Assembly: GCA_018667915.1 (NCBI GenBank)
Contig: JABIRI010000334.1
Location: 1-54,790, forward strand
Direction: 5' to 3'
Source of the DNA: Opitutaceae bacterium
GTDB lineage: Bacteria > Verrucomicrobiota > Verrucomicrobiia > Opitutales > Opitutaceae
DNA length: 54,790 bases
Shown here in pieces: positions 1 through 54,790 of the stretch. The notes beneath the pieces were generated by a model, which worked only from the letters and a program-made list of their open reading frames with translations, had not been told where the DNA came from and ran no database searches. Position 1 is the first letter of the stretch. Every line of letters begins with the position of its first letter. Both the position numbers and the translations under genes were made by a program.

Positions 1-347
1 CAGAGCATGTTTTCGCGGCGGACGAGAGTGAACTCGGCGAGTCGGGTGAGTCCGCCGAGTTCGAGAGAGGTTTCGACGACGTAGCGCGTTTCGCGTTCGC
101 CGTTACTGGAGCGGATTTTGGTGGTGCGAGCGATCGCTGCGGTGATCCATTTACGTCGCCGTCGATGCTGGTTGCTCAGCACCACGTCGAAACGGATTTT
201 TCGGCCCGGAAGCAGTTCGATTTGGTCCACGTCCAACGCGGAGGTTTTGGCGCCTGTATCAATTTTGGCGCGGAGCGTGGGAATTTTCCAATCTGGCAGG
301 GCAACGGATTCGCGCCAACCGACGACGATTTTAGGAGAGGAGGGCAT
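1..347 (-). CDS. RimK-associated retropepsin-like aspartyl protease (PF05618 family), 3' part cut by window edge
   Basis: Translating the minus strand from the ATG at 345-347 gives about 115 residues with no stop before the window edge. The N-terminus reads VGWRESVALPDWKIP followed by AKIDTGAKTSALD. DTGA is the catalytic aspartate motif of retropepsin-like peptidases, and DTGAKTSAL is the signature of the family annotated as 'ATP-dependent zinc protease' (PF05618). Members are usually about 140-170 residues, so the C-terminal quarter is missing here. They are often encoded beside a RimK-type ATP-grasp glutamate ligase, which would lie to the left of this window if present. Family assignment is strong; the cellular substrate is unknown. 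Confidence 0.85.
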   Translation of the reverse strand, partial: MPSSPKIVVGWRESVALPDWKIPTLRAKIDTGAKTSALDVDQIELLPGRKIRFDVVLSNQHRRRRKWITAAIARTTKIRSSNGERETRYVVETSLELGGLTRLAEFTLVRRENML

Positions 348-474
348 AAGGCGGATCGGCACACGGACGATCGACGGTTAGATTTGGTGGAAGTCGGATT
401 GTATTAGCAAGGATCTCGAATGGGTTTTTCGAGTCTCGCTTCACTGGGGCAGAATCGACAATTTCGCCGGCTCG

Positions 475-1002
475 ATGCGTTCCGCTGTCATATATGTCGT
501 TGCTGTGTTGGTTGCAAATCTCACTGCGACCTGGTTTATTCCGCTGCCTGTGTTCGGGCAGGTGGCCGTGGGCACGTTCATCTTTGGCTTCACCTTCACC
601 CAACGCGATCGCATGCACCGCAAGGGGAGGAAGTTCGTGTATTCAGTGATCGCGGTAGCAGCTTTGTTGAGTGCGTTGCTATCGGTGGCCGGGCAAGTGC
701 CAGCCCGGATTATTATCGCTTCGGTCATCGCCATCTTGATCGCCGAAACGGCGGACACTGAAATTTACCAGCGCCTGCTCGCTCAATCGTGGTGGCACCG
801 GGTGCTCAAGTCCAACGCCGTGAGCATCCCGTTGGATTCTCTCTTCTTTAACCTGGTCGCGTTTCTCGGGGTATTGGAACCGAGCATGTTGGTTTCATTG
901 ATAATTGGGGAGATCGTAGTGAAATTCGCCGTGGGAGCGGTGACCGCCATCTGTCGTGGGAAACAAGATCGCGCGACCATCCCGCCGGCCGTCGATCAAT
1001 GA
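475..1002 (+). CDS. VUT family membrane protein (putative queuosine precursor transporter, YhhQ-like)
   Basis: This 175-residue protein is very hydrophobic, with about five predicted membrane segments. The stretch AETADTEIYQRLL followed by SNAVSIPLDSLFFN is typical of the VUT superfamily (formerly DUF165), in which acidic and polar residues in the later helices are conserved. Characterised relatives such as YhhQ import queuosine precursors. The protein is shorter than E. coli YhhQ (about 220 residues) but similar to compact members. It stands alone, with a strong terminator-like palindrome just downstream. Substrate assignment is by family only. Confidence 0.8.
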   Translation: MRSAVIYVVAVLVANLTATWFIPLPVFGQVAVGTFIFGFTFTQRDRMHRKGRKFVYSVIAVAALLSALLSVAGQVPARIIIASVIAILIAETADTEIYQRLLAQSWWHRVLKSNAVSIPLDSLFFNLVAFLGVLEPSMLVSLIIGEIVVKFAVGAVTAICRGKQDRATIPPAVDQ

Positions 1003-1049
1003 ACCAAAATTGGGATTCACAAATATATAAAAAAGAATGTTTAACCGAT

Positions 1050-1081
1050 GTATGTCACCATAATGGTGACATACGTTTTTT
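1050..1081 (+). terminator. Rho-independent terminator or operator: near-perfect 25-bp palindrome plus T-run
   Basis: Twelve-base arms (GTATGTCACCAT / ATGGTGACATAC) flank a single central A, followed by G and six T residues. As RNA this folds into a stem of about 10 bp with a five-base loop and a U-tract, so it can end the VUT transcript. It lies between convergent genes. The perfection of the palindrome would also suit a dimeric repressor site. Confidence 0.7.
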
Positions 1082-1107
1082 GCAGGTCACGGGGTGAAGA
1101 TATGGGG

Positions 1108-2367
1108 TTAGACGACGGAGTCGGAGGGGAGTGGGGGCGGTCGGCGGGGCGGCCGGATGCGGTGGAGTTGGCGGCGGGCGCGGATGAATTGCAGGCCGGC
1201 TCCAGCGGTTGCGACCGCCGCGAGCGCAACGGCCCAGCGGGGGCCAAAGGCGGCGGCGATTCCGCCGAAGGCTAGGCTGCCGAGTGGGAACATGCCTTGG
1301 CCCATGGCGAAGAGTCCCATGACGCGGGAGCGCTTGTCGTCCGCGACTTGAGATTGGATGAGCGTATTGTTGCCCGCCATACAGAGCACGGTGCCGAAGC
1401 CGGTGCCCATCATGCAGATGATGGTGAGCCAAAACCAGGGGCTGAGCGCGACGCCGAGTTGGCCGAGCGCGAGTGAGAACGAGCCAATTAAAATCCAATT
1501 AGCGAGCCCGTCGGGCGAAGGGCGTCGAGCTAACATGACCGCGCTGACTAAGGCACCCGCGCCGACGGATGAAAACAGAAGGCCGAGGGTTTTGCTGTCA
1601 CCGCCGAATACGTCGCGGGCGAATATGGGAGCGAGCGTGCTGGAGGCAAATCCGGCGAAGGCGATCATGGGGATCATGATCAGTGAGGCCTGCAGCCCGG
1701 GAGTGCGCCGGACGTAATTAACGCCAGCGCGAAGGTCGGCGAAGGGGGAGTTGCGGCGCTTGGATTTGCTGCGCCGACGCGGCAATCGCATCGCGAGGAT
1801 GGACGTTAAAATCGCGGCGTAGGAGGTCGCGTCGATCAGGTAGCACACGCCGGGACCGGCGGTGGCGATGACGATTCCGGCGATGGCGGGACCCACCAAG
1901 CGCGCGGCGTTAAAGAGCGAGGAGTTGAGTGCGATGGCGTTGGGCAGGTCTTCTTTGCGATCGACGAGATCGACGATGAAAGCCTGGCGGGTGGGAAATT
2001 CAGCGGCGTTGATGAATCCGCGAATGGTGACGAGGATCAGCAGTCGCGTGACGGTGATTTCACCGATCAACGTGAGGATGGCTAGGGTCGCGGCTTGAGC
2101 AGCGCAGGCGCAGTTGAGCCACCACATGAGGCGCTGCCGTGGAAGTCGGTCGCCCAGGAGCCCGCCTAGGGGGGCGAGTAACAGGACGGGGATCTGATTG
2201 GCGAACGGAAGGAACCCTAGGTAGAAGGCGTTGTTGGAGAGCTCGTAGATCAGCCAGGCGGAAGCGGTGAGCGTCATCCAATTTCCGAGCATCGAAAGTC
2301 CCTGACCCGCGAAGAACAACCGGTAGTTGGTCGAGTTGAGGGCGCGGAGGGAGTTCGAAAATTGCAC
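1108..2367 (-). CDS. MFS transporter (MFS_3 / EntS-like exporter)
   Basis: From the GTG at 2367 the product is 419 residues with about 12 hydrophobic segments. The N-terminus (LNSTNYRLFFAGQGLSMLGNWM) is typical of the MFS_3 subfamily that includes the enterobactin exporter EntS. A loop around residues 65-75 (GGLLGDRLPRQRLM) matches the conserved MFS loop 2-3 motif. Minus-strand reading continues upstream to 2457, but that extension crosses the terminator at 2407-2442, so the internal GTG is preferred; no strong ribosome binding site decides this. It follows the TonB receptor gene but is separated from it by the terminator. Substrate unknown. Confidence 0.85.
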   Translation of the reverse strand: MQFSNSLRALNSTNYRLFFAGQGLSMLGNWMTLTASAWLIYELSNNAFYLGFLPFANQIPVLLLAPLGGLLGDRLPRQRLMWWLNCACAAQAATLAILTLIGEITVTRLLILVTIRGFINAAEFPTRQAFIVDLVDRKEDLPNAIALNSSLFNAARLVGPAIAGIVIATAGPGVCYLIDATSYAAILTSILAMRLPRRRSKSKRRNSPFADLRAGVNYVRRTPGLQASLIMIPMIAFAGFASSTLAPIFARDVFGGDSKTLGLLFSSVGAGALVSAVMLARRPSPDGLANWILIGSFSLALGQLGVALSPWFWLTIICMMGTGFGTVLCMAGNNTLIQSQVADDKRSRVMGLFAMGQGMFPLGSLAFGGIAAAFGPRWAVALAAVATAGAGLQFIRARRQLHRIRPPRRPPPLPSDSVV

Positions 2368-2406
2368 GGGAGGGAAGGACCATCCTCGCGATCGGGGCGT
2401 GAGGTC

Positions 2407-2442
2407 AAAAAAAAGCGACCCCGCCGGTGAAGGCGGGGCCGC
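2407..2442 (-). terminator. Rho-independent terminator of the Oar-like TonB receptor gene
   Basis: On the minus strand an 11-bp GC-rich stem (GCGGCCCCGCC / GGCGGGGTCGC, one mismatch) with a six-base loop is followed by eight T residues. It begins about 35 bases after the receptor stop codon. Confidence 0.9.
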
Positions 2443-2475
2443 TGAAAGTATTATCAAACTAGGCCGGCTAGTTTA

Positions 2476-5400
2476 TTAGAACAGGAGCTTGAAGCCTGTC
2501 TGGATACGCCAGCGGGAGAGCTGAGCGTAGCGACCGGTGCGGGTGCTGGTGCCACGACCTCCATTAAAATCATAGGCAATCTGGGATCCATCTGGGCTGA
2601 TGGTGCCGCTTGCAACAGCGAGAGTGCCAAAAGGAACTTCGTCGATAATGCCCGACTTGGAGTTCAGCAGGTTCGCTACGTTGAGCACATTGAGGAAGAT
2701 TTGACCACGAAGACGACCGCGCAGAGGAACGTTCTGCGTGATGTTCAGGTCAAAGTTGTTCCTCCAGTCCGTGCGCAGACTGTTGCGTCCGACGACTTGA
2801 CCCCGTTGGACACCCAAGGAATCCAGATAGGTAAACATTTCCGTCAGGCCGCTGGAATTCGCGGTGTCGATGATCGAGTCGTTCGGTCCACTCGGAACAT
2901 AGAAAAGATCGTTATCGAAGTCCGCGTCGTCGCCGTTGTAGTCATTGTCGAAAAGCAGACTGTAGTTTTGTCCGCTTTGACCAATATAGGTGAGGTTGAA
3001 GTTGGTGTCCCAACCGTCAGCCAATTCCATGTTGTAGGTCAGGCGAGCCAGCACGCGGTGTTCTGTCTCGTAGGCCGAGGTGCCGAGCTCCGGAGTATTT
3101 TGATTGTAGATCGGATTTCCTGCGAAGTTGGACCACGCGGTAGAGCTACCTTGATTGGAGATGTCCTTGGAATCTCCGTAGGTGTAGCTGACATCGGTGC
3201 TCCAGTTGTTTCGCATGTTGCGACGAATGCCGAAGGTGTAGTTGAGGCTTTCGCCCTTGCTAGCGTTGTTGAGCTGATAGACGTCGTTGTAGGCGGCCGA
3301 GTTGCCATTGGAGGCGGTGCGTAGGGAGCCTGCGAAGCGGGTGCGGCCATCTGGAGTCGTTCCGATTTCACGCAAGTTAATGTTGCTGGTGTAAATCGAG
3401 GTATTGGCCCTCGTTACCAGCATTTCGGCGTAAGCCATCCAGGGGCTTTCCGAGCTGAGTCGATGCTCAATATTCAGGTTACCCTTCCAAATGGAGGGGA
3501 GATCGAAATCTGGAGCGAGCAGCGCAATCGTGGAACGACCAGCACCGAGTTGATCTTGAGAAACGAACAACACGGGGTTCTCGGGATCAAAATCGTTGTC
3601 GAGGTAGCCCTTGAGTCCGCCACCATTGGCCCGATCGTTGCCAGAGGGAGGGGAGAAGAAGTCCGTCGAGTTGAGTCCGGTGTTGGAGTAGGCGTTGGAG
3701 ACCCACACCCACGGATTACGGCCCATGAATAGCCCCAAACCGCCGGTAATTTTGGTCAGACCGTCATCATCGACATCGAGCTGAAAGCTGAAGCGTGGTG
3801 CGAGCAATTCGGAGCCGTCCATCGTGTTGGTGTTGGGCGTGCCGAAGATCTGCTCAAACGACTGTCCGCCGCGGCCTGGATTTTCGGATACGGGGCGATC
3901 CGTGGTCACGTAATCGTAGCGGAGACCGAAGTTCACCGTGAGCCGGTTATTCACATCCCACGTGTCCTGGATAAAGAGGCCGTTGGTGGTAAAGTCGGAT
4001 TCGGCGGCGAGAGGGACTCCTTGGACACCGACGGAGCGGCGGAAGAACTGGATTTCGTCGGCGTAAAAGTCTGCCACGTTGTCAAACGTCATTTCTCCGA
4101 AGGTCTGTTGCAGGAACAGATTTACGAAATCGGACTCTTCGCGATCGAATCCAAAGGTGATCGTGTGGTCGCCCGTGAAATAATCGGCGGCGAGGTAGAT
4201 GTTGGTGACGTCGGTCGCCAACTCGTTGGAGTGACGAGAGTCATCGCGTCCGAAGTAGAGCTCGCCGCGGCTGGTGGGTGCGCCGGAACGGGTGGTGCCG
4301 GGGAAGTCGTCGATCACAATTTCAGGAAAGACGTTGGGGTTGCCCGGGAGGCTGATGAATTCGGATTGACCGTAGCGGAACTCGGTCCGCCAGTTGTCGC
4401 CCCAGTTGGAGAACATTTGGAAGACGACCGATTCATTGGTGCGATTGTCCGTATACCAATGAGAAGTCAGGTTGGTTTCAGGCTGGGATGACGAAAAGTC
4501 GTCGTATTCGGAGAACTGGGGTTGATTACCTTTGGTTTTGTTCCAACGCAAAGAAGCGCGGTGGTCTTGGTTGATGATCCAGTCCAGTTTTACGAGAGAC
4601 TTTTCATCAGCGAGTGGAACGGTGGCACCGGCGGGGAGCCCCCATGTTCCCGGATCGAATCCGTATTCGTTTTGGACGAATGCAATAGTTCGCTCGAGTT
4701 CGGCGGGGTCTGGAATAAATCCAGGAGTCGGGCCGGCGGTGTTGCGCTCGAGTTCTTCATAAGAGCCGAAGAAGTAGAGTTTATTGGGAATGATTGGACC
4801 GCCCAAGGTCGCTCCCCAGGTGGTTTCTTCAAACACATCATCGAGTCCAGAGATCGGATTCTCTCCGCGAGTGTTCTCATCTTCATGGAAGTAGTAAACA
4901 GATCCGGTGAAGTCGTTGGTGCCACTTTTGGTGACGGCGTTGATAGATGCTCCGGTGAAGCCCGATTGGCGCGTGTCGTAGGGAGAAACTTCGACCGCGA
5001 TTTCATCGATCGTATCCATCGAAATCGGATTGGCGAGAGCGGGGCTACCGTCTGATCCGAGGCCAAACTGGTCGTTAATCCGCACCCCATCGATCTGGAA
5101 GCTGTTCATCTTAATGTGCTGCCCGGCAGCTGAGATACTTCCAGCACCCGAAGAGGCGTCCAACATCACAACGCGAGGATCAAATTTCGCGATATCATTG
5201 AACGAACGATTCGCTTTCGGCGTGGTGAGAATTCCGTTTTCACCCAGAACCGTGCCTACGCCGGCACTGCCGTTGCCGAAGGCAAGTTCACCACTTTCTT
5301 CCACGGTGAAAGCTTCCAAAGTCACTACCGACTCATCGGGCTGCAAAATGAAGTCCGCCTCGTAGGTGCGACTCAATTCGAGCGAAACGTCGCGCTCTCC

Positions 5401-5700
5401 CTTTGGGGTATATCCGACGGATCGGACCAGAATGGTGTAGGGACCGCCGACTCGCAGGCCGCGAAATGTGTAACGACCGGAGCTGTTCGTCGTGGTGGTT
5501 TGCACGCTACCGGTTGGCTCGTGCGTAACGGTGATTTCAACTCCTGGGATTCCGTTTCCTGTGTTTCCGGTGATTCTTCCTTTTAATGCGGAAGAGGTAA
5601 TTCCTTGACCGAACATGGAGCTCTGGAAGAGCACCACGAATGCAGTCAGCATGCACACCCAGCTAAAGGGTGATCGTCTGTTTGTTGATAAGTTGTTCAT
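2476..5700 (-). CDS. TonB-dependent receptor with N-terminal carboxypeptidase-regulatory domain (Oar-like)
   Basis: From the ATG at 5700 the protein has 1074 residues. It starts with a signal peptide (MNNLSTNRRS then a hydrophobic core, cleaved near SMFGQ). A CarboxypepD_reg domain follows at about residues 35-120 (LKGRITGNTGNGIPGVEITV), then a TonB-box-like segment (DESVVTLEAFTVEE), a plug with FQIDGVRINDQFG, and a beta-barrel ending in phenylalanine (RIQTGFKLLF), the outer-membrane insertion signature. This order matches the Oar family of large receptors. Reading is open to an ATG at 5730, but MNNL-type starts are shared with the second receptor here, so 5700 is preferred. It probably imports or binds a large ligand such as peptide or glycan; substrate unknown. 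Confidence 0.92.
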   Translation of the reverse strand: MNNLSTNRRSPFSWVCMLTAFVVLFQSSMFGQGITSSALKGRITGNTGNGIPGVEITVTHEPTGSVQTTTTNSSGRYTFRGLRVGGPYTILVRSVGYTPKGERDVSLELSRTYEADFILQPDESVVTLEAFTVEESGELAFGNGSAGVGTVLGENGILTTPKANRSFNDIAKFDPRVVMLDASSGAGSISAAGQHIKMNSFQIDGVRINDQFGLGSDGSPALANPISMDTIDEIAVEVSPYDTRQSGFTGASINAVTKSGTNDFTGSVYYFHEDENTRGENPISGLDDVFEETTWGATLGGPIIPNKLYFFGSYEELERNTAGPTPGFIPDPAELERTIAFVQNEYGFDPGTWGLPAGATVPLADEKSLVKLDWIINQDHRASLRWNKTKGNQPQFSEYDDFSSSQPETNLTSHWYTDNRTNESVVFQMFSNWGDNWRTEFRYGQSEFISLPGNPNVFPEIVIDDFPGTTRSGAPTSRGELYFGRDDSRHSNELATDVTNIYLAADYFTGDHTITFGFDREESDFVNLFLQQTFGEMTFDNVADFYADEIQFFRRSVGVQGVPLAAESDFTTNGLFIQDTWDVNNRLTVNFGLRYDYVTTDRPVSENPGRGGQSFEQIFGTPNTNTMDGSELLAPRFSFQLDVDDDGLTKITGGLGLFMGRNPWVWVSNAYSNTGLNSTDFFSPPSGNDRANGGGLKGYLDNDFDPENPVLFVSQDQLGAGRSTIALLAPDFDLPSIWKGNLNIEHRLSSESPWMAYAEMLVTRANTSIYTSNINLREIGTTPDGRTRFAGSLRTASNGNSAAYNDVYQLNNASKGESLNYTFGIRRNMRNNWSTDVSYTYGDSKDISNQGSSTAWSNFAGNPIYNQNTPELGTSAYETEHRVLARLTYNMELADGWDTNFNLTYIGQSGQNYSLLFDNDYNGDDADFDNDLFYVPSGPNDSIIDTANSSGLTEMFTYLDSLGVQRGQVVGRNSLRTDWRNNFDLNITQNVPLRGRLRGQIFLNVLNVANLLNSKSGIIDEVPFGTLAVASGTISPDGSQIAYDFNGGRGTSTRTGRYAQLSRWRIQTGFKLLF

Positions 5701-6073
5701 TTGTTCTAGCGGGCTTTCATTTGTTTGCATTTCTGCCGCGCGGTTCGATTTGGGCCGAGACTGCTCCCGGTGACTTCAAACTGAGTCTCCTCAAGGCGGA
5801 GAATCACAATCAATTTCTTGTTTTGCTAATTTGTAGTTTTGTTTTCGAGCATTTCACTCGAGGAGGGCTATTGTCCTCTGGAGAACGAAATGCGGATTAG
5901 TCCCTCGAGTTGCTCTTCCGTTCGCGGGGGGTCAAGGCCGACCTTGCAACGTCGCCAATACGATAAGGGATAGTTTCACGAATGTTACGTCATATTAGAA
6001 TAACGCGTCGATTTCCCACAATTTGAGAAGCTTCGCTCCGAGCGGAGAATCAAAATACCCTTGGAATTGGGAT
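5701..6073. other. Intergenic region upstream of the Oar-like receptor; no gene seen
   Basis: The 373 bases between the start of the receptor gene and the end of the ACT-domain gene contain no convincing coding sequence. The receptor's promoter should lie here on the minus strand, but I could not identify clear -35/-10 boxes. A short inverted repeat (CGCTC/GAGCG, near 6034) lies near the ACT gene end without a clear T-tract. Confidence 0.5.
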
Positions 6074-6529
6074 TTAGCGCGAGATGTCGGCCTGAGTGAG
6101 GATCCGAAAACCGCTGTTGTTCAACGCTTGAGCGGCGACATCGGCATCCTCGACGTTGATGACCACTCCATTTTTTTCCGAAGGCCGCACGAGGAAGCTG
6201 TAGACGTAGTGGATATTAATTTCTGCTTCCAGCAGGGCGCCCAACACGTCCTTGATGCGGTGTTCACCTTCGATTTCGGTGGCGAGCACGCTGACCTCGG
6301 TGAAGGGGAAATCGTTGTTGATCATGAGTTCCCGAGCGCGATCAGGATCGTCGACAAGGAATCGCAGAATGGAGCTGTCCGTCGTATCCAAAACCGTCAG
6401 TGCGACGATGTGAACGTCGTGGGCCTGAAACACCGAGCAAAGATCGTAGAGTCGCCCGACTCGATTTTCGGCGAAAACTGAGAATTGCTTAACCGGATCC
6501 AGGGCGATTGCGGTGGTGAACTCCGACAT
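6074..6529 (-). CDS. Tandem ACT-domain protein
   Basis: This 151-residue soluble protein is composed of two ACT-like units, residues about 12-75 (FSVFAENRVGRLYDLCSVF, then VHIVALTVLDTTD) and 80-145 (EHRIKDVLGALLEAEINIHYVYSF). Each begins with the characteristic strand-Gly-helix layout that binds amino acids. No catalytic domain is present, so a ligand-sensing regulatory role is likely; relatives are annotated only as ACT-domain proteins. It is transcribed alone, divergently from PEPCK, separated by about 145 bases. Ligand and partner are unknown. Confidence 0.85.
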   Translation of the reverse strand: MSEFTTAIALDPVKQFSVFAENRVGRLYDLCSVFQAHDVHIVALTVLDTTDSSILRFLVDDPDRARELMINNDFPFTEVSVLATEIEGEHRIKDVLGALLEAEINIHYVYSFLVRPSEKNGVVINVEDADVAAQALNNSGFRILTQADISR

Positions 6530-6674
6530 GAGGCGAAGTCAAAACGGTCTACGTCTGAGGGTCAATCGCAGGCCAACCACGGGGTAGCTTCGCGCCCAAA
6601 GTGCAAAAGGCACGCAGGGAAGAGCACGGATTGATGAGTCGGTTTCTCGCGAATCGGTTTTACTCACTTCCGCA

Positions 6675-8510
6675 ATGTTTCCACCTTCAACTGAAATGCC
6701 TTCTTCGAAAAACGCGCAGCCTCTCAGCACGAATAAAAATCTCCTCAAGTGGGTCGAAAAAATGGCGGTGCTTTGCCAGCCTGAGGCGATTCATTGGGTG
6801 GATGGCTCGCAGGCCGAATACGATGCTTTGTGCGACGCGATGGTGGAGGGCGGCACGTTCACCAAGTTGAACGAAGACCTCTGGCCGGGTTGTTTTTATG
6901 CGCGTTCGGATGCTTCGGATGTCGCCCGCGTGGAAGACCGCACCTTCATATGCTCGTTGTCCAAAGACAGCGCGGGACCGACTAATAATTGGGAAGACCC
7001 CTACAAGATGCGGCGCAAGTTGAAGGGAATTTTCAAGGGCAGCATGAAAGGACGCACGATGTATGTGTTGCCGTTTAGCATGGGACCGGTTGGTTCACCG
7101 ATGTCGCAGCTTGGGGTGGAGTTGACCGATTCGCCCTATGTCGTGGTGAACATGCGCATCATGGCGCGGATTGGTAAGGATGTTTTTGCCGAAATCGATA
7201 AGAACGAAAAACGGGTGGTGCCGTGTGTGCACTCGGTGGGCGCACCGTTGGGGGAAGGCGAAGCGGACGTCGCTTGGCCGTGCAACAAGGAGAAGTATAT
7301 CGTTCATTTTCCGGAGACCCGGGAGATCTGGTCATATGGCTCGGGTTACGGAGGAAATGCGCTGCTCGGAAAGAAGTGTTTCGCTTTGCGTATCGCATCC
7401 AACATGGCGCGAGACGAAGGGTGGATGGCCGAACACATGTTGATCCTTGGCGTCGAGGATCCGCAGGGCGAAAAAACTTATGTGGCGGCCGCATTCCCGA
7501 GTGCTTGTGGCAAAACGAATTTTGCGATGCTCATCCCGCCGAAGCCATTGGCCGAAAAGGGCTGGAAGGTTTCCACGGTCGGTGACGACATTGCTTGGAT
7601 CAAACCCGACGAAACGGGAAAACTACGGGCGATTAATCCTGAGGCAGGGTTCTTTGGGGTGGCTTCTGGCACGTCCGCGCAGACCAATCCCAATGCGATG
7701 AAGTCTTTGGCCAAAAACGCCATCTTCACCAACGTCGCTCTCACCCCCGAAGGCGGGGTGTGGTGGGAAGGCATGACGGATGAGCCCCCACCTCAATTGA
7801 CCGACTGGAAAGGCAACGCGTGGACTCCAGATAGTGAATCACCGGCGGCGCATCCCAACGCCCGTTTCACCGCCCCGGCATCGCAGTGTCCAACGATTGA
7901 CGAAGCCTGGGAAGACCCGAGTGGCGTGCCGATTTCGGCCATTGTTTTCGGCGGCCGTCGTGCGACGACCATGCCGCTCGTCTACCAGGCTTTCAATTGG
8001 TCGGGCGGCGTTTATATGGGCGCGACGATGGGATCGGAAAAAACTGCGGCGGCGGCCGGCAAGGTAGGCGAAGTGCGTCGTGACCCGATGGCGATGTTGC
8101 CCTTCTGCGGCTACAACATGGGCGACTATTTCCGCCACTGGATCATCATGCAGAAATCACTCACCGAGACCCCGCGGGTCTTCAATGTGAATTGGTTCCG
8201 CAAAGATGATGACGGTAAGTTCCTCTGGCCGGGATTCAGTGATAACATGCGGATCCTGCAATGGATCGTTGATCGGGCCCGTGGACGCACCGCCGCCAAG
8301 GAGACGCCGCTCGGATGGCAGCCCAAATACGAGGACATCGATTGGACGGGTCTCGATTTTTCGGAAGAGGAATTCCGTTCACTTCAGTCGGTCGACCGCG
8401 ATGCCTGGCGCCGCGAAATCATCGGCCACGAAGAGTTATTCCTGACCCTTCACGATCACCTGCCCAAAGAGTTGGTCTACGAGCGCGAACTCCTAATCTG
8501 CCGCCTGTAA
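6675..8510 (+). CDS. pckG: Phosphoenolpyruvate carboxykinase (GTP)
   Basis: The 611-residue protein matches the GTP-dependent PEPCK family in length and motifs. It has [11 protein letters not shown] and [11 protein letters not shown] at the start, the P-loop FPSACGKTN at residues 274-282 with the family's reactive cysteine (C278), and the late block [15 protein letters not shown]. The enzyme converts oxaloacetate and GTP to phosphoenolpyruvate, CO2 and GDP, the entry to gluconeogenesis, in the cytosol. An alternative start at Met8 (6696) is possible; neither start has a clear Shine-Dalgarno sequence. It is monocistronic, followed by a REP-like palindrome region. Confidence 0.97.
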
Positions 8511-8534
8511 TCGGGGAGTATGGATGCGATTGGC

Positions 8535-8614
8535 TGTAGCCGGGCTCGGCGAGCCCGGTGCGGGGGCGTGAAAACGGTGAGGGAGGATTCCGGTGGCGAT
8601 GGCCCCGGCTACAA
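8535..8614. repeat. REP-like palindromic element
   Basis: The element is bounded by inverted TGTAGCCGGG and CCCCGGCTACA ends and contains a compact inner palindrome at 8540-8558 (CCGGGCTCG, one base, CGAGCCCGG). It lies in the gap between convergent PEPCK and DUF456 genes, the usual site of bacterial REP elements. No transposase is nearby. Family membership would need a genome-wide search. Confidence 0.6.
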
Positions 8615-8680
8615 CACAAGCGCGCGATTTGATCAGGCGGGGAAGGGAGGGCCCGTAGCGACCTCGGCCGCTAATCAATT

Positions 8681-9193
8681 TTACCCGGGCCAGGTTGCCC
8701 AGCTGGGGAGCGTGGGCCAAGGGGCGCAGGCGAGGAAGATAGCCACCATGATGAAGGCACAGATCAGGCGCCCTCCGGTCGACAGGATAAATCCGACGGC
8801 GGCGCCGAAGCCGGCGCGTAGGGACTCCTGACGCGTGCGTTTGGCGGCGTATTTTTCAGCGACGACCGCGCCGAAGATCGTGCCTAACAAGAGGGCGGGA
8901 AGGGAGAAGAACATGCCGATGAATGCTCCGCCGGTGGCGCCCGCCATGCCCCATTTGGTTCCACCGAAGAGTCGCGTGCCGATCAGCACGCCGAGAAAAT
9001 CGATCACGACCGAAGAAAACCAAGCCAGTCCGATCCAGCCCAACACGCCCCAAGACAGGGATCCGGGTAGCACGAGCGCGTGAATCACGAACGCCAACAG
9101 GATCAAGGTGGTGCCGGGAATCAACGGCACCAGCACGCCGACCAGACCGGCCATAACGAAGAGGGTAGTGAAGATCCAAACGGTGATTTCCAT
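8681..9193 (-). CDS. DUF456 family membrane protein
   Basis: This 170-residue protein has about five hydrophobic segments. It opens with an N-terminal helix then LVGVLVPLIPGTTLIL, and has the glycine-rich stretch GTRLFGGTKWGMAGATGGAFIG in the middle, both characteristic of DUF456. Function is unknown for the family. Its C-terminus (CAPWPTLPSWATWPG) is unusual and poorly conserved by eye. Start at 9193 has a downstream helix consistent with the family N-terminus. It is monocistronic and diverges from the sigma operon. Confidence 0.85.
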   Translation of the reverse strand: MEITVWIFTTLFVMAGLVGVLVPLIPGTTLILLAFVIHALVLPGSLSWGVLGWIGLAWFSSVVIDFLGVLIGTRLFGGTKWGMAGATGGAFIGMFFSLPALLLGTIFGAVVAEKYAAKRTRQESLRAGFGAAVGFILSTGGRLICAFIMVAIFLACAPWPTLPSWATWPG

Positions 9194-9371
9194 GCAGCGA
9201 GCACACCCTGACAGGCTCTGAAGTCGCAGCGAACTGAAATTTTCTGATAATTAAGCGAGATTTTAAGAGTCGTAACCTATTTATTTGTAGTGTTATAGAT
9301 CAGCTCTCTCGCCAACGACCCGTTAGAGAGTAAATATCTGCAACTGGCGACGCTTCCGCCGTGTTCTTCGC

Positions 9372-9977
9372 ATGAACAATGAAACTCCAGTTCAAACCGA
9401 AACTACGGGGACTATGACCCCGGTCGATTTCACGACATTTATGCGAAACTATCAGGACATGGTCTATTCAACGGCAGTGCGACTGTTGGGTAATGACGCC
9501 CAGGCCGAGGACATTTCTCAGGAAGTGTTCCTGAAGGCCTATGAGCGTTACGATGACCTAGGCTCGAGTCCCACGGCGGGTGGTTGGCTAAAGACCGTGA
9601 CCACGAACATGGCGATCAATCATCTGCAACGTTACCGCAAACGCTGGAGCTTTTTCTCCGATCTCGTGCACCGCGATGGTGACGGCGAAGATTCGGGTGA
9701 AGTGGAATTCGCCGCGCCGGATGGCGATTTTCTGGCCGACCTTGATCAAGGCGATCGCCGCGAGTAGGTGGAACGCGCTCTCGATGAGTTACCCGACCAT
9801 CAACGCATCCCACTCGTGCTTTATCATTTCGAAGACGAACCCTACGACGACATTGCTCGTCGGCTGGGAGTCTCACTCTCAAAAATTAAAACCGACATCC
9901 TTCGTGGACGCACCGCGCTGGCGCAGATATTAATGCGCAGCGGCACCGCACACGAAACCCTGACCCCTCAACTCTGA
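9372..9977 (+). pseudogene. ECF-type RNA polymerase sigma factor interrupted by an in-frame TAG (codon 132 of 202)
   Basis: One reading frame encodes a complete ECF sigma factor apart from TAG at 9765-9767. Upstream lies region 2 (MRNYQDMVYSTAVRLLGND, AEDISQEVFLKAYERY). Downstream lies region 4 (VERALDELPDHQRIPLVLYHF, then DIARRLGVSLSKIKTDI helix-turn-helix). The frame is not shifted and both halves look intact. Glutamine (CAG) is plausible at the interrupted position. The codon after TAG is GTG, so region 4 could restart translation directly at 9768. Possibilities are a recent nonsense mutation, sequencing error, readthrough, or a deliberately split sigma factor. It heads an operon with a putative anti-sigma factor. 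Confidence 0.85.
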
Positions 9978-9982
9978 AGACC

Positions 9983-10447
9983 ATGGCTCGTCTCACTCCC
10001 GAACAACTCGAACAGAAAATCCACGCGGTGCTGCGTGAGCAACCCGCGCGTCGTGCGCCGATGTCGCTCGAACAGCGCGTGCTTGGAGAAATCGCCCGCC
10101 GTCAAGCTCTACCATGGTGGCAACGCAGCTTCGTTTACTGGCCCAACTCCGTGCGTCTCGCCTTCCTAGTCATCGCGACGGGAATCGCGGGAGCGGTGCT
10201 GTTGTTCTCGATGCAACTCCTCGGTTTGGTCAGCGCCGATTCGGTCACCCAGATCGTGGAGCCTGTGCAAGGCGCCTGGAACACCTTGCGAGTCGCGGGT
10301 TCGACCATCGGTGGCCTAATCGCGCCGAACATGCCGGAACTGAATGCCACCTACCTCTATGTGGGGCTTGCCGTCGTGGGCGGGGCCTACGCCGTGATGC
10401 TCGGCTTAGGCGCGACCGCCTATCGCCTCCTTTGGCAAAACCGCTGA
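9983..10447 (+). CDS. Putative membrane anti-sigma factor (unclassified)
   Basis: This 154-residue protein begins five bases after the sigma gene stop. A charged cytoplasmic-type N-terminus of about 50 residues (LTPEQLEQKIHAVLREQ...) is followed by two hydrophobic segments, about residues 56-78 and 122-145. No zinc-binding HxxxCxxC motif of ZAS anti-sigma factors is visible. The role as anti-sigma factor is inferred only from position and topology. I recognise no named family. Confidence 0.65.
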   Translation: MARLTPEQLEQKIHAVLREQPARRAPMSLEQRVLGEIARRQALPWWQRSFVYWPNSVRLAFLVIATGIAGAVLLFSMQLLGLVSADSVTQIVEPVQGAWNTLRVAGSTIGGLIAPNMPELNATYLYVGLAVVGGAYAVMLGLGATAYRLLWQNR

Positions 10448-10474
10448 TCCCTTTAACCTCTCTTTATTTTCGTT

Positions 10475-12376
10475 ATGAAACTCGTTAGAATCCTCTCCTC
10501 CCTTGCCGGTGCGGGCATCGTAGTGGCCTTGACCATGGCGCTCGCGCTGCCGGCGCAAGAGCATCCCCCTCAACCCTCAGATCCGACCCCAGCACCGGAA
10601 GCTCCCGCTTCGGCGCCGGATGTTCCGGAAGCTCCTGAAGCTAACGTCGAATCTGGCGAAGATGCGGAATCGGAAATGCGTGAGCTGGGCAACGATGTCG
10701 AAGTCATCGAGACTGAGATTGCGTCGTCGGCTTCCGATGTAGCGGAACAGATCGTCGAAGCCATCCAGGAAGAACTGGGAGGAGTGGTTTCGGTCACGGT
10801 CCAGTCCGACGAAGACAGCGATGCCGAGCCGAAAATGGAACGCCGCGAAGGCCGTGGACGATCGGGCAGTTCGCGCGAAATGGTGCAATTTGGTTCGAGC
10901 GCGCATTTGCCAGCAGGAGAGGTGGCTCAGACTGTGGTAGCGATCTTTGGAGACGTCGTGATTGATGGCGAATCCAGGAACGAAGCTGTCGCCGTCATGG
11001 GGAATAATACGGTCAACGGTAAGGTTGGAAATGAGGTTGTCGCGGTGCTGGGTGACGTAACCATCAATGGCGAAGTGGGACACGAAGTCGTCGCGGTGAT
11101 GGGCAGTGTTTTTCTGGGACCGGAAGCTGTCGTAAATGGCAATGTGGTTTCCGTGGGCGGTCGCGTTGATCGTGCGCCGGGTTCCGTGATTAAAGGCGAT
11201 ATCAACCAAGTTGAGATTCCGGTCATCGGTGCTGAGCTTGGTGAAGGCGTGAAGGCGTGGGTGCACCATTGCTTGCGCTACCTGCGCCCCTTGGCGTTTG
11301 CCGAAAACTTGGGCTGGTTGTGGACGATCATGTTGGCGGCACTCGGCTTCTACTGTCTGCTCGCATTGATGCTGCCCGATGTGGTGCGACGCAGCGCCGA
11401 AACCATGGAGACCTATCCAGGAATGTCGCTTCTCACGGCCGTATTGTCGGTCGTGATCACTCCGATCGCGATGATCGTATTGTCGGTGACAGTGGTCGGT
11501 CCATTCGTTCTCGGCTTACTGCTCTTCTGTATCGGCCTCTTTGGCAAAGTGGTCTTCCTGGCGTGGCTGGGGCGCCGGATTACGCAGCCTGCGGGTTGGA
11601 AGATGCCCGCCTTGGCCGTGCTCATTGGCGGTGTGATTACACTGGGAATTTATCTGGTGCCAGTCCTGGGATTTGTTTTCCAAAAACTCAGCGGCTTCCT
11701 CGGCACGGGAATCGTGATCTACACGATTATATTGGCGATGAAGCAAAACGCCGCCGACCAACCGGCGCCACCTGCACCCTCTCCGCAGGAGGAGACGGTT
11801 CCTCCGCCTGCGCCCGGTGCTCCTGCCTCGGGCGCGGCTACGGGAGCCGAAATGGGCGCGGCAGCCATAGGTGGTTCGATTATTTCTGATTCTGCTTCGA
11901 CTCCGATGGCGTCGTCGTCGGCTCCCTCGTCAACGGCGACAGGAGGCGTTCCGCCTATTCCGCCGCCGATGCCTGCGCCACCGCCACCGATGCAGCAATC
12001 GACGCTGCCACGAGTAGGTTTTTGGACCCGTTTTGCAGCAACATTGATTGATATGATCGCATTGGGTATCGCGGTCGGAATTCTCAATCTGGGGGATTAT
12101 TTCCCTCTGGTCGCGACCGCTTACTTCATCGTGTTGTGGTCGTTGAAAGGCACGACATTGGGCGGCGTCATTCTGGGTATCAAGATCGTGCGCCTCGACG
12201 ACAAACCGGTCGATTGGGCGGTGTCGTTGGTCCGTAGTTTGGGGGCCTTTTTATCCCTCTTCGTGGTGGGACTCGGATTCGTCTGGGTCGGCTGGGATCC
12301 GCAACGCCAGTCTTGGCACGACAAGATCGCGGGCACTACGATTGTGAAGATGCCCAAGGGTGTATCATTAATTTAA
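10475..12376 (+). CDS. Bactofilin-like polymer-forming domain fused to membrane region and C-terminal RDD domain
   Basis: The 633-residue product begins with a signal-like helix (residues 1-27) and an acidic, Pro/Ala/Glu-rich linker to about 145. Residues about 150-260 hold repeats of the type EVVAVMGDVTINGEVG, resembling the beta-helical bactofilin/polymer-forming fold. About four to five membrane helices follow (about 280-425), then a Pro/Ala/Ser-rich linker (430-510). The C-terminus is an RDD domain (RVGFWTRFAATLIDMIALG ... GGVILGIKIVRLDD ... WHDKIAGTTIVK). The first part is predicted outside the cytoplasm. The combination suggests an envelope scaffold or stress component. It sits 27 bases after the putative anti-sigma gene, in the same operon. 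Confidence 0.8.
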   Translation: MKLVRILSSLAGAGIVVALTMALALPAQEHPPQPSDPTPAPEAPASAPDVPEAPEANVESGEDAESEMRELGNDVEVIETEIASSASDVAEQIVEAIQEELGGVVSVTVQSDEDSDAEPKMERREGRGRSGSSREMVQFGSSAHLPAGEVAQTVVAIFGDVVIDGESRNEAVAVMGNNTVNGKVGNEVVAVLGDVTINGEVGHEVVAVMGSVFLGPEAVVNGNVVSVGGRVDRAPGSVIKGDINQVEIPVIGAELGEGVKAWVHHCLRYLRPLAFAENLGWLWTIMLAALGFYCLLALMLPDVVRRSAETMETYPGMSLLTAVLSVVITPIAMIVLSVTVVGPFVLGLLLFCIGLFGKVVFLAWLGRRITQPAGWKMPALAVLIGGVITLGIYLVPVLGFVFQKLSGFLGTGIVIYTIILAMKQNAADQPAPPAPSPQEETVPPPAPGAPASGAATGAEMGAAAIGGSIISDSASTPMASSSAPSSTATGGVPPIPPPMPAPPPPMQQSTLPRVGFWTRFAATLIDMIALGIAVGILNLGDYFPLVATAYFIVLWSLKGTTLGGVILGIKIVRLDDKPVDWAVSLVRSLGAFLSLFVVGLGFVWVGWDPQRQSWHDKIAGTTIVKMPKGVSLI

Positions 12377-12391
12377 GTTGGAGTATTTATT

Positions 12392-12607
12392 ATGAGTTTT
12401 TTCGCTTCTTTCCTCCTCTGGTGCCTACTGTTTGTGGTGTGTTGGCCGCTCGCGATACTCGCGGTGATGATTTACCCAATCGTCTGGCTGCTGCTGGTGC
12501 CATTTCGACTGCTGGGAATGGTCGTCACCGGGGTGTTTCGGTTCCTGCAGGCGATTATTTTGCTGCCGGCTCGATTGCTCGGTTGGCGTCCCGCGGTGGC
12601 GGCTTGA
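12392..12607 (+). CDS. Small hydrophobic membrane protein
   Basis: This 71-residue protein consists almost entirely of two hydrophobic segments (LLWCLLFVVCWPLAILAVM and a second around LLVPFRLLGMVVTGVF) with a basic C-terminus. It starts 15 bases after the preceding gene, so it probably belongs to the sigma-led operon. I do not recognise a family. Its size and position suggest an accessory membrane subunit; function unknown. Confidence 0.7.
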   Translation: MSFFASFLLWCLLFVVCWPLAILAVMIYPIVWLLLVPFRLLGMVVTGVFRFLQAIILLPARLLGWRPAVAA

Positions 12608-12656
12608 GTCATTTAAAAGGTGACAGTGGAATGCTGTCGCTGGAATGCTCTTCGCC

Positions 12657-13145
12657 ATGGCCAAGCCACTGGTAGGAATAATTATGGGCAGCACCTCCGA
12701 TTGGGAGACGATGCAGCATGCCGCCAATACTCTGAGCGAACTCAAGGTTCCCTTTGAGAAACACGTAGTGAGTGCTCACCGCACACCGGACCGCATGTAT
12801 GATTATGCGCGTAAGGCGGAGAAGCGCGGATTGCGGGTAATCATCGCCGGAGCGGGTGGGGCGGCCCATTTGCCTGGTATGACAGCGGCGTTGACGCCGT
12901 TGCCGGTTCTCGGCGTGCCGGTTGAGTCGCGGACGTTAAAAGGGCAGGATTCGTTGCTCTCGATTGTGCAGATGCCGGGAGGTGTTCCCGTGGCGACTTT
13001 CGCGATCGGCAAAGCGGGGGCGATTAACGCGGCGCTATTTGCGGCGGCTCAATTGGCCCTTGGCAGCAAACGGATCAAAGCCAACTACGAAGCGTTTCGC
13101 GCCAAGCAGACGGCGACGGTTTTGAAACAAAAACTTCCGGCGTAG
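12657..13145 (+). CDS. purE: N5-carboxyaminoimidazole ribonucleotide mutase
   Basis: About 162 residues. [16 protein letters not shown] at the start and the block [15 protein letters not shown] are the PurE phosphate- and substrate-binding motifs, and [14 protein letters not shown] is the conserved glycine-rich loop. The enzyme converts N5-CAIR to CAIR in purine synthesis, working with PurK encoded immediately downstream. An earlier in-frame ATG at 12645 exists, but the conserved core starts right after the 12657 ATG. Stop codon is TAG. Confidence 0.97.
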
Positions 13146-13196
13146 CATCGTTTTGGTCTTTCCGCATTTATCGGAATAGCGTTTCAGCGTAATAGT

Positions 13197-14345
13197 ATGA
13201 TTCCTCCCGGCAGCACAATCGGTGTCCTAGGCGGCGGCCAACTCGGTCGCATGTTGGCGCATGCCGCGACGCGGTTGGGGTATCGACTGCATGTCTATGA
13301 ACCGCAGGAAAATTGTCCGGCAGGGGAGGTTGCGACTCGCGAGTTTAACTCAGCCTACACCGACAAGGAGCGTTTGAAGGAATTTGCCCAGGGATGCGCC
13401 GCGATCACTTACGAATTCGAAAATGTGCCGGTGAAGCCGCTGTGGGCGATCGAAGATGAGGTGCAGTTGCGGCCGCATTGGGACGTGCTGGAAGTCTGTC
13501 AAAATCGGGCGCGTGAGAAGAATTGGCTGAAACGAAACAATATTCCGGTGGTGCCGTTTGCGGAGGTGGAGGCGGGCGGCGACTTGGCGGCGGGGATCCG
13601 CACCGTGGGACTACCCTGTGTCGTGAAAACAGCGGATTTCGGTTACGATGGGAAAGGGCAGTTGAAGGTCGCGAGTAAGGCGGATGTGGCCGCGGCGCAG
13701 AAAGCTTTCGCGAAGAGTCGGGCGGTGGTGGAGGGATTCATCGATTTCAAATGCGAGCTTTCGGTGGTCGTGGCGCGAAATGCGGATGGGCAGATGAGCA
13801 CGTTTCCGGTCGCTGAAAATATTCACACCAAACATATTTTGGATTTTTCGATCGTGCCGGCCCGGATCGAAAGTGCCGTGGCGGAGGAAGCGGCCCAGTT
13901 GGCCTGTAATATTGCCGAGGCCTTTGGTCTGGTGGGATTGATGGCGGTGGAGCTGTTCTTGACCGACGACGGCAAATTATTGGTCAACGAGATGGCTCCG
14001 CGAACGCACAATTCTGGGCACTGGTCATTGGATGCATGTGTGACCTCACAGTTTGAACAGCAGGTTCGAGCGATCACCGGGCTGCCCCTTGGGTCGACCG
14101 AAATGACTGCGCCGGCTGCGGTGATGGTGAACATCTTGGGCGATGCCTGGAAATGGGACGGCGACGCGCTCGTGGGTAGCCCCGATTGGGCGCAACTCTT
14201 GGCTGATCCCCGGGCGAAGCTTCACCTTTACGGTAAAAGTGAACCGCGTCGCGCGCGGAAGATGGGGCATTTCACAGTGACCGGCCGAACCATGAGTAAA
14301 ACGCTGGCACTGGCGCGAAGCTTAAAAGCGTCATTGAACGACTAG
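13197..14345 (+). CDS. purK: N5-carboxyaminoimidazole ribonucleotide synthase
   Basis: The 382-residue ATP-grasp enzyme starts with the classic IGVLGGGQLGRMLAHAA motif and has KTADFGYDGKGQ in the central domain and NEMAPRTHNSGHW in the ATP-grasp fold. It uses ATP and bicarbonate to carboxylate AIR, feeding PurE. It lies 51 bases downstream of purE in the usual purEK pair. Its TAG stop overlaps, by a shared CTAG, the stop codon of the converging mocA-like gene. Confidence 0.97.
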   Translation: MIPPGSTIGVLGGGQLGRMLAHAATRLGYRLHVYEPQENCPAGEVATREFNSAYTDKERLKEFAQGCAAITYEFENVPVKPLWAIEDEVQLRPHWDVLEVCQNRAREKNWLKRNNIPVVPFAEVEAGGDLAAGIRTVGLPCVVKTADFGYDGKGQLKVASKADVAAAQKAFAKSRAVVEGFIDFKCELSVVVARNADGQMSTFPVAENIHTKHILDFSIVPARIESAVAEEAAQLACNIAEAFGLVGLMAVELFLTDDGKLLVNEMAPRTHNSGHWSLDACVTSQFEQQVRAITGLPLGSTEMTAPAAVMVNILGDAWKWDGDALVGSPDWAQLLADPRAKLHLYGKSEPRRARKMGHFTVTGRTMSKTLALARSLKASLND

Positions 14346-14980
14346 GTAGCGTTTGGCTGCGAGTTCTGCCACTGCTGGAGGTCCTCTGGCGTGTCCAGAT
14401 CGAGAGACAGTTGTGGGAGGTCTACTCCCGCTATGTCTGCAGGATTTACGGCGGAGAAAAGCGCCCGGGCGCCCTGATCGCCTTCAATTCGGCTTAAGAA
14501 TTCGAAGTGGCGCTGGTCGATTAAGCAGGGGGCCCCGGGATGGCCGTCGTATTGCGCGGCCACGATGCTGGCCGGAGTTGACTCCGCTGTCGCGACGAGC
14601 GCTTTGATCGCCCGGTGGTCGAGATTGGGCTGATCACACAGGGTAAACAATGCCGATCGAGCATCGGGTATGTTGCGCCCGATTTCGGCAAGTGCGGCGC
14701 GTATCGATCGAGACAAACCGTCGTTCCAGTCGGGGACGTCGACCAACTGGACAGCTCGAGAGCAAGAACTGAGGAGCGGGCGAATCTTGGCAGCGTGTGC
14801 CCCTAGAATTACCAGAATGTCGGTAATTTCGGGAACCGCGAGGAGGGCATCGACGGCTCGAACAATCAATGGCGAGCCGTCGATTTCGACGAGTTGTTTG
14901 GGATGGCCGAGGCGCTTTGAACCGCCCGCGGCCAGAACCACTCCCACGATTTTCCCGGCGCTGCAGGATTCAGACGTCAT
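14342..14980 (-). CDS. MocA-like molybdenum cofactor nucleotidyltransferase
   Basis: From the ATG at 14980 the protein is 212 residues. The N-terminus IVGVVLAAGGSKRLGHPKQL is the nucleotidyltransferase signature (LAAGxSxRxGxxK), and FTLCDQPNLD is the metal/substrate motif of the MocA/MobA group. Family members transfer CMP (MocA) or GMP (MobA) to molybdopterin. Pairing with xdhC favours cytidylyl transfer for a xanthine dehydrogenase-type enzyme. The start overlaps the xdhC stop (ATGACGTCTGA), indicating translational coupling; reading open to 15100 lies within xdhC and is rejected as the start. Confidence 0.88.
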   Translation of the reverse strand: MTSESCSAGKIVGVVLAAGGSKRLGHPKQLVEIDGSPLIVRAVDALLAVPEITDILVILGAHAAKIRPLLSSCSRAVQLVDVPDWNDGLSRSIRAALAEIGRNIPDARSALFTLCDQPNLDHRAIKALVATAESTPASIVAAQYDGHPGAPCLIDQRHFEFLSRIEGDQGARALFSAVNPADIAGVDLPQLSLDLDTPEDLQQWQNSQPNAT

Positions 14981-15956
14981 GGATGGGGCGATCGCGCTGC
15001 GAAAGAGGCTGGGCATTTCTTCCGTGCCGGTGGGCCTGAATCTCTGCGACGATTGAAAGGGCGACCGCGTTGGGGCCGTCTCCGCCCAAATCAAGGCCAA
15101 TGGGATTATGCAGTTTTATGCTCGCAGGATCAAAACCGGCGTCGCGCAAAAGTCGTGCTCCCCGTTCTTTAGGACCTAGCAATCCCAGGAAGGGAAGATG
15201 CATGGGGACGAGGACCTTGAGGAGTGGTAGGTCGAAACGGTAATGGTGGGTCATCACGACCGCGGTCGTTTGGTCATCCCAAGTGAAGGCGGTCACCGCC
15301 TCCGTTTCGGGAATATTGATGACCCGATCAGCTCGGGGGAAACGTTTCGGGCGGGCGAATTCAGGGCGCGGGTCGCAGATCGAATTTTCCCAGCCGATTG
15401 CGTGAACCAGCTCGCTCAAAGCGATCGCATCGTCTCCTGCGCCAAATATAACCACATGGAGCGGAGGGGCAATTCTCTGAATCAAAACGCCTGGAGGTGC
15501 GACAGGCTCACCGGGCTCCAACGAGGTGCCTAGGGTGTTCGGTTCGCTTTCACTCGTCTGCCAGACAGTTCGCAGTGTTACGGTCTGCCGTTGCGCATGA
15601 GCCGCGCAAACCGAATGGGCCCATGGGGGGAAGGCATGGAGCTTTTCGAGGAGAATCTTTACGATCCCATGGCAACCTGTGCCGGTGCCCCAAAGCAGGT
15701 CATTCTCCGATTGGGTATCATAAGTGACCAAGTCGTAAGTTTCCGCGGATTGGAGTAGGGCGGTCGCGCGCTCTTGGAGATCCTGTTCCAGGCACCCTCC
15801 GCTGATCGATCCGGTCGCCGCGCCGTCTGGTGATATGAGGCGTCTGGCGCCTGTTCGACGGTAGGAGGACCCCTGAACATGCACGAGCGTCGCCAATATT
15901 TGGGGAAACGCTCCTTCAGCGCGAAGAATTTGGGCTATGGTGAAAATCTCGGTCAA
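14970..15956 (-). CDS. xdhC: XdhC/CoxI family molybdoenzyme maturation protein
   Basis: This 328-residue protein has both XdhC domains. The N-terminal XdhC_CoxI part contains VQGSSYRRTGARRLIS and GSISGGCLEQDLQERA, with the conserved cysteine. The C-terminal Rossmann-like part contains VVIFGAGDDAIAL and VMTHHYRFD. These proteins insert sulfurated molybdenum cofactor into xanthine dehydrogenase-family enzymes. It is the first gene of a two-gene operon with the mocA-like gene. No molybdoenzyme subunit is encoded in this window. Confidence 0.9.
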   Translation of the reverse strand: MTEIFTIAQILRAEGAFPQILATLVHVQGSSYRRTGARRLISPDGAATGSISGGCLEQDLQERATALLQSAETYDLVTYDTQSENDLLWGTGTGCHGIVKILLEKLHAFPPWAHSVCAAHAQRQTVTLRTVWQTSESEPNTLGTSLEPGEPVAPPGVLIQRIAPPLHVVIFGAGDDAIALSELVHAIGWENSICDPRPEFARPKRFPRADRVINIPETEAVTAFTWDDQTTAVVMTHHYRFDLPLLKVLVPMHLPFLGLLGPKERGARLLRDAGFDPASIKLHNPIGLDLGGDGPNAVALSIVAEIQAHRHGRNAQPLSQRDRPIHDV

Positions 15957-16112
15957 TGGCGTGTTTTGAGAAATCTCTAGGGTGAATTACTGGGATCGCG
16001 CCAATGAAAATTCATAAGATCAAATCCGTCAAATCGTGTTCCTCCTATGTAAGTGAGTCGTAAGTAGGCTTAAATTTCAGACTTGTGCATTTGGCGAGGC
16101 ACTTATGGGTGA

Positions 16113-16136
16113 CGACAAGATAACGCGGTTTTGTCG
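16113..16136 (+). promoter_or_regulatory. Short inverted repeat upstream of the second TonB receptor
   Basis: CGACAA and TTGTCG arms (6 bp) flank 12 bases, about 40 bases before the receptor ATG. It could be a 5' leader hairpin or operator. The repeat is short, so chance is possible. Confidence 0.3.
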
Positions 16137-16174
16137 CTAAATCTTAGATCAACTACAACACAACTACATCAAAT

Positions 16175-19069
16175 ATGAACAACCTCCGATCGCGTAAGAT
16201 CGCGTCCGGGGCTGCGCTTCTGCTCAGCCTATCCGGATTTGCCGTATCTACATTCGCGCAAGCGACCTCCGCTGAAGAAGAATCAGTGGAACTAGAAAAG
16301 TTCGTCGTAACGGGATCTTATATCCCTACGACCGAGACCTCGTTCTCTGCGGGCGTCTCGCCCGTCGTCAGACTCGACCGTCAAGTAATCGACCAAGTCG
16401 GCCTGACCACTGCGGCCGAACTCCTCCAAAAGATCACCGTCTCCAATGGTGGTTCGGTTCCGATCTCCAACAATGCCACGGGCTTCACCCCTGCCGGCAC
16501 TTCCACCTCCCTCCGTGGTCTTGGTCCGGAAGCTACCCTCGTGCTCATCAATGGCCGTCGGGTTGCTCCTTATCCTGTAGGCACGAGCGGCACGACTGCT
16601 TTTGTCGACCTCAACTCGATCCCGCTCGCCGCGGTTAACTCGATTGAAGTCCTCAAGGACGGTGCATCCGCTCTCTATGGTGCTGATGCGGTCGCTGGTG
16701 TGGTTAACATCAAAATGCGTCGTGGCATGGATGGCACGGAAATGAATGTGATGTATGGTAATACCACTACAGCAGATTCCTCCGAGTTCACCGCCTCCCT
16801 CATTACTGGTGCCCAAACGGATAAGGCCAGCGTCATGATCGGTTTCAACTACTATAAGAAGAACCCGATTTTTAATGCCGACCGTTCCTACTCGGAAGTT
16901 CCTCCGTTCTTGAGCTCGAATTCCAGCCCGCTGAATCTCGAGATCACTCGGGAAGCAGCCTTGGAAGCAGGCGTGCCAGCTAGCGCTCTTCCTGCTGGTG
17001 ACGATACGTTCTTTGCCGCCTCGCCAGCCGATGCGTCCAACGACGGTAACACCCCGGTGAACAACTACTTGTTCGGTCAGGGTCGCATTCATACCTTCAA
17101 TTTCAATCGTGACTCGATGGCCTACCCAATTCGTAAGAATAAGGGTATCTTCGCCTTCGGTGATCGTAAGATCTTCGATACCGAAAATATTTCGATTTAC
17201 GTCGATCTGTCTTATCAGAACACGTTCACGCAGAACGAACTGGCTCCTTCCGCTACCGGAAATTGGGGAAACCCTGGTGGTGTCGAGCTCGTAATTCCTG
17301 CTCGCACCGCCAACCCGTTGCCATTGCCTGACGGTCGCGCTCGCTCCGCGGTTGATGGTGCTTTCAATCCCTTCAATCCGTTCAACATAGATCTCACAGG
17401 CGGAACTCGCGCTCGTCTCTACGAGTTTGGTAATCGTATCTATGAGAGCGAAACCGACGCGTCGATGATCGCGTTTGGTATCAAGGGTGAGAATGTTTTC
17501 GACAAATGGAACTTCGACGCCACCTACAGCTATTCGGGCTTGGATGAGATCAGCCGCGGGACTTTGGTCTCGATCTCTCGTTTCAATCGCGTCGTGAATC
17601 AGAACGATCCGATCTTCGATCCCGCGAGTGATAGCTTCATCGGCACCACCACCCCTTATAACCCGTTCGGTTTCTGGGAAAACGAGATCGCCAACAACGC
17701 ATTGGTGAGCGATTTCGCTTTGGTTTAGCCTAAGGATCGTAACGAATCCGAGCTTCAGCTCTTCAGCTTCGTTGCTTCCACCGGTGAGCTCTTCGAAATG
17801 CCTGCGGGACTTGTTGGTTTCGCTTTCGGCGCCGATGCCCGCCAAGAGACCCTCGACCAATACCCTGACCTCTCCGGTCTATCGGGTGATATCATTGGTT
17901 CTTCCACGGCCGCTACGACCAACGCCCAACGTAAGATCGCTGGTTTCTTTGCTGAAGCTCAACTGCCGTTGCTCTCCGGTGTTGAAGGAGCCCACGTTCT
18001 TTCCGCTGACTTGGCCGTTCGCCACGAGAAGTTCTTCACTTCCGATGTCGACACCACTGTGCCAAAGATTGGCCTTCGTTGGCAGCCGCTTGACGAAACG
18101 CTGACCCTTCGCGCCTCTTGGTCCGAAGGATTCCGCGAGCCGTCCCTTTACGAGCGCTATGCCACTCCGACGGCTTCATTGACCGCTGTCACCGATCCGC
18201 GTGATGGTAGCCGCGAGCCTGAGCAAGATGTTACCTTCGCTGGTAACCGTCGTTTGGCGCCGGAAGAAACCTCCTACACCAACATCGGATTCGTCTGGTC
18301 TCCAAATAACGATACCCTCCGCGGTCTCACTCTCGGTGTTGATTACTGGGACATCACCCGCGAAGGCACGGTTGAGTCTTCCGCCCAAGATACGGTCAAC
18401 CGTTTCTTCGGTGTGGATCCCGATGGCGCTGCCGCTCCTGGCGGATTGCTGCCCGGTGAGAGCGTCGCTCTTGGAGCCAACGGATCGATCTTCCTCGTGA
18501 ACTCGGTATTCTTCAATGTCGGTGAAACGGACGCTTCAGGTTATGACTTCAGCGCGAATTACGTGTTGAACACCGACAACATGGGACGTTTCGAGTTCAA
18601 CGGTCTTGCGACTTGGCTCCAGAGCTATGATCGCGTGTTCACCGTTGGTGGCGCGGTCAACGATCTGATCGGCCAAGACGTAACCGGAACCGGTGACGAC
18701 TTCTACATCGAGTGGAAGGGACGCTTCTCCGTAGATTGGAGCTTCCGCGATTGGAGTGTCTACATTGGTGCTAATTACACCGGTGGATATGACGATGCCG
18801 ATTACATCCTCCCAGCATTCGATATCCTCGAATACCGTGGCGATGACACTTGGATCTTCGACGCTCAAGTCAGCTACAACTTCCGTGGCGATTACGGCCG
18901 CGCCGGTGCCCTCCTCAATGACACCAAGGTCACCTTGGGTGCCCGTAATCTGTTCGACCAAGATCCTCCTTTCGCTTCCGCGCTGTGGGGTAACTCGACT
19001 GGCTACCCTGGCTTCCTCTACAGCCCTGAAGGTCAGTTCGTCTACGTTTCTCTAAACAAGAAGCTCTGA
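16175..19069 (+). pseudogene. TonB-dependent receptor interrupted by an in-frame TAG (codon 518 of 965)
   Basis: A single frame encodes a full-length receptor of about 964 residues except for TAG at 17726-17728. It has a signal peptide (to about residue 29, FAQA), a TonB box/plug entry EEESVELEKFVVTGSYI, plug motifs TSLRGLGPEATLVLINGRRV and IEVLKDGASALYGADAVAGV, and a C-terminal barrel ending FVYVSLNKKL. Downstream of the TAG the barrel resumes at once (PKDRNESELQLFSFV, FEMPAGLVGFAFGADARQ). Codon choice is markedly biased towards codons such as CGT, GGT and TCC on both sides, unlike neighbours, suggesting high expression. The stop is therefore a recent mutation, an error, or read through. A perfect terminator follows. 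Confidence 0.88.
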
Positions 19070-19094
19070 TCTAGAGTCCGACTCTTTTAATTTC

Positions 19095-19128
19095 AGCGCC
19101 CACCGGTTTTCCGGTGGGCGCTTTTTTT
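19095..19128 (+). terminator. Rho-independent terminator of the second TonB receptor gene
   Basis: A perfect 12-bp stem (AGCGCCCACCGG / CCGGTGGGCGCT) with a TTTT loop is followed by a run of T residues, 25 bases after the receptor stop. Confidence 0.95.
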
Positions 19129-19164
19129 GTTTCGATTTTAAGGCCCTCGGGTAAGATTGAAGTC

Positions 19165-19731
19165 ATGAGGCAGCTTACCCTTTTTCTTCTGGGTGTCGTT
19201 TTGGCACCGCTCGCGATTGGCCAGTCTTTCGAAGATCAATTATCGTCGGCCGAGCAGGAAATGATCGGACTGGACAAGCTTACTATTTCGGAGCGTGCCG
19301 CTCTGTTTGAAGTCATTGAGCGCTACAAAAACACCGGTGTGACGGCTGCTGTTGCGGAAGTAGAAAACAAGGCCCAAGAGGAGAAAGCTCAGGCCGTTGC
19401 AGCGGCTGCGGTAGCTGCAGTTGATGATTACAAAAAGACTGAGGAACCCGGAATGGTGGCGAAGGCCCTGGAAGTTTTCAAAAAAGAGGAAGCCGATAGG
19501 CAGCGAGAACGCTTCACTAGCGTTATCGTGGGCAAGTTTCGGGGATGGGAGGGCAATACCTCGTTCCACTTAGAAAATGGCGAGGTTTGGCGGCAGACCA
19601 ACAATGACCGCTTTTATCCGAAAGCGGCGGAAAACGTGCCAGTGGCCATATACAAATCGGGCTCGGGATATTATCGCCTCCAGATCCTGGACGAAAAAAG
19701 TGCGTGGGTGACGGTGAAACGCGTTCGCTAG
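19165..19731 (+). CDS. Secreted hypothetical protein with coiled, Ala/Glu/Lys-rich middle
   Basis: The 188-residue product has a clear signal peptide (MRQLTLFLLGVVLAPLAIGQ). Residues about 60-110 are rich in Ala, Glu and Lys and probably helical (VENKAQEEKAQAVAAAAVAA). The C-terminal 70 residues (IVGKFRGWEGNTSFHLENGE then VWRQTNN) look like a small beta domain seen in some periplasmic proteins, by general resemblance only. An upstream in-frame ATG at 19114 lies inside the preceding terminator, so 19165 is preferred. No family name is assigned; function unknown. Confidence 0.75.
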   Translation: MRQLTLFLLGVVLAPLAIGQSFEDQLSSAEQEMIGLDKLTISERAALFEVIERYKNTGVTAAVAEVENKAQEEKAQAVAAAAVAAVDDYKKTEEPGMVAKALEVFKKEEADRQRERFTSVIVGKFRGWEGNTSFHLENGEVWRQTNNDRFYPKAAENVPVAIYKSGSGYYRLQILDEKSAWVTVKRVR

Positions 19732-19751
19732 GAAAACGCTGATTGTAACTC

Positions 19752-19810
19752 ACGTAGTGCCGCGCTTCAGCCGGCACTGAGAGCCGGCCGGCTAAAGCGC
19801 GGCGCTACGT
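19752..19810. repeat. REP-like 24-bp-arm palindrome
   Basis: Arms beginning ACGTAGTGCCGCGCTT and ending AAGCGCGGCGCTACGT pair over 24 positions with only two non-Watson-Crick pairs (both G-U compatible), around an 11-base centre. It lies in the 312-base gap (19732-20043) after the secreted protein gene and before the end of the GH20-like gene. The rest of that gap contains no convincing gene. The shared GTAG...CTAC ends resemble the element at 8535-8614. Confidence 0.65.
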
Positions 19811-20043
19811 CATCTGAAAGCCTGTCCGACCGGCTTTGCGGTGGGTGGGTCGGGACTTCCGCCTGCTTTTCCATTGCCTTGGGAAACGCTGAAAGATGTG
19901 TTTTTGCGGGAGTCAGCATATATGGAAGAAGCCTCGGCGAACCCGAGCGATATCCTCTTAGTAGTTTTGCTGCTCCGAAAACCGAGGTCGGCGATCCCGG
20001 CTGTGACAACATCGCTCAACTTTGTCGTTAAATCAGCGTTTCG

Positions 20044-21972
20044 CTAGTCCTTTGCAGTGTCGAAATCGAGCGCGAGTTCGGCGTTGTTTTTGGTCCATTC
20101 TAGATTCAACCATCCGCAGGCTGGGGCGGTGGTGCCCAACCGTTTCCGGGTCGCAATTCTCCAGCTCCGATTACTTCGAGTGACCAGCCCATCGGTAAGT
20201 TTGACCTGGCTGATGGCAACCTCTCCCACGCCGCGAAGTGCGATACGCAGGGGAAGCTCCACATATGCAATCGGCACGGACCAAGGACGTTTGATTTGCG
20301 AGCGTGGTTGGGCCGAGAGACTGCGGAACTCAATGGTGTGACGTTGGCGAAGATCGATCCATTCGCCGGATTCGTTTTGTTGTTGAATCACCACTGCGTT
20401 GGCTGCGGGACGCGTTGCGTGCACCGTCAGACAAAGTTGCCAGCGGCCGGCGATTGGCGAGGCCTCCAGTAGTTTTTCGGGATTACGAACTACCGCACTT
20501 AACCAGCGTTTCCATGCTTTGAGTTTTTGTTGATCCGCATCGATGATCCGATGATTCGCGCTGCATACATTTCGTTTTCGCGTCAGATCGTTCAACGCGG
20601 AAGCCGCTTGTTTACCTCGAATAATCTGTTGCTCGAATGCACGCGTCGCTTTCTGCATGCGCGCAAATAGATCCTTCAGCTTGGTTCGTTTTTTACGCTG
20701 CCAAAGTCGCCGGGCTTTGAGGACATCATCAGATGATGCTCGGACGAAATGTTCCCGTTCCGATAGATAGAGCCGCCACACCAAACTGCGTTTCAGTGGT
20801 TCAGAAATCTTGCGCTCAATCGCTCGCTTGAAGAATCGCGTTTCCGCTGCGGCGCGGGCGGAGCCTCCGTCGCCGTGAGCGGTATCCCAGAACTCGTTAC
20901 GCTCGGCGCGCGCGTAGCCGGCGAAAGCGCGATCATCGCAGGCCAGGGCGAGATGGGCCTGAGAGGCGGCGTTTTTACTTCCGTGAACTCTCTCGAAACC
21001 TCGCCGAAGCAGGGTGCTCGCATCGGTTGCATCGCCCTCGAGCCAGAGTCCGGCGATGGCGGCATCGACGATGGTGGTCATCTCGGGGGTGAGGTGATTT
21101 GCCTCCCAGGAAGAAACGAGAAACCCGTGCGCCCCGGTGCGTTTGCAGCGGTTCCACCAAGAGACGGCGTTAGCGAGACGTTCGCCGAAGACGGGGAGGG
21201 GTTCGTGACGAAATGCCCCGTTCATCGGACAGCCCCAGTATTCGATCCCTTGGGCTGCCAACGCGGGGGCCAGATTGTATTCGGCAAAGTTGTAGAGTTC
21301 GAAGCGTGGATGCCGTCTGAATGCATGGTAATACCAATCGTAGGCCATTATCCCTGCCGGAAGTTGCGGGATGGCTTCGGGCAATAGAATCAACATGTCG
21401 GCCCAAATGGCGGTCTCCAGTCCGTGAGATTTGGCCAACCGGTGGAGCTGGTTCACCCACTGTGCGAAATATGAGGCGAGCCCGACTTTTTCTATTTCGC
21501 GCCGGCTGCGGGGGTGTTTCCCGAGATGAAATGATTCATCCAGACCGAAGTGAATCTTCCCGGCAGTGCATAGTGGCGCGAGGTCGGTCACCAGTTTTTC
21601 GGCGACGGCAAGTGCTTGAGGGTGACTGGGGCAGATTTGCCCAACGGGTAGGGCGGCTCCGTCGGAACCGCGGAGCTCGTTCAGGTCGCGCCACGGGTCG
21701 GTTTTGATAAGGTATTGGGTGTGGCCTAAAAGGTTCGCGATCGGGACCACCTTGATTCCGCAATCCGTCGCCGCGGAGACCAGCTGTTTGAATTGTTTCC
21801 ATGAGTAGGCATCCCGCCGAGCGACTCCCGGCAGGCTGGGGTAATCCACGGCGTCTTCGAGGTGTAGATGTAGCTCTTGATAGCCCCATCGGGCGTAGCT
21901 TGGGAGTTGGGCGAGCAACCAGTCGAGGCGTTCGACTTGGCGAGCAAGGTCCCATTGGAAGGCGCGAATCAT
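20044..21972 (-). CDS. Glycoside hydrolase family 20-like protein (putative beta-N-acetylhexosaminidase)
   Basis: This 642-residue protein has a GH20-type TIM barrel in its first 350 residues. YQELHLHLEDA is an early barrel strand, IANLLGHTQYLIK matches the family's GH motif, and HFGLDESF at residues 141-148 carries the Asp-Glu pair (D145-E146) equivalent to the GH20 catalytic dyad. No signal peptide is visible, so a cytoplasmic role, for instance on imported amino-sugar oligomers, is possible. The basic C-terminal half (400-640) has no recognised domain. It lies 61 bases downstream of tal, past a terminator. Confidence 0.8.
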   Translation of the reverse strand: MIRAFQWDLARQVERLDWLLAQLPSYARWGYQELHLHLEDAVDYPSLPGVARRDAYSWKQFKQLVSAATDCGIKVVPIANLLGHTQYLIKTDPWRDLNELRGSDGAALPVGQICPSHPQALAVAEKLVTDLAPLCTAGKIHFGLDESFHLGKHPRSRREIEKVGLASYFAQWVNQLHRLAKSHGLETAIWADMLILLPEAIPQLPAGIMAYDWYYHAFRRHPRFELYNFAEYNLAPALAAQGIEYWGCPMNGAFRHEPLPVFGERLANAVSWWNRCKRTGAHGFLVSSWEANHLTPEMTTIVDAAIAGLWLEGDATDASTLLRRGFERVHGSKNAASQAHLALACDDRAFAGYARAERNEFWDTAHGDGGSARAAAETRFFKRAIERKISEPLKRSLVWRLYLSEREHFVRASSDDVLKARRLWQRKKRTKLKDLFARMQKATRAFEQQIIRGKQAASALNDLTRKRNVCSANHRIIDADQQKLKAWKRWLSAVVRNPEKLLEASPIAGRWQLCLTVHATRPAANAVVIQQQNESGEWIDLRQRHTIEFRSLSAQPRSQIKRPWSVPIAYVELPLRIALRGVGEVAISQVKLTDGLVTRSNRSWRIATRKRLGTTAPACGWLNLEWTKNNAELALDFDTAKD

Positions 21973-21980
21973 GACGGTAA

Positions 21981-22006
21981 AAGAAAAGCCGGGCGGGTGC
22001 CCGGCT
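21981..22006 (-). terminator. Rho-independent terminator after transaldolase
   Basis: On the minus strand AGCCGGGC, a four-base loop and GCCCGGCT form a perfect 8-bp stem followed by TTTTCTT. It separates tal from the GH20-like gene, whose ATG is only about ten bases further on. Confidence 0.85.
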
Positions 22007-22033
22007 GAAAAGGAGAAATCGACTGAATGCGAT

Positions 22034-22978
22034 TTAGCCGATGCGATCGGCGATGAGCTTTTCGAGCTTCACGATGTCGGCCGCAAAATTACGGATACCT
22101 TCGGCGGTCTTTTCGGTGGCCATCGCATCCTCGTTCAAGGCGAGTCGGAAGGCTTTCTCGTCCAGGGAGATTTGGGTGAGTTCGATTGCGTCGGCATTGG
22201 TGGGATCCAGTTTTCTTTCCACCACGCCATCGTTTTCCGAAAGCTCCTGCAACAAGGCGGGGGAGATCGTCAGCAGGTCGCAGCCGGCCAGTTCCAAAAT
22301 TTCGCCGGTGTTGCGAAAACTCGCTCCCATGACCTCGGTCTTGTAGCCGAATTTTTTGTAGTAGTTGTAGATCTCGGTGACGGAAATCACGCCGGGATCG
22401 GCCGCGCCCTCGTAGTTCTCGCCGGTTGCTTTTTTGTGCCAGTCGAGGATGCGCCCGACAAAGGGGGAAATGAGCTGCACCTTGGCTTCGGCACAGGCGA
22501 CGGCTTGAGCAAAAGAGAACAGCAGCGTGAGGTTACAATGGATGCCCTCTTGCTCGAGAATTTCGGCGGCTTTGATTCCCTCCCAGGTGGAAGCGATTTT
22601 GATCAGCACACGGTCTTTCGAGGTGCCTTCTTTTTCGTAGAGCGCGATGAGACCGTGGGCGCGTTCCACCGTGCCCGTGGTATCGAAGGAAAGGCGGGCA
22701 TCCACTTCGCTGGAAACCCGTCCCGGGACGATGGCGAGAATCGCTTTACCAAAGGTAACGAGAAGCCGGTCGATGATCGCATCCATGGAGGCGCCTTCGC
22801 CTGCGGCGCTGATGGCCTCGTCAACGAGTGCGGAATAGTTGGGGGATGCGGCCGCTTTTAGGATGAGAGACGGATTGGTCGTCGCATCCTGAGGCGTGAA
22901 AGCTTTCATGCTTTCGAAGTCGCCGGTGTCAGCGACCACCGTGGTGAGGGCCTTGAGTTGATCGAGTTGGTTAACCAT
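22034..22978 (-). CDS. tal: Transaldolase
   Basis: The 314-residue enzyme matches the TalA/TalB subfamily. [10 protein letters not shown] at residues 31-40 and [14 protein letters not shown] with the Schiff-base lysine K127 are diagnostic, and [10 protein letters not shown] is the phosphate-binding region. It transfers dihydroxyacetone units between sugar phosphates in the non-oxidative pentose phosphate pathway. The gene begins 17 bases after the stop of the nucleotidyltransferase gene and is probably cotranscribed with it. Confidence 0.97.
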
Positions 22979-22995
22979 GAGACCCGGACCTTACC

Positions 22996-24396
22996 TCAGT
23001 TGGGTCGGTTCTTCAAATGGCAATCCAACCAATCGAGCGCGCCGGTAATGTCTTCGAAATCGCCGTTGATTTGGGCCTCGTAGGCCTCGGCGAGGATTTT
23101 GCTGAAAACGGGACCGGGCGAAAGCTGCGCATCGATCAAATGACGACCTTGCAATAAGGGGGGCGGGGCCTGCGCGGCGACCGCGAGTGACGCGGCTTTC
23201 TCCGCAATCAACGCGATACGGGTGAGTGTCTCAGGATCCTCGCGCGGAGGCCTGCCGCAGCAATCGGCCCGCATCACCGCGAGTAAGTCTTTGATGCTGG
23301 CAGGGGCCAGTTTGCGGGCGAGACGTCTGATCTGAGGATCGGAAGGCTCATTCTTTCCCGAGTCATGATGCGCCAAATGGTATTGAACCAACGGTTTAGC
23401 GATTGGGGCGATTCGCAGAGGTGCCCCGATTCGCTGCAGGAATCTATCGGTAGGCTCGAGTCCAGCTACGGCGTGGCGTGGGCTTGTCCAACGCATGCGC
23501 CCGTGTTTCTCGACACGTTCGGTGGTCTTGGGCTTGCCAAAATCGTGGGCGAGCACGGCGAACGTGAGATTTTGGCGACGTTCTGCATCCGAATCGATCC
23601 AGTCGGAGTCTTCCACCAATGCGTCGAGGCAATGAGAAGTGTGCACATAAACATCGCCCTCGGGGTGCCACTCCGGCTCCTGTTCGACTCCCCGGAGTGC
23701 ATCGATTTCGGGGAAATGTTCGATCCAGCCCGTCTGCTCGAGCACCTTGAGTCCTTGGGAGGGCTTCGTGCTTTTCGTCGCCCATTTTTCCCATTCTCCC
23801 CAGATTCGCTCATGGGGCAGATCGGAGTAGTCCGCGACGATCGTGCGGCAAAGTTCGGCGGTTTCAGGCGCCAGTTCAAATTCGAGGCGAGCGGCGAGTT
23901 GCATGGCCCGCAAAACGCGGAGCGGATCCTCGACAAAGGCGGGACTGGTATGGCGCAGGGTTTTATGGCGGAGGTCTGCTTGTCCGTTGTAAGGGTCGAT
24001 CAGCCTCTGGGTGAAAGGATCCCATGCGATGGCGTTGATCGTAAAATCGCGACGCGAGGCGGCCGCGGTATCGCTGAGATGGGGGTCTGGAGCGATTTTG
24101 AAACCGCGATGACCTGATCCGGTTTTGGATTCACGCCGGGGGAGCGAGAAATCGTAGTTCGTGCCACGCAGGTTCAGTTTAATGGTCCCAAAAGAACGAC
24201 CTACTACGTCGGTTGATCCGAAGGGAGCCAATACGTCGAGCAACGAATCGAATGATGCTTCGCCCACCTCGATATCAATATCGCCAGACGGGCGCCCCAG
24301 GAGAGCATCGCGCACACACCCCCCAACGAGGCGAGGCCGTCCGATGGCGCGGACCGCTTCCAGAACGGCCGGTAGCTTTTCGGGAAGATCAATCAT
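22996..24396 (-). CDS. CCA tRNA nucleotidyltransferase / poly(A) polymerase family protein with HD domain
   Basis: From the ATG at 24396 the protein is 466 residues. The head domain has RLVGGCVRDALLGRPSGDID, the GG...RD...D-x-D metal and NTP motif of class II nucleotidyltransferases, and SRRDFTINAIAWD. EDPLRVLRAMQLAARLEF is the conserved RNA-binding block. An HD domain follows (VHTSHCLDALVEDS; LAHDFGKPKTTER). Members repair tRNA CCA ends or polyadenylate RNA; sequence alone does not separate these. Its start overlaps the DUF423 stop by eight bases. Both tRNAs in this window encode their own CCA, which fits a repair role. Confidence 0.9.
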   Translation of the reverse strand: MIDLPEKLPAVLEAVRAIGRPRLVGGCVRDALLGRPSGDIDIEVGEASFDSLLDVLAPFGSTDVVGRSFGTIKLNLRGTNYDFSLPRRESKTGSGHRGFKIAPDPHLSDTAAASRRDFTINAIAWDPFTQRLIDPYNGQADLRHKTLRHTSPAFVEDPLRVLRAMQLAARLEFELAPETAELCRTIVADYSDLPHERIWGEWEKWATKSTKPSQGLKVLEQTGWIEHFPEIDALRGVEQEPEWHPEGDVYVHTSHCLDALVEDSDWIDSDAERRQNLTFAVLAHDFGKPKTTERVEKHGRMRWTSPRHAVAGLEPTDRFLQRIGAPLRIAPIAKPLVQYHLAHHDSGKNEPSDPQIRRLARKLAPASIKDLLAVMRADCCGRPPREDPETLTRIALIAEKAASLAVAAQAPPPLLQGRHLIDAQLSPGPVFSKILAEAYEAQINGDFEDITGALDWLDCHLKNRPN

Positions 24397-24784
24397 CTGC
24401 AGTGGATGATGAATTAATCCAAGCGGCACGAGCGGCGATTAACCAACCGACGATGAACGCCAACCCGCCGAGCGGAGTGATGGGGCCCAACCACCGCGGG
24501 CCGCCGAGGGATAACCCGTAGAGCGATCCGCTGAACAAAAATATTCCGATCAACCAAGCAAAGGCTGACTTTACGAGTAAAGGTGAGTGCCGGGTAGCCC
24601 CCGAAAGCGCCGCCCATGCCGCGAGACCGTGGATGAGTTGATAAAATACGGCCGTCTTCCACGTCTCGGTCGTGCCGTGAACCAATAAGGTTTCCTTGAG
24701 CGCGTGCGCCCCAAATGCACCGAGGGCGACCCCCCCCGCTGTCAGTAACGCGGCATAAAATGTAATTTTGTTCACTTTCATCAC
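24389..24784 (-). CDS. DUF423 family membrane protein
   Basis: This 131-residue protein has four hydrophobic segments. The motif GGVALGAFGAHALKE near the N-terminus and GSLYGLSLGGPRWLGPITPLGG near residue 85 are characteristic of DUF423 (YgdD-like). Function of the family is unknown. A second ATG one codon downstream is an equally good start. It heads the minus-strand group with the nucleotidyltransferase and tal. Confidence 0.9.
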   Translation of the reverse strand: MMKVNKITFYAALLTAGGVALGAFGAHALKETLLVHGTTETWKTAVFYQLIHGLAAWAALSGATRHSPLLVKSAFAWLIGIFLFSGSLYGLSLGGPRWLGPITPLGGLAFIVGWLIAARAAWINSSSTADD

Positions 24785-24859
24785 AGAGTTGGCCCGAAGG
24801 CTGCTGCTTCCCGTTTGTTCTTTGGGATTAGGTAGGTTTTAGAATTTGTGGAAACGTCC

Positions 24860-24874
24860 ATGAATAATATTCAT
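24860..24874. promoter_or_regulatory. 15-bp AT-rich palindrome upstream of the TorF porin gene
   Basis: ATGAATA and TATTCAT arms flank one base, about 65 bases upstream of the porin ATG and 76 bases before DUF423. It fits a dimeric regulator site shared by the divergent genes; no regulator family can be named. Confidence 0.35.
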
Positions 24875-24939
24875 CTTATCTGACTAGCCGATAATCGGGT
24901 CCGACGAACTAACCAAGTAACTACAGACTACTACTACAA

Positions 24940-25623
24940 ATGAAGAAAATTGCTGCTATTATCCTCGCTGCCGCTGTGTGGGGCGCGAACCTAAGTGCTC
25001 AGGAGGATTCCTCCTACTCCATTACGATGGATTTCCCTTATGTCACGGAATACGTGTTCCGCGGAGTTGGCCTCGCTGAGGACTCCATTCAACCTTCCAT
25101 TGAATACGCTACCGGTGACTTTTATGCCGGCGTCTGGTCAAGTAACCCGGTTGTCGGGAGCATTGAGAACGAATTCGATTTCTACCTCGGTTACGGCTGG
25201 GCTTTGAATGACACTTGGGCCGTTGATGCCGGAGGCACCTACTATTATTATCCTGAGTTGCCGAGCGGAAGCTCCACCTTCGAGCCTTTCGTAGGTGTCG
25301 CTGGTGATTTTGGCGGTGGATTCAGTGGTTCCGGTTATTTCTACCACGACCTCGATCTCGAGGCTTCGACCTTCCAATTTGATTTGGCCTATAGCGTTGA
25401 AATGTCCGACACCTCGAGTTTAGACATTGGTGGTAATTTCGGATTCGTAAGTGCTGATGGTGGAGGAGATTACAACTACTACGGTCTGACCGCTACCCTT
25501 AACTATACGCTCAATGATGTAGCTGGGTCCTACTTGGGTATCGCTTATGCCGATAACGACATCGGCGCCGGCACCGAAGACGAGTTCATCTACTTCATCG
25601 CTGGTTTGAGCATCGGATTCTGA
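24940..25623 (+). CDS. TorF family putative porin
   Basis: The 227-residue protein begins with a signal peptide (MKKIAAIILAAAVWGANLSAQ). The mature N-terminus (ITMDFPYVTEYVFRGVGLAE) is the TorF/Gcw_chp signature, with aromatic-rich alternating beta strands continuing to a terminal phenylalanine (AGLSIGF), as in outer-membrane barrels. Such proteins are presumed outer-membrane channels; the solute is unknown. It is monocistronic with its own terminator. Codon choice is biased as in highly expressed genes. Confidence 0.88.
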   Translation: MKKIAAIILAAAVWGANLSAQEDSSYSITMDFPYVTEYVFRGVGLAEDSIQPSIEYATGDFYAGVWSSNPVVGSIENEFDFYLGYGWALNDTWAVDAGGTYYYYPELPSGSSTFEPFVGVAGDFGGGFSGSGYFYHDLDLEASTFQFDLAYSVEMSDTSSLDIGGNFGFVSADGGGDYNYYGLTATLNYTLNDVAGSYLGIAYADNDIGAGTEDEFIYFIAGLSIGF

Positions 25624-25650
25624 TCCCACGCAAAAAAAACATCTTTCGAA

Positions 25651-25689
25651 ATCCCGTCCCCGCTCAGGCGTGGGGGCGGGATTTTTTTT
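25651..25689 (+). terminator. Rho-independent terminator after the TorF porin gene
   Basis: ATCCCGTCCCC pairs with GGGGGCGGGAT (11 bp, one G-U), followed by eight T residues, about 27 bases after the porin stop codon. Confidence 0.9.
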
Positions 25690-25750
25690 AGTCTTTTCAA
25701 ATGCAGGTTGACACCCCCTCAGCAAAACTTAGCAATCAGCCCCTTTTCCC

Positions 25751-26179
25751 ATGAAAACATTCCTCGCCAAAAAGGAAACAGTGCAACCCAAGTGGCATAT
25801 TATCGATGCCGAGGGGCAGGTTCTTGGCCGCATGGCGGTGAAGATCGCCAACGTATTGCGCGGTCGCCATAAAACCACCTACACACCACACGTCGACACC
25901 GGCGACTACGTTATTGTAGTTAACGCCGAGAAGTTCGTCGTCACTGGTAAGAAGGACGAGCAGAAGAAGTATATGTTCTTCTCCGGCTATGTAGGTGGCG
26001 AAAGCTACCGCTCCCTCACTGAGCAACGCACACGCAACCCACAATTCATCATTGAGCACGCCGTCAAAGGTATGCTCCCTAAGAACCGTCTCGCCCGTCA
26101 GATGCTCAAAAAGCTCCGCGTTTTCGCTGGCCCAGAGCACACCCACGAGGCGCAAAACCCGACTGAGCTCCCGATTTAA
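25751..26179 (+). CDS. rplM: 50S ribosomal protein L13
   Basis: This 142-residue protein contains WHIIDAEGQVLGRMA and VKGMLPKNRLARQMLKKLRV, both conserved in bacterial L13, plus GRHKTTYTPHVDTGDYV. It is an early-assembling protein of the large ribosomal subunit. It is followed ten bases later by rpsI, the usual bacterial pair. The C-terminal tail (AQNPTELPI) is typical in length. Confidence 0.98.
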   Translation: MKTFLAKKETVQPKWHIIDAEGQVLGRMAVKIANVLRGRHKTTYTPHVDTGDYVIVVNAEKFVVTGKKDEQKKYMFFSGYVGGESYRSLTEQRTRNPQFIIEHAVKGMLPKNRLARQMLKKLRVFAGPEHTHEAQNPTELPI

Positions 26180-26189
26180 CGAGTCACCT

Positions 26190-26591
26190 ATGACTGCTGA
26201 AACCACTACCATTTTCGCCGCCACTGGCCGTCGCAAGACCGCTACTGCTCGCGTGCGCATCACTGCCGGCACCGGCAAATTCACCGCCAACGAGCGTGAG
26301 TTCGAAGATTACTTCGCTCACGAAAACTTCCGCAAGGCGGCCTTTGCTCCTCTCCTCACGGTTGAGATGAAAGACCAGATCGACATCGTTGCCAATGTGC
26401 GCGGTGGCGGAACCGCCGGTCAAGCCGGCGCGGTTGCCCATGGCGTCGCTCGTGCTCTCGAGAAGATGGACGGCGAGCTTCGCGTGACCCTCAAGAAAGC
26501 AGGCCACCTCAAGCGTGACCCTCGCCAGAAGGAACGTAAGAAAGCCGGTCAACCAGGCGCTCGCAAACGCTTCCAGTTCTCCAAGCGCTAA
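26190..26591 (+). CDS. rpsI: 30S ribosomal protein S9
   Basis: The 133-residue protein has ATGRRKTATARVRI near the start, GGGTAGQAGAVAHGVARAL in the middle and the basic tail GARKRFQFSKR that reaches the ribosomal P site. It is cotranscribed with rplM. Upstream in-frame codons to 25995 lie inside rplM and are not part of the gene; the ATG at 26190 matches the family N-terminus. Confidence 0.98.
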   Translation: MTAETTTIFAATGRRKTATARVRITAGTGKFTANEREFEDYFAHENFRKAAFAPLLTVEMKDQIDIVANVRGGGTAGQAGAVAHGVARALEKMDGELRVTLKKAGHLKRDPRQKERKKAGQPGARKRFQFSKR

Positions 26592-26619
26592 TCCGCTCCG
26601 AGTTCACCCAATTTCAAGG

Positions 26620-26646
26620 CCGCTTCTTCATCGAAGCGGTTTTTTT
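26620..26646 (+). terminator. Rho-independent terminator of the rplM-rpsI operon
   Basis: CCGCTTC and GAAGCGG arms around a six-base loop are followed by seven T residues, about 28 bases after the rpsI stop. Confidence 0.9.
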
Positions 26647-26765
26647 GTGTTTGGAGCCTCGCTGAGGCAGATAAGGGCTGCGTTCATCATACCTTCAGAA
26701 TTTGTCATATGCTAAGTGACAATAGACGGTGTGAGATCCAACGGGGTTTGGCAGGGAGGCTGGTT

Positions 26766-28082
26766 TTAGCTGCGATAGTCGGCGTTTTCGGTGACGTATT
26801 CGTGGGTGAGGTCTCCGCCGAGCACCGTCGCCGCAGCGGTTCCGGTTCCGAGCTGAATGTCTATTTCTACACAACGCTCGTGGGCCGGGTAATCGATGGG
26901 GGGGAGAAATACTCCACTCTCGGTAGGCTGACTCTCGTAGAGCTGTGCGGCTTGGAGGTGCGCCTGCAGTGCAACTTCCTTCTGGGGGTCCAATTTAAAA
27001 ACGCCTCCACCAAAAATCTCGATTCCACCGATGGACAAACTCATGGAGCTGACATCGACGAGCTGGGCAGAGTTGCCCACGTAACGTCCGATAGCTTGCA
27101 CCAAGCGCCCCACATTCGGGTCATTACCTGCGATCGCACATTTAAATAGGGGGGCATTAACGACCGCGCGGCCCAACTCGGTTGCAAATCGGATATCAGG
27201 AGCGCCTCGCACCGCGACGCGCATCACGTGGCGCACGCCTTCACCGTTGCGGACAACGTCTTCGGCCAAGTCTTGGCAAACTTGCTCCAGTCCCTGCGTG
27301 AACTCGGAAAGAGCGACATCTTTGACCCTACCACTGGAGACCGCGGCGACTGTGTCCGAGGTGCTGGTGTCGCTATCGATACTGATTCGATTAAAGCTCT
27401 TATTCACCGCTCGGATGAGCTCGGTGCGCAATACCTCCCGTGGCACCTCAATGTCGGTGAGCAGATAGACCAACATGGTGGCGAGGTTCGGTTCGACCAT
27501 ACCGGCTCCTTTGGCGATGCCCACGATGCGTCCTCCGCCAATTGAGACGGATCGCACTTTGGGATAAAGATCGGTGGTCACGATGCCTTCCGCGGCGGGC
27601 AAAATCGACTCCGACTGCAGCGCGGTCCTGGCGGGTGGGAGCGCCGTGATCATCGCGTCGGCCGGGAGGCGCCAACCGATGATGCCGGTCGAACTGGGGA
27701 AGATTTGATTTGATTTAAATCCGAGTAACTCCGCCGTCTCCGCGCAGATTTTTTCCGAAGTCTCGACCCCATCGGGAGCGCAGACGTTGGAAATCTTGTT
27801 GTTGATCACCAGTGCACCTAGGGACGGAGCGGCCAATCTCTCGCGACCGATAATCACCGGCGCGCCGGGAAAGGCATTCTGCGTGAATACCGCTCCGAAA
27901 TCAGCGGTAGGCTCGTCTAACGTGATCAGGGTCAGCGTCATGGTCGCCGACTTCAGGGCCTCTTGCGGGGTGAAGTCGAAGGTGGTCGTGCCGACATTAA
28001 ATCCGAGCGGCAACTTGGATTGATCGCGCAACCACGCCCGGTGTTCGTCGTGGTTTAAGAAGGTTAAATCGGTGCTGGGCAC
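26766..28082 (-). CDS. argJ: Glutamate N-acetyltransferase / N-acetylglutamate synthase (ornithine acetyltransferase)
   Basis: The 438-residue proenzyme carries the self-cleavage site GIAKGAGMVEPNLATMLVYL, with the nucleophilic Thr202 at the ATML motif. FPSSTGIIGWRLP and GIVTTDLYPK are further family blocks. After autocleavage, ArgJ moves acetyl groups from acetylornithine to glutamate, closing the acetyl cycle of arginine synthesis, and may also use acetyl-CoA. It is divergent from argB, about 200 bases apart. argC is not in this window, so it lies elsewhere. Confidence 0.96.
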   Translation of the reverse strand: MPSTDLTFLNHDEHRAWLRDQSKLPLGFNVGTTTFDFTPQEALKSATMTLTLITLDEPTADFGAVFTQNAFPGAPVIIGRERLAAPSLGALVINNKISNVCAPDGVETSEKICAETAELLGFKSNQIFPSSTGIIGWRLPADAMITALPPARTALQSESILPAAEGIVTTDLYPKVRSVSIGGGRIVGIAKGAGMVEPNLATMLVYLLTDIEVPREVLRTELIRAVNKSFNRISIDSDTSTSDTVAAVSSGRVKDVALSEFTQGLEQVCQDLAEDVVRNGEGVRHVMRVAVRGAPDIRFATELGRAVVNAPLFKCAIAGNDPNVGRLVQAIGRYVGNSAQLVDVSSMSLSIGGIEIFGGGVFKLDPQKEVALQAHLQAAQLYESQPTESGVFLPPIDYPAHERCVEIDIQLGTGTAAATVLGGDLTHEYVTENADYRS

Positions 28083-28283
28083 CCGGCACTAATTGCCTGA
28101 GTAGGTGCCTGAGTGAAGCCGATTCTCGTTTAACTGCGCCGGTCTCGACAGATTTGCATGGAAATGACTGCGCCAATACTCTTAACCGCTAGCTTTCTTC
28201 GTCCGTTAAATGACCGACCACAAAATCGATTCCCTCGCGTTTCCACGCTCATCCGTTAACCTCAGCCGGAGTTTTCTGCTGTC
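28083..28283. promoter_or_regulatory. Divergent promoter region between argJ and argB
   Basis: This 201-base spacer must hold the promoters of both arginine transcripts. I see no clear ARG-box palindrome or riboswitch, only AT-rich patches, so regulation by arginine cannot be read from the sequence. Confidence 0.4.
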
Positions 28284-29165
28284 ATGAATATGGATGAAAT
28301 TACCGCCAAGGCGAAGGTGTTGCTCGAAGCCTTGCCGTATATTCAGCAATTCCGCGGTTCCACCTTTGTGGTGAAATACGGGGGTAGTTTCATGGACGAT
28401 CCCGATCCTACGGTGCGCAGTCGGGTGGCTTACGATATCGCGTTTTTTGCCGCCTGTGGGATCAACACGGTGGTGGTCCATGGTGGAGGCAAGGCGATCA
28501 CGCGGGCCATGGCAGAATCGGGTCTCGAGGCGAAGTTCATCAACGGTATGCGCGTGACCGACCAGGAAACGGTCAAAATCGTGCGCTCGACCCTCAACAA
28601 CTCGGTCAACCCCGATGTCTGCACTGCGATCACGGAAGCAAAAGGGAAACCCCACGGTCTTCCAGGCGACGAAGTGTTGTTGTGCCGGAAACTGGATCAC
28701 GATCAGGAAGGAAATGAAATCGATCTCGGTTTTGTCGGAGAGGTGACGGATGTGAAAGTGAAGCTGATCAAGAAGGCGATCGCGGATGGATTGATCCCGG
28801 TTATTTCGCCTGTCGCGATGGATCGCGATGGTCAGCCCTACAACGTAAATGCCGATATGGCGGCAGGTCGGGTCGCTAGTGCCCTGCGGGCTCGTCGGTT
28901 GGTTTACATGAGTGATGTGCCGGGATTACTCCGGGATCCGGACGATTTGGAGTCATTGATCTCCACGTTGAAAATATCCCAAGTCGAAGGACTGAAGGAA
29001 TCGGGCGTGATCAGTAAAGGTATGCTCCCTAAAGTGGGTGGAGGCATGCGGGCCCTGCAGGATGGGGTGCATCGGGTTCACTTTATTGACGGCAGACTTC
29101 CTCATTCCTTACTGCTCGAAATTTTTACGGATCGAGGAATTGGCACCGAAATCGTGCACGGTTGA
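28284..29165 (+). CDS. argB: Acetylglutamate kinase
   Basis: This 293-residue amino acid kinase has [12 protein letters not shown], the phosphate loop [14 protein letters not shown], the substrate region [13 protein letters not shown] and [16 protein letters not shown] near the C-terminus. It phosphorylates N-acetylglutamate, the second step of arginine synthesis. The KYGGSF variant replaces the more usual KYGGNAM, a modest substitution. The start could be Met1 or Met3. argD follows after 75 bases. Confidence 0.96.
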
Positions 29166-29240
29166 TTCAGCTCGGCGTTCCCCGATCAAAAAATTCGATT
29201 GGACGCGGCGCGCTTCTGGTCCGTTGTCAGGTGATTCATC

Positions 29241-30452
29241 ATGAGTTCTGAAATCACCCGTCTCAACACTGCCGATCTTTACGACGCCCATGTGCTCAAT
29301 AATTACGGACGTGCTCCGTTGACGTTGGTGCGAGGTCAAGGCGCGCGGGTTTGGGACGATGAAGGGAAATCGTTTTTGGATTTTACTTCGGGCATCGCGG
29401 TGAGCGCTTTGGGGCATTGCCACCCGCGTTGGGTCAAAGCGGTGCAACATCAGGCGGGCGAGTTGATCCACGCCAGCAATCTTTTCCGGAATCCGCTGCA
29501 AGGTGAGCTGGCGCGTCGTTTGGTGGAGCGGGCGGGGCCGGGTCGGGTATTCTTTTGTAACAGCGGGGCAGAGGCCAATGAAGGTTTGCTGAAACTCGCG
29601 CGCCTGCACGGTATCCGCAAAGCGGGAGGAGTAGAAGGCAAGTGCTTCAAAGTGATTGGGGCGGAGAACGCGTTTCATGGCCGCACCTTTGGTGGCATGA
29701 GTGCCACGCCTCAGGAAAAGATCCAGAAAGGGTTCCGGCCAATGCTGGAGGGGTTTTCGTTTGGTAAACTCAATGACCTGCAGAGTTTCGCCGATTTGAT
29801 CGACGATGATACAGCGGCGATTTTTGTCGAAACGATCCAAGGGGAGGGCGGAATCAATCCGGCGACGCCGGAATTTTTGCGCGGATTGCGTAAGCTCTGC
29901 TCGGAACACAACCTGTTGTTGATGCTCGACGAGGTGCAGTGTGGGGTGGGGCGCACGGGAGCCTTTTTCGCCTTTGAGCATGCTGATGTGAGACCCGATG
30001 CGATTGGGATGGCCAAAGGGTTGGGTGGAGGATTTCCGATTGGGGCGATTTGGATCGCTGAACCCTCGGCCGAACTTTTTCAGCCGGGTTCGCATGGCAC
30101 CACCTTTGGGGGCACGCCCTTGGCCTGCTCGGCTGCTCTCGCCGTGTTGGATGTTTTGGAAGACGAGGATCTGCTCGCGCGGGTGCAGGAATTGACTCCG
30201 GTTTGGCACCAGAAACTCAATGCATTGGTCACGGAATTTCCCGATAAGGTGATTGGTCTGAAGGGGCTGGGTTACATGGTGGGTCTCGTGATGGCGGAGG
30301 ACGCCATGGGTTGGGTCGCGAAATTGCGCACCGCCGGAATGCTGGCGCCTCCTGCTGGGGGAAATGTTGTGCGCCTGTTGCCGCCGCTCAATGCGACGAT
30401 CGGGGAGTTGGATGAGTCCGTGGAAATTTTCCGCCGCGTTTTACAGGGCTAG
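29241..30452 (+). CDS. argD: Acetylornithine aminotransferase
   Basis: The 403-residue class III PLP aminotransferase has TLVRGQGARVWDDEGKSFLD at the start, FCNSGAEANEGLLKLAR, LMLDEVQCGVGRTGAFFA and GMAKGLGGGFPIGA with the PLP lysine in AKG. It converts N-acetylglutamate semialdehyde to N-acetylornithine. It lies within the argB-argD-argF group on the plus strand. Stop is TAG. Confidence 0.95.
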   Translation: MSSEITRLNTADLYDAHVLNNYGRAPLTLVRGQGARVWDDEGKSFLDFTSGIAVSALGHCHPRWVKAVQHQAGELIHASNLFRNPLQGELARRLVERAGPGRVFFCNSGAEANEGLLKLARLHGIRKAGGVEGKCFKVIGAENAFHGRTFGGMSATPQEKIQKGFRPMLEGFSFGKLNDLQSFADLIDDDTAAIFVETIQGEGGINPATPEFLRGLRKLCSEHNLLLMLDEVQCGVGRTGAFFAFEHADVRPDAIGMAKGLGGGFPIGAIWIAEPSAELFQPGSHGTTFGGTPLACSAALAVLDVLEDEDLLARVQELTPVWHQKLNALVTEFPDKVIGLKGLGYMVGLVMAEDAMGWVAKLRTAGMLAPPAGGNVVRLLPPLNATIGELDESVEIFRRVLQG

Positions 30453-30520
30453 GGAAGTCGTTGCCAGTAGGTGGCGCCGGTGGGATAGTTCGGGTTTGCC
30501 GTTGAACTATTCTGATCATC

Positions 30521-31906
30521 ATGCCCCGCCTAAAACTCGCTCTTTCACTCGTTGTCTTTCTAATTGGACTTCCGCTGCTGGCGGTATCGACTCCGCCCAA
30601 TGTAATTCTCATCGTTGCGGATGATTTGGGTTACGGAGACCTCTCCTGCTACGGCCAAACGAAGCTCTCCACGCCGAACATTGATCGACTCGCGTTGGAG
30701 GGGATGAAGTTCACCGATCATTATTCGGGTAATACGGTGTGTTCGCCCTCCCGGGCAGTTTTGATGACGGGCATGAGTTCGGGCAGGAGCTATATTCGGG
30801 GCAACCGCGCTGGAGAAGTCGGGGCATCGTTGGACCCGGGCAGGGTGGTTCTGCCTGAGTTATTTAAAGCGGCAGGTTATGCTACGGGTGCTTTTGGTAA
30901 ATGGGGACTGGGGCACACCCACACGCCAGGAAATAACAATCCGTTATCTCATGGTTTCGATACCTTTGTGGGCTGGAAAAGCCAGACCATCGCGCACACC
31001 TACTACCCGACCACCTATGTGGAAAATGGCCGTGAGCTACCGAACCCTGACGGAGGCTACGTGCATGATCTGATCATGGACCGAGCCCTGCAATTCGTGC
31101 GGAAACAGGCGGAATCCAACACCCCATTCTTTTGCTACATCCCCACCGCGGTTCCTCACGCTGCCATGCATGCGCCGGCCGCGTTACACGAAAAATGGCG
31201 GAAGGTTTTCCCGCAATTCGATGATGTGATCGGCACCTACCGTGCGGGTGAAGAAGACTGCCCCGATGTGCAAAACCCGATCGCGGGATTTGTCGCCATG
31301 ATGGAGAATCTGGATAATCAAGTGGGCAACATGTTACAGCTCTTGGCTGAGCTAGGGATCGATGAAAATACGATCGTGATGTTTACCAGCGATAACGGCC
31401 CTCATCTCGAAGGAGGGCATGATCCGGACTTCTGGAATTCGTCCGGAGGTTTACGCGGGCACAAACGGGATATGCATGAAGGCGGAATTCGGGCTCCATT
31501 GTTGGCGCGCTGGCCGGGAACCATCGCGGAGGGCACGACCTCCGATCACATCAGTTCCTTTCAGGATTTTGTGCCCACGGTGTCGGAGTTGTTGCAGCAG
31601 CCGGTTCCGCGGGATGTCGATGGCATTTCGATGATTCCCACATTGGAAGGTCGGCAACTCGCCCAAACCAAACACCCTTTCCTGTATTGGGAGTTTCATC
31701 GCGGCTCCACTCCGCGACTATTTTCCCAAGCGGTCCGGGCAGGTGAGTGGAAGGCCTATTTGGAGGAGGATAAGCCACTGGAACTGTTCAATCTTCACGA
31801 AGACCCGTTTGAGCAACATGATCTGGCACTCGAGAAGCCGGAGTTGGTTCGATTGATGCGTGCCCGAATCAAGGTCGGTCGCGGGCCGATGGGGTCTGCT
31901 GAGTAA
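30521..31906 (+). CDS. Secreted sulfatase (formylglycine type)
   Basis: This 461-residue protein has a signal peptide (MPRLKLALSLVVFLIGLPLL), then NVILIVADDLGYGDLSCYG with the metal-binding aspartates. NTVCSPSRAVLMTG is the C-x-P-S-R motif in which Cys is oxidised to formylglycine, so an FGE-type activator is needed from elsewhere. FTSDNGPHLEGG and GIRAPLLARWPG complete the family pattern. It probably removes sulfate from exogenous polysaccharides. Location between argD and argF is odd; its own leader suggests separate regulation, but this is not proved. Confidence 0.92.
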   Translation: MPRLKLALSLVVFLIGLPLLAVSTPPNVILIVADDLGYGDLSCYGQTKLSTPNIDRLALEGMKFTDHYSGNTVCSPSRAVLMTGMSSGRSYIRGNRAGEVGASLDPGRVVLPELFKAAGYATGAFGKWGLGHTHTPGNNNPLSHGFDTFVGWKSQTIAHTYYPTTYVENGRELPNPDGGYVHDLIMDRALQFVRKQAESNTPFFCYIPTAVPHAAMHAPAALHEKWRKVFPQFDDVIGTYRAGEEDCPDVQNPIAGFVAMMENLDNQVGNMLQLLAELGIDENTIVMFTSDNGPHLEGGHDPDFWNSSGGLRGHKRDMHEGGIRAPLLARWPGTIAEGTTSDHISSFQDFVPTVSELLQQPVPRDVDGISMIPTLEGRQLAQTKHPFLYWEFHRGSTPRLFSQAVRAGEWKAYLEEDKPLELFNLHEDPFEQHDLALEKPELVRLMRARIKVGRGPMGSAE

Positions 31907-31977
31907 CGATTTTGTAGCGCCCCCTTTTTATCTGGCGACCTGGGGTCGTTATTTTCTAATTTGATCCCCTTTTCCCG

Positions 31978-32925
31978 ATGAAACACTTCCTCAAAGAGAC
32001 CGATCTGCAGTCCCATGAAGTGGCGGAGGTATTCGCCCTCGCTCGCGAACTGAAGGCTAAACGGGGACGTCACACGCCTCCCGTCTTAGCAAATCAGACC
32101 TGGGCCATGATTTTTTCGAAATCCAGCACGCGCACCCGAGTTTCATTCGAGGTCGGCATTCATGAGCTGGGAGGCAATCCCCTCTTCCTCAACCGCAACG
32201 ACATCCAGCTTGGTCGGGGAGAGTCGATCGAGGATACGGCCAAAGTTCTTTCGCGATTCGTGCACGGTTTGATCGTGCGCACGCATGATCACAGTGACGT
32301 CGAGCGCCTGGCCGCAATGGGCACGGTGCCGGTGATCAACGCGCTGACCGATTTCCTGCATCCCTGTCAGATATACACCGATGCCTTCACGATGGCGGAA
32401 CGTTGGGTGGGGGCAGGCGGTGATCTGCTCGGTTCGCTCAAAGGGCGCAAAGTGGCCTTTCTCGGTGATACCGCCTGCAACATGGCCAATTCATGGGTAT
32501 TGGGTGCTGGGTTGTTTGGCATGAAGGTGGCGTTGGCCGGTCCGGCAGAGTTCGAGCCGACCCCTGAATTTAAAGCAGTCGCTGAGGCCGAAGGTTTTGG
32601 TGATGCTTACGAATTCACTACGGATCCCACTGAAGCCGTGCGCGATGCTGATGTGGTTTACACGGATGTATGGGTGAGCATGGGCAAGGAAGAGGAGTCC
32701 AAGGCACGGATCGCCCAGATGGCTCCGTATCAAGTTACGGCAGACCTGTTTGCTGCGGCTAAACCGGATGCTCTTTTCATGCACTGTTTGCCGGCTCATC
32801 CGGGCGAAGAGGTAACTCAAGAGGTGCTCGATCATGAGCGCTGCATTATCTTCGACCAAGCTGAGAACCGGCTGCACACCCAAAAGGCGATTATGGCCGT
32901 TCTGGCGCAGCAGGCGCGGGCCTGA
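31978..32925 (+). CDS. argF: Ornithine carbamoyltransferase
   Basis: This 315-residue enzyme has FSKSSTRTRVSFEVG (carbamoyl phosphate loop STRTR at 50-54), NALTDFLHPCQI, and HCLPAHPGEEVTQEVL with the catalytic cysteine. It condenses ornithine and carbamoyl phosphate to citrulline. Proline follows AH where many family members have arginine; I cannot say whether this affects activity. carB in the same window supplies its substrate. Confidence 0.95.
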   Translation: MKHFLKETDLQSHEVAEVFALARELKAKRGRHTPPVLANQTWAMIFSKSSTRTRVSFEVGIHELGGNPLFLNRNDIQLGRGESIEDTAKVLSRFVHGLIVRTHDHSDVERLAAMGTVPVINALTDFLHPCQIYTDAFTMAERWVGAGGDLLGSLKGRKVAFLGDTACNMANSWVLGAGLFGMKVALAGPAEFEPTPEFKAVAEAEGFGDAYEFTTDPTEAVRDADVVYTDVWVSMGKEEESKARIAQMAPYQVTADLFAAAKPDALFMHCLPAHPGEEVTQEVLDHERCIIFDQAENRLHTQKAIMAVLAQQARA

Positions 32926-32931
32926 TCGACG

Positions 32932-33414
32932 TCAGTTTTCGAGCACCAAAATATAGCCACCACTCCGCGAGCGAAAGTCTCCCGTGGTGAGGTCTCCATC
33001 GTCGATCGAGGCATCCACGAGGGTCATGGTCGTGGAGTTGGCTGTCGGACTCAGGACCGAGAGGCCTGCGGTGACGCCAAACTGTCCAAAGTCCCAGTCC
33101 CATTGCCCTCCCAAGGGAGTGGATTCACTGAATTTCGAGAGACTCAAATACCCATCCATCGTGTTGGGAATAGCCGAACTCCCGTCCGACGGCCATGTGC
33201 CGTTTTCCATCGCGAATGTTTCAAAGGCCTGGCTGGCGATTCTGAGGTCGTTGGTGAACGAACTGACCTGCGAACGCGTCCTGACCCGTTGAAATGCGGG
33301 AATCGCGATTGCGGCCAAAAGTCCGATTATCACCACCACGACCATGATTTCCACTAACGTGAAGCCTTGGGATGATCGGTGAGAGGCGTCGGGTTTCTGG
33401 CGGTCGTGTTTCAT
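32932..33414 (-). CDS. Type IV pilin-like / pseudopilin protein
   Basis: The 160-residue product has a leader ending at Gly17 and the prepilin peptidase site G|FTLVEIMVVVVIIGLLAAIAIP, with the conserved Glu at mature position 5. The remaining ectodomain has no cysteines visible and contains a Trp-rich segment GGQWDWDFGQFG, similar in size to verrucomicrobial pseudopilins. It probably assembles into a type II secretion pseudopilus or pilus. It is encoded opposite to its neighbours argF and argG, seven bases past the argF stop. Confidence 0.88.
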   Translation of the reverse strand: MKHDRQKPDASHRSSQGFTLVEIMVVVVIIGLLAAIAIPAFQRVRTRSQVSSFTNDLRIASQAFETFAMENGTWPSDGSSAIPNTMDGYLSLSKFSESTPLGGQWDWDFGQFGVTAGLSVLSPTANSTTMTLVDASIDDGDLTTGDFRSRSGGYILVLEN

Positions 33415-33568
33415 GACGTGAAGCGGTTGAGAACTCCGAGATGAGCCGGATGTCGTGGTTACCCAAGATTCGAATGCCTTCAGGGGTGATCTTTACCTCG
33501 TTTTAGCGGAATAGGGTTTTACTTTGCTCCCGACGGTCGAAGATCCGTAAAACAGTAATCTTATACGC

Positions 33569-34795
33569 ATGAAAATTGTCCTCGCATACTCAGGTGGTCT
33601 AGACACCTCCGTCGTCGTCAAATGGCTCAAGGAAACTTATGGAGCCGAAATTATTACCTATGCTGCCGATGTGGGGCAGGAGGAAGAGCTCAAGGGGCTA
33701 AGTGCCAAGGCGCGCAAAACGGGCGCTTCGAAGCATTACACGCTCAACTTGGTGGAGGAGTTCGCCCGCGACTACATCTACCCGATGATCCGGGCCAACG
33801 CGATCTACGAAGGCCAATACTATTTGGGCACATCGATTGCCCGTCCCCTGATCGCCAAGGCTCACGTCGATATCGCTCGTAAGGAAAACGCTGATACGGT
33901 GGCGCATGGCGCGACTGGTAAGGGTAACGACCAATGCCGGTTTGAGTTGTCTTACATGGCTCTGGCCCCGGATCTCACGATCATGGCGCCCTGGAAGATG
34001 GATAATTTCCGGGCAGAGTTTCCTGGCCGGGCGGAATTAATCGCCTATTGTAAGAAGCATAAAATCCCGGTCGAAGCCTCGACTAAGAAGCCATATTCCA
34101 TGGACCGGAACCTTCTGCATATTTCTTACGAAGCGGGAATCTTGGAAGATCCCTGGTTCGATCCGACGACCAAGAAGAACAAGGGCATGTTCAAACTTTC
34201 GGTCGATCCGGAGGACGCGCCGAACAAGCCGGAATATATCGAACTCGATTTCGAAAAGGGCGATTGCGTCCGAGTGAATGGCAAAAAAATGACTCCGGGC
34301 AAGGTGCTCAAGACCCTCAACGCACTTGGTGGCAAGCATGGCATCGGTCGGGTTGATATTGTCGAGAACCGATTCGTCGGTATGAAGTCCCGGGGTGTTT
34401 ATGAAACCCCCGGAGGAACCATTCTCATGCAAGGTCATCGCCAGGTTGAAGCGCTCACGATGGATCGCGATTTGATGCACTTGCGCGATGAATTGATGCC
34501 GAAGTATGCGAAGTTGATTTACAATGGCTTCTGGTTCGCGCCTGAGCGTGAGGCCCTGCAGGCGTTGATCGACCAAAGCCAAGAATTTGTGACCGGAAAA
34601 GTCCGGCTCAAACTCTACAAGGGCAACATCACTACCTGCGGCACGAAGTCCCAATATTCCCTTTACGACGAGGACATCGCATCGATGGAAGGCGTGGAAA
34701 GTTGGTATGACCAGAACGATGCTACCGGATTTATCCGTCTGAACGGCCTGCGTCTGCGGGCTCGCGCGATTTCCCAAGGTGGTCCGAGGGTCTGA
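33569..34795 (+). CDS. argG: Argininosuccinate synthase
   Basis: The 408-residue enzyme opens with [18 protein letters not shown], the ATP pyrophosphatase loop, and has [20 protein letters not shown] and [11 protein letters not shown], all diagnostic. It condenses citrulline and aspartate using ATP to form argininosuccinate. It is separated from argF by the oppositely oriented pilin gene, so it has its own promoter in the 150 bases upstream. Confidence 0.97.
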
Positions 34796-34824
34796 TAACT
34801 GGCTCGTAAATTTCCGACTTTTCT

Positions 34825-34855
34825 GAAGGGTAGGGGCATGATGCGCCTACCCTTC
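34825..34855 (+). promoter_or_regulatory. Hairpin enclosing the start codon of the downstream gene
   Basis: GAAGGGTAGG and CCTACCCTTC form a perfect 10-bp stem around an 11-base loop that holds both candidate ATGs (34838 and 34841). The purine-rich ribosome binding region lies in the 5' arm. No T-tract follows, so a simple terminator is less likely than translational control, though partial termination of argG transcripts is possible. Confidence 0.5.
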
Positions 34856-35356
34856 ATTATTTGCCTGAGCGTGTTGGCCTCCCTGAGTTCCGCACAAGAA
34901 CTCCCCCCGCTTCCGGACGAGGCGAAGCAGTTCGATTTTTGGGTAGGCAATTGGAAAGTCACGACGCCGGACGGGACCGTCGCGGGTCATAATAACATCA
35001 AGTCGATTCTCGGCGGGCGGGTGGTGCAGGAAAATTACACCACGCCGGGTTTGTATTCGGGCCACAGTTACAACAGCTACAATGAGGGTAAGACGCGTTG
35101 GGAGCAGTTCTGGGTCGATAATACGGGCACGGTGCTTCACCTCACCGGAGGTTTGAATGATGGTGGCCAAATGGTCCTTTCCGGCGAGCGGGTAAACCCT
35201 CAAGGGCAAACAGTGATGGACCGAATTACTTGGACTCCCAACGAAGACGGGACCGTTCGACAGCAGTGGGAAGTCTGTGCTGTCGGGGAAGAAACCTGGA
35301 GCACGCTTTTCGACGGCACCTATACGCGTATCGAAGACGCGACCGACTCTTCCTGA
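34838..35356 (+). CDS. Secreted DUF1579-like / lipocalin-like hypothetical protein
   Basis: This 172-residue protein has a signal peptide (MMRLPFIICLSVLASLSSAQ). The mature part starts FDFWVGNWKVTTPDG and continues with ILGGRVVQENY and WEQFWVDNTG, a pattern of antiparallel strands like DUF1579 and related lipocalin-like proteins. A single cysteine (VCAVGEE) is present. Predicted periplasmic; ligand unknown. Translation may be controlled by the hairpin around its start. Confidence 0.75.
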   Translation: MMRLPFIICLSVLASLSSAQELPPLPDEAKQFDFWVGNWKVTTPDGTVAGHNNIKSILGGRVVQENYTTPGLYSGHSYNSYNEGKTRWEQFWVDNTGTVLHLTGGLNDGGQMVLSGERVNPQGQTVMDRITWTPNEDGTVRQQWEVCAVGEETWSTLFDGTYTRIEDATDSS

Positions 35357-35400
35357 AAAATCTCCGCGACATCCTTCCCGGATCCTGCCAAGGTTTTACT

Positions 35401-35844
35401 ATGAAAGTTGCCCCGCTCCGAATCTCGACGACTGCACTGGTTTTTGTTCTGGGATTCCTTTGCCTGAATACTTCGCTCTCAGCGCAAGTTCCGGAGGAGC
35501 TTGCGGGCAATTGGAAGATGGACGATTTCAGCCCGTCGCTGCTCTATCCCGCGAATAAGCCAAACTTTAGCATTTTGCGGGCTTCGCCGGGTAAAAGTAA
35601 ATGGGCGGACGGATTCTATTTTATGAAGTGGCCTTCAAGTGTCAGCCCCGAGCGTGGCTACTATAGTCTTAAAACCGGCCGTGTGTGGACTACCACTTAC
35701 CGTTGGGTGGATCAAAAAGAGCAACGCGTGGAATACCGTGGCACGGTGAAACGCAACAAAGCGGGCGATCTTATCTGGACCGGCAACGCGAAAACGACTG
35801 GTCGGCCTATGACCACCTGGAAGTTTGAAGCGGTGAAACTGTGA
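35401..35844 (+). CDS. Small secreted protein of unknown function
   Basis: The 147-residue product has a signal peptide (MKVAPLRISTTALVFVLGFL, cleaved near LSAQ). The mature chain begins EELAGNWKMDDFSP and ends KFEAVKL, with alternating polar and aromatic residues suggesting a small beta-barrel reminiscent of DUF2147-type lipid-associated proteins, by resemblance only. It follows the lipocalin-like gene by 44 bases and is probably cotranscribed. Confidence 0.65.
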   Translation: MKVAPLRISTTALVFVLGFLCLNTSLSAQVPEELAGNWKMDDFSPSLLYPANKPNFSILRASPGKSKWADGFYFMKWPSSVSPERGYYSLKTGRVWTTTYRWVDQKEQRVEYRGTVKRNKAGDLIWTGNAKTTGRPMTTWKFEAVKL

Positions 35845-35883
35845 TCCGCCGATTGGACGGATCTCCCGTTCCCTTCGCATGGG

Positions 35884-36876
35884 TCAGAACAAAGAATTGG
35901 CGGCCACCCCAACTGCGGTGATCGGGCCTTGGTCGGCCAATCCATCCACGGCGCGATTTACTTTTTGCACGGTCGACTGAGCCTCGAGATAGAGGCTGTC
36001 GTCGTTGATAAGGCGACCGAGCGTGCCTTCGCCGCTATTCAGTTTGTGGGAGAGTTCCTGCAGATTGTTCACCGTAAGCTTGAGGCTGGATGCGGTCTTT
36101 TCGTCGTAGATCAACGTGCCCAACGTGCCCTCCCCATTCTTCATGTGGGTAACTATGCCTTCTGCTTCACTCATGAATGTATTGGCAGACTCCGCGGCGG
36201 AGCGAATCTCGGTGATGGCGGCCATCAGGTCAGTGTAACCCTTTTCATCTTTGAGGAGTTTTCCGAGGGTGCCTTCACCCTCTTTTAGGCGGCTAGAGAC
36301 GATCTCTAAGTTGGCGGTAATGGTGTCGATCTTCTTACGGTTATCGTCGAGCAAGGCGTTCATTTTACCCATCAGACTGTCCTCGGAACCATCGGTTCCG
36401 AGAGCGCCGGTGAACTGGGTGAGTGCCTGTTCCACTTTGCGCCCGATTTCACCAACTTGAGAAATCACGGTATTGAGGTCGGGGGTGTCTTCCGAACGCA
36501 GGGTGCTACCCGCGGCAAGAGCCGCCGAATCGGGACGCCCTAGGGTGAGCGACATGTAATTGCTGCCCAACAGACCGGACATGGCGATGGTGGCGACGGA
36601 GTCTTCGGGGATTTCAATGCCATCGGCAATTTGCATGACGACCTCGGCGTGGCGGCCGTTCAGGCGGGTCTCTTTCACGATGCCGACGCCGACCCCGGCA
36701 AGCCGAACTTCGTCGCCACTCTTGAGTTCTTTGATGGTGGCGAATCGGGCAGTGAGTTCGTAAGCCGCTTTCTGGTTCAGCTTGTTGCCGTTGAGCGATT
36801 CGTGGGTGATCCAGATGAGGGCCATCCCGAGCAGGAAAAACAGCCCAACTCGGGCCGACATTTGTGCGTTATTCAT
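35884..36876 (-). CDS. mlaD: MlaD-like MCE-domain lipid transport protein
   Basis: The 330-residue protein has one N-terminal membrane anchor (residues 8-25) and an MCE domain (about 40-115: FATIKELKSGDEVRLAGVGV; SVATIAMSGLLGSNYMSLT). The C-terminal half is helical and contains three spaced repeats of GEGTLGKLLKDEKG / GEGTLGTLIYDE / GEGTLGRLINDD. It is the periplasmic substrate-binding ring of an Mla-type phospholipid transporter. The start overlaps the mlaF stop by four bases. Confidence 0.92.
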   Translation of the reverse strand: MNNAQMSARVGLFFLLGMALIWITHESLNGNKLNQKAAYELTARFATIKELKSGDEVRLAGVGVGIVKETRLNGRHAEVVMQIADGIEIPEDSVATIAMSGLLGSNYMSLTLGRPDSAALAAGSTLRSEDTPDLNTVISQVGEIGRKVEQALTQFTGALGTDGSEDSLMGKMNALLDDNRKKIDTITANLEIVSSRLKEGEGTLGKLLKDEKGYTDLMAAITEIRSAAESANTFMSEAEGIVTHMKNGEGTLGTLIYDEKTASSLKLTVNNLQELSHKLNSGEGTLGRLINDDSLYLEAQSTVQKVNRAVDGLADQGPITAVGVAANSLF

Positions 36877-37679
36877 GATGATGTCTCCAATGATTTGAAA
36901 CGGGGATTTTGTAGATTGATTTGGGGATTCAAGAACTCGGTGATGATGGGATCAGTCGATTTTTGGAATTCTCCTGGCGGAGCGACTGAATGGAGTTGGC
37001 CGCCCTGCATCAGTGCGAACCGGTCGGCGATGGTCAGTGAGAGGTCACGATCGTGTGAAACGACGATGCTTGTGACCGCGTATTCCTCTCGCAGCGTCGC
37101 GATGATTTCGGCGATCGTTGCCGCCATGATGGGATCGAGCTCGCTGGTCGGTTCGTCGTAGAGGAGCAGTTGGGGTTCCATCACGAGCGCACGAGCGATG
37201 GCGACCCGTTTTCGCATGCCGCCGGAAAGTTCCGCCGGCATTTTCTGAACGGCATGTTCGATAGAGAGAATCCGCAGTGCGCGCATGACACGGTCGCGCA
37301 GATCTTTTTGGGGACAGAGCCGATGCTCGTGTGGATAAAGCGCGAGATTGTCATAGACAGAGAGTGAGTTGAGCAGCGCGCCCGATTGAAAGACCAACGC
37401 GAGAGCGAACTGATCGCGTGTCTCGGGCAGGGTAGGATTGAATCCGTTGATATCCAACTTGCCGCGGGTGGGGACTTCGAGGCCGGCGATATGTCGCAGC
37501 AAGACCGATTTGCCCGATCCGCTCGGCCCCATGATCACGAAAATTTCGCCAGGTTCGACATTGAAGCTGACGTCGTGGAGCACCTCTTGTGATCCGTAGG
37601 ATTTTGAAAGACCCTCGACTTTCACCGCAGCGGGGCTGCGGTCCTGGCGCTGGATGGGAGATTTGCGGGAAGTAGCCAT
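36873..37679 (-). CDS. mlaF: MlaF-like ABC transporter ATP-binding protein
   Basis: This 268-residue ATPase has Walker A GPSGSGKS at residues 51-58, the signature LSGGMRKRVAIARAL, and Walker B LLLYDEPTSELDP. It powers MlaE/MlaD-mediated lipid movement between the inner membrane and periplasm. A basic N-terminal extension of about 15 residues precedes the core. It lies four bases after the mlaE stop in the operon. Confidence 0.95.
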   Translation of the reverse strand: MATSRKSPIQRQDRSPAAVKVEGLSKSYGSQEVLHDVSFNVEPGEIFVIMGPSGSGKSVLLRHIAGLEVPTRGKLDINGFNPTLPETRDQFALALVFQSGALLNSLSVYDNLALYPHEHRLCPQKDLRDRVMRALRILSIEHAVQKMPAELSGGMRKRVAIARALVMEPQLLLYDEPTSELDPIMAATIAEIIATLREEYAVTSIVVSHDRDLSLTIADRFALMQGGQLHSVAPPGEFQKSTDPIITEFLNPQINLQNPRFKSLETSS

Positions 37680-37683
37680 GGTG

Positions 37684-38436
37684 CTAGGCGAGCAATTTGG
37701 TGATGAAATAATCCAAGGTCAGAATTGCGATGAGTGAGAGCACCACAGATTTCGTGACCGCGAGGCCGATTTCGCGGGGCCCTCCCTGGGTGCGGAGGCC
37801 GGTGTTGCAGGAAATGATCATTACGACGATGCCAAACACCTCGGCTTTGATCAGTCCATCCATCACATCGCTGAAAGAAACATAGGATTGCAGGTTACGG
37901 AAAAATTCGTCGGCGGAGAGTCCGATGAATCCCACGTATTCGCAGACCACCGCACCGCCAAACCAGCCGATTAAATTCGCCAACATGGTCAGCACGGGCA
38001 TGACCAAAATTACCGCGAGCAAGCGAGGGAGCACCAACAACCGCTCCGGCGGAATGTTCATGGTTGTGAGCGCGTCGATCTCCGAATTGACCCGCATGGA
38101 AGCGAGCTCAGCGGTCACGGCGCTACCGACCCGGCCGGCCAAAATAATCGCCACCATCACCGGGCCGAGTTCCCGGGCCATGGAGGCTCCGACTAAGGCT
38201 CCGATAAATTCTTTGGCACCAAATTCTCGTAAACTGATGCCCGCTTGCAGGGCCAGAACCGAGCCCATGAAGAAACAGAGAATTCCGATGATCGGCAGAG
38301 AGGTGTAGCCGATGAGAAACCCTTGTTCGGTAATCCGTTTTAGGATTCGCGGTGCTGCAGGCAGCATCGCGAATGCCCGCCAAGTCATGATGACTCCGGC
38401 ACCGAATGCTTCGAGAAAATTGTTAATGCGATTCAT
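37684..38436 (-). CDS. mlaE: MlaE-like ABC transporter permease
   Basis: From the ATG at 38436 the product is 250 residues with five to six hydrophobic segments. The block GALVGASMARELGPVMVAIILAGRVGSAV and the EIDALTTMNIPPERLLVLPR coupling helix are the MlaE signature. It is the transmembrane permease partner of MlaF and MlaD. The ATG overlaps the preceding gene's stop (ATGA), implying translational coupling; upstream reading to 38526 lies inside that gene and is rejected. Confidence 0.93.
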   Translation of the reverse strand: MNRINNFLEAFGAGVIMTWRAFAMLPAAPRILKRITEQGFLIGYTSLPIIGILCFFMGSVLALQAGISLREFGAKEFIGALVGASMARELGPVMVAIILAGRVGSAVTAELASMRVNSEIDALTTMNIPPERLLVLPRLLAVILVMPVLTMLANLIGWFGGAVVCEYVGFIGLSADEFFRNLQSYVSFSDVMDGLIKAEVFGIVVMIISCNTGLRTQGGPREIGLAVTKSVVLSLIAILTLDYFITKLLA

Positions 38437-39884
38437 CGACGAGAAGGAGAACTTAACCGACTGGACGCCCAGAATGATCCGTTGCTCGCCCGTTCGATGT
38501 TGAGCAGGCCAGAGAGAAACCCCCAACGTTTGCCGTCAGCGTTGCGGGTGTAGTCAAAGAGGGGACCCAGATGAAACTCCCGATGCTGACGCGTGGAGCT
38601 GTCTGCATAGGTGATGGCATCCCATAAAAACGAGTGCCGGGTTTCGCCGGGTTTAGATTGGTTGAAGCGGTAGAGTGCAAACAATGGAGACCACATCTGC
38701 CGCATGCGTTCGTTGTGCGGAAAAAAAACGTCGAACGGACTGAAGGCCTGCACCTGCACCTGACCGGCACCGTTGTTCCAGTGGCTAAACAAGGGCCAGA
38801 CGTGGCGTTTGATCGCGGCAGCGAGATCGGGTGATTGGAGGCTACTTTGGACTTCGGCATGGTAGACGAAGTAGAACAGTTGTTGCCGTTGATGATGGAG
38901 ATGATTGTTGCTCCATTGTTGGTCGCGCCAAAGCGGCCAAAAAATCCAGGTCTGGGTGCGGGCGGGAGAACGGGAGTGGCTGTAGAACGGTGCCCAGCGA
39001 TTCACGTAACGTTCCTCGCCCCGGCCTTGAACCCAAAAAGGATACAGGAGGTGCTTGGCTTGATAGCGGACCGGGGAAGTGCGATCGACGTAACCAAAGA
39101 ACGGCCACAGAAATGATTCGCTGCGAAAACCGGTGGACTCGGATTGAGCGTAGAATGGCAAAAAACCTGATCGGTAGGTGGGTTCTTCGGTATGCAGGTT
39201 TTTCTTACTGCTGAACCCAAGTGGCCACAGAAAGAACCGACGCTGGCTGACTCCAACCTCTTGGCGTTTTCCGGCTAGGGGCCAGAATTCGAAACCGGCG
39301 TGCCCATCGCCGCTGATGGTTTTAATGAACGGCCATGGCGTGGCGGTGGTAATCTCACGGTCATTTTGGTAGCGGACAAAGAGCGGGGCAAACAGCCACT
39401 TCAGGCGGGCTTGGCCGAATCGATTCTGAATATCGCCGTAGAGGGGAAACAGCGCGCGGTAACTTGATTCCTCCTCACCCGAATCTCGGGAGAAATAAAA
39501 GGGCCATACACTGAAGCGATCCACCTGATCCGAACCTGAATCGGAATTGATGAGGTTGAAAAACGTCCACCGTTTGCGATCCGATGCGCCGCCGGTGACG
39601 TGATGCCAAAATGGATAAGCGATGCTCACGGCGGTGGAATCATCGCCACCCGCGAAATGGTGCCATAGCGGCCGAAATCCGCGTAGCTCGTTTCCTGCCT
39701 CATCAGTTGATCCGAAACGAAGTGGTCCCAACGAGCTCCAACGCTCTACGCCCTCTTCGTCCGGGGCCTGAGTGACCATCAACGGCCATAAATTGCTTTC
39801 TTCCGGCTGCACAGCAATGGCCGTGACCGCGCAAAGGCACGCGGCCCCGAGAGCTGCCAGAGCAGATTCGAGACGCAGATTCAT
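38433..39884 (-). CDS. Secreted WP-repeat protein of unknown family, first gene of the Mla operon
   Basis: The 483-residue protein begins with a signal-like segment (LAALGAACLCAVTAIAV). The rest shows about 16 short hydrophobic-Trp/Pro units spaced about 20-30 residues apart, such as SVWPFYFSRD, EFWPLAGKR, FLWPLGFSS, FLWPFFGYV, LLYPFWVQG, WIFWPLWRDQ and HVWPLFSHW. Regular spacing suggests a repeated beta fold such as a barrel or propeller. No known domain is recognised. Its stop overlaps the mlaE start by four bases, so it is probably an accessory protein of this transporter; an outer-membrane location is speculative. Confidence 0.75.
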   Translation of the reverse strand: MNLRLESALAALGAACLCAVTAIAVQPEESNLWPLMVTQAPDEEGVERWSSLGPLRFGSTDEAGNELRGFRPLWHHFAGGDDSTAVSIAYPFWHHVTGGASDRKRWTFFNLINSDSGSDQVDRFSVWPFYFSRDSGEEESSYRALFPLYGDIQNRFGQARLKWLFAPLFVRYQNDREITTATPWPFIKTISGDGHAGFEFWPLAGKRQEVGVSQRRFFLWPLGFSSKKNLHTEEPTYRSGFLPFYAQSESTGFRSESFLWPFFGYVDRTSPVRYQAKHLLYPFWVQGRGEERYVNRWAPFYSHSRSPARTQTWIFWPLWRDQQWSNNHLHHQRQQLFYFVYHAEVQSSLQSPDLAAAIKRHVWPLFSHWNNGAGQVQVQAFSPFDVFFPHNERMRQMWSPLFALYRFNQSKPGETRHSFLWDAITYADSSTRQHREFHLGPLFDYTRNADGKRWGFLSGLLNIERASNGSFWASSRLSSPSRR

Positions 39885-40021
39885 GGGTGTTAGTTTGTTA
39901 GTCGGTGAGAGCGGATACAGGACTCGTTCTCGATGCAGTTAGGACCCTAACTACCACGATTTATTCCCGTAGCGCAAACGATTGTTGCGCTTAAAGGTAT
40001 GGCGAGTCCGGCTAACCGTTT

Positions 40022-41113
40022 CTAAACGGTAATGGACCCTCCGACCGCCAATGCTTGGAAGCTCGCAGGAGGTATTGACGCCTGTTCTTTGGCAATTTCG
40101 AGGGCTTGGGGAGGGGCCTCGCGTTCTTCGTCAGTCAATTGAAACGTGCCCCAATGAACGCCGATCGACGTCACGGCTCCGACGGTTTGATGGATGCGAA
40201 CGGCTTCGGCGGGATTACAGTGCTGGGAAGCCATGAACCACCGCGGCTCATAGGCGCCGATGGGGATGAGCGCCAGATCGGGCTCGCCACAACGCTTGCG
40301 AATGTCAGCGAACATAAAGTCATCCCAGGCCGTATCGCCGGTATAGTAGACGGTGCGTCCGCCAACCTGCAGGAAAAAGCCGGACCATAGCCGTCGGTTG
40401 CGGCTTCCCATGACACGATTGCTCCAATGCCGAGCTGGAGTCGCGCGCACATGGAAACCGTGCGCAAATTCGTGAGCCTCCCACCAATCGAGCTCGATGA
40501 TACGTTCGTCGCGGAATCCAAATTCGCGTAAAAGAGCCCCGTTGCCCAATGGCGTGACTACGATGGGCGGGTGAGGCAGCGAAGCGAAGTGTCGGAGACT
40601 CGCTTGGTCGCAATGATCGAAGTGATCGTGGCTTAGCAGGATCACGTGAATATCGGGCAGATCCTCAACTGCGATTGCGGGAGGGTGCACCCGCTTGGGA
40701 CCCGCCCAAGACAATGGACTGACGCGATCACTGAAGACCGGGTCAGTGAGAATATTGGCGTGGCGTGTCTGCAGTAGAACCGACGCGTGATTGATCCACG
40801 TAGCGCACACCGTTCCATCGAGCGGCGCTTTGGGCAGAGCGGGAGGATCAATGGCGACTGTTTCGGGCCAAGGTGAAGCGGTAGAGGTCCGCTTCCATTT
40901 CAAGACATCCCACCAGGTTCGGTTCACATGCGTGCCGGGATTGAAGAATTGGGCACCATCGCAGTGGTCGGAAATCGGAAATCGCGGTCGGGATGCCATG
41001 TGATTTTTCAATGCGGCGGCGCCTAGCAAGGTGCCTCCGAAGAGGATGAGATTGCGCAGAAAACGGCGTCGAGTGAAGCGTGGAAATCGCATGAATGGTC
41101 CGGTTTTACCCAT
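40022..41113 (-). CDS. Metallo-beta-lactamase-fold hydrolase with Tat-type leader (NAPE-PLD-like)
   Basis: This 363-residue protein has a twin-arginine-type leader (TRRRFLRNLILFGGTLLGAA). LSHDHFDHCD is the H-x-H-x-D-H zinc site. TDPVFSDRVSPLSWAGPKR and PIGAYEPRWFMASQHCNPAEA match the NAPE-phospholipase D / UlaG-like group that hydrolyses phosphodiester or lactone bonds; substrate unknown. A second ATG (41092) just before the twin arginines is an alternative start. It is monocistronic. Confidence 0.88.
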   Translation of the reverse strand: MGKTGPFMRFPRFTRRRFLRNLILFGGTLLGAAALKNHMASRPRFPISDHCDGAQFFNPGTHVNRTWWDVLKWKRTSTASPWPETVAIDPPALPKAPLDGTVCATWINHASVLLQTRHANILTDPVFSDRVSPLSWAGPKRVHPPAIAVEDLPDIHVILLSHDHFDHCDQASLRHFASLPHPPIVVTPLGNGALLREFGFRDERIIELDWWEAHEFAHGFHVRATPARHWSNRVMGSRNRRLWSGFFLQVGGRTVYYTGDTAWDDFMFADIRKRCGEPDLALIPIGAYEPRWFMASQHCNPAEAVRIHQTVGAVTSIGVHWGTFQLTDEEREAPPQALEIAKEQASIPPASFQALAVGGSITV

Positions 41114-41164
41114 TCACCCGTTGTTGACGTTTGCCAAGTGAAGCTGCTGGTTTTGTTTACGATT

Positions 41165-41758
41165 ATGAGAATCAGTGGTGGAACAGCTCGCGGAATCCCT
41201 TTACTCGTGCCAAAAGGCGACGCCGTGCGACCGGCGACGGATGGCATGCGTGAGGCGGTGTTTTCCAGTCTTGGCCCTCGGGTAGCAGGGGCGAGGTTTC
41301 TTGATTTGTTCGCGGGCAGTGGAGCCTACGGGCTCGAGGCACTCAGTCGAGGTGCGGCGGGTGGGCTGTGGGTAGAGAAACATCGTCGCACGTTTGAGCT
41401 TCTGCGCCGAAACATTGCGGCGGTTTGTCAAAGTATGCAGCGAGATGAGCAGGACTTGGCGGTAAGATGTGGTGATGCCACTTCGGTTCCCTGGGACACA
41501 ATGGATTTGCCGCCGGATTTGGTCTTTATCGATCCACCCTATCCCATGATTGAAAAAGTGGCGCCTGATATTTTTCAGGTTTTAAAAAAATTGCTGCGGC
41601 AGCGCGATGATCCGCGGGTGATATTTGAGATGCCAGGAGAAGTTAATTTAACTCCACGTGGGTTCGAACTCGTGAAGAGAATCGGAAAGGGAGAGCAACA
41701 ACCCACTGTAGGGATTTTCAGGCTCGAGCCACCGCCGCGTGCAGTAGCCCCAAAGTAA
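41165..41758 (+). CDS. rsmD: 16S rRNA (guanine(966)-N(2))-methyltransferase
   Basis: From the ATG at 41165 the protein is 197 residues. MRISGGTARGIPLLVP is the family start, FLDLFAGSGAYGLEALSRGA binds S-adenosylmethionine, and VFIDPPYPM carries the DPPY catalytic motif. It methylates G966 of 16S rRNA during 30S assembly. Upstream codons to 41138 are not conserved. The 3' end overlaps the converging rsmE by 41 bases. Confidence 0.93.
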   Translation: MRISGGTARGIPLLVPKGDAVRPATDGMREAVFSSLGPRVAGARFLDLFAGSGAYGLEALSRGAAGGLWVEKHRRTFELLRRNIAAVCQSMQRDEQDLAVRCGDATSVPWDTMDLPPDLVFIDPPYPMIEKVAPDIFQVLKKLLRQRDDPRVIFEMPGEVNLTPRGFELVKRIGKGEQQPTVGIFRLEPPPRAVAPK

Positions 41759-42446
41759 CCGCAACCGCCGTCTCCGTGCGCAGGACGCGCGGTCCCAGAT
41801 GCAGCCGAGGTATTCGCTGGGTATTCAGGATTGCCCGATCGGCATCGTCCCAACCGCGTTCGGGCCCGATTAGCACGGCGTTTGGCAGGTTGGCGGTATT
41901 GATTTCGAGGTATTGAGCCAATCCCAACGTGCAGTCATAGAGGTCGAGAGCCACGGCTTTGACGCCATTGGCAATCCAACGCTCGACGGTTTCGGCGAGA
42001 TGTTCATGCCTTCGAACTTCGGGGATAAAGGTATCAAACGCTTGGGCGGCTCCTGTAATCGTTTGCCGTCGCCACTCTCCGTTGGACCACAAAGAGCTAT
42101 TAGCATAATTGGGATCACTGCGATTGGTGCGGATAAAGCTCAGCTCACCGACCCCGATCGATGTAGCGTCGCGCAGAATATCACGGGCAGTTTGAGGACG
42201 AGGAAAACCGATGGCCAATTTGGTCACGGTGTCGGGTGGGTGAGGTTGATCCCAATTGAATTCGAGATGTAGACCGTCATTTCCCATCTTGACGATTTGG
42301 GCCTTTCCGCGCGGCCCGTTGATTAGACCGACATCAAAGAAATCCCTGAGATCACGTCGGAGCACCTTGGTGATATGACGACTTCGAGGATCGAGGAGGG
42401 GGAGCGGCGGACCGATCTCAGACGGTTCAAACAGGACAATGTTCAC
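41718..42446 (-). CDS. rsmE: 16S rRNA (uracil(1498)-N(3))-methyltransferase
   Basis: The 242-residue protein belongs to the SPOUT-fold RsmE family. HITKVLRRDLRDFF near the start is the RNA-binding part, and AVLIGPERGWDDAD with LGPRVLRTETAVAVTLGL at the C-terminus form the SAM-binding knot. It methylates U1498 of 16S rRNA. It lies just downstream of tRNA-Gly on the same strand. Confidence 0.93.
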   Translation of the reverse strand: MNIVLFEPSEIGPPLPLLDPRSRHITKVLRRDLRDFFDVGLINGPRGKAQIVKMGNDGLHLEFNWDQPHPPDTVTKLAIGFPRPQTARDILRDATSIGVGELSFIRTNRSDPNYANSSLWSNGEWRRQTITGAAQAFDTFIPEVRRHEHLAETVERWIANGVKAVALDLYDCTLGLAQYLEINTANLPNAVLIGPERGWDDADRAILNTQRIPRLHLGPRVLRTETAVAVTLGLLHAAVARA

Positions 42447-42521
42447 GAGAGGTAGTCTGGAATATCAGTTTCGCAAACTCGTATAATGCTGGGGTTTACC
42501 AGCCAAAACCTCGTTAAAGGT

Positions 42522-42595
42522 TGGTGCGCCTGGACGGAATCGAACCGACGACATCTGTGTGGAAGACAGAGGTTTTACCACTAAACTACAGGCGC
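42522..42595 (-). tRNA. tRNA-Gly (anticodon TCC)
   Basis: The minus strand folds into a standard cloverleaf. Acceptor arms are GCGCCTG / CAGGCGC, the D-arm GTTT...AAAC, the anticodon stem TCTGT / ACAGA around loop CTTCCAC (anticodon TCC), and the T-arm GTCGG-TTCGATT-CCGTC. Discriminator A and CCA are encoded. The T-stem has one T-T mismatch at its second pair. Confidence 0.95.
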
Positions 42596-42761
42596 GAGGG
42601 AAGGCGAAGCATCGGGGTCCCAAGCGATCCGTCAAGCCTGCCTTGTCGGAGATGGGTGACTATTTTTAACCCGGGGAATTGGGAGGGCCTTTAACATTTT
42701 ATTGAAAATTTGGGCTTTGAAATGGGGTTACGAGCCGGCGCGGGACTGTTTTCTTTGCGTC

Positions 42762-43943
42762 ATGGCGATTATCTCAGGTGGCTCCAAGTCAAAGTCAGGA
42801 AAGAAAAAATCTGGTGCGGGAAACTCTAAGAAAGTGGGTTTTTGGGCGTCGCAGGAGCTCGCCAAGCAGAAGGCTTACGAAAAGAAAGCAAAGAAGTATA
42901 AGCTGCCTCTCGAAGAGCTCGCGATTTTCACGCAGCAGCTTTCCTCGCTCCTCACGGCGGGATTACCTCTCGTCCAGTGTTTGGAGGCCCTGCAAGATCA
43001 GACAGAGGATCAGGTTTTTCGCATCGTGATTCGAGATGTTCGGGCCGAGATTTCGTCGGGTAATTCATTTTCGGATTCAGTTAAGATTTTCCCTCGTGCC
43101 TTCAACACGCTCTTCGTCTCGATGGTCGAGGCGGGTGAGGCCTCCGGAGCGCTTTCCGAAATTTTGGCCAAGGTTGCCGATTACTTCGAATCCAGTGTTA
43201 AACTCACCAAGCAGGTTAAATCGGCCATGACTTACCCGATTGCGGTTATCGGTCTGGCGGTCGGTTTGGTGAATGTGCTGCTGATCTTCGTCATCCCCGT
43301 GTTTGCGGAAATGTTCGATGACTTCGGGGCCAAGCTTCCGGCGCCGTCCCAATTTCTGATCGATCTTTCGGATTTTCTGAAGGCTTACATTTTTCACCTC
43401 ATTGGCCTGTTTGCGGTGATATTTTGGATTTTCAAAAAAATCATAGCCACGCCGAAAGGTCGGGTAATGAAAGATGCGTTCCTGGTGGGCGCTCCGATCT
43501 TCGGCAATCTGGTGCATAAGATTGCGCTCTCTCGTTTTTGCCGCACCTACGCGACTTTGGTCCGCTCGGGTGTGCCGATTTTGCGAACCTTGGACATTGT
43601 TGCGTCCGCTTCTGGCATGACGCAGATTGAGCGCGCTTGTGCTAATGTCGCCCAACACGTTAGTCAGGGCGGTCAGGTCTCCGAGGTGTTCGCCACTAAT
43701 AAGTTTTTCCCGCCAATGATGAAGCACATGGTTAAGGCCGGTGAATCTACGGGTAACGTCGACGGTATGATGAATAAGATTGCCGATTTCTATGACGCTG
43801 AATCCGAGGCGACGGTCGCGGCACTCACTTCCCTGATCGAGCCCATGCTGATTGTTTTCTTGGGTGTGGTCGTCGGTGGTATCGTTATGGCGATGTTCCT
43901 CCCGATCTTCCAACTCGGTGCAGTTGCCGGCGGGTTGGAGTAA
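42762..43943 (+). CDS. Type II secretion / type IV pilus inner-membrane protein (GspF/PilC)
   Basis: From the ATG at 42762 the product is 393 residues. A lysine-rich N-terminus is followed by two GspF repeats: IFTQQLSSLLTAGLPLVQCL with VSMVEAGEASGALSEIL, then SRFCRTYATLVRSGVPILRTL with MVKAGESTGNVDGMM. Three membrane helices separate them. It is the platform protein that couples the assembly ATPase to pilin or pseudopilin. The next gene is a degenerate NtrC-like regulator starting 61 bases downstream, probably the same transcript. Confidence 0.93.
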   Translation: MAIISGGSKSKSGKKKSGAGNSKKVGFWASQELAKQKAYEKKAKKYKLPLEELAIFTQQLSSLLTAGLPLVQCLEALQDQTEDQVFRIVIRDVRAEISSGNSFSDSVKIFPRAFNTLFVSMVEAGEASGALSEILAKVADYFESSVKLTKQVKSAMTYPIAVIGLAVGLVNVLLIFVIPVFAEMFDDFGAKLPAPSQFLIDLSDFLKAYIFHLIGLFAVIFWIFKKIIATPKGRVMKDAFLVGAPIFGNLVHKIALSRFCRTYATLVRSGVPILRTLDIVASASGMTQIERACANVAQHVSQGGQVSEVFATNKFFPPMMKHMVKAGESTGNVDGMMNKIADFYDAESEATVAALTSLIEPMLIVFLGVVVGGIVMAMFLPIFQLGAVAGGLE

Positions 43944-44004
43944 TAGCTGCCACATCCTGCTTGCAGAACTGCCCTCCATTGTGAGGGTGGTGAAGATTCT
44001 CCCC

Positions 44005-45258
44005 ATGCCTTCTGTCCTCATTGTAGACGACTTGCTTTCCATCCATGAGATGTTGGAAGCAGTTATTCAGCCCACCGGTTATGCGACTGCATTCGCTACC
44101 GATGGTCAGGCTGGGCTGGCGCGTTACAAGGAGGAGAAGTTCGATATCGTCTTGGCCGATATCGATATGAAGCCTGTCGATGGCATTACGCTGCTCAAGC
44201 AGCTGAAAGAGTATGATGCTTCCGCAGTGGTCATCATCATGACGGCTTACGCCTCAACGGAGAGTGCCATTCAAGCGCTGAAATTCGGCGCTTTCGACTA
44301 TCTCCAGAAGCCGTTCCATGTAGATGAGCTTCTCGGCACACTAAAGCGCGCGATCGAATACCGGGAGATTCAGGAGAAACGCGCGCAGTCTTCGGTGGTT
44401 ACGGTGGAGGCGGCGGATCTCGAATCTCGTTTGGTCGGATCAGGGGAGAAAATGACCAAATTAAAGAATCAGGTCAAAAAACTGGCCGGAGCCCACACCC
44501 CAGTATTGCTGCAGGGGGAGCCGGGCACGGGGCGCTCAACGGTAGCACAGATTCTTCATGAGAGTGGCACGGAAAACGACGGTGAATTGGTCCGCATAGA
44601 CTGTTCGCTCAGTTCTGATGAGAACTTCGCCAGCGGGCTTTTGGGGGAAAGTGGCACGGGTGGCGCCTGGGTGGAAAAGGCGGTCAACGGAACCCTGTTA
44701 CTCGAAAAACTCGAGACCCTGCCGCAGGAGATGCAGTCAAAATTGGTCAGCGTTTTGCGAAATTCCGCCCACAAATTCCGCCTAATTTGCACCACGAGTG
44801 CGGATTTGGAGGAAATGACCGATGACGGCCGCTTTGATGATGAATTATTTTATCGGGTCGCCGCGTTGCCGGTAACCCTGCCCCGGCTGCAAACGTATCT
44901 CTCGGACCTTCCGGAGATCATCAAAAGTATTTTGGCGAAGTGCACGAACCCGCATTTCGACGCGAGGCTCATCGAATTCACTTCCGATGCCCTCAAGGCG
45001 ATGAATGAGTATATCTGGCCGGGTAATGTGCTCGAGTTGCAACAGGTCGTGACACAGATCGCGACGTCCGCTGAATCTCGGATGGTGGAAGCTGATCTGT
45101 TGCCGGAGAAATTGAAATCGATCGGGGATTGGGCGTCGCTTGAGGACTACCTCTCTCGTATGCGCCGAAACTATATTGCTAAGGTTTTGCGGGCTTGCCG
45201 CGACGATCGCGGCCAGGCGGCTCGGGTGCTTGGGGTCGCAGAATCTGACCTCGATTAA
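44005..45258 (+). CDS. NtrC-like response regulator with degenerate AAA+ domain and truncated HTH
   Basis: The 417-residue protein has an intact receiver (D8/D9, phospho-acceptor D52, T80, K102). Its AAA+ domain keeps Walker A (GEPGTGRST, 171-179) and the FDDELFYRV sensor. However, the sigma-54-contacting GAFTGA is absent (GESGTGGAWVEKA instead), and the Walker B acidic pair is replaced (GTLLLEK for GTLFLDE). The Fis-like C-terminus stops at AARVLGVAESDLD, before the recognition helix would be complete. It is therefore unlikely to activate sigma-54 conventionally. It may be a phosphorylation-responsive regulator or a decaying paralogue in the pilus operon. Confidence 0.9.
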   Translation: MPSVLIVDDLLSIHEMLEAVIQPTGYATAFATDGQAGLARYKEEKFDIVLADIDMKPVDGITLLKQLKEYDASAVVIIMTAYASTESAIQALKFGAFDYLQKPFHVDELLGTLKRAIEYREIQEKRAQSSVVTVEAADLESRLVGSGEKMTKLKNQVKKLAGAHTPVLLQGEPGTGRSTVAQILHESGTENDGELVRIDCSLSSDENFASGLLGESGTGGAWVEKAVNGTLLLEKLETLPQEMQSKLVSVLRNSAHKFRLICTTSADLEEMTDDGRFDDELFYRVAALPVTLPRLQTYLSDLPEIIKSILAKCTNPHFDARLIEFTSDALKAMNEYIWPGNVLELQQVVTQIATSAESRMVEADLLPEKLKSIGDWASLEDYLSRMRRNYIAKVLRACRDDRGQAARVLGVAESDLD

Positions 45259-45333
45259 GTAAACGATACACTTCGGTAGAGTTCGCGCTTGCGCCATGCA
45301 GGGGGCAATCCAAACGTCTCCTGAGCCTACGCC

Positions 45334-48300
45334 ATGCCCAAGCGAGAAGACCTTTCCTCTATCCTTATCATCGGTGCCGGTCCAATTGTGATCGGCCAAG
45401 CCTGTGAATTCGACTATTCCGGCACGCAAGCCTGCAAAGCGCTGAAAGAAGAAGGTTACCGAGTTATCTTGGTAAACTCTAATCCGGCGACGATCATGAC
45501 TGATCCGGAATTTGCAGATGTTACTTATATAGAACCGCTTACGGTCGAGTATATCGAAAAAATAATCATTCGAGAAAAGCCCGACGCGTTGTTGCCCACT
45601 CTTGGTGGTCAGACCGCATTGAATCTCTCGATGGAGCTTCATCAGCAGGGGATTCTGGAGAAATATGGCGTCGAAATGATCGGTGCAAAGCCCGAGGCGA
45701 TCGACAAGGGAGAGGATCGTGAGCTCTTCAAGCAGGCGATGATCAAGATTGGTCTCGATGTGGCGCATTCCCGCACCGTCAAGTCTTTGGCCGAGGCGCA
45801 GGCCGCAGCAGAAGAGATCGGCTCGATGCCCCTGATCATTCGTCCCAGCTTCACTTTGGGCGGATCCGGAGGGGGCATCGCTTACAATAAAGACGAGTTC
45901 GAGGGTATCGTGGCCAATGGCCTCGACCTTTCACCCGTGCACGAGGTTCTGATCGAAGAGTGCCTGCTGGGTTGGAAAGAGTATGAGATGGAGGTCATGC
46001 GGGACCGGAAGGACCAGTGTGTGGTCATTTGCTCGATCGAGAACTTTGACCCGATGGGCGTGCATACCGGTGACTCGATTACGGTCGCTCCGGCGATGAC
46101 GCTTTCGGATAAGGAGTTTCAAGCGATGCGCGACGCTTCGTTTGCGGTTATCCGTGAAATCGGCGTAGAAACGGGTGGCTCTAATATTCAATTTTCGCTC
46201 GACCCCGATACGGGCCGACAAGTGGTGATTGAGATGAATCCCCGGGTGTCGCGGTCTTCCGCGCTTGCTTCAAAGGCAACGGGATTTCCGATCGCCAAAA
46301 TCGCCGCCAAATTAGCGGTCGGCTACACGCTGGATGAGCTGCGCAACGATATTACGCGTCTGACCCCGGCTTCCTTTGAGCCGACTATTGATTACGTGGT
46401 GACAAAGATCCCGCGGTTTACCTTTGAGAAATTTCCCGGCACAGACGAGACTCTGACTTCCGCGATGAAGTCGGTGGGCGAGGCGATGGCCATTGGTCGC
46501 ACGTTCAAGGAGTCCATGCAGAAAGCGCTACGTTCTCTCGAAGTCGGCGCGCGCGGATTTGGTGGTGGCGGTAAGTGGGGGCAAGACACGCCCCCAGAGC
46601 GCAGTGAATTGATCGCCAAGCTCGGTACGCCGAACGCGGCCCGGGTTCATTATTTACGCTACGGATTCCTCGCGGGTATGAGCATCGAAGAAGTGTTCGA
46701 TCTTACCAAGATCGACCGCTGGTTCTTGCACCAGATGCATGAGATTTTCGAGATGGAGCAGGCACTCAAACAGCGCTCGCTCGAAACCGTAGACGCCGTT
46801 CAATTTCGGCGCGCCAAGCAGTTCGGTTTCAGCGATGCGCAACTCGCTCATATCCTCCAAAGTGATTTCGACACGGTTCGAGCGGCGCGCAAAGAACGTG
46901 GTATTCACACTACATATCGACTCGTCGATACCTGTGCGGCTGAGTTCGAGGCTTTCACTCCCTACTACTACTCGAGTTACGGGGATGAGAATGAAGTGAT
47001 GCCTTCGGATAAGAAAAAGATCATGATTCTCGGCGGTGGTCCCAACCGGATCGGACAGGGAATAGAATTCGACTATTGCTGCGTCCACGCGAGTTTTGCA
47101 CTCCGTGAGGCGGGCTACGAAACGGTGATGGTGAATTCCAATCCCGAAACGGTTTCGACGGACTATGACACTTCGGATCGTCTTTATTTTGAACCCCTCA
47201 CCCTCGAAGATGTGTTGGAGGTTTATGAACAAGAGAAGTGCGATGGCGTCATTGTGCAGTTCGGAGGACAAACTCCGCTGAATCTCGCTTCCGACCTTAA
47301 GGCTCGTGGCGTCAATATTATCGGAACCTCACCAGAGTCGATCGATGCCGCCGAAGACCGGAAACTCTTCGCTGCGATTCTCGATAAACTAAACTTGAAA
47401 CAGCCGGCCAACCGCACGGCGATGAATGAAACGGACGCGCTCGCCGCAGCCCATGAATTGGGCTTCCCGATTCTCTTGCGTCCGTCGTTTGTCTTGGGCG
47501 GTCGCGGGATGTTCATAGTCTACAGCGAAGCCGAATTTAAGAACGTCGTGCGGCAAGCGTTTGATGTCATGCCGGACAAACCGGTGCTCATCGACAAGTT
47601 CCTCGAGGATGCGATCGAACTCGACGTGGATTGTATCTCCGATGGCAAAACATCGGTCATCGGCGGCATGCTCGAACACATTGAATACGCCGGAGTGCAC
47701 TCCGGTGATGCGGGCATGGTCATGCCGCCGCACACGCTCTCGACCAAGATGCTTCAAGTCGTGCGCGATGCGACTCACTCGCTGGCGAAGGAACTTAAAG
47801 TCATCGGGTTGATGAACGTGCAGTTCGCGATCAAGGAAGATGAGCTTTTCCTCATCGAAGTGAATCCGCGGGCCTCGCGGACGGTTCCCTTTGTAGCCAA
47901 AGCGATGGGCATTCCACTCGCCAAACTTGCGGCGCGGGTCATGGCCGGTTCCACCCTCCAGGAGCTCGGTTTCACGGGAGAAATTGTCCCGAAACACTGG
48001 TGCGTTAAGGAGTCGGTCTTTCCATTCGTTCGTTTCCCCGGAGCCACGATTACCCTCAGTCCCGAAATGCGCTCGACCGGTGAGGTCATGGGATTGGACA
48101 ACGATCTTGGGGTAGCTTTTGCCAAGGCTCAGGCCGCGGCTAAGCCCAGCTTGCCTACCGATGGAAACGTTTTTCTATCGGTCAAAGACGAAGACAAACC
48201 GCGCGCGGTTGATTTGGCGCGGCGATTGGCAAAATTAGGCTTCAAAATTTTCTCCACCGGAGGCACTGCCAAGGTTCTCGGTGAAAATGGGGTGGATGTC

Positions 48301-48570
48301 ACCCGCTTGCACAAGATCAACGAAGGTCGTCCGACTGCCGTGGATATGTTGAAGAACAACGACATCAACATGGTGATCAATACACCCGGTGGCATGATTC
48401 CTCGTAAGGATGAAAACATCATCAGGGCCGCGGCCTACGCTCATAATGTATGCCTTATGACCACCGTGATGGGTGCGTTCGCGGCGGTGAAGGGAATTGA
48501 GGCGCAAGTAGAGAAGAAGATCGAAGTGCGTCCGATCCAAGAATATGTGAAAAATGTGCGCCCGATTTAG
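45334..48570 (+). CDS. carB: Carbamoyl-phosphate synthase large subunit
   Basis: The 1078-residue protein has the two homologous ATP-grasp halves. The first shows [20 protein letters not shown] and [17 protein letters not shown]. The second, from about residue 560, shows [20 protein letters not shown] and [16 protein letters not shown]. The C-terminal allosteric MGS-like domain is present ([15 protein letters not shown]). It makes carbamoyl phosphate for arginine and pyrimidine synthesis with CarA, not in this window. Stop is TAG. Confidence 0.98.
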
Positions 48571-48681
48571 GTCTCTGACAGGGTCCTGACGATCACGACA
48601 CGAGACGGAATCATTTTATAGAGGTGAAATCCTGCCTTTACGGGGGAGGGGCGTTGTGTTTCGGTGGCCGTTTTCGCACAC

Positions 48682-49401
48682 ATGTCCAAGTCAAACGAAA
48701 CCCCTTCCTCACCTGCTGGAGACGACCGCAATCTGGTCTCTAATACTGAACCGGCTGCGGCTCCTGAACTCGAAGAGGTCGTCCGTCAATTTTGGGAAAA
48801 GAACCGCTCCCTGCTGTTGGGACTGGTTGCCGCGATCCTGTTGGCCATTCTCGGCCGCAACGGTTGGGACGCTTACCAAGCCGGACAAGTTGAGGCGGCC
48901 CGTGAGGAATTTGCGGCCGCTGAGTCTGACGATCAGCTCAAGGCTTTCGCGGCGGACCGGGCCGGAACTGCCCTGGCGGGAGTGGCTCTTTTAAAGGTTG
49001 CTGATAAAGCGTTTACAGAAGGCGACTATACTGCAGCCCTTCAGGGGTATGATGCGGCGGCCGCTGAGTTGGCTGAATCTGTTTTTGTTGATCGCGTGCA
49101 ACTTGGTTGCGCTATGTCTCAGCTTTTAGGGAGTGATGAGGCTGCGGGGCAAACCTCACTGCGTAATTTGGCTAACGATACCGATGCCGCGGCAGCGGTG
49201 CGTAGCGAAGCGATCTACCATTTGGCGGCCTTGGCTTTGGCCGATGCTAATGCCGATGAGCTCGACGCGCTCAGCACTCAGATCGATTCGATCAACCCGG
49301 GCTCGGGTTGGGCTCAACGTATCCTGCTCATGCGTTCGACACTTGATGTCGATTCCTCGGAAACGGGTTCTGAAGGCGAAATCGCTTTCGAAACGCCTTA
49401 G
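48682..49401 (+). CDS. YfgM-like tetratricopeptide membrane protein
   Basis: This 239-residue protein has a short cytoplasmic N-terminus, one membrane anchor (SLLLGLVAAILLAILG) and a periplasmic alpha-helical repeat region rich in Ala. ALQGYDAAAAELAESVF and YHLAALALADANADEL resemble TPR_21 repeats as in YfgM, which cooperates with outer-membrane protein folding and the Sec translocon. It is 110 bases downstream of carB. Assignment is by layout and repeat type. Confidence 0.75.
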   Translation: MSKSNETPSSPAGDDRNLVSNTEPAAAPELEEVVRQFWEKNRSLLLGLVAAILLAILGRNGWDAYQAGQVEAAREEFAAAESDDQLKAFAADRAGTALAGVALLKVADKAFTEGDYTAALQGYDAAAAELAESVFVDRVQLGCAMSQLLGSDEAAGQTSLRNLANDTDAAAAVRSEAIYHLAALALADANADELDALSTQIDSINPGSGWAQRILLMRSTLDVDSSETGSEGEIAFETP

Positions 49402-49412
49402 GGCCGTTTGGG

Positions 49413-49690
49413 GTTGAGAATATCCAATCGGGGGATCGAGAGATCACCCGATACGTTCTCCGAGCGATTGGCGGGAGACGTCAGCGTTACGTGGGAATCA
49501 CCAATGACCTTACTCGTAGGCTGGCAGAACATCGAAAAGGGAAAGGGCAGTCGGGGCAATGGATAGGGGAATTTGAGCTACTTCACACGGAAGTGTTTAC
49601 AGATTACATTGCCGCTCGGTTGCGGGAATGTATCTCAAATCTGGTAAAGGTCGCGAGTGGTTCGACAATAAGTTTAGAACTGGTAGTTGA
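49413..49690 (+). pseudogene. Frameshifted GIY-YIG endonuclease-family gene
   Basis: One frame encodes RYVLRAIGGRRQRYVGITND then LTRRLAEHRKGKGQSGQWIG and ends at AARLRE. The continuation is in the next frame: MYLKSGKGREWFDNKFRTGS then TGA at 49688-49690. Joined, this is a normal small GIY-YIG protein of the UPF0213/YhbQ type. The break near 49627 fits loss of one A from an AAA run. No ATG precedes the motif, so the 5' end is uncertain. It lies directly upstream of tRNA-Pro. Confidence 0.7.
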
Positions 49691-49732
49691 CAACCGCAGT
49701 TCGAGTAGCTGCCTTGTGTCCTCTTTGAGTTA

Positions 49733-49809
<77 letters not shown>

Positions 49810-49840
49810 TCGAAACAAAAGGTTTCGGGCCATCTCATTA

Positions 49841-49937
49841 TGTGGAGCACCTGTTTGGGGAGCAGGAGGTCATGAGCTTGTCCGCCTGTGGCGAATGCGA
49901 AGTCGCCAGGGGCGACCAAATTTCCCCGTCCCGACCA
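49841..49937 (+). pseudogene. Pseudo-tRNA-Pro with palindromic insertion in the T-loop
   Basis: The sequence repeats the body of the neighbouring tRNA-Pro: GGAGCACCTG, TTTGGGGA, GCAGGAGGTCATGAG, then after a 37-base insert TTTCCCCGTCCCGACCA. The 5' acceptor strand is missing. The anticodon loop would read TTGGGGA (anticodon GGG). It is a degenerate tandem copy, not a functional tRNA. Confidence 0.75.
49880..49916. repeat. 37-nt palindromic insert inside the pseudo-tRNA
   Basis: The insert runs from GTCCGCC to GGGGCGAC and centres on TGGCGA / TCGCCA arms around eight bases. It interrupts the T-loop of the pseudo-tRNA, with normal tRNA sequence resuming on its 3' side. It has a REP-like layout. 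Confidence 0.6.
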
Positions 49938-50106
49938 TTTCAAAATGGTCCCCCGTATTCGGGGATTAAGTTACGAGATCGCCCGGTATCAATTACTCTT
50001 GGTTGGGTCTCGAACAGCACGGAAAGTGTTTTGCAGGCTTCTTGTGCATTTACCGGCTTGCTTAGAGGGGAAGTCAGGACGTAGATCGTATCTTTGCTAA
50101 ATCGCC

Positions 50107-50649
50107 ATGGATACCATTTCTTCGGACAATAACGAATCCTTCAGCTACCTCCCGATCCTCGCTCTTATTGTCGGCTTAATTGCCGGCGTGCTGGGCGGCG
50201 TTGCGTTGGCCAAGGTTTCAAACATCAACCAATCACTTTCCGAACAGTCCGCCGTGGCTGATCGGGTCGATGCACTCGAGACGGAGCTGCGCAAGACGTC
50301 TACGTCTGCGGAGCAAGCCACCGCGCGTATCAACAAGGTGGCCAGCGAGACCAATGCTGCGTTCAAGCAATTCAGCGACGCCTTTGGGGAACTCCGCACT
50401 TCCGTTGAAGAAATGCACGCATCCCCGGCACGCGTTCAAACCACGAGCACTCCATCTAGCGAGGGGGGATCCGGTGGCTCGTCTGCTCCTGCGACTGCTG
50501 CCGGCCAATACACCGTCAAAGGCGGTGATACGGGTTCTGGCATCGCACGTGCCGCTGGCATTTCCCTCAACGCGTTGCTCAACGCCAATCCCGGAGTGAA
50601 CTGGAATCGTTTGAGCGTCGGCCAAGTATTGAATATTCCGGGTAACTAA
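50107..50649 (+). CDS. Membrane-anchored coiled-coil LysM protein
   Basis: This 180-residue protein has an N-terminal membrane helix (SYLPILALIVGLIAGVLGGVAL), a coiled-coil (about 40-105: SNINQSLSEQSAVADRVDALE), a Gly/Ser/Ala linker and a C-terminal LysM domain (about 133-180: YTVKGGDTGSGIARAAG; LNANPGVNWNRLSVGQVLNI). LysM binds peptidoglycan, so it may tether the envelope. It stands alone with its own terminator. Confidence 0.85.
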   Translation: MDTISSDNNESFSYLPILALIVGLIAGVLGGVALAKVSNINQSLSEQSAVADRVDALETELRKTSTSAEQATARINKVASETNAAFKQFSDAFGELRTSVEEMHASPARVQTTSTPSSEGGSGGSSAPATAAGQYTVKGGDTGSGIARAAGISLNALLNANPGVNWNRLSVGQVLNIPGN

Positions 50650-50675
50650 GCCGGCTCCGATACCTACACTTTCTT

Positions 50676-50709
50676 CGCCTCCCTCCTGCATGGGTTGGGA
50701 GGCGATTTT
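50676..50709 (+). terminator. Rho-independent terminator after the LysM gene
   Basis: CGCCTCCC and GGGAGGCG arms (8 bp) with a 13-base loop are followed by ATTTT, about 25 bases after the stop codon. The T-tract is short. Confidence 0.7.
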
Positions 50710-50722
50710 GTATTCAGACCCC

Positions 50723-51301
50723 ATGAGTTCTTCTTTACCTCCCGAGTGGATCCGTCAGCAGAGCCGGGAGCTGTTGCATACGCGGGTGTTTGATGTGCGA
50801 GCGAGCGAGTTTCGGCATCCCTCTCGCGCGGAGGGGAAAGAGTTCTTGGTCATTGATGCCCCTGATTGGGCGGTGGTGGCTCCGGTAACCCCGGAGGGCG
50901 AATTGGTTCTCGTGCGCCAGTATCGTTTCGGGGCGCAGCAGCTTTCCCTGGAGTTGCCGGGGGGAGTTATTGAACACGGCGAAGACCCCGCCGTCGGAGC
51001 GGTGCGTGAGTTGTTGGAAGAGACGGGCTATCGCGGTGCGGAGGCTGAGGTTCTGGGTTGGGTGCACCCCAATCCGGCGATCCAAAGTAACCGCGCGCAC
51101 CTGATTGTCGTGCCGGATGCGCAGCCGGTGGAGGCGACGGATTGGGATGCCGATGAAGAACTTTCGCTCACCCTAGCACCCATTGACGAAGTCTTGGCGA
51201 TGGGAAGATCGGGTAAAATCACCCACGCGCTCATGCTTAATATGTTATTTCTGCTGGAACCGTGGTGGAAACAAAGAGCTCGCGAAAGGGGCACAATTTG
51301 A
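50723..51301 (+). CDS. NUDIX hydrolase (ADP-ribose pyrophosphatase-like)
   Basis: From the ATG at 50723 the product is 192 residues. The Nudix box is complete: GGVIEHGEDPAVGAVRELLEETGY, with the REL-EE metal ligands. The preceding VVAPVTPEGELVLVRQYRFG and the WVHPNPAIQSNRAHLIV segment resemble ADP-ribose pyrophosphatases. It probably hydrolyses nucleotide-sugar diphosphates. The upstream ATG at 50690 falls in the terminator of the LysM gene and is rejected. Confidence 0.88.
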   Translation: MSSSLPPEWIRQQSRELLHTRVFDVRASEFRHPSRAEGKEFLVIDAPDWAVVAPVTPEGELVLVRQYRFGAQQLSLELPGGVIEHGEDPAVGAVRELLEETGYRGAEAEVLGWVHPNPAIQSNRAHLIVVPDAQPVEATDWDADEELSLTLAPIDEVLAMGRSGKITHALMLNMLFLLEPWWKQRARERGTI

Positions 51302-51338
51302 CTTGGGCTCCGAAGCAGCTTTCCTGACCCCTTAGACT

Positions 51339-52592
51339 ATGTCCGCGCCGCAATTTGCCAACGATCCCGCAACCTTGGGGTCTGCTCAACCTGATCTTGT
51401 TCCTGCTCCCTTGGAACAGGAAATTCGGCGAATTTACGAGCGCAGCCCTCTCTACGGGAGACGGTTTCCGCTGCATGATGATCCTTTGCGGTGGAGCTGT
51501 TATGCGGAAATCCCTCGGCTGACCAAACGTGATATTGTCGAGCACGGGCATGAGTCATTTTTCGAAGATTATACGGAGATTGAACGTGGTTTAGAGGAGA
51601 ACCGGTTTGAGTATGAAAGCACGTCTGGCACCACATCCGGTCCGATGACGGTGATCATGGAAGACGGGTGGTGGGACGCTCAGATGGCTCGAGCCTATGA
51701 CGCTTCCCCGGTGCTGCGTCCGTTTGTCGGCAGAGCGCATCGCAAATGCATTTTGGCCCCTGTGGGGTGCTCGAGTAATCTTTGTCCGTATGAGGATCAC
51801 GCGTTTCCCAACCGCTACTTGGATGGCACGGTATACCTAAACCTGACCAGCGACCCCTTCGTGTTTCAGGAAGCGGAATGGGATCGCATTGTTACGGAGG
51901 TGCAGGCGGTCAAGCCGGACATCATCGAGGGCGAGCCCATTTACCTTTCGCTTTTGGCTCGCGCGCTCGCCCGACGGAGTGTCGAGGTGCCGAGTGTCAA
52001 AGCGGTTATCCTCACCTACGGTAAGGCCAGTTTACAGCATAGCCGCCGCATCGCCGAAGTGATCGATGCCCCTCAAGTCGATCTCTACGGGTCGACCGAA
52101 GCGGGTTATCTTTTCGTGGGAGATGCGTTTGCCGACAATTCGCAGCCGATCGATTCCAACGCGTTTATCGAGCTGGTGCCGTATCGCGAACTGCAGGACA
52201 CGTTTCAGATTATTGTAACGACCCGTGAACGGGTGGCGATGCCACTGCTGCGTTATCACACCGGTGATATTGTGAAAAAACTTTCAGAGGGATTCAGGGT
52301 ATTGGGCCGCGAAAGCGGATTGTATTTCCGACGAGATGGATCGCTTATTTCGCCGACTGACGTGGATGAGGCGATGTCCTCGGATTTCACGTGTTGGCAC
52401 TACTCCCTGATCCAATCAAAGCCAGACCGGTGGGACTTCCACTACGTGGCGGATCACACGGCTCCGGCGGGTTTGACGGATGCGATTGCCGCGGTGTTGG
52501 GTGATGGCGCGCGCGTGGTCGCTTTTCGCCGTCGACATATTCCGCCCGCCGCGAGCGGTAAATTTGCCCTCCTGAAGCCGCTCGATAGCTGA
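51339..52592 (+). CDS. PaaK/CapK-like adenylate-forming enzyme
   Basis: The 417-residue protein resembles phenylacetate-CoA ligase-type enzymes. YERSPLYGRRF is at the start, a P-loop-like STSGTTSGPMTV is near residue 93, YGSTEAGYLF is the adenylation core motif, and LLRYHTGDIVKK is the hinge motif region. The usual TTGxP P-loop is altered to TTSGP. The C-terminal region is short. Substrate unknown; it lies 37 bases after the NUDIX gene, so may be cotranscribed. Confidence 0.78.
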   Translation: MSAPQFANDPATLGSAQPDLVPAPLEQEIRRIYERSPLYGRRFPLHDDPLRWSCYAEIPRLTKRDIVEHGHESFFEDYTEIERGLEENRFEYESTSGTTSGPMTVIMEDGWWDAQMARAYDASPVLRPFVGRAHRKCILAPVGCSSNLCPYEDHAFPNRYLDGTVYLNLTSDPFVFQEAEWDRIVTEVQAVKPDIIEGEPIYLSLLARALARRSVEVPSVKAVILTYGKASLQHSRRIAEVIDAPQVDLYGSTEAGYLFVGDAFADNSQPIDSNAFIELVPYRELQDTFQIIVTTRERVAMPLLRYHTGDIVKKLSEGFRVLGRESGLYFRRDGSLISPTDVDEAMSSDFTCWHYSLIQSKPDRWDFHYVADHTAPAGLTDAIAAVLGDGARVVAFRRRHIPPAASGKFALLKPLDS

Positions 52593-52772
52593 TTGATCGG
52601 CGGGGAGGGGATCGCCGATTCCTAGTGTCATCTACTCCGGCGTGACAGCATATCTTATAGGCGGTGGTCAACGGGGTTGAGTCGTTTACATCCTAACGGG
52701 TGCAATGCAGTTTGAGGGCTCGCTGGCAAGTCCCGCACGACCTGCCTCCCCCTACGTTTTATACCTTTTGCG

Positions 52773-53555
52773 ATGAACCTGTTTCGCAACCTCTTTTCCT
52801 CCTCCATTGGCCGTAAGTTTCTGATGGCTGTCACCGGGTTAGTCTTGGTGGGTTTTGTGACCGGCCATTTGGTCGGCAACCTGCAGATTTTTGGCCATCC
52901 CGACCAGATCAATGGCTATGCACATTTTCTGCAGAGCCTCGGCCCCGCGCTCTGGGGTATTCGGCTCTTCCTCCTCGCCTGTGTGGCGATTCATATTTGG
53001 GCCGCAGTGGTGCTCACGTTGGAAAGTCGCTCCGCTCGCGGTCCTGCCGCTTATGGAGTCAAAAAGTGGCTCCGAGCTTCGGTTGCCTCGCGCTACATGC
53101 GCATGAGCGGTTTCGTGGTGCTGGCATTCCTGATTTACCACCTTGCTCATTTCACGGTGGGGATTGCTGGAACAGAAACATTTAAAGCCAACCTCGATGC
53201 CGTGACTTTGCAGCATGACGTGCGCGAGTTCGGCATCCCGTTGGCCACCGCTGGCACCGAAGTGCACGACGTGTATTCCATGGTGTTTCTCGGTTTTGCC
53301 AATCCGCTCGTTTCCCTGTTCTACATTATCGCGGTCGGCTTACTTAGCCTTCACCTTTGGCATGGTGCGGAGTCGCTTTTTCAGACGATAGGTTGGCGCA
53401 ACGGCAAATGGGAGACCGGTCTACGCCGGGTCGTCGCCCTCTACTGCATCCTCTACTTTCTCGGTAACTTGGCTATCCCCGGTGCGATTTTATCCGGACT
53501 GGTCGAACCTGCTGCCGGCACCGCTGCTGCCGCCGAGCTTATCGCGCAACGCTAA
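52773..53555 (+). CDS. sdhC: Succinate dehydrogenase cytochrome b558 subunit
   Basis: This 260-residue protein has five membrane helices and conserved histidines in GHLVGNLQIFGHPDQING, CVAIHIWAAVVL, YHLAHFTVG and LHLWHGAESLF that coordinate heme b, as in the single-subunit cytochrome b558 family of Bacteroidota and Bacillus-type SDH. It anchors the complex and links it to quinone. sdhA starts 12 bases downstream, confirming the operon. Confidence 0.94.
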   Translation: MNLFRNLFSSSIGRKFLMAVTGLVLVGFVTGHLVGNLQIFGHPDQINGYAHFLQSLGPALWGIRLFLLACVAIHIWAAVVLTLESRSARGPAAYGVKKWLRASVASRYMRMSGFVVLAFLIYHLAHFTVGIAGTETFKANLDAVTLQHDVREFGIPLATAGTEVHDVYSMVFLGFANPLVSLFYIIAVGLLSLHLWHGAESLFQTIGWRNGKWETGLRRVVALYCILYFLGNLAIPGAILSGLVEPAAGTAAAAELIAQR

Positions 53556-53567
53556 CGATTTCCCGAC

Positions 53568-54790
53568 ATGGCCACTCTAAATTCGAATATCCCTCCAGGT
53601 GATCTCCCGGAGAAGTGGAGCACCTACAAGGCCAACATGAAGTTGGTCAACCCCGCCAATAAGCGAAAATACAAAGTCATCGTGGTGGGCGCCGGATTGG
53701 CCGGCGGCTCGGCTGCCGCGACCATGGCCGAGTTAGGCTATCAGGTAGACTGTTTCGTCTTCCATGACAGCCCGCGTCGCGCCCATTCGATTGCTGCGCA
53801 AGGCGGAATCAACGCGGCTAAGAATTACCAGAACGACGGCGACAGCGTGTATCGTCTTTTCTACGACACCGTCAAAGGCGGTGACTACCGTTCCCGCGAA
53901 GCCAACGTCCACCGCCTGGCAGAGGTTTCGACCAATATCATCGACCAATGTGTCGCTCAAGGCGTGCCCTTCGCCCGTGAATACGGCGGACTGCTCGCCA
54001 ATCGTTCCTTCGGTGGTGCTCAGGTTTCCCGCACGTTCTACGCCCGCGGCCAAACCGGCCAGCAACTCTTGCTCGGTGCATACTCCGCACTCTCCAAAAT
54101 GATCGGGTCGGGCGGGGTTACCCTCCACGCGAATTCCGAAATGCTCGAACTGGTTCTCGTCGATGGCGAAGCCAAGGGCATTATTGTGCGCGATCTGATC
54201 ACGGGCGATGTCACCTCCCACGCGGCGGACTGCGTGGTCATGGCGACTGGTGGATATGGGAACGTATTCAATCTTTCCACTTACGCGCGAAACTCCAACG
54301 CCACCGCGGCATGGCGCGCCTACAAAAAAGGGGCCTGTTTCGCCAACCCGTGTTACACGCAGATTCACCCGACCTGTATTCCAGTTTCTGGTGATTATCA
54401 GTCGAAACTCACCCTGATGTCCGAGTCATTGCGAAATGACGGCCGAATCTGGGTGCCGAAAAATGCCGAAGACTGCGAGAAAGATCCCAAAGATATTCCC
54501 GAAGAAGATCGTGATTATTACCTCGAGCGTATTTACCCGAGTTTTGGTAACCTAGCTCCTCGCGATGTTTCATCGCGCGCCGCCAAACGCATGTGCGACG
54601 AGGGCCGTGGCGTCGGTCCGACGAAGCTCGGCGTGTATCTCGATTTCAGCGATGCGATCAATCGCCTCGGGGCTGATACGGTGAAGGCCCGCTACGGCAA
54701 TCTGTTCGACATCTACAAAGAGATCACCGACGAGTCTGCCTACGAAACGCCGATGCGCATCTTCCCCGCAGTCCATTATACGATGGGCGG
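53568..54790 (+). CDS. sdhA: Succinate dehydrogenase flavoprotein subunit (3' part beyond the window)
   Basis: About 407 residues are visible from the ATG at 53568, with no stop. The N-terminus has the FAD Rossmann motif [20 protein letters not shown] and the covalent FAD segment [35 protein letters not shown] and QIHPTCIP are conserved in the b558-type SdhA group, which is close to fumarate reductase. It oxidises succinate to fumarate in the respiratory chain. The iron-sulfur subunit gene should follow to the right. Confidence 0.96.

What the first reader, a model, noticed from the sequence alone, without database searches (positions are those of the whole stretch)
38433..39884. Unrecognised WP-repeat protein coupled to the Mla lipid transporter
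About 16 spaced hydrophobic-Trp/Pro units in a signal-peptide-bearing 483-residue protein, whose stop codon overlaps the mlaE start (ATGA). I know no Mla subunit of this kind. It may be a periplasmic or outer-membrane partner replacing MlaA or MlaC, neither of which is seen here.
Basis: partly seen in the sequence, partly recalled or inferred. Interest (0 to 1): 0.6.

Follow-up and report, generated by a model that had tools for sequence, protein, structure and literature searches.

The report
Unknown ribbon protein in lipid-transport operon
Next to the genes of a known bacterial lipid pump sits a protein of an undescribed family, predicted to be a long thin ribbon, in a type of pump that lacks the usual outer-membrane partners, so it may be the missing partner.

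Summary
The window protein matches no Pfam, NCBIfam or PDB sequence family. Relatives occur in 183 of 387 genomes sampled from the phylum. They lie directly upstream of mlaE in 50 of 52 testable loci of the order and 17 of 19 testable distant loci. MlaA and MlaC are absent from this genome. The phylum has two Mla operon types: WP-mlaE-F-D with long MlaD (median 330 aa), and mlaE-F-D-C-A with short MlaD (median 152 aa). In Opitutales they rarely meet (WP and MlaC: both 1, WP only 34, MlaC only 19, neither 9); in other classes they do not exclude each other (7 of 18 MlaC genomes also have WP). AlphaFold2 on two distant members gives the same architecture: about 44 short strands, closest to single-layer beta ribbons (MORN, CPAP, OspA), not a barrel or propeller. 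Some distant members look like lipoproteins. Best reading: the outer-membrane-side partner of long, barrel-less MlaD, doing the job of MlaA/MlaC. The operon link is strong; location and mechanism are inferred.

The parts
38433..39884 (-). WP-repeat protein gene, 483 aa: signal peptide, then about 22 Trp-Pro beta-hairpin units
   Evidence: ORF and translation; 48-sequence alignment; AlphaFold2 pLDDT 92.2, pTM 0.79; motif excess
37684..38436 (-). mlaE, lipid ABC transporter permease; ATG overlaps the stop of the WP gene (ATGA)
   Evidence: PF02405 242.7 bits, TIGR00056 224.1 bits, over its cut-off
36873..37679 (-). mlaF-like ABC ATPase
   Evidence: PF00005 111.6 bits; named MlaF from its place in the operon
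35884..36876 (-). long mlaD (330 aa): N-terminal MCE domain plus about 200 further residues
   Evidence: PF02470 at residues 38-111, 58.6 bits; length class

Best explanation
The gene encodes an exported protein predicted to be a very long single-layer beta ribbon. It is a dedicated fourth component of a second type of Mla lipid transporter in Verrucomicrobiota: WP, MlaE, MlaF and a long MlaD. It most likely sits on the outer-membrane side of the periplasm, held by a lipid anchor in some relatives and by its hydrophobic Trp-Pro edge or by MlaD in others. There it would dock the far end of the long, barrel-less MlaD to the outer membrane and take part in passing phospholipid between them, the job that MlaA and MlaC do elsewhere. 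Shown: gene, conservation, operon link, two operon types, absence of MlaA/MlaC here. Predicted: export and fold. Inferred: location, contact with MlaD, lipid hand-over. Direction of flow is left open.
For: Directly upstream of mlaE on the same strand in 50 of 52 testable loci of the order, 17 of 19 testable distant loci and 8 of 9 further loci. ATGA overlap in 14 of 73 measured loci, median gap 13 bases. MlaA and MlaC absent from the genome. WP loci have long MlaD (median 330 aa, 69 loci), MlaA loci short MlaD (median 152 aa, 20 loci) with MlaC beside MlaA in 7 of 7 tested. In Opitutales WP and MlaC: both 1, WP only 34, MlaC only 19, neither 9. Lipobox-like pattern in 9 of 25 distant members, one doubtful. 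PMC10665443 (abstract and passages): long MlaD as a transenvelope bridge, its beta-barrel completely absent in PVC bacteria, unidentified proteins suggested.
Against: No biochemistry. In other classes of the phylum WP and MlaC are not exclusive (both 7, WP only 129, MlaC only 11, neither 114; p 0.33). Most genomes elsewhere in the window's class have neither WP nor MlaA (51 of 63), so an MlaE system can do without either. Four intact WP loci have no mla genes in the fetched stretch downstream or nearby (L076, L077, L127, L128), and L171 is a fifth. Lipobox-like pattern in only 2 of 48 order-level members and not in the window protein. Fold resemblance shows no function, and the Z-scores (8.5 and 10.3 at best) are modest.
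Confidence: 0.5

Rival explanations
1. The ribbon is itself the lipid path: its row of L-W-P-[LF]-[FY] edges forms a hydrophobic rail or, if the ribbon curls, a lined groove across the periplasm, along which lipid moves between MlaD and the outer membrane.
For: About 44 strands at 4.7-4.8 A give a contour of about 207-211 A, of the order of the periplasm's width (recalled). Position +1 after the proline is hydrophobic in 100% and -2 in 91% of cells over 19 units and 48 sequences, with polar ends. Long amphipathic sheets of apolipoprotein B appear among weak matches.
Confidence: 0.2
2. It is an assembly or stability factor for MlaFED, or a structural spacer in the periplasm, that touches neither lipid nor the outer membrane.
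For: Strict genetic linkage to mlaE fits any subunit-specific partner; outer faces of the units are polar.
Against: Lipoprotein-like relatives; the other operon type carries MlaC and MlaA instead.
Confidence: 0.17
3. It is an integral outer-membrane beta-barrel serving the transporter, like the barrel of long MlaD in other phyla.
For: Many relatives end in an aromatic strand such as ..WRLFWFDF or ..TRLFYFLEF, resembling an outer-membrane targeting signal (recalled). VDAC, LptD, BtuB and porins appear among low-scoring structural matches.
Against: Strands of mostly 5-7 residues in both models, short for a barrel; better matches are single-layer ribbons, e.g. Toxoplasma MORN1, 159 residues aligned at 4.2 A.
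Confidence: 0.07
4. It is an unrelated envelope protein that merely shares the operon.
For: Five intact WP loci without mla genes nearby.
Against: Linkage kept in 75 of 80 testable loci from the order to distant classes, usually with short gaps in the order.
Confidence: 0.06

Closest known systems
Canonical Mla system (MlaFED with MlaC and MlaA)
   Same: Same permease, ATPase and MCE protein families; WP is placed, like MlaC and MlaA, as an extra exported component of the operon.
   Different: No MlaA or MlaC in this genome; MlaD is long; WP has no sequence match to either family.
Long MlaD with C-terminal beta-barrel (Veillonella parvula, PMC10665443)
   Same: An MlaEFD system without MlaA and MlaC, with long MlaD (passages).
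   Different: There the outer-membrane part is a domain of MlaD; that paper finds the barrel completely absent in PVC MlaD. Here a separate protein of another fold may fill the place (inference).
MORN, CPAP/SAS-4 TCP and OspA single-layer beta-sheets
   Same: Meandering antiparallel single-layer ribbon of short hairpins; best structural matches.
   Different: No MORN Pfam match; a Trp-Pro turn motif in place of the MORN pattern (recalled); similarity of arrangement only.
LA_1737 family (NCBIfam NF047486; named after a Leptospira locus, recalled)
   Same: Sub-threshold match to one distant member over about 100 residues, 28.1 bits; 2 of 48 members at E<=0.1.
   Different: Far under the cut-off of 60 bits; no match to the window protein or genome. 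A lead only.

Membership tests
Mla/MCE lipid transporter operon (as an added component) | co-encoded with MlaE, an ATPase and MlaD | tested here: met
Mla/MCE lipid transporter operon (as an added component) | physical or functional interaction with MlaFED | not testable with these tools
   no complex prediction and no experiment
MlaA | PF04333 match | tested here: not met
   no Pfam family at E<=1; none in the genome
MlaC | PF05494 match | tested here: not met
   no Pfam family at E<=1; none in the genome
MORN repeat proteins | MORN sequence repeat in Pfam | tested here: not met
MORN repeat proteins | single-layer ribbon of beta-hairpins | tested here: inconclusive
   AlphaFold2 models resemble it; TCP and OspA rank higher and MORN1 is not among the 50 rows shown; Z modest
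Outer-membrane beta-barrel protein | closed barrel of membrane-spanning strands | tested here: inconclusive
   strands mostly 5-7 residues; barrel matches low; coordinates not seen
LA_1737 family (NF047486) | score over the curated cut-off of 60 bits | tested here: not met
   best 28.1 bits, for L082; none for the window protein
Lipoproteins | lipobox in the signal peptide | tested here: not met
   PS00013-like pattern not in the window protein; 2 of 48 in A1, 9 of 25 in A2, one doubtful

The most novel reading that the evidence does not exclude
An undescribed outer-membrane-side subunit, a very long single-layer beta ribbon with a hydrophobic Trp-Pro edge, docks or carries phospholipid between a barrel-less long MlaD and the outer membrane, and defines a second, MlaA/MlaC-free design of the Mla pathway in Verrucomicrobiota: the missing outer-membrane end of PVC Mla systems.
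Probability: 0.35. Interest if true: 0.85.

Novelty: new variant of a known kind. Interest (0 to 1): 0.68.

Why it matters
How MlaEFD systems reach the outer membrane without MlaA, MlaC or an MlaD barrel is open: PMC10665443 (passages) finds the barrel completely absent in PVC MlaD and mentions unidentified proteins as one possibility. This family is a concrete, testable candidate, kept beside mlaE from Opitutaceae to distant classes of the phylum, with a confidently predicted ribbon fold that none of the sequence libraries searched here describes.

Tried and rejected
Barrel or propeller: not favoured, though propellers and barrels do appear among the weaker matches. Foldseek's lowest E-values go to large propeller or cilia proteins aligned at rmsd 24-38 A, which I discount. 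Sequence searches of Pfam and NCBIfam, of the PDB and tblastn of plasmids gave nothing usable.

WP-like gene upstream of mlaE in genomes with neither WP nor MlaA: no profile match in 16 MlaE loci from 15 such genomes, nor in the 5 other MlaE loci scanned in the same call.

WP joined to the large MlaA-containing proteins of other families: no WP match in 22 loci. Of 7 such proteins scanned, 4 show weak alpha/beta-hydrolase matches, all under the curated cut-offs. This weakens the MlaA statistics: 107 of 152 MlaA genomes have no MlaC, so the exclusion between WP and MlaA in other classes (both 16, WP only 120, MlaA only 105, neither 20) is partly a matter of lineage, and I rest the replacement argument on MlaC in Opitutales.

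A recent one-for-one swap of WP for MlaA beside the same mlaE: rejected. In the MlaE tree (113 rows) MlaA-type MlaE is one clade (97/64) and WP-type MlaE falls in two large sets (47 and 23 rows) plus a pair of second hits from L120 and L122 on a very long branch, kept in the counts. The two types look old and separate.

Rows dropped before counts: 11 of 183 WP genomes with E above 1e-10 (9 of them MlaA-positive); G428, a WP genome whose MlaC match is under the cut-off; L003, the same contig stretch as L036, in the count. G231 is counted as having both although its MlaC match is partial (E 5.5e-12). Paper searches found nothing on this family (listings only, apart from passages of PMC10665443).

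Full report
What is there. The minus-strand ORF 39884-38433 encodes 483 residues with a signal peptide; its TGA overlaps the mlaE ATG as ATGA. Downstream on the same strand follow mlaE (PF02405), an ABC ATPase (PF00005, taken as MlaF from its place) and mlaD (PF02470, 330 aa). Nineteen units carry a core proline, 17-22 residues apart where consecutive. In the mature part there are 8 WP dipeptides against 1.5 expected, and 12 [WFYL]-P-hydrophobic motifs against 2.4 (maximum 10 in 20,000 shuffles). Averaged over 19 units and 48 sequences the unit reads polar strand - L - W - P - [LF] - [FY] - polar strand: position -2 is hydrophobic in 91% of cells, +1 in 100%, +2 in 89%, and -1 is W in 45%.

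Is it known? The window protein has no Pfam or NCBIfam family at E<=1. A 48-member profile has no PDB sequence at E<=1. Over 48 members Pfam shows two one-member matches at E 0.026 and 0.083, and NCBIfam one family in 2 members, LA_1737_Cterm, best 28.1 bits against a cut-off of 60 (L082); the genome itself has no match to that family.

Spread. Of 95 genomes (own included) 54 have a homologue. With the profile, 183 of 387 genomes drawn from the phylum match, 172 of them at E<=1e-10.

Neighbourhood. Of 53 loci from 53 genomes of the order (L003, the same stretch as L036, left out) L084 is cut by the contig end; in 50 of the other 52 mlaE follows the WP gene on the same strand (in L043 the genes are broken, in L062 and L082 mlaE is cut by the contig end, in L072 the two are one open frame). 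L076 and L077 have no mla genes in the stretch. Of 20 distant loci 17 have mlaE next downstream (L126 only a piece), L127 and L128 have none, and L129 ends about 300 bases after the gene. Of 9 further WP loci, from genomes that also have MlaA, 8 have it (exception L171). Together 75 of 80 testable. ORFs read downstream in the five exceptions show no mla gene. The stop-start overlap recurs in 14 of 73 measured loci; the median gap is 13 bases, larger in the distant loci.

Two operon types. Of 20 stretches fetched around MlaA, 17 hold mlaE-F-D as well (in L138 about 5 kb away) and 3 do not (L137, L140, L153). The ORF beside MlaA is MlaC in 7 of 7 tested. MlaD is 330 aa at the median in 69 WP loci and 152 aa in 20 MlaA loci, with one outlier of 330 in an overlapping frame (lengths from the first Met of the open frame, some cut by contig ends). 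In G183, G251 and G283, read at both loci, each type has its own operon; in G128, G138, G148 and G343 the WP gene is with mlaE and the MlaA gene lies on a stretch without mlaE. The MlaE tree puts MlaA-type MlaE in one clade and WP-type MlaE in two large sets, so the types are old; several branches are long.

Mutual exclusion. In Opitutales (63 genomes) WP and MlaC: both 1, WP only 34, MlaC only 19, neither 9 (Fisher p 2e-8, ignoring relatedness). In other classes (261 genomes): both 7, WP only 129, MlaC only 11, neither 114 (p 0.33). With MlaA the exclusion looks stronger (all 387: both 17, WP only 155, MlaA only 135, neither 80), but 107 of 152 MlaA genomes lack MlaC, and in other classes many MlaA matches lie in ORFs of 600-850 aa; 20 of the 22 MlaA loci scanned hold no mlaE. 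MlaE is in 360 of 387 genomes; none of the 20 listed MlaE-lacking genomes has WP (7 more are not listed). In the rest of the window's class 51 of 63 genomes have neither WP nor MlaA, and 16 of their MlaE loci show no WP gene.

Structure. AlphaFold2 with the 48-sequence alignment: mean pLDDT 92.2, pTM 0.79, 45 strands of 4-8 residues and one helix (392-402) besides the signal peptide. A second job on a distant member (L131) with a separate 25-sequence alignment: pLDDT 87.1, pTM 0.72, 43 strands, the helix at 393-400. The prolines fall in short gaps between strands. Foldseek: MORN1 (probability 1.00, TM by target 0.41) and the CPAP/SAS-4 TCP domain (0.98-0.99, up to 0.46); two cilia proteins also reach 0.99, at rmsd 27-29 A, and four E-values under 0.001 go to large proteins at rmsd 24-38 A. 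VIA-align: OspA, TCP, junctophilin and MORN1 at Z 7-8.5 for model 1; TCP and OspA at Z 9-10.3 for model 2, often with large rmsd, but 4.2 A over 159 residues for Toxoplasma MORN1 and 4.0 A over 116 for 9e5c_1m with model 1. Such Z values are common without true kinship, so I read an arrangement, not a relation. That Trp-Pro sits at hairpin turns is inferred, since ribbons of about 18-20 strands (counts recalled) align over similar lengths.

Export and location. A lipobox-like pattern (PS00013, recalled) is found in 9 of 25 distant members, one doubtful (L120), in 2 of 48 order-level members and not in the window protein. Part of the family is probably lipid-anchored, the rest exported without an anchor.

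Function. PMC10665443 (abstract and passages) proposes that long MlaD bridges the periplasm, that MlaABC are mostly proteobacterial, and that the MlaD barrel is completely absent in PVC bacteria; it mentions unidentified proteins as one possibility. A conserved, exported, sometimes lipid-anchored protein encoded with long MlaD, in an operon type without MlaC and MlaA, is a natural candidate for the outer-membrane end. Shown: gene, conservation, operon, absence of MlaA/C here. Predicted: fold and export. Inferred: outer-membrane side, contact with MlaD, lipid hand-over.

Noticed in passing
window 40022-41113, minus strand: Metallo-beta-lactamase-fold protein (PF12706, 142.3 bits), NAPE-PLD-like with a twin-arginine-like N-terminus (both recalled), upstream of the WP gene; a homologue lies upstream in 19 of 53 relatives' loci. 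Possibly a phospholipid enzyme tied to the operon.
   Followed up: partly
L157 (G000:C255:8000-22000), 3975-7576: A second MlaE operon in the same genome: MlaE of 378 aa with about 160 extra N-terminal residues, MlaF, an MCE protein (PF02470) and an ABC_trans_aux lipoprotein (PF03886).
   Followed up: partly
L196, L204, L206, L207 (and L197, L211, L212 without the second match): MlaA domains at the front of 600-750-aa proteins away from mlaE; four of seven scanned show weak alpha/beta-hydrolase matches behind it, under the cut-offs: perhaps an MlaA-lipase fusion.
   Followed up: partly
L072:7170-9227: WP protein and MlaE in one open frame of 686 aa, with the last 50 or so WP residues missing; a deletion, a real fusion or a misassembly.
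   Followed up: partly
L176-L189, L191, L194: MlaE loci of genomes elsewhere in the class with neither WP nor MlaA (16 loci): how these systems reach the outer membrane is unclear.
   Followed up: partly
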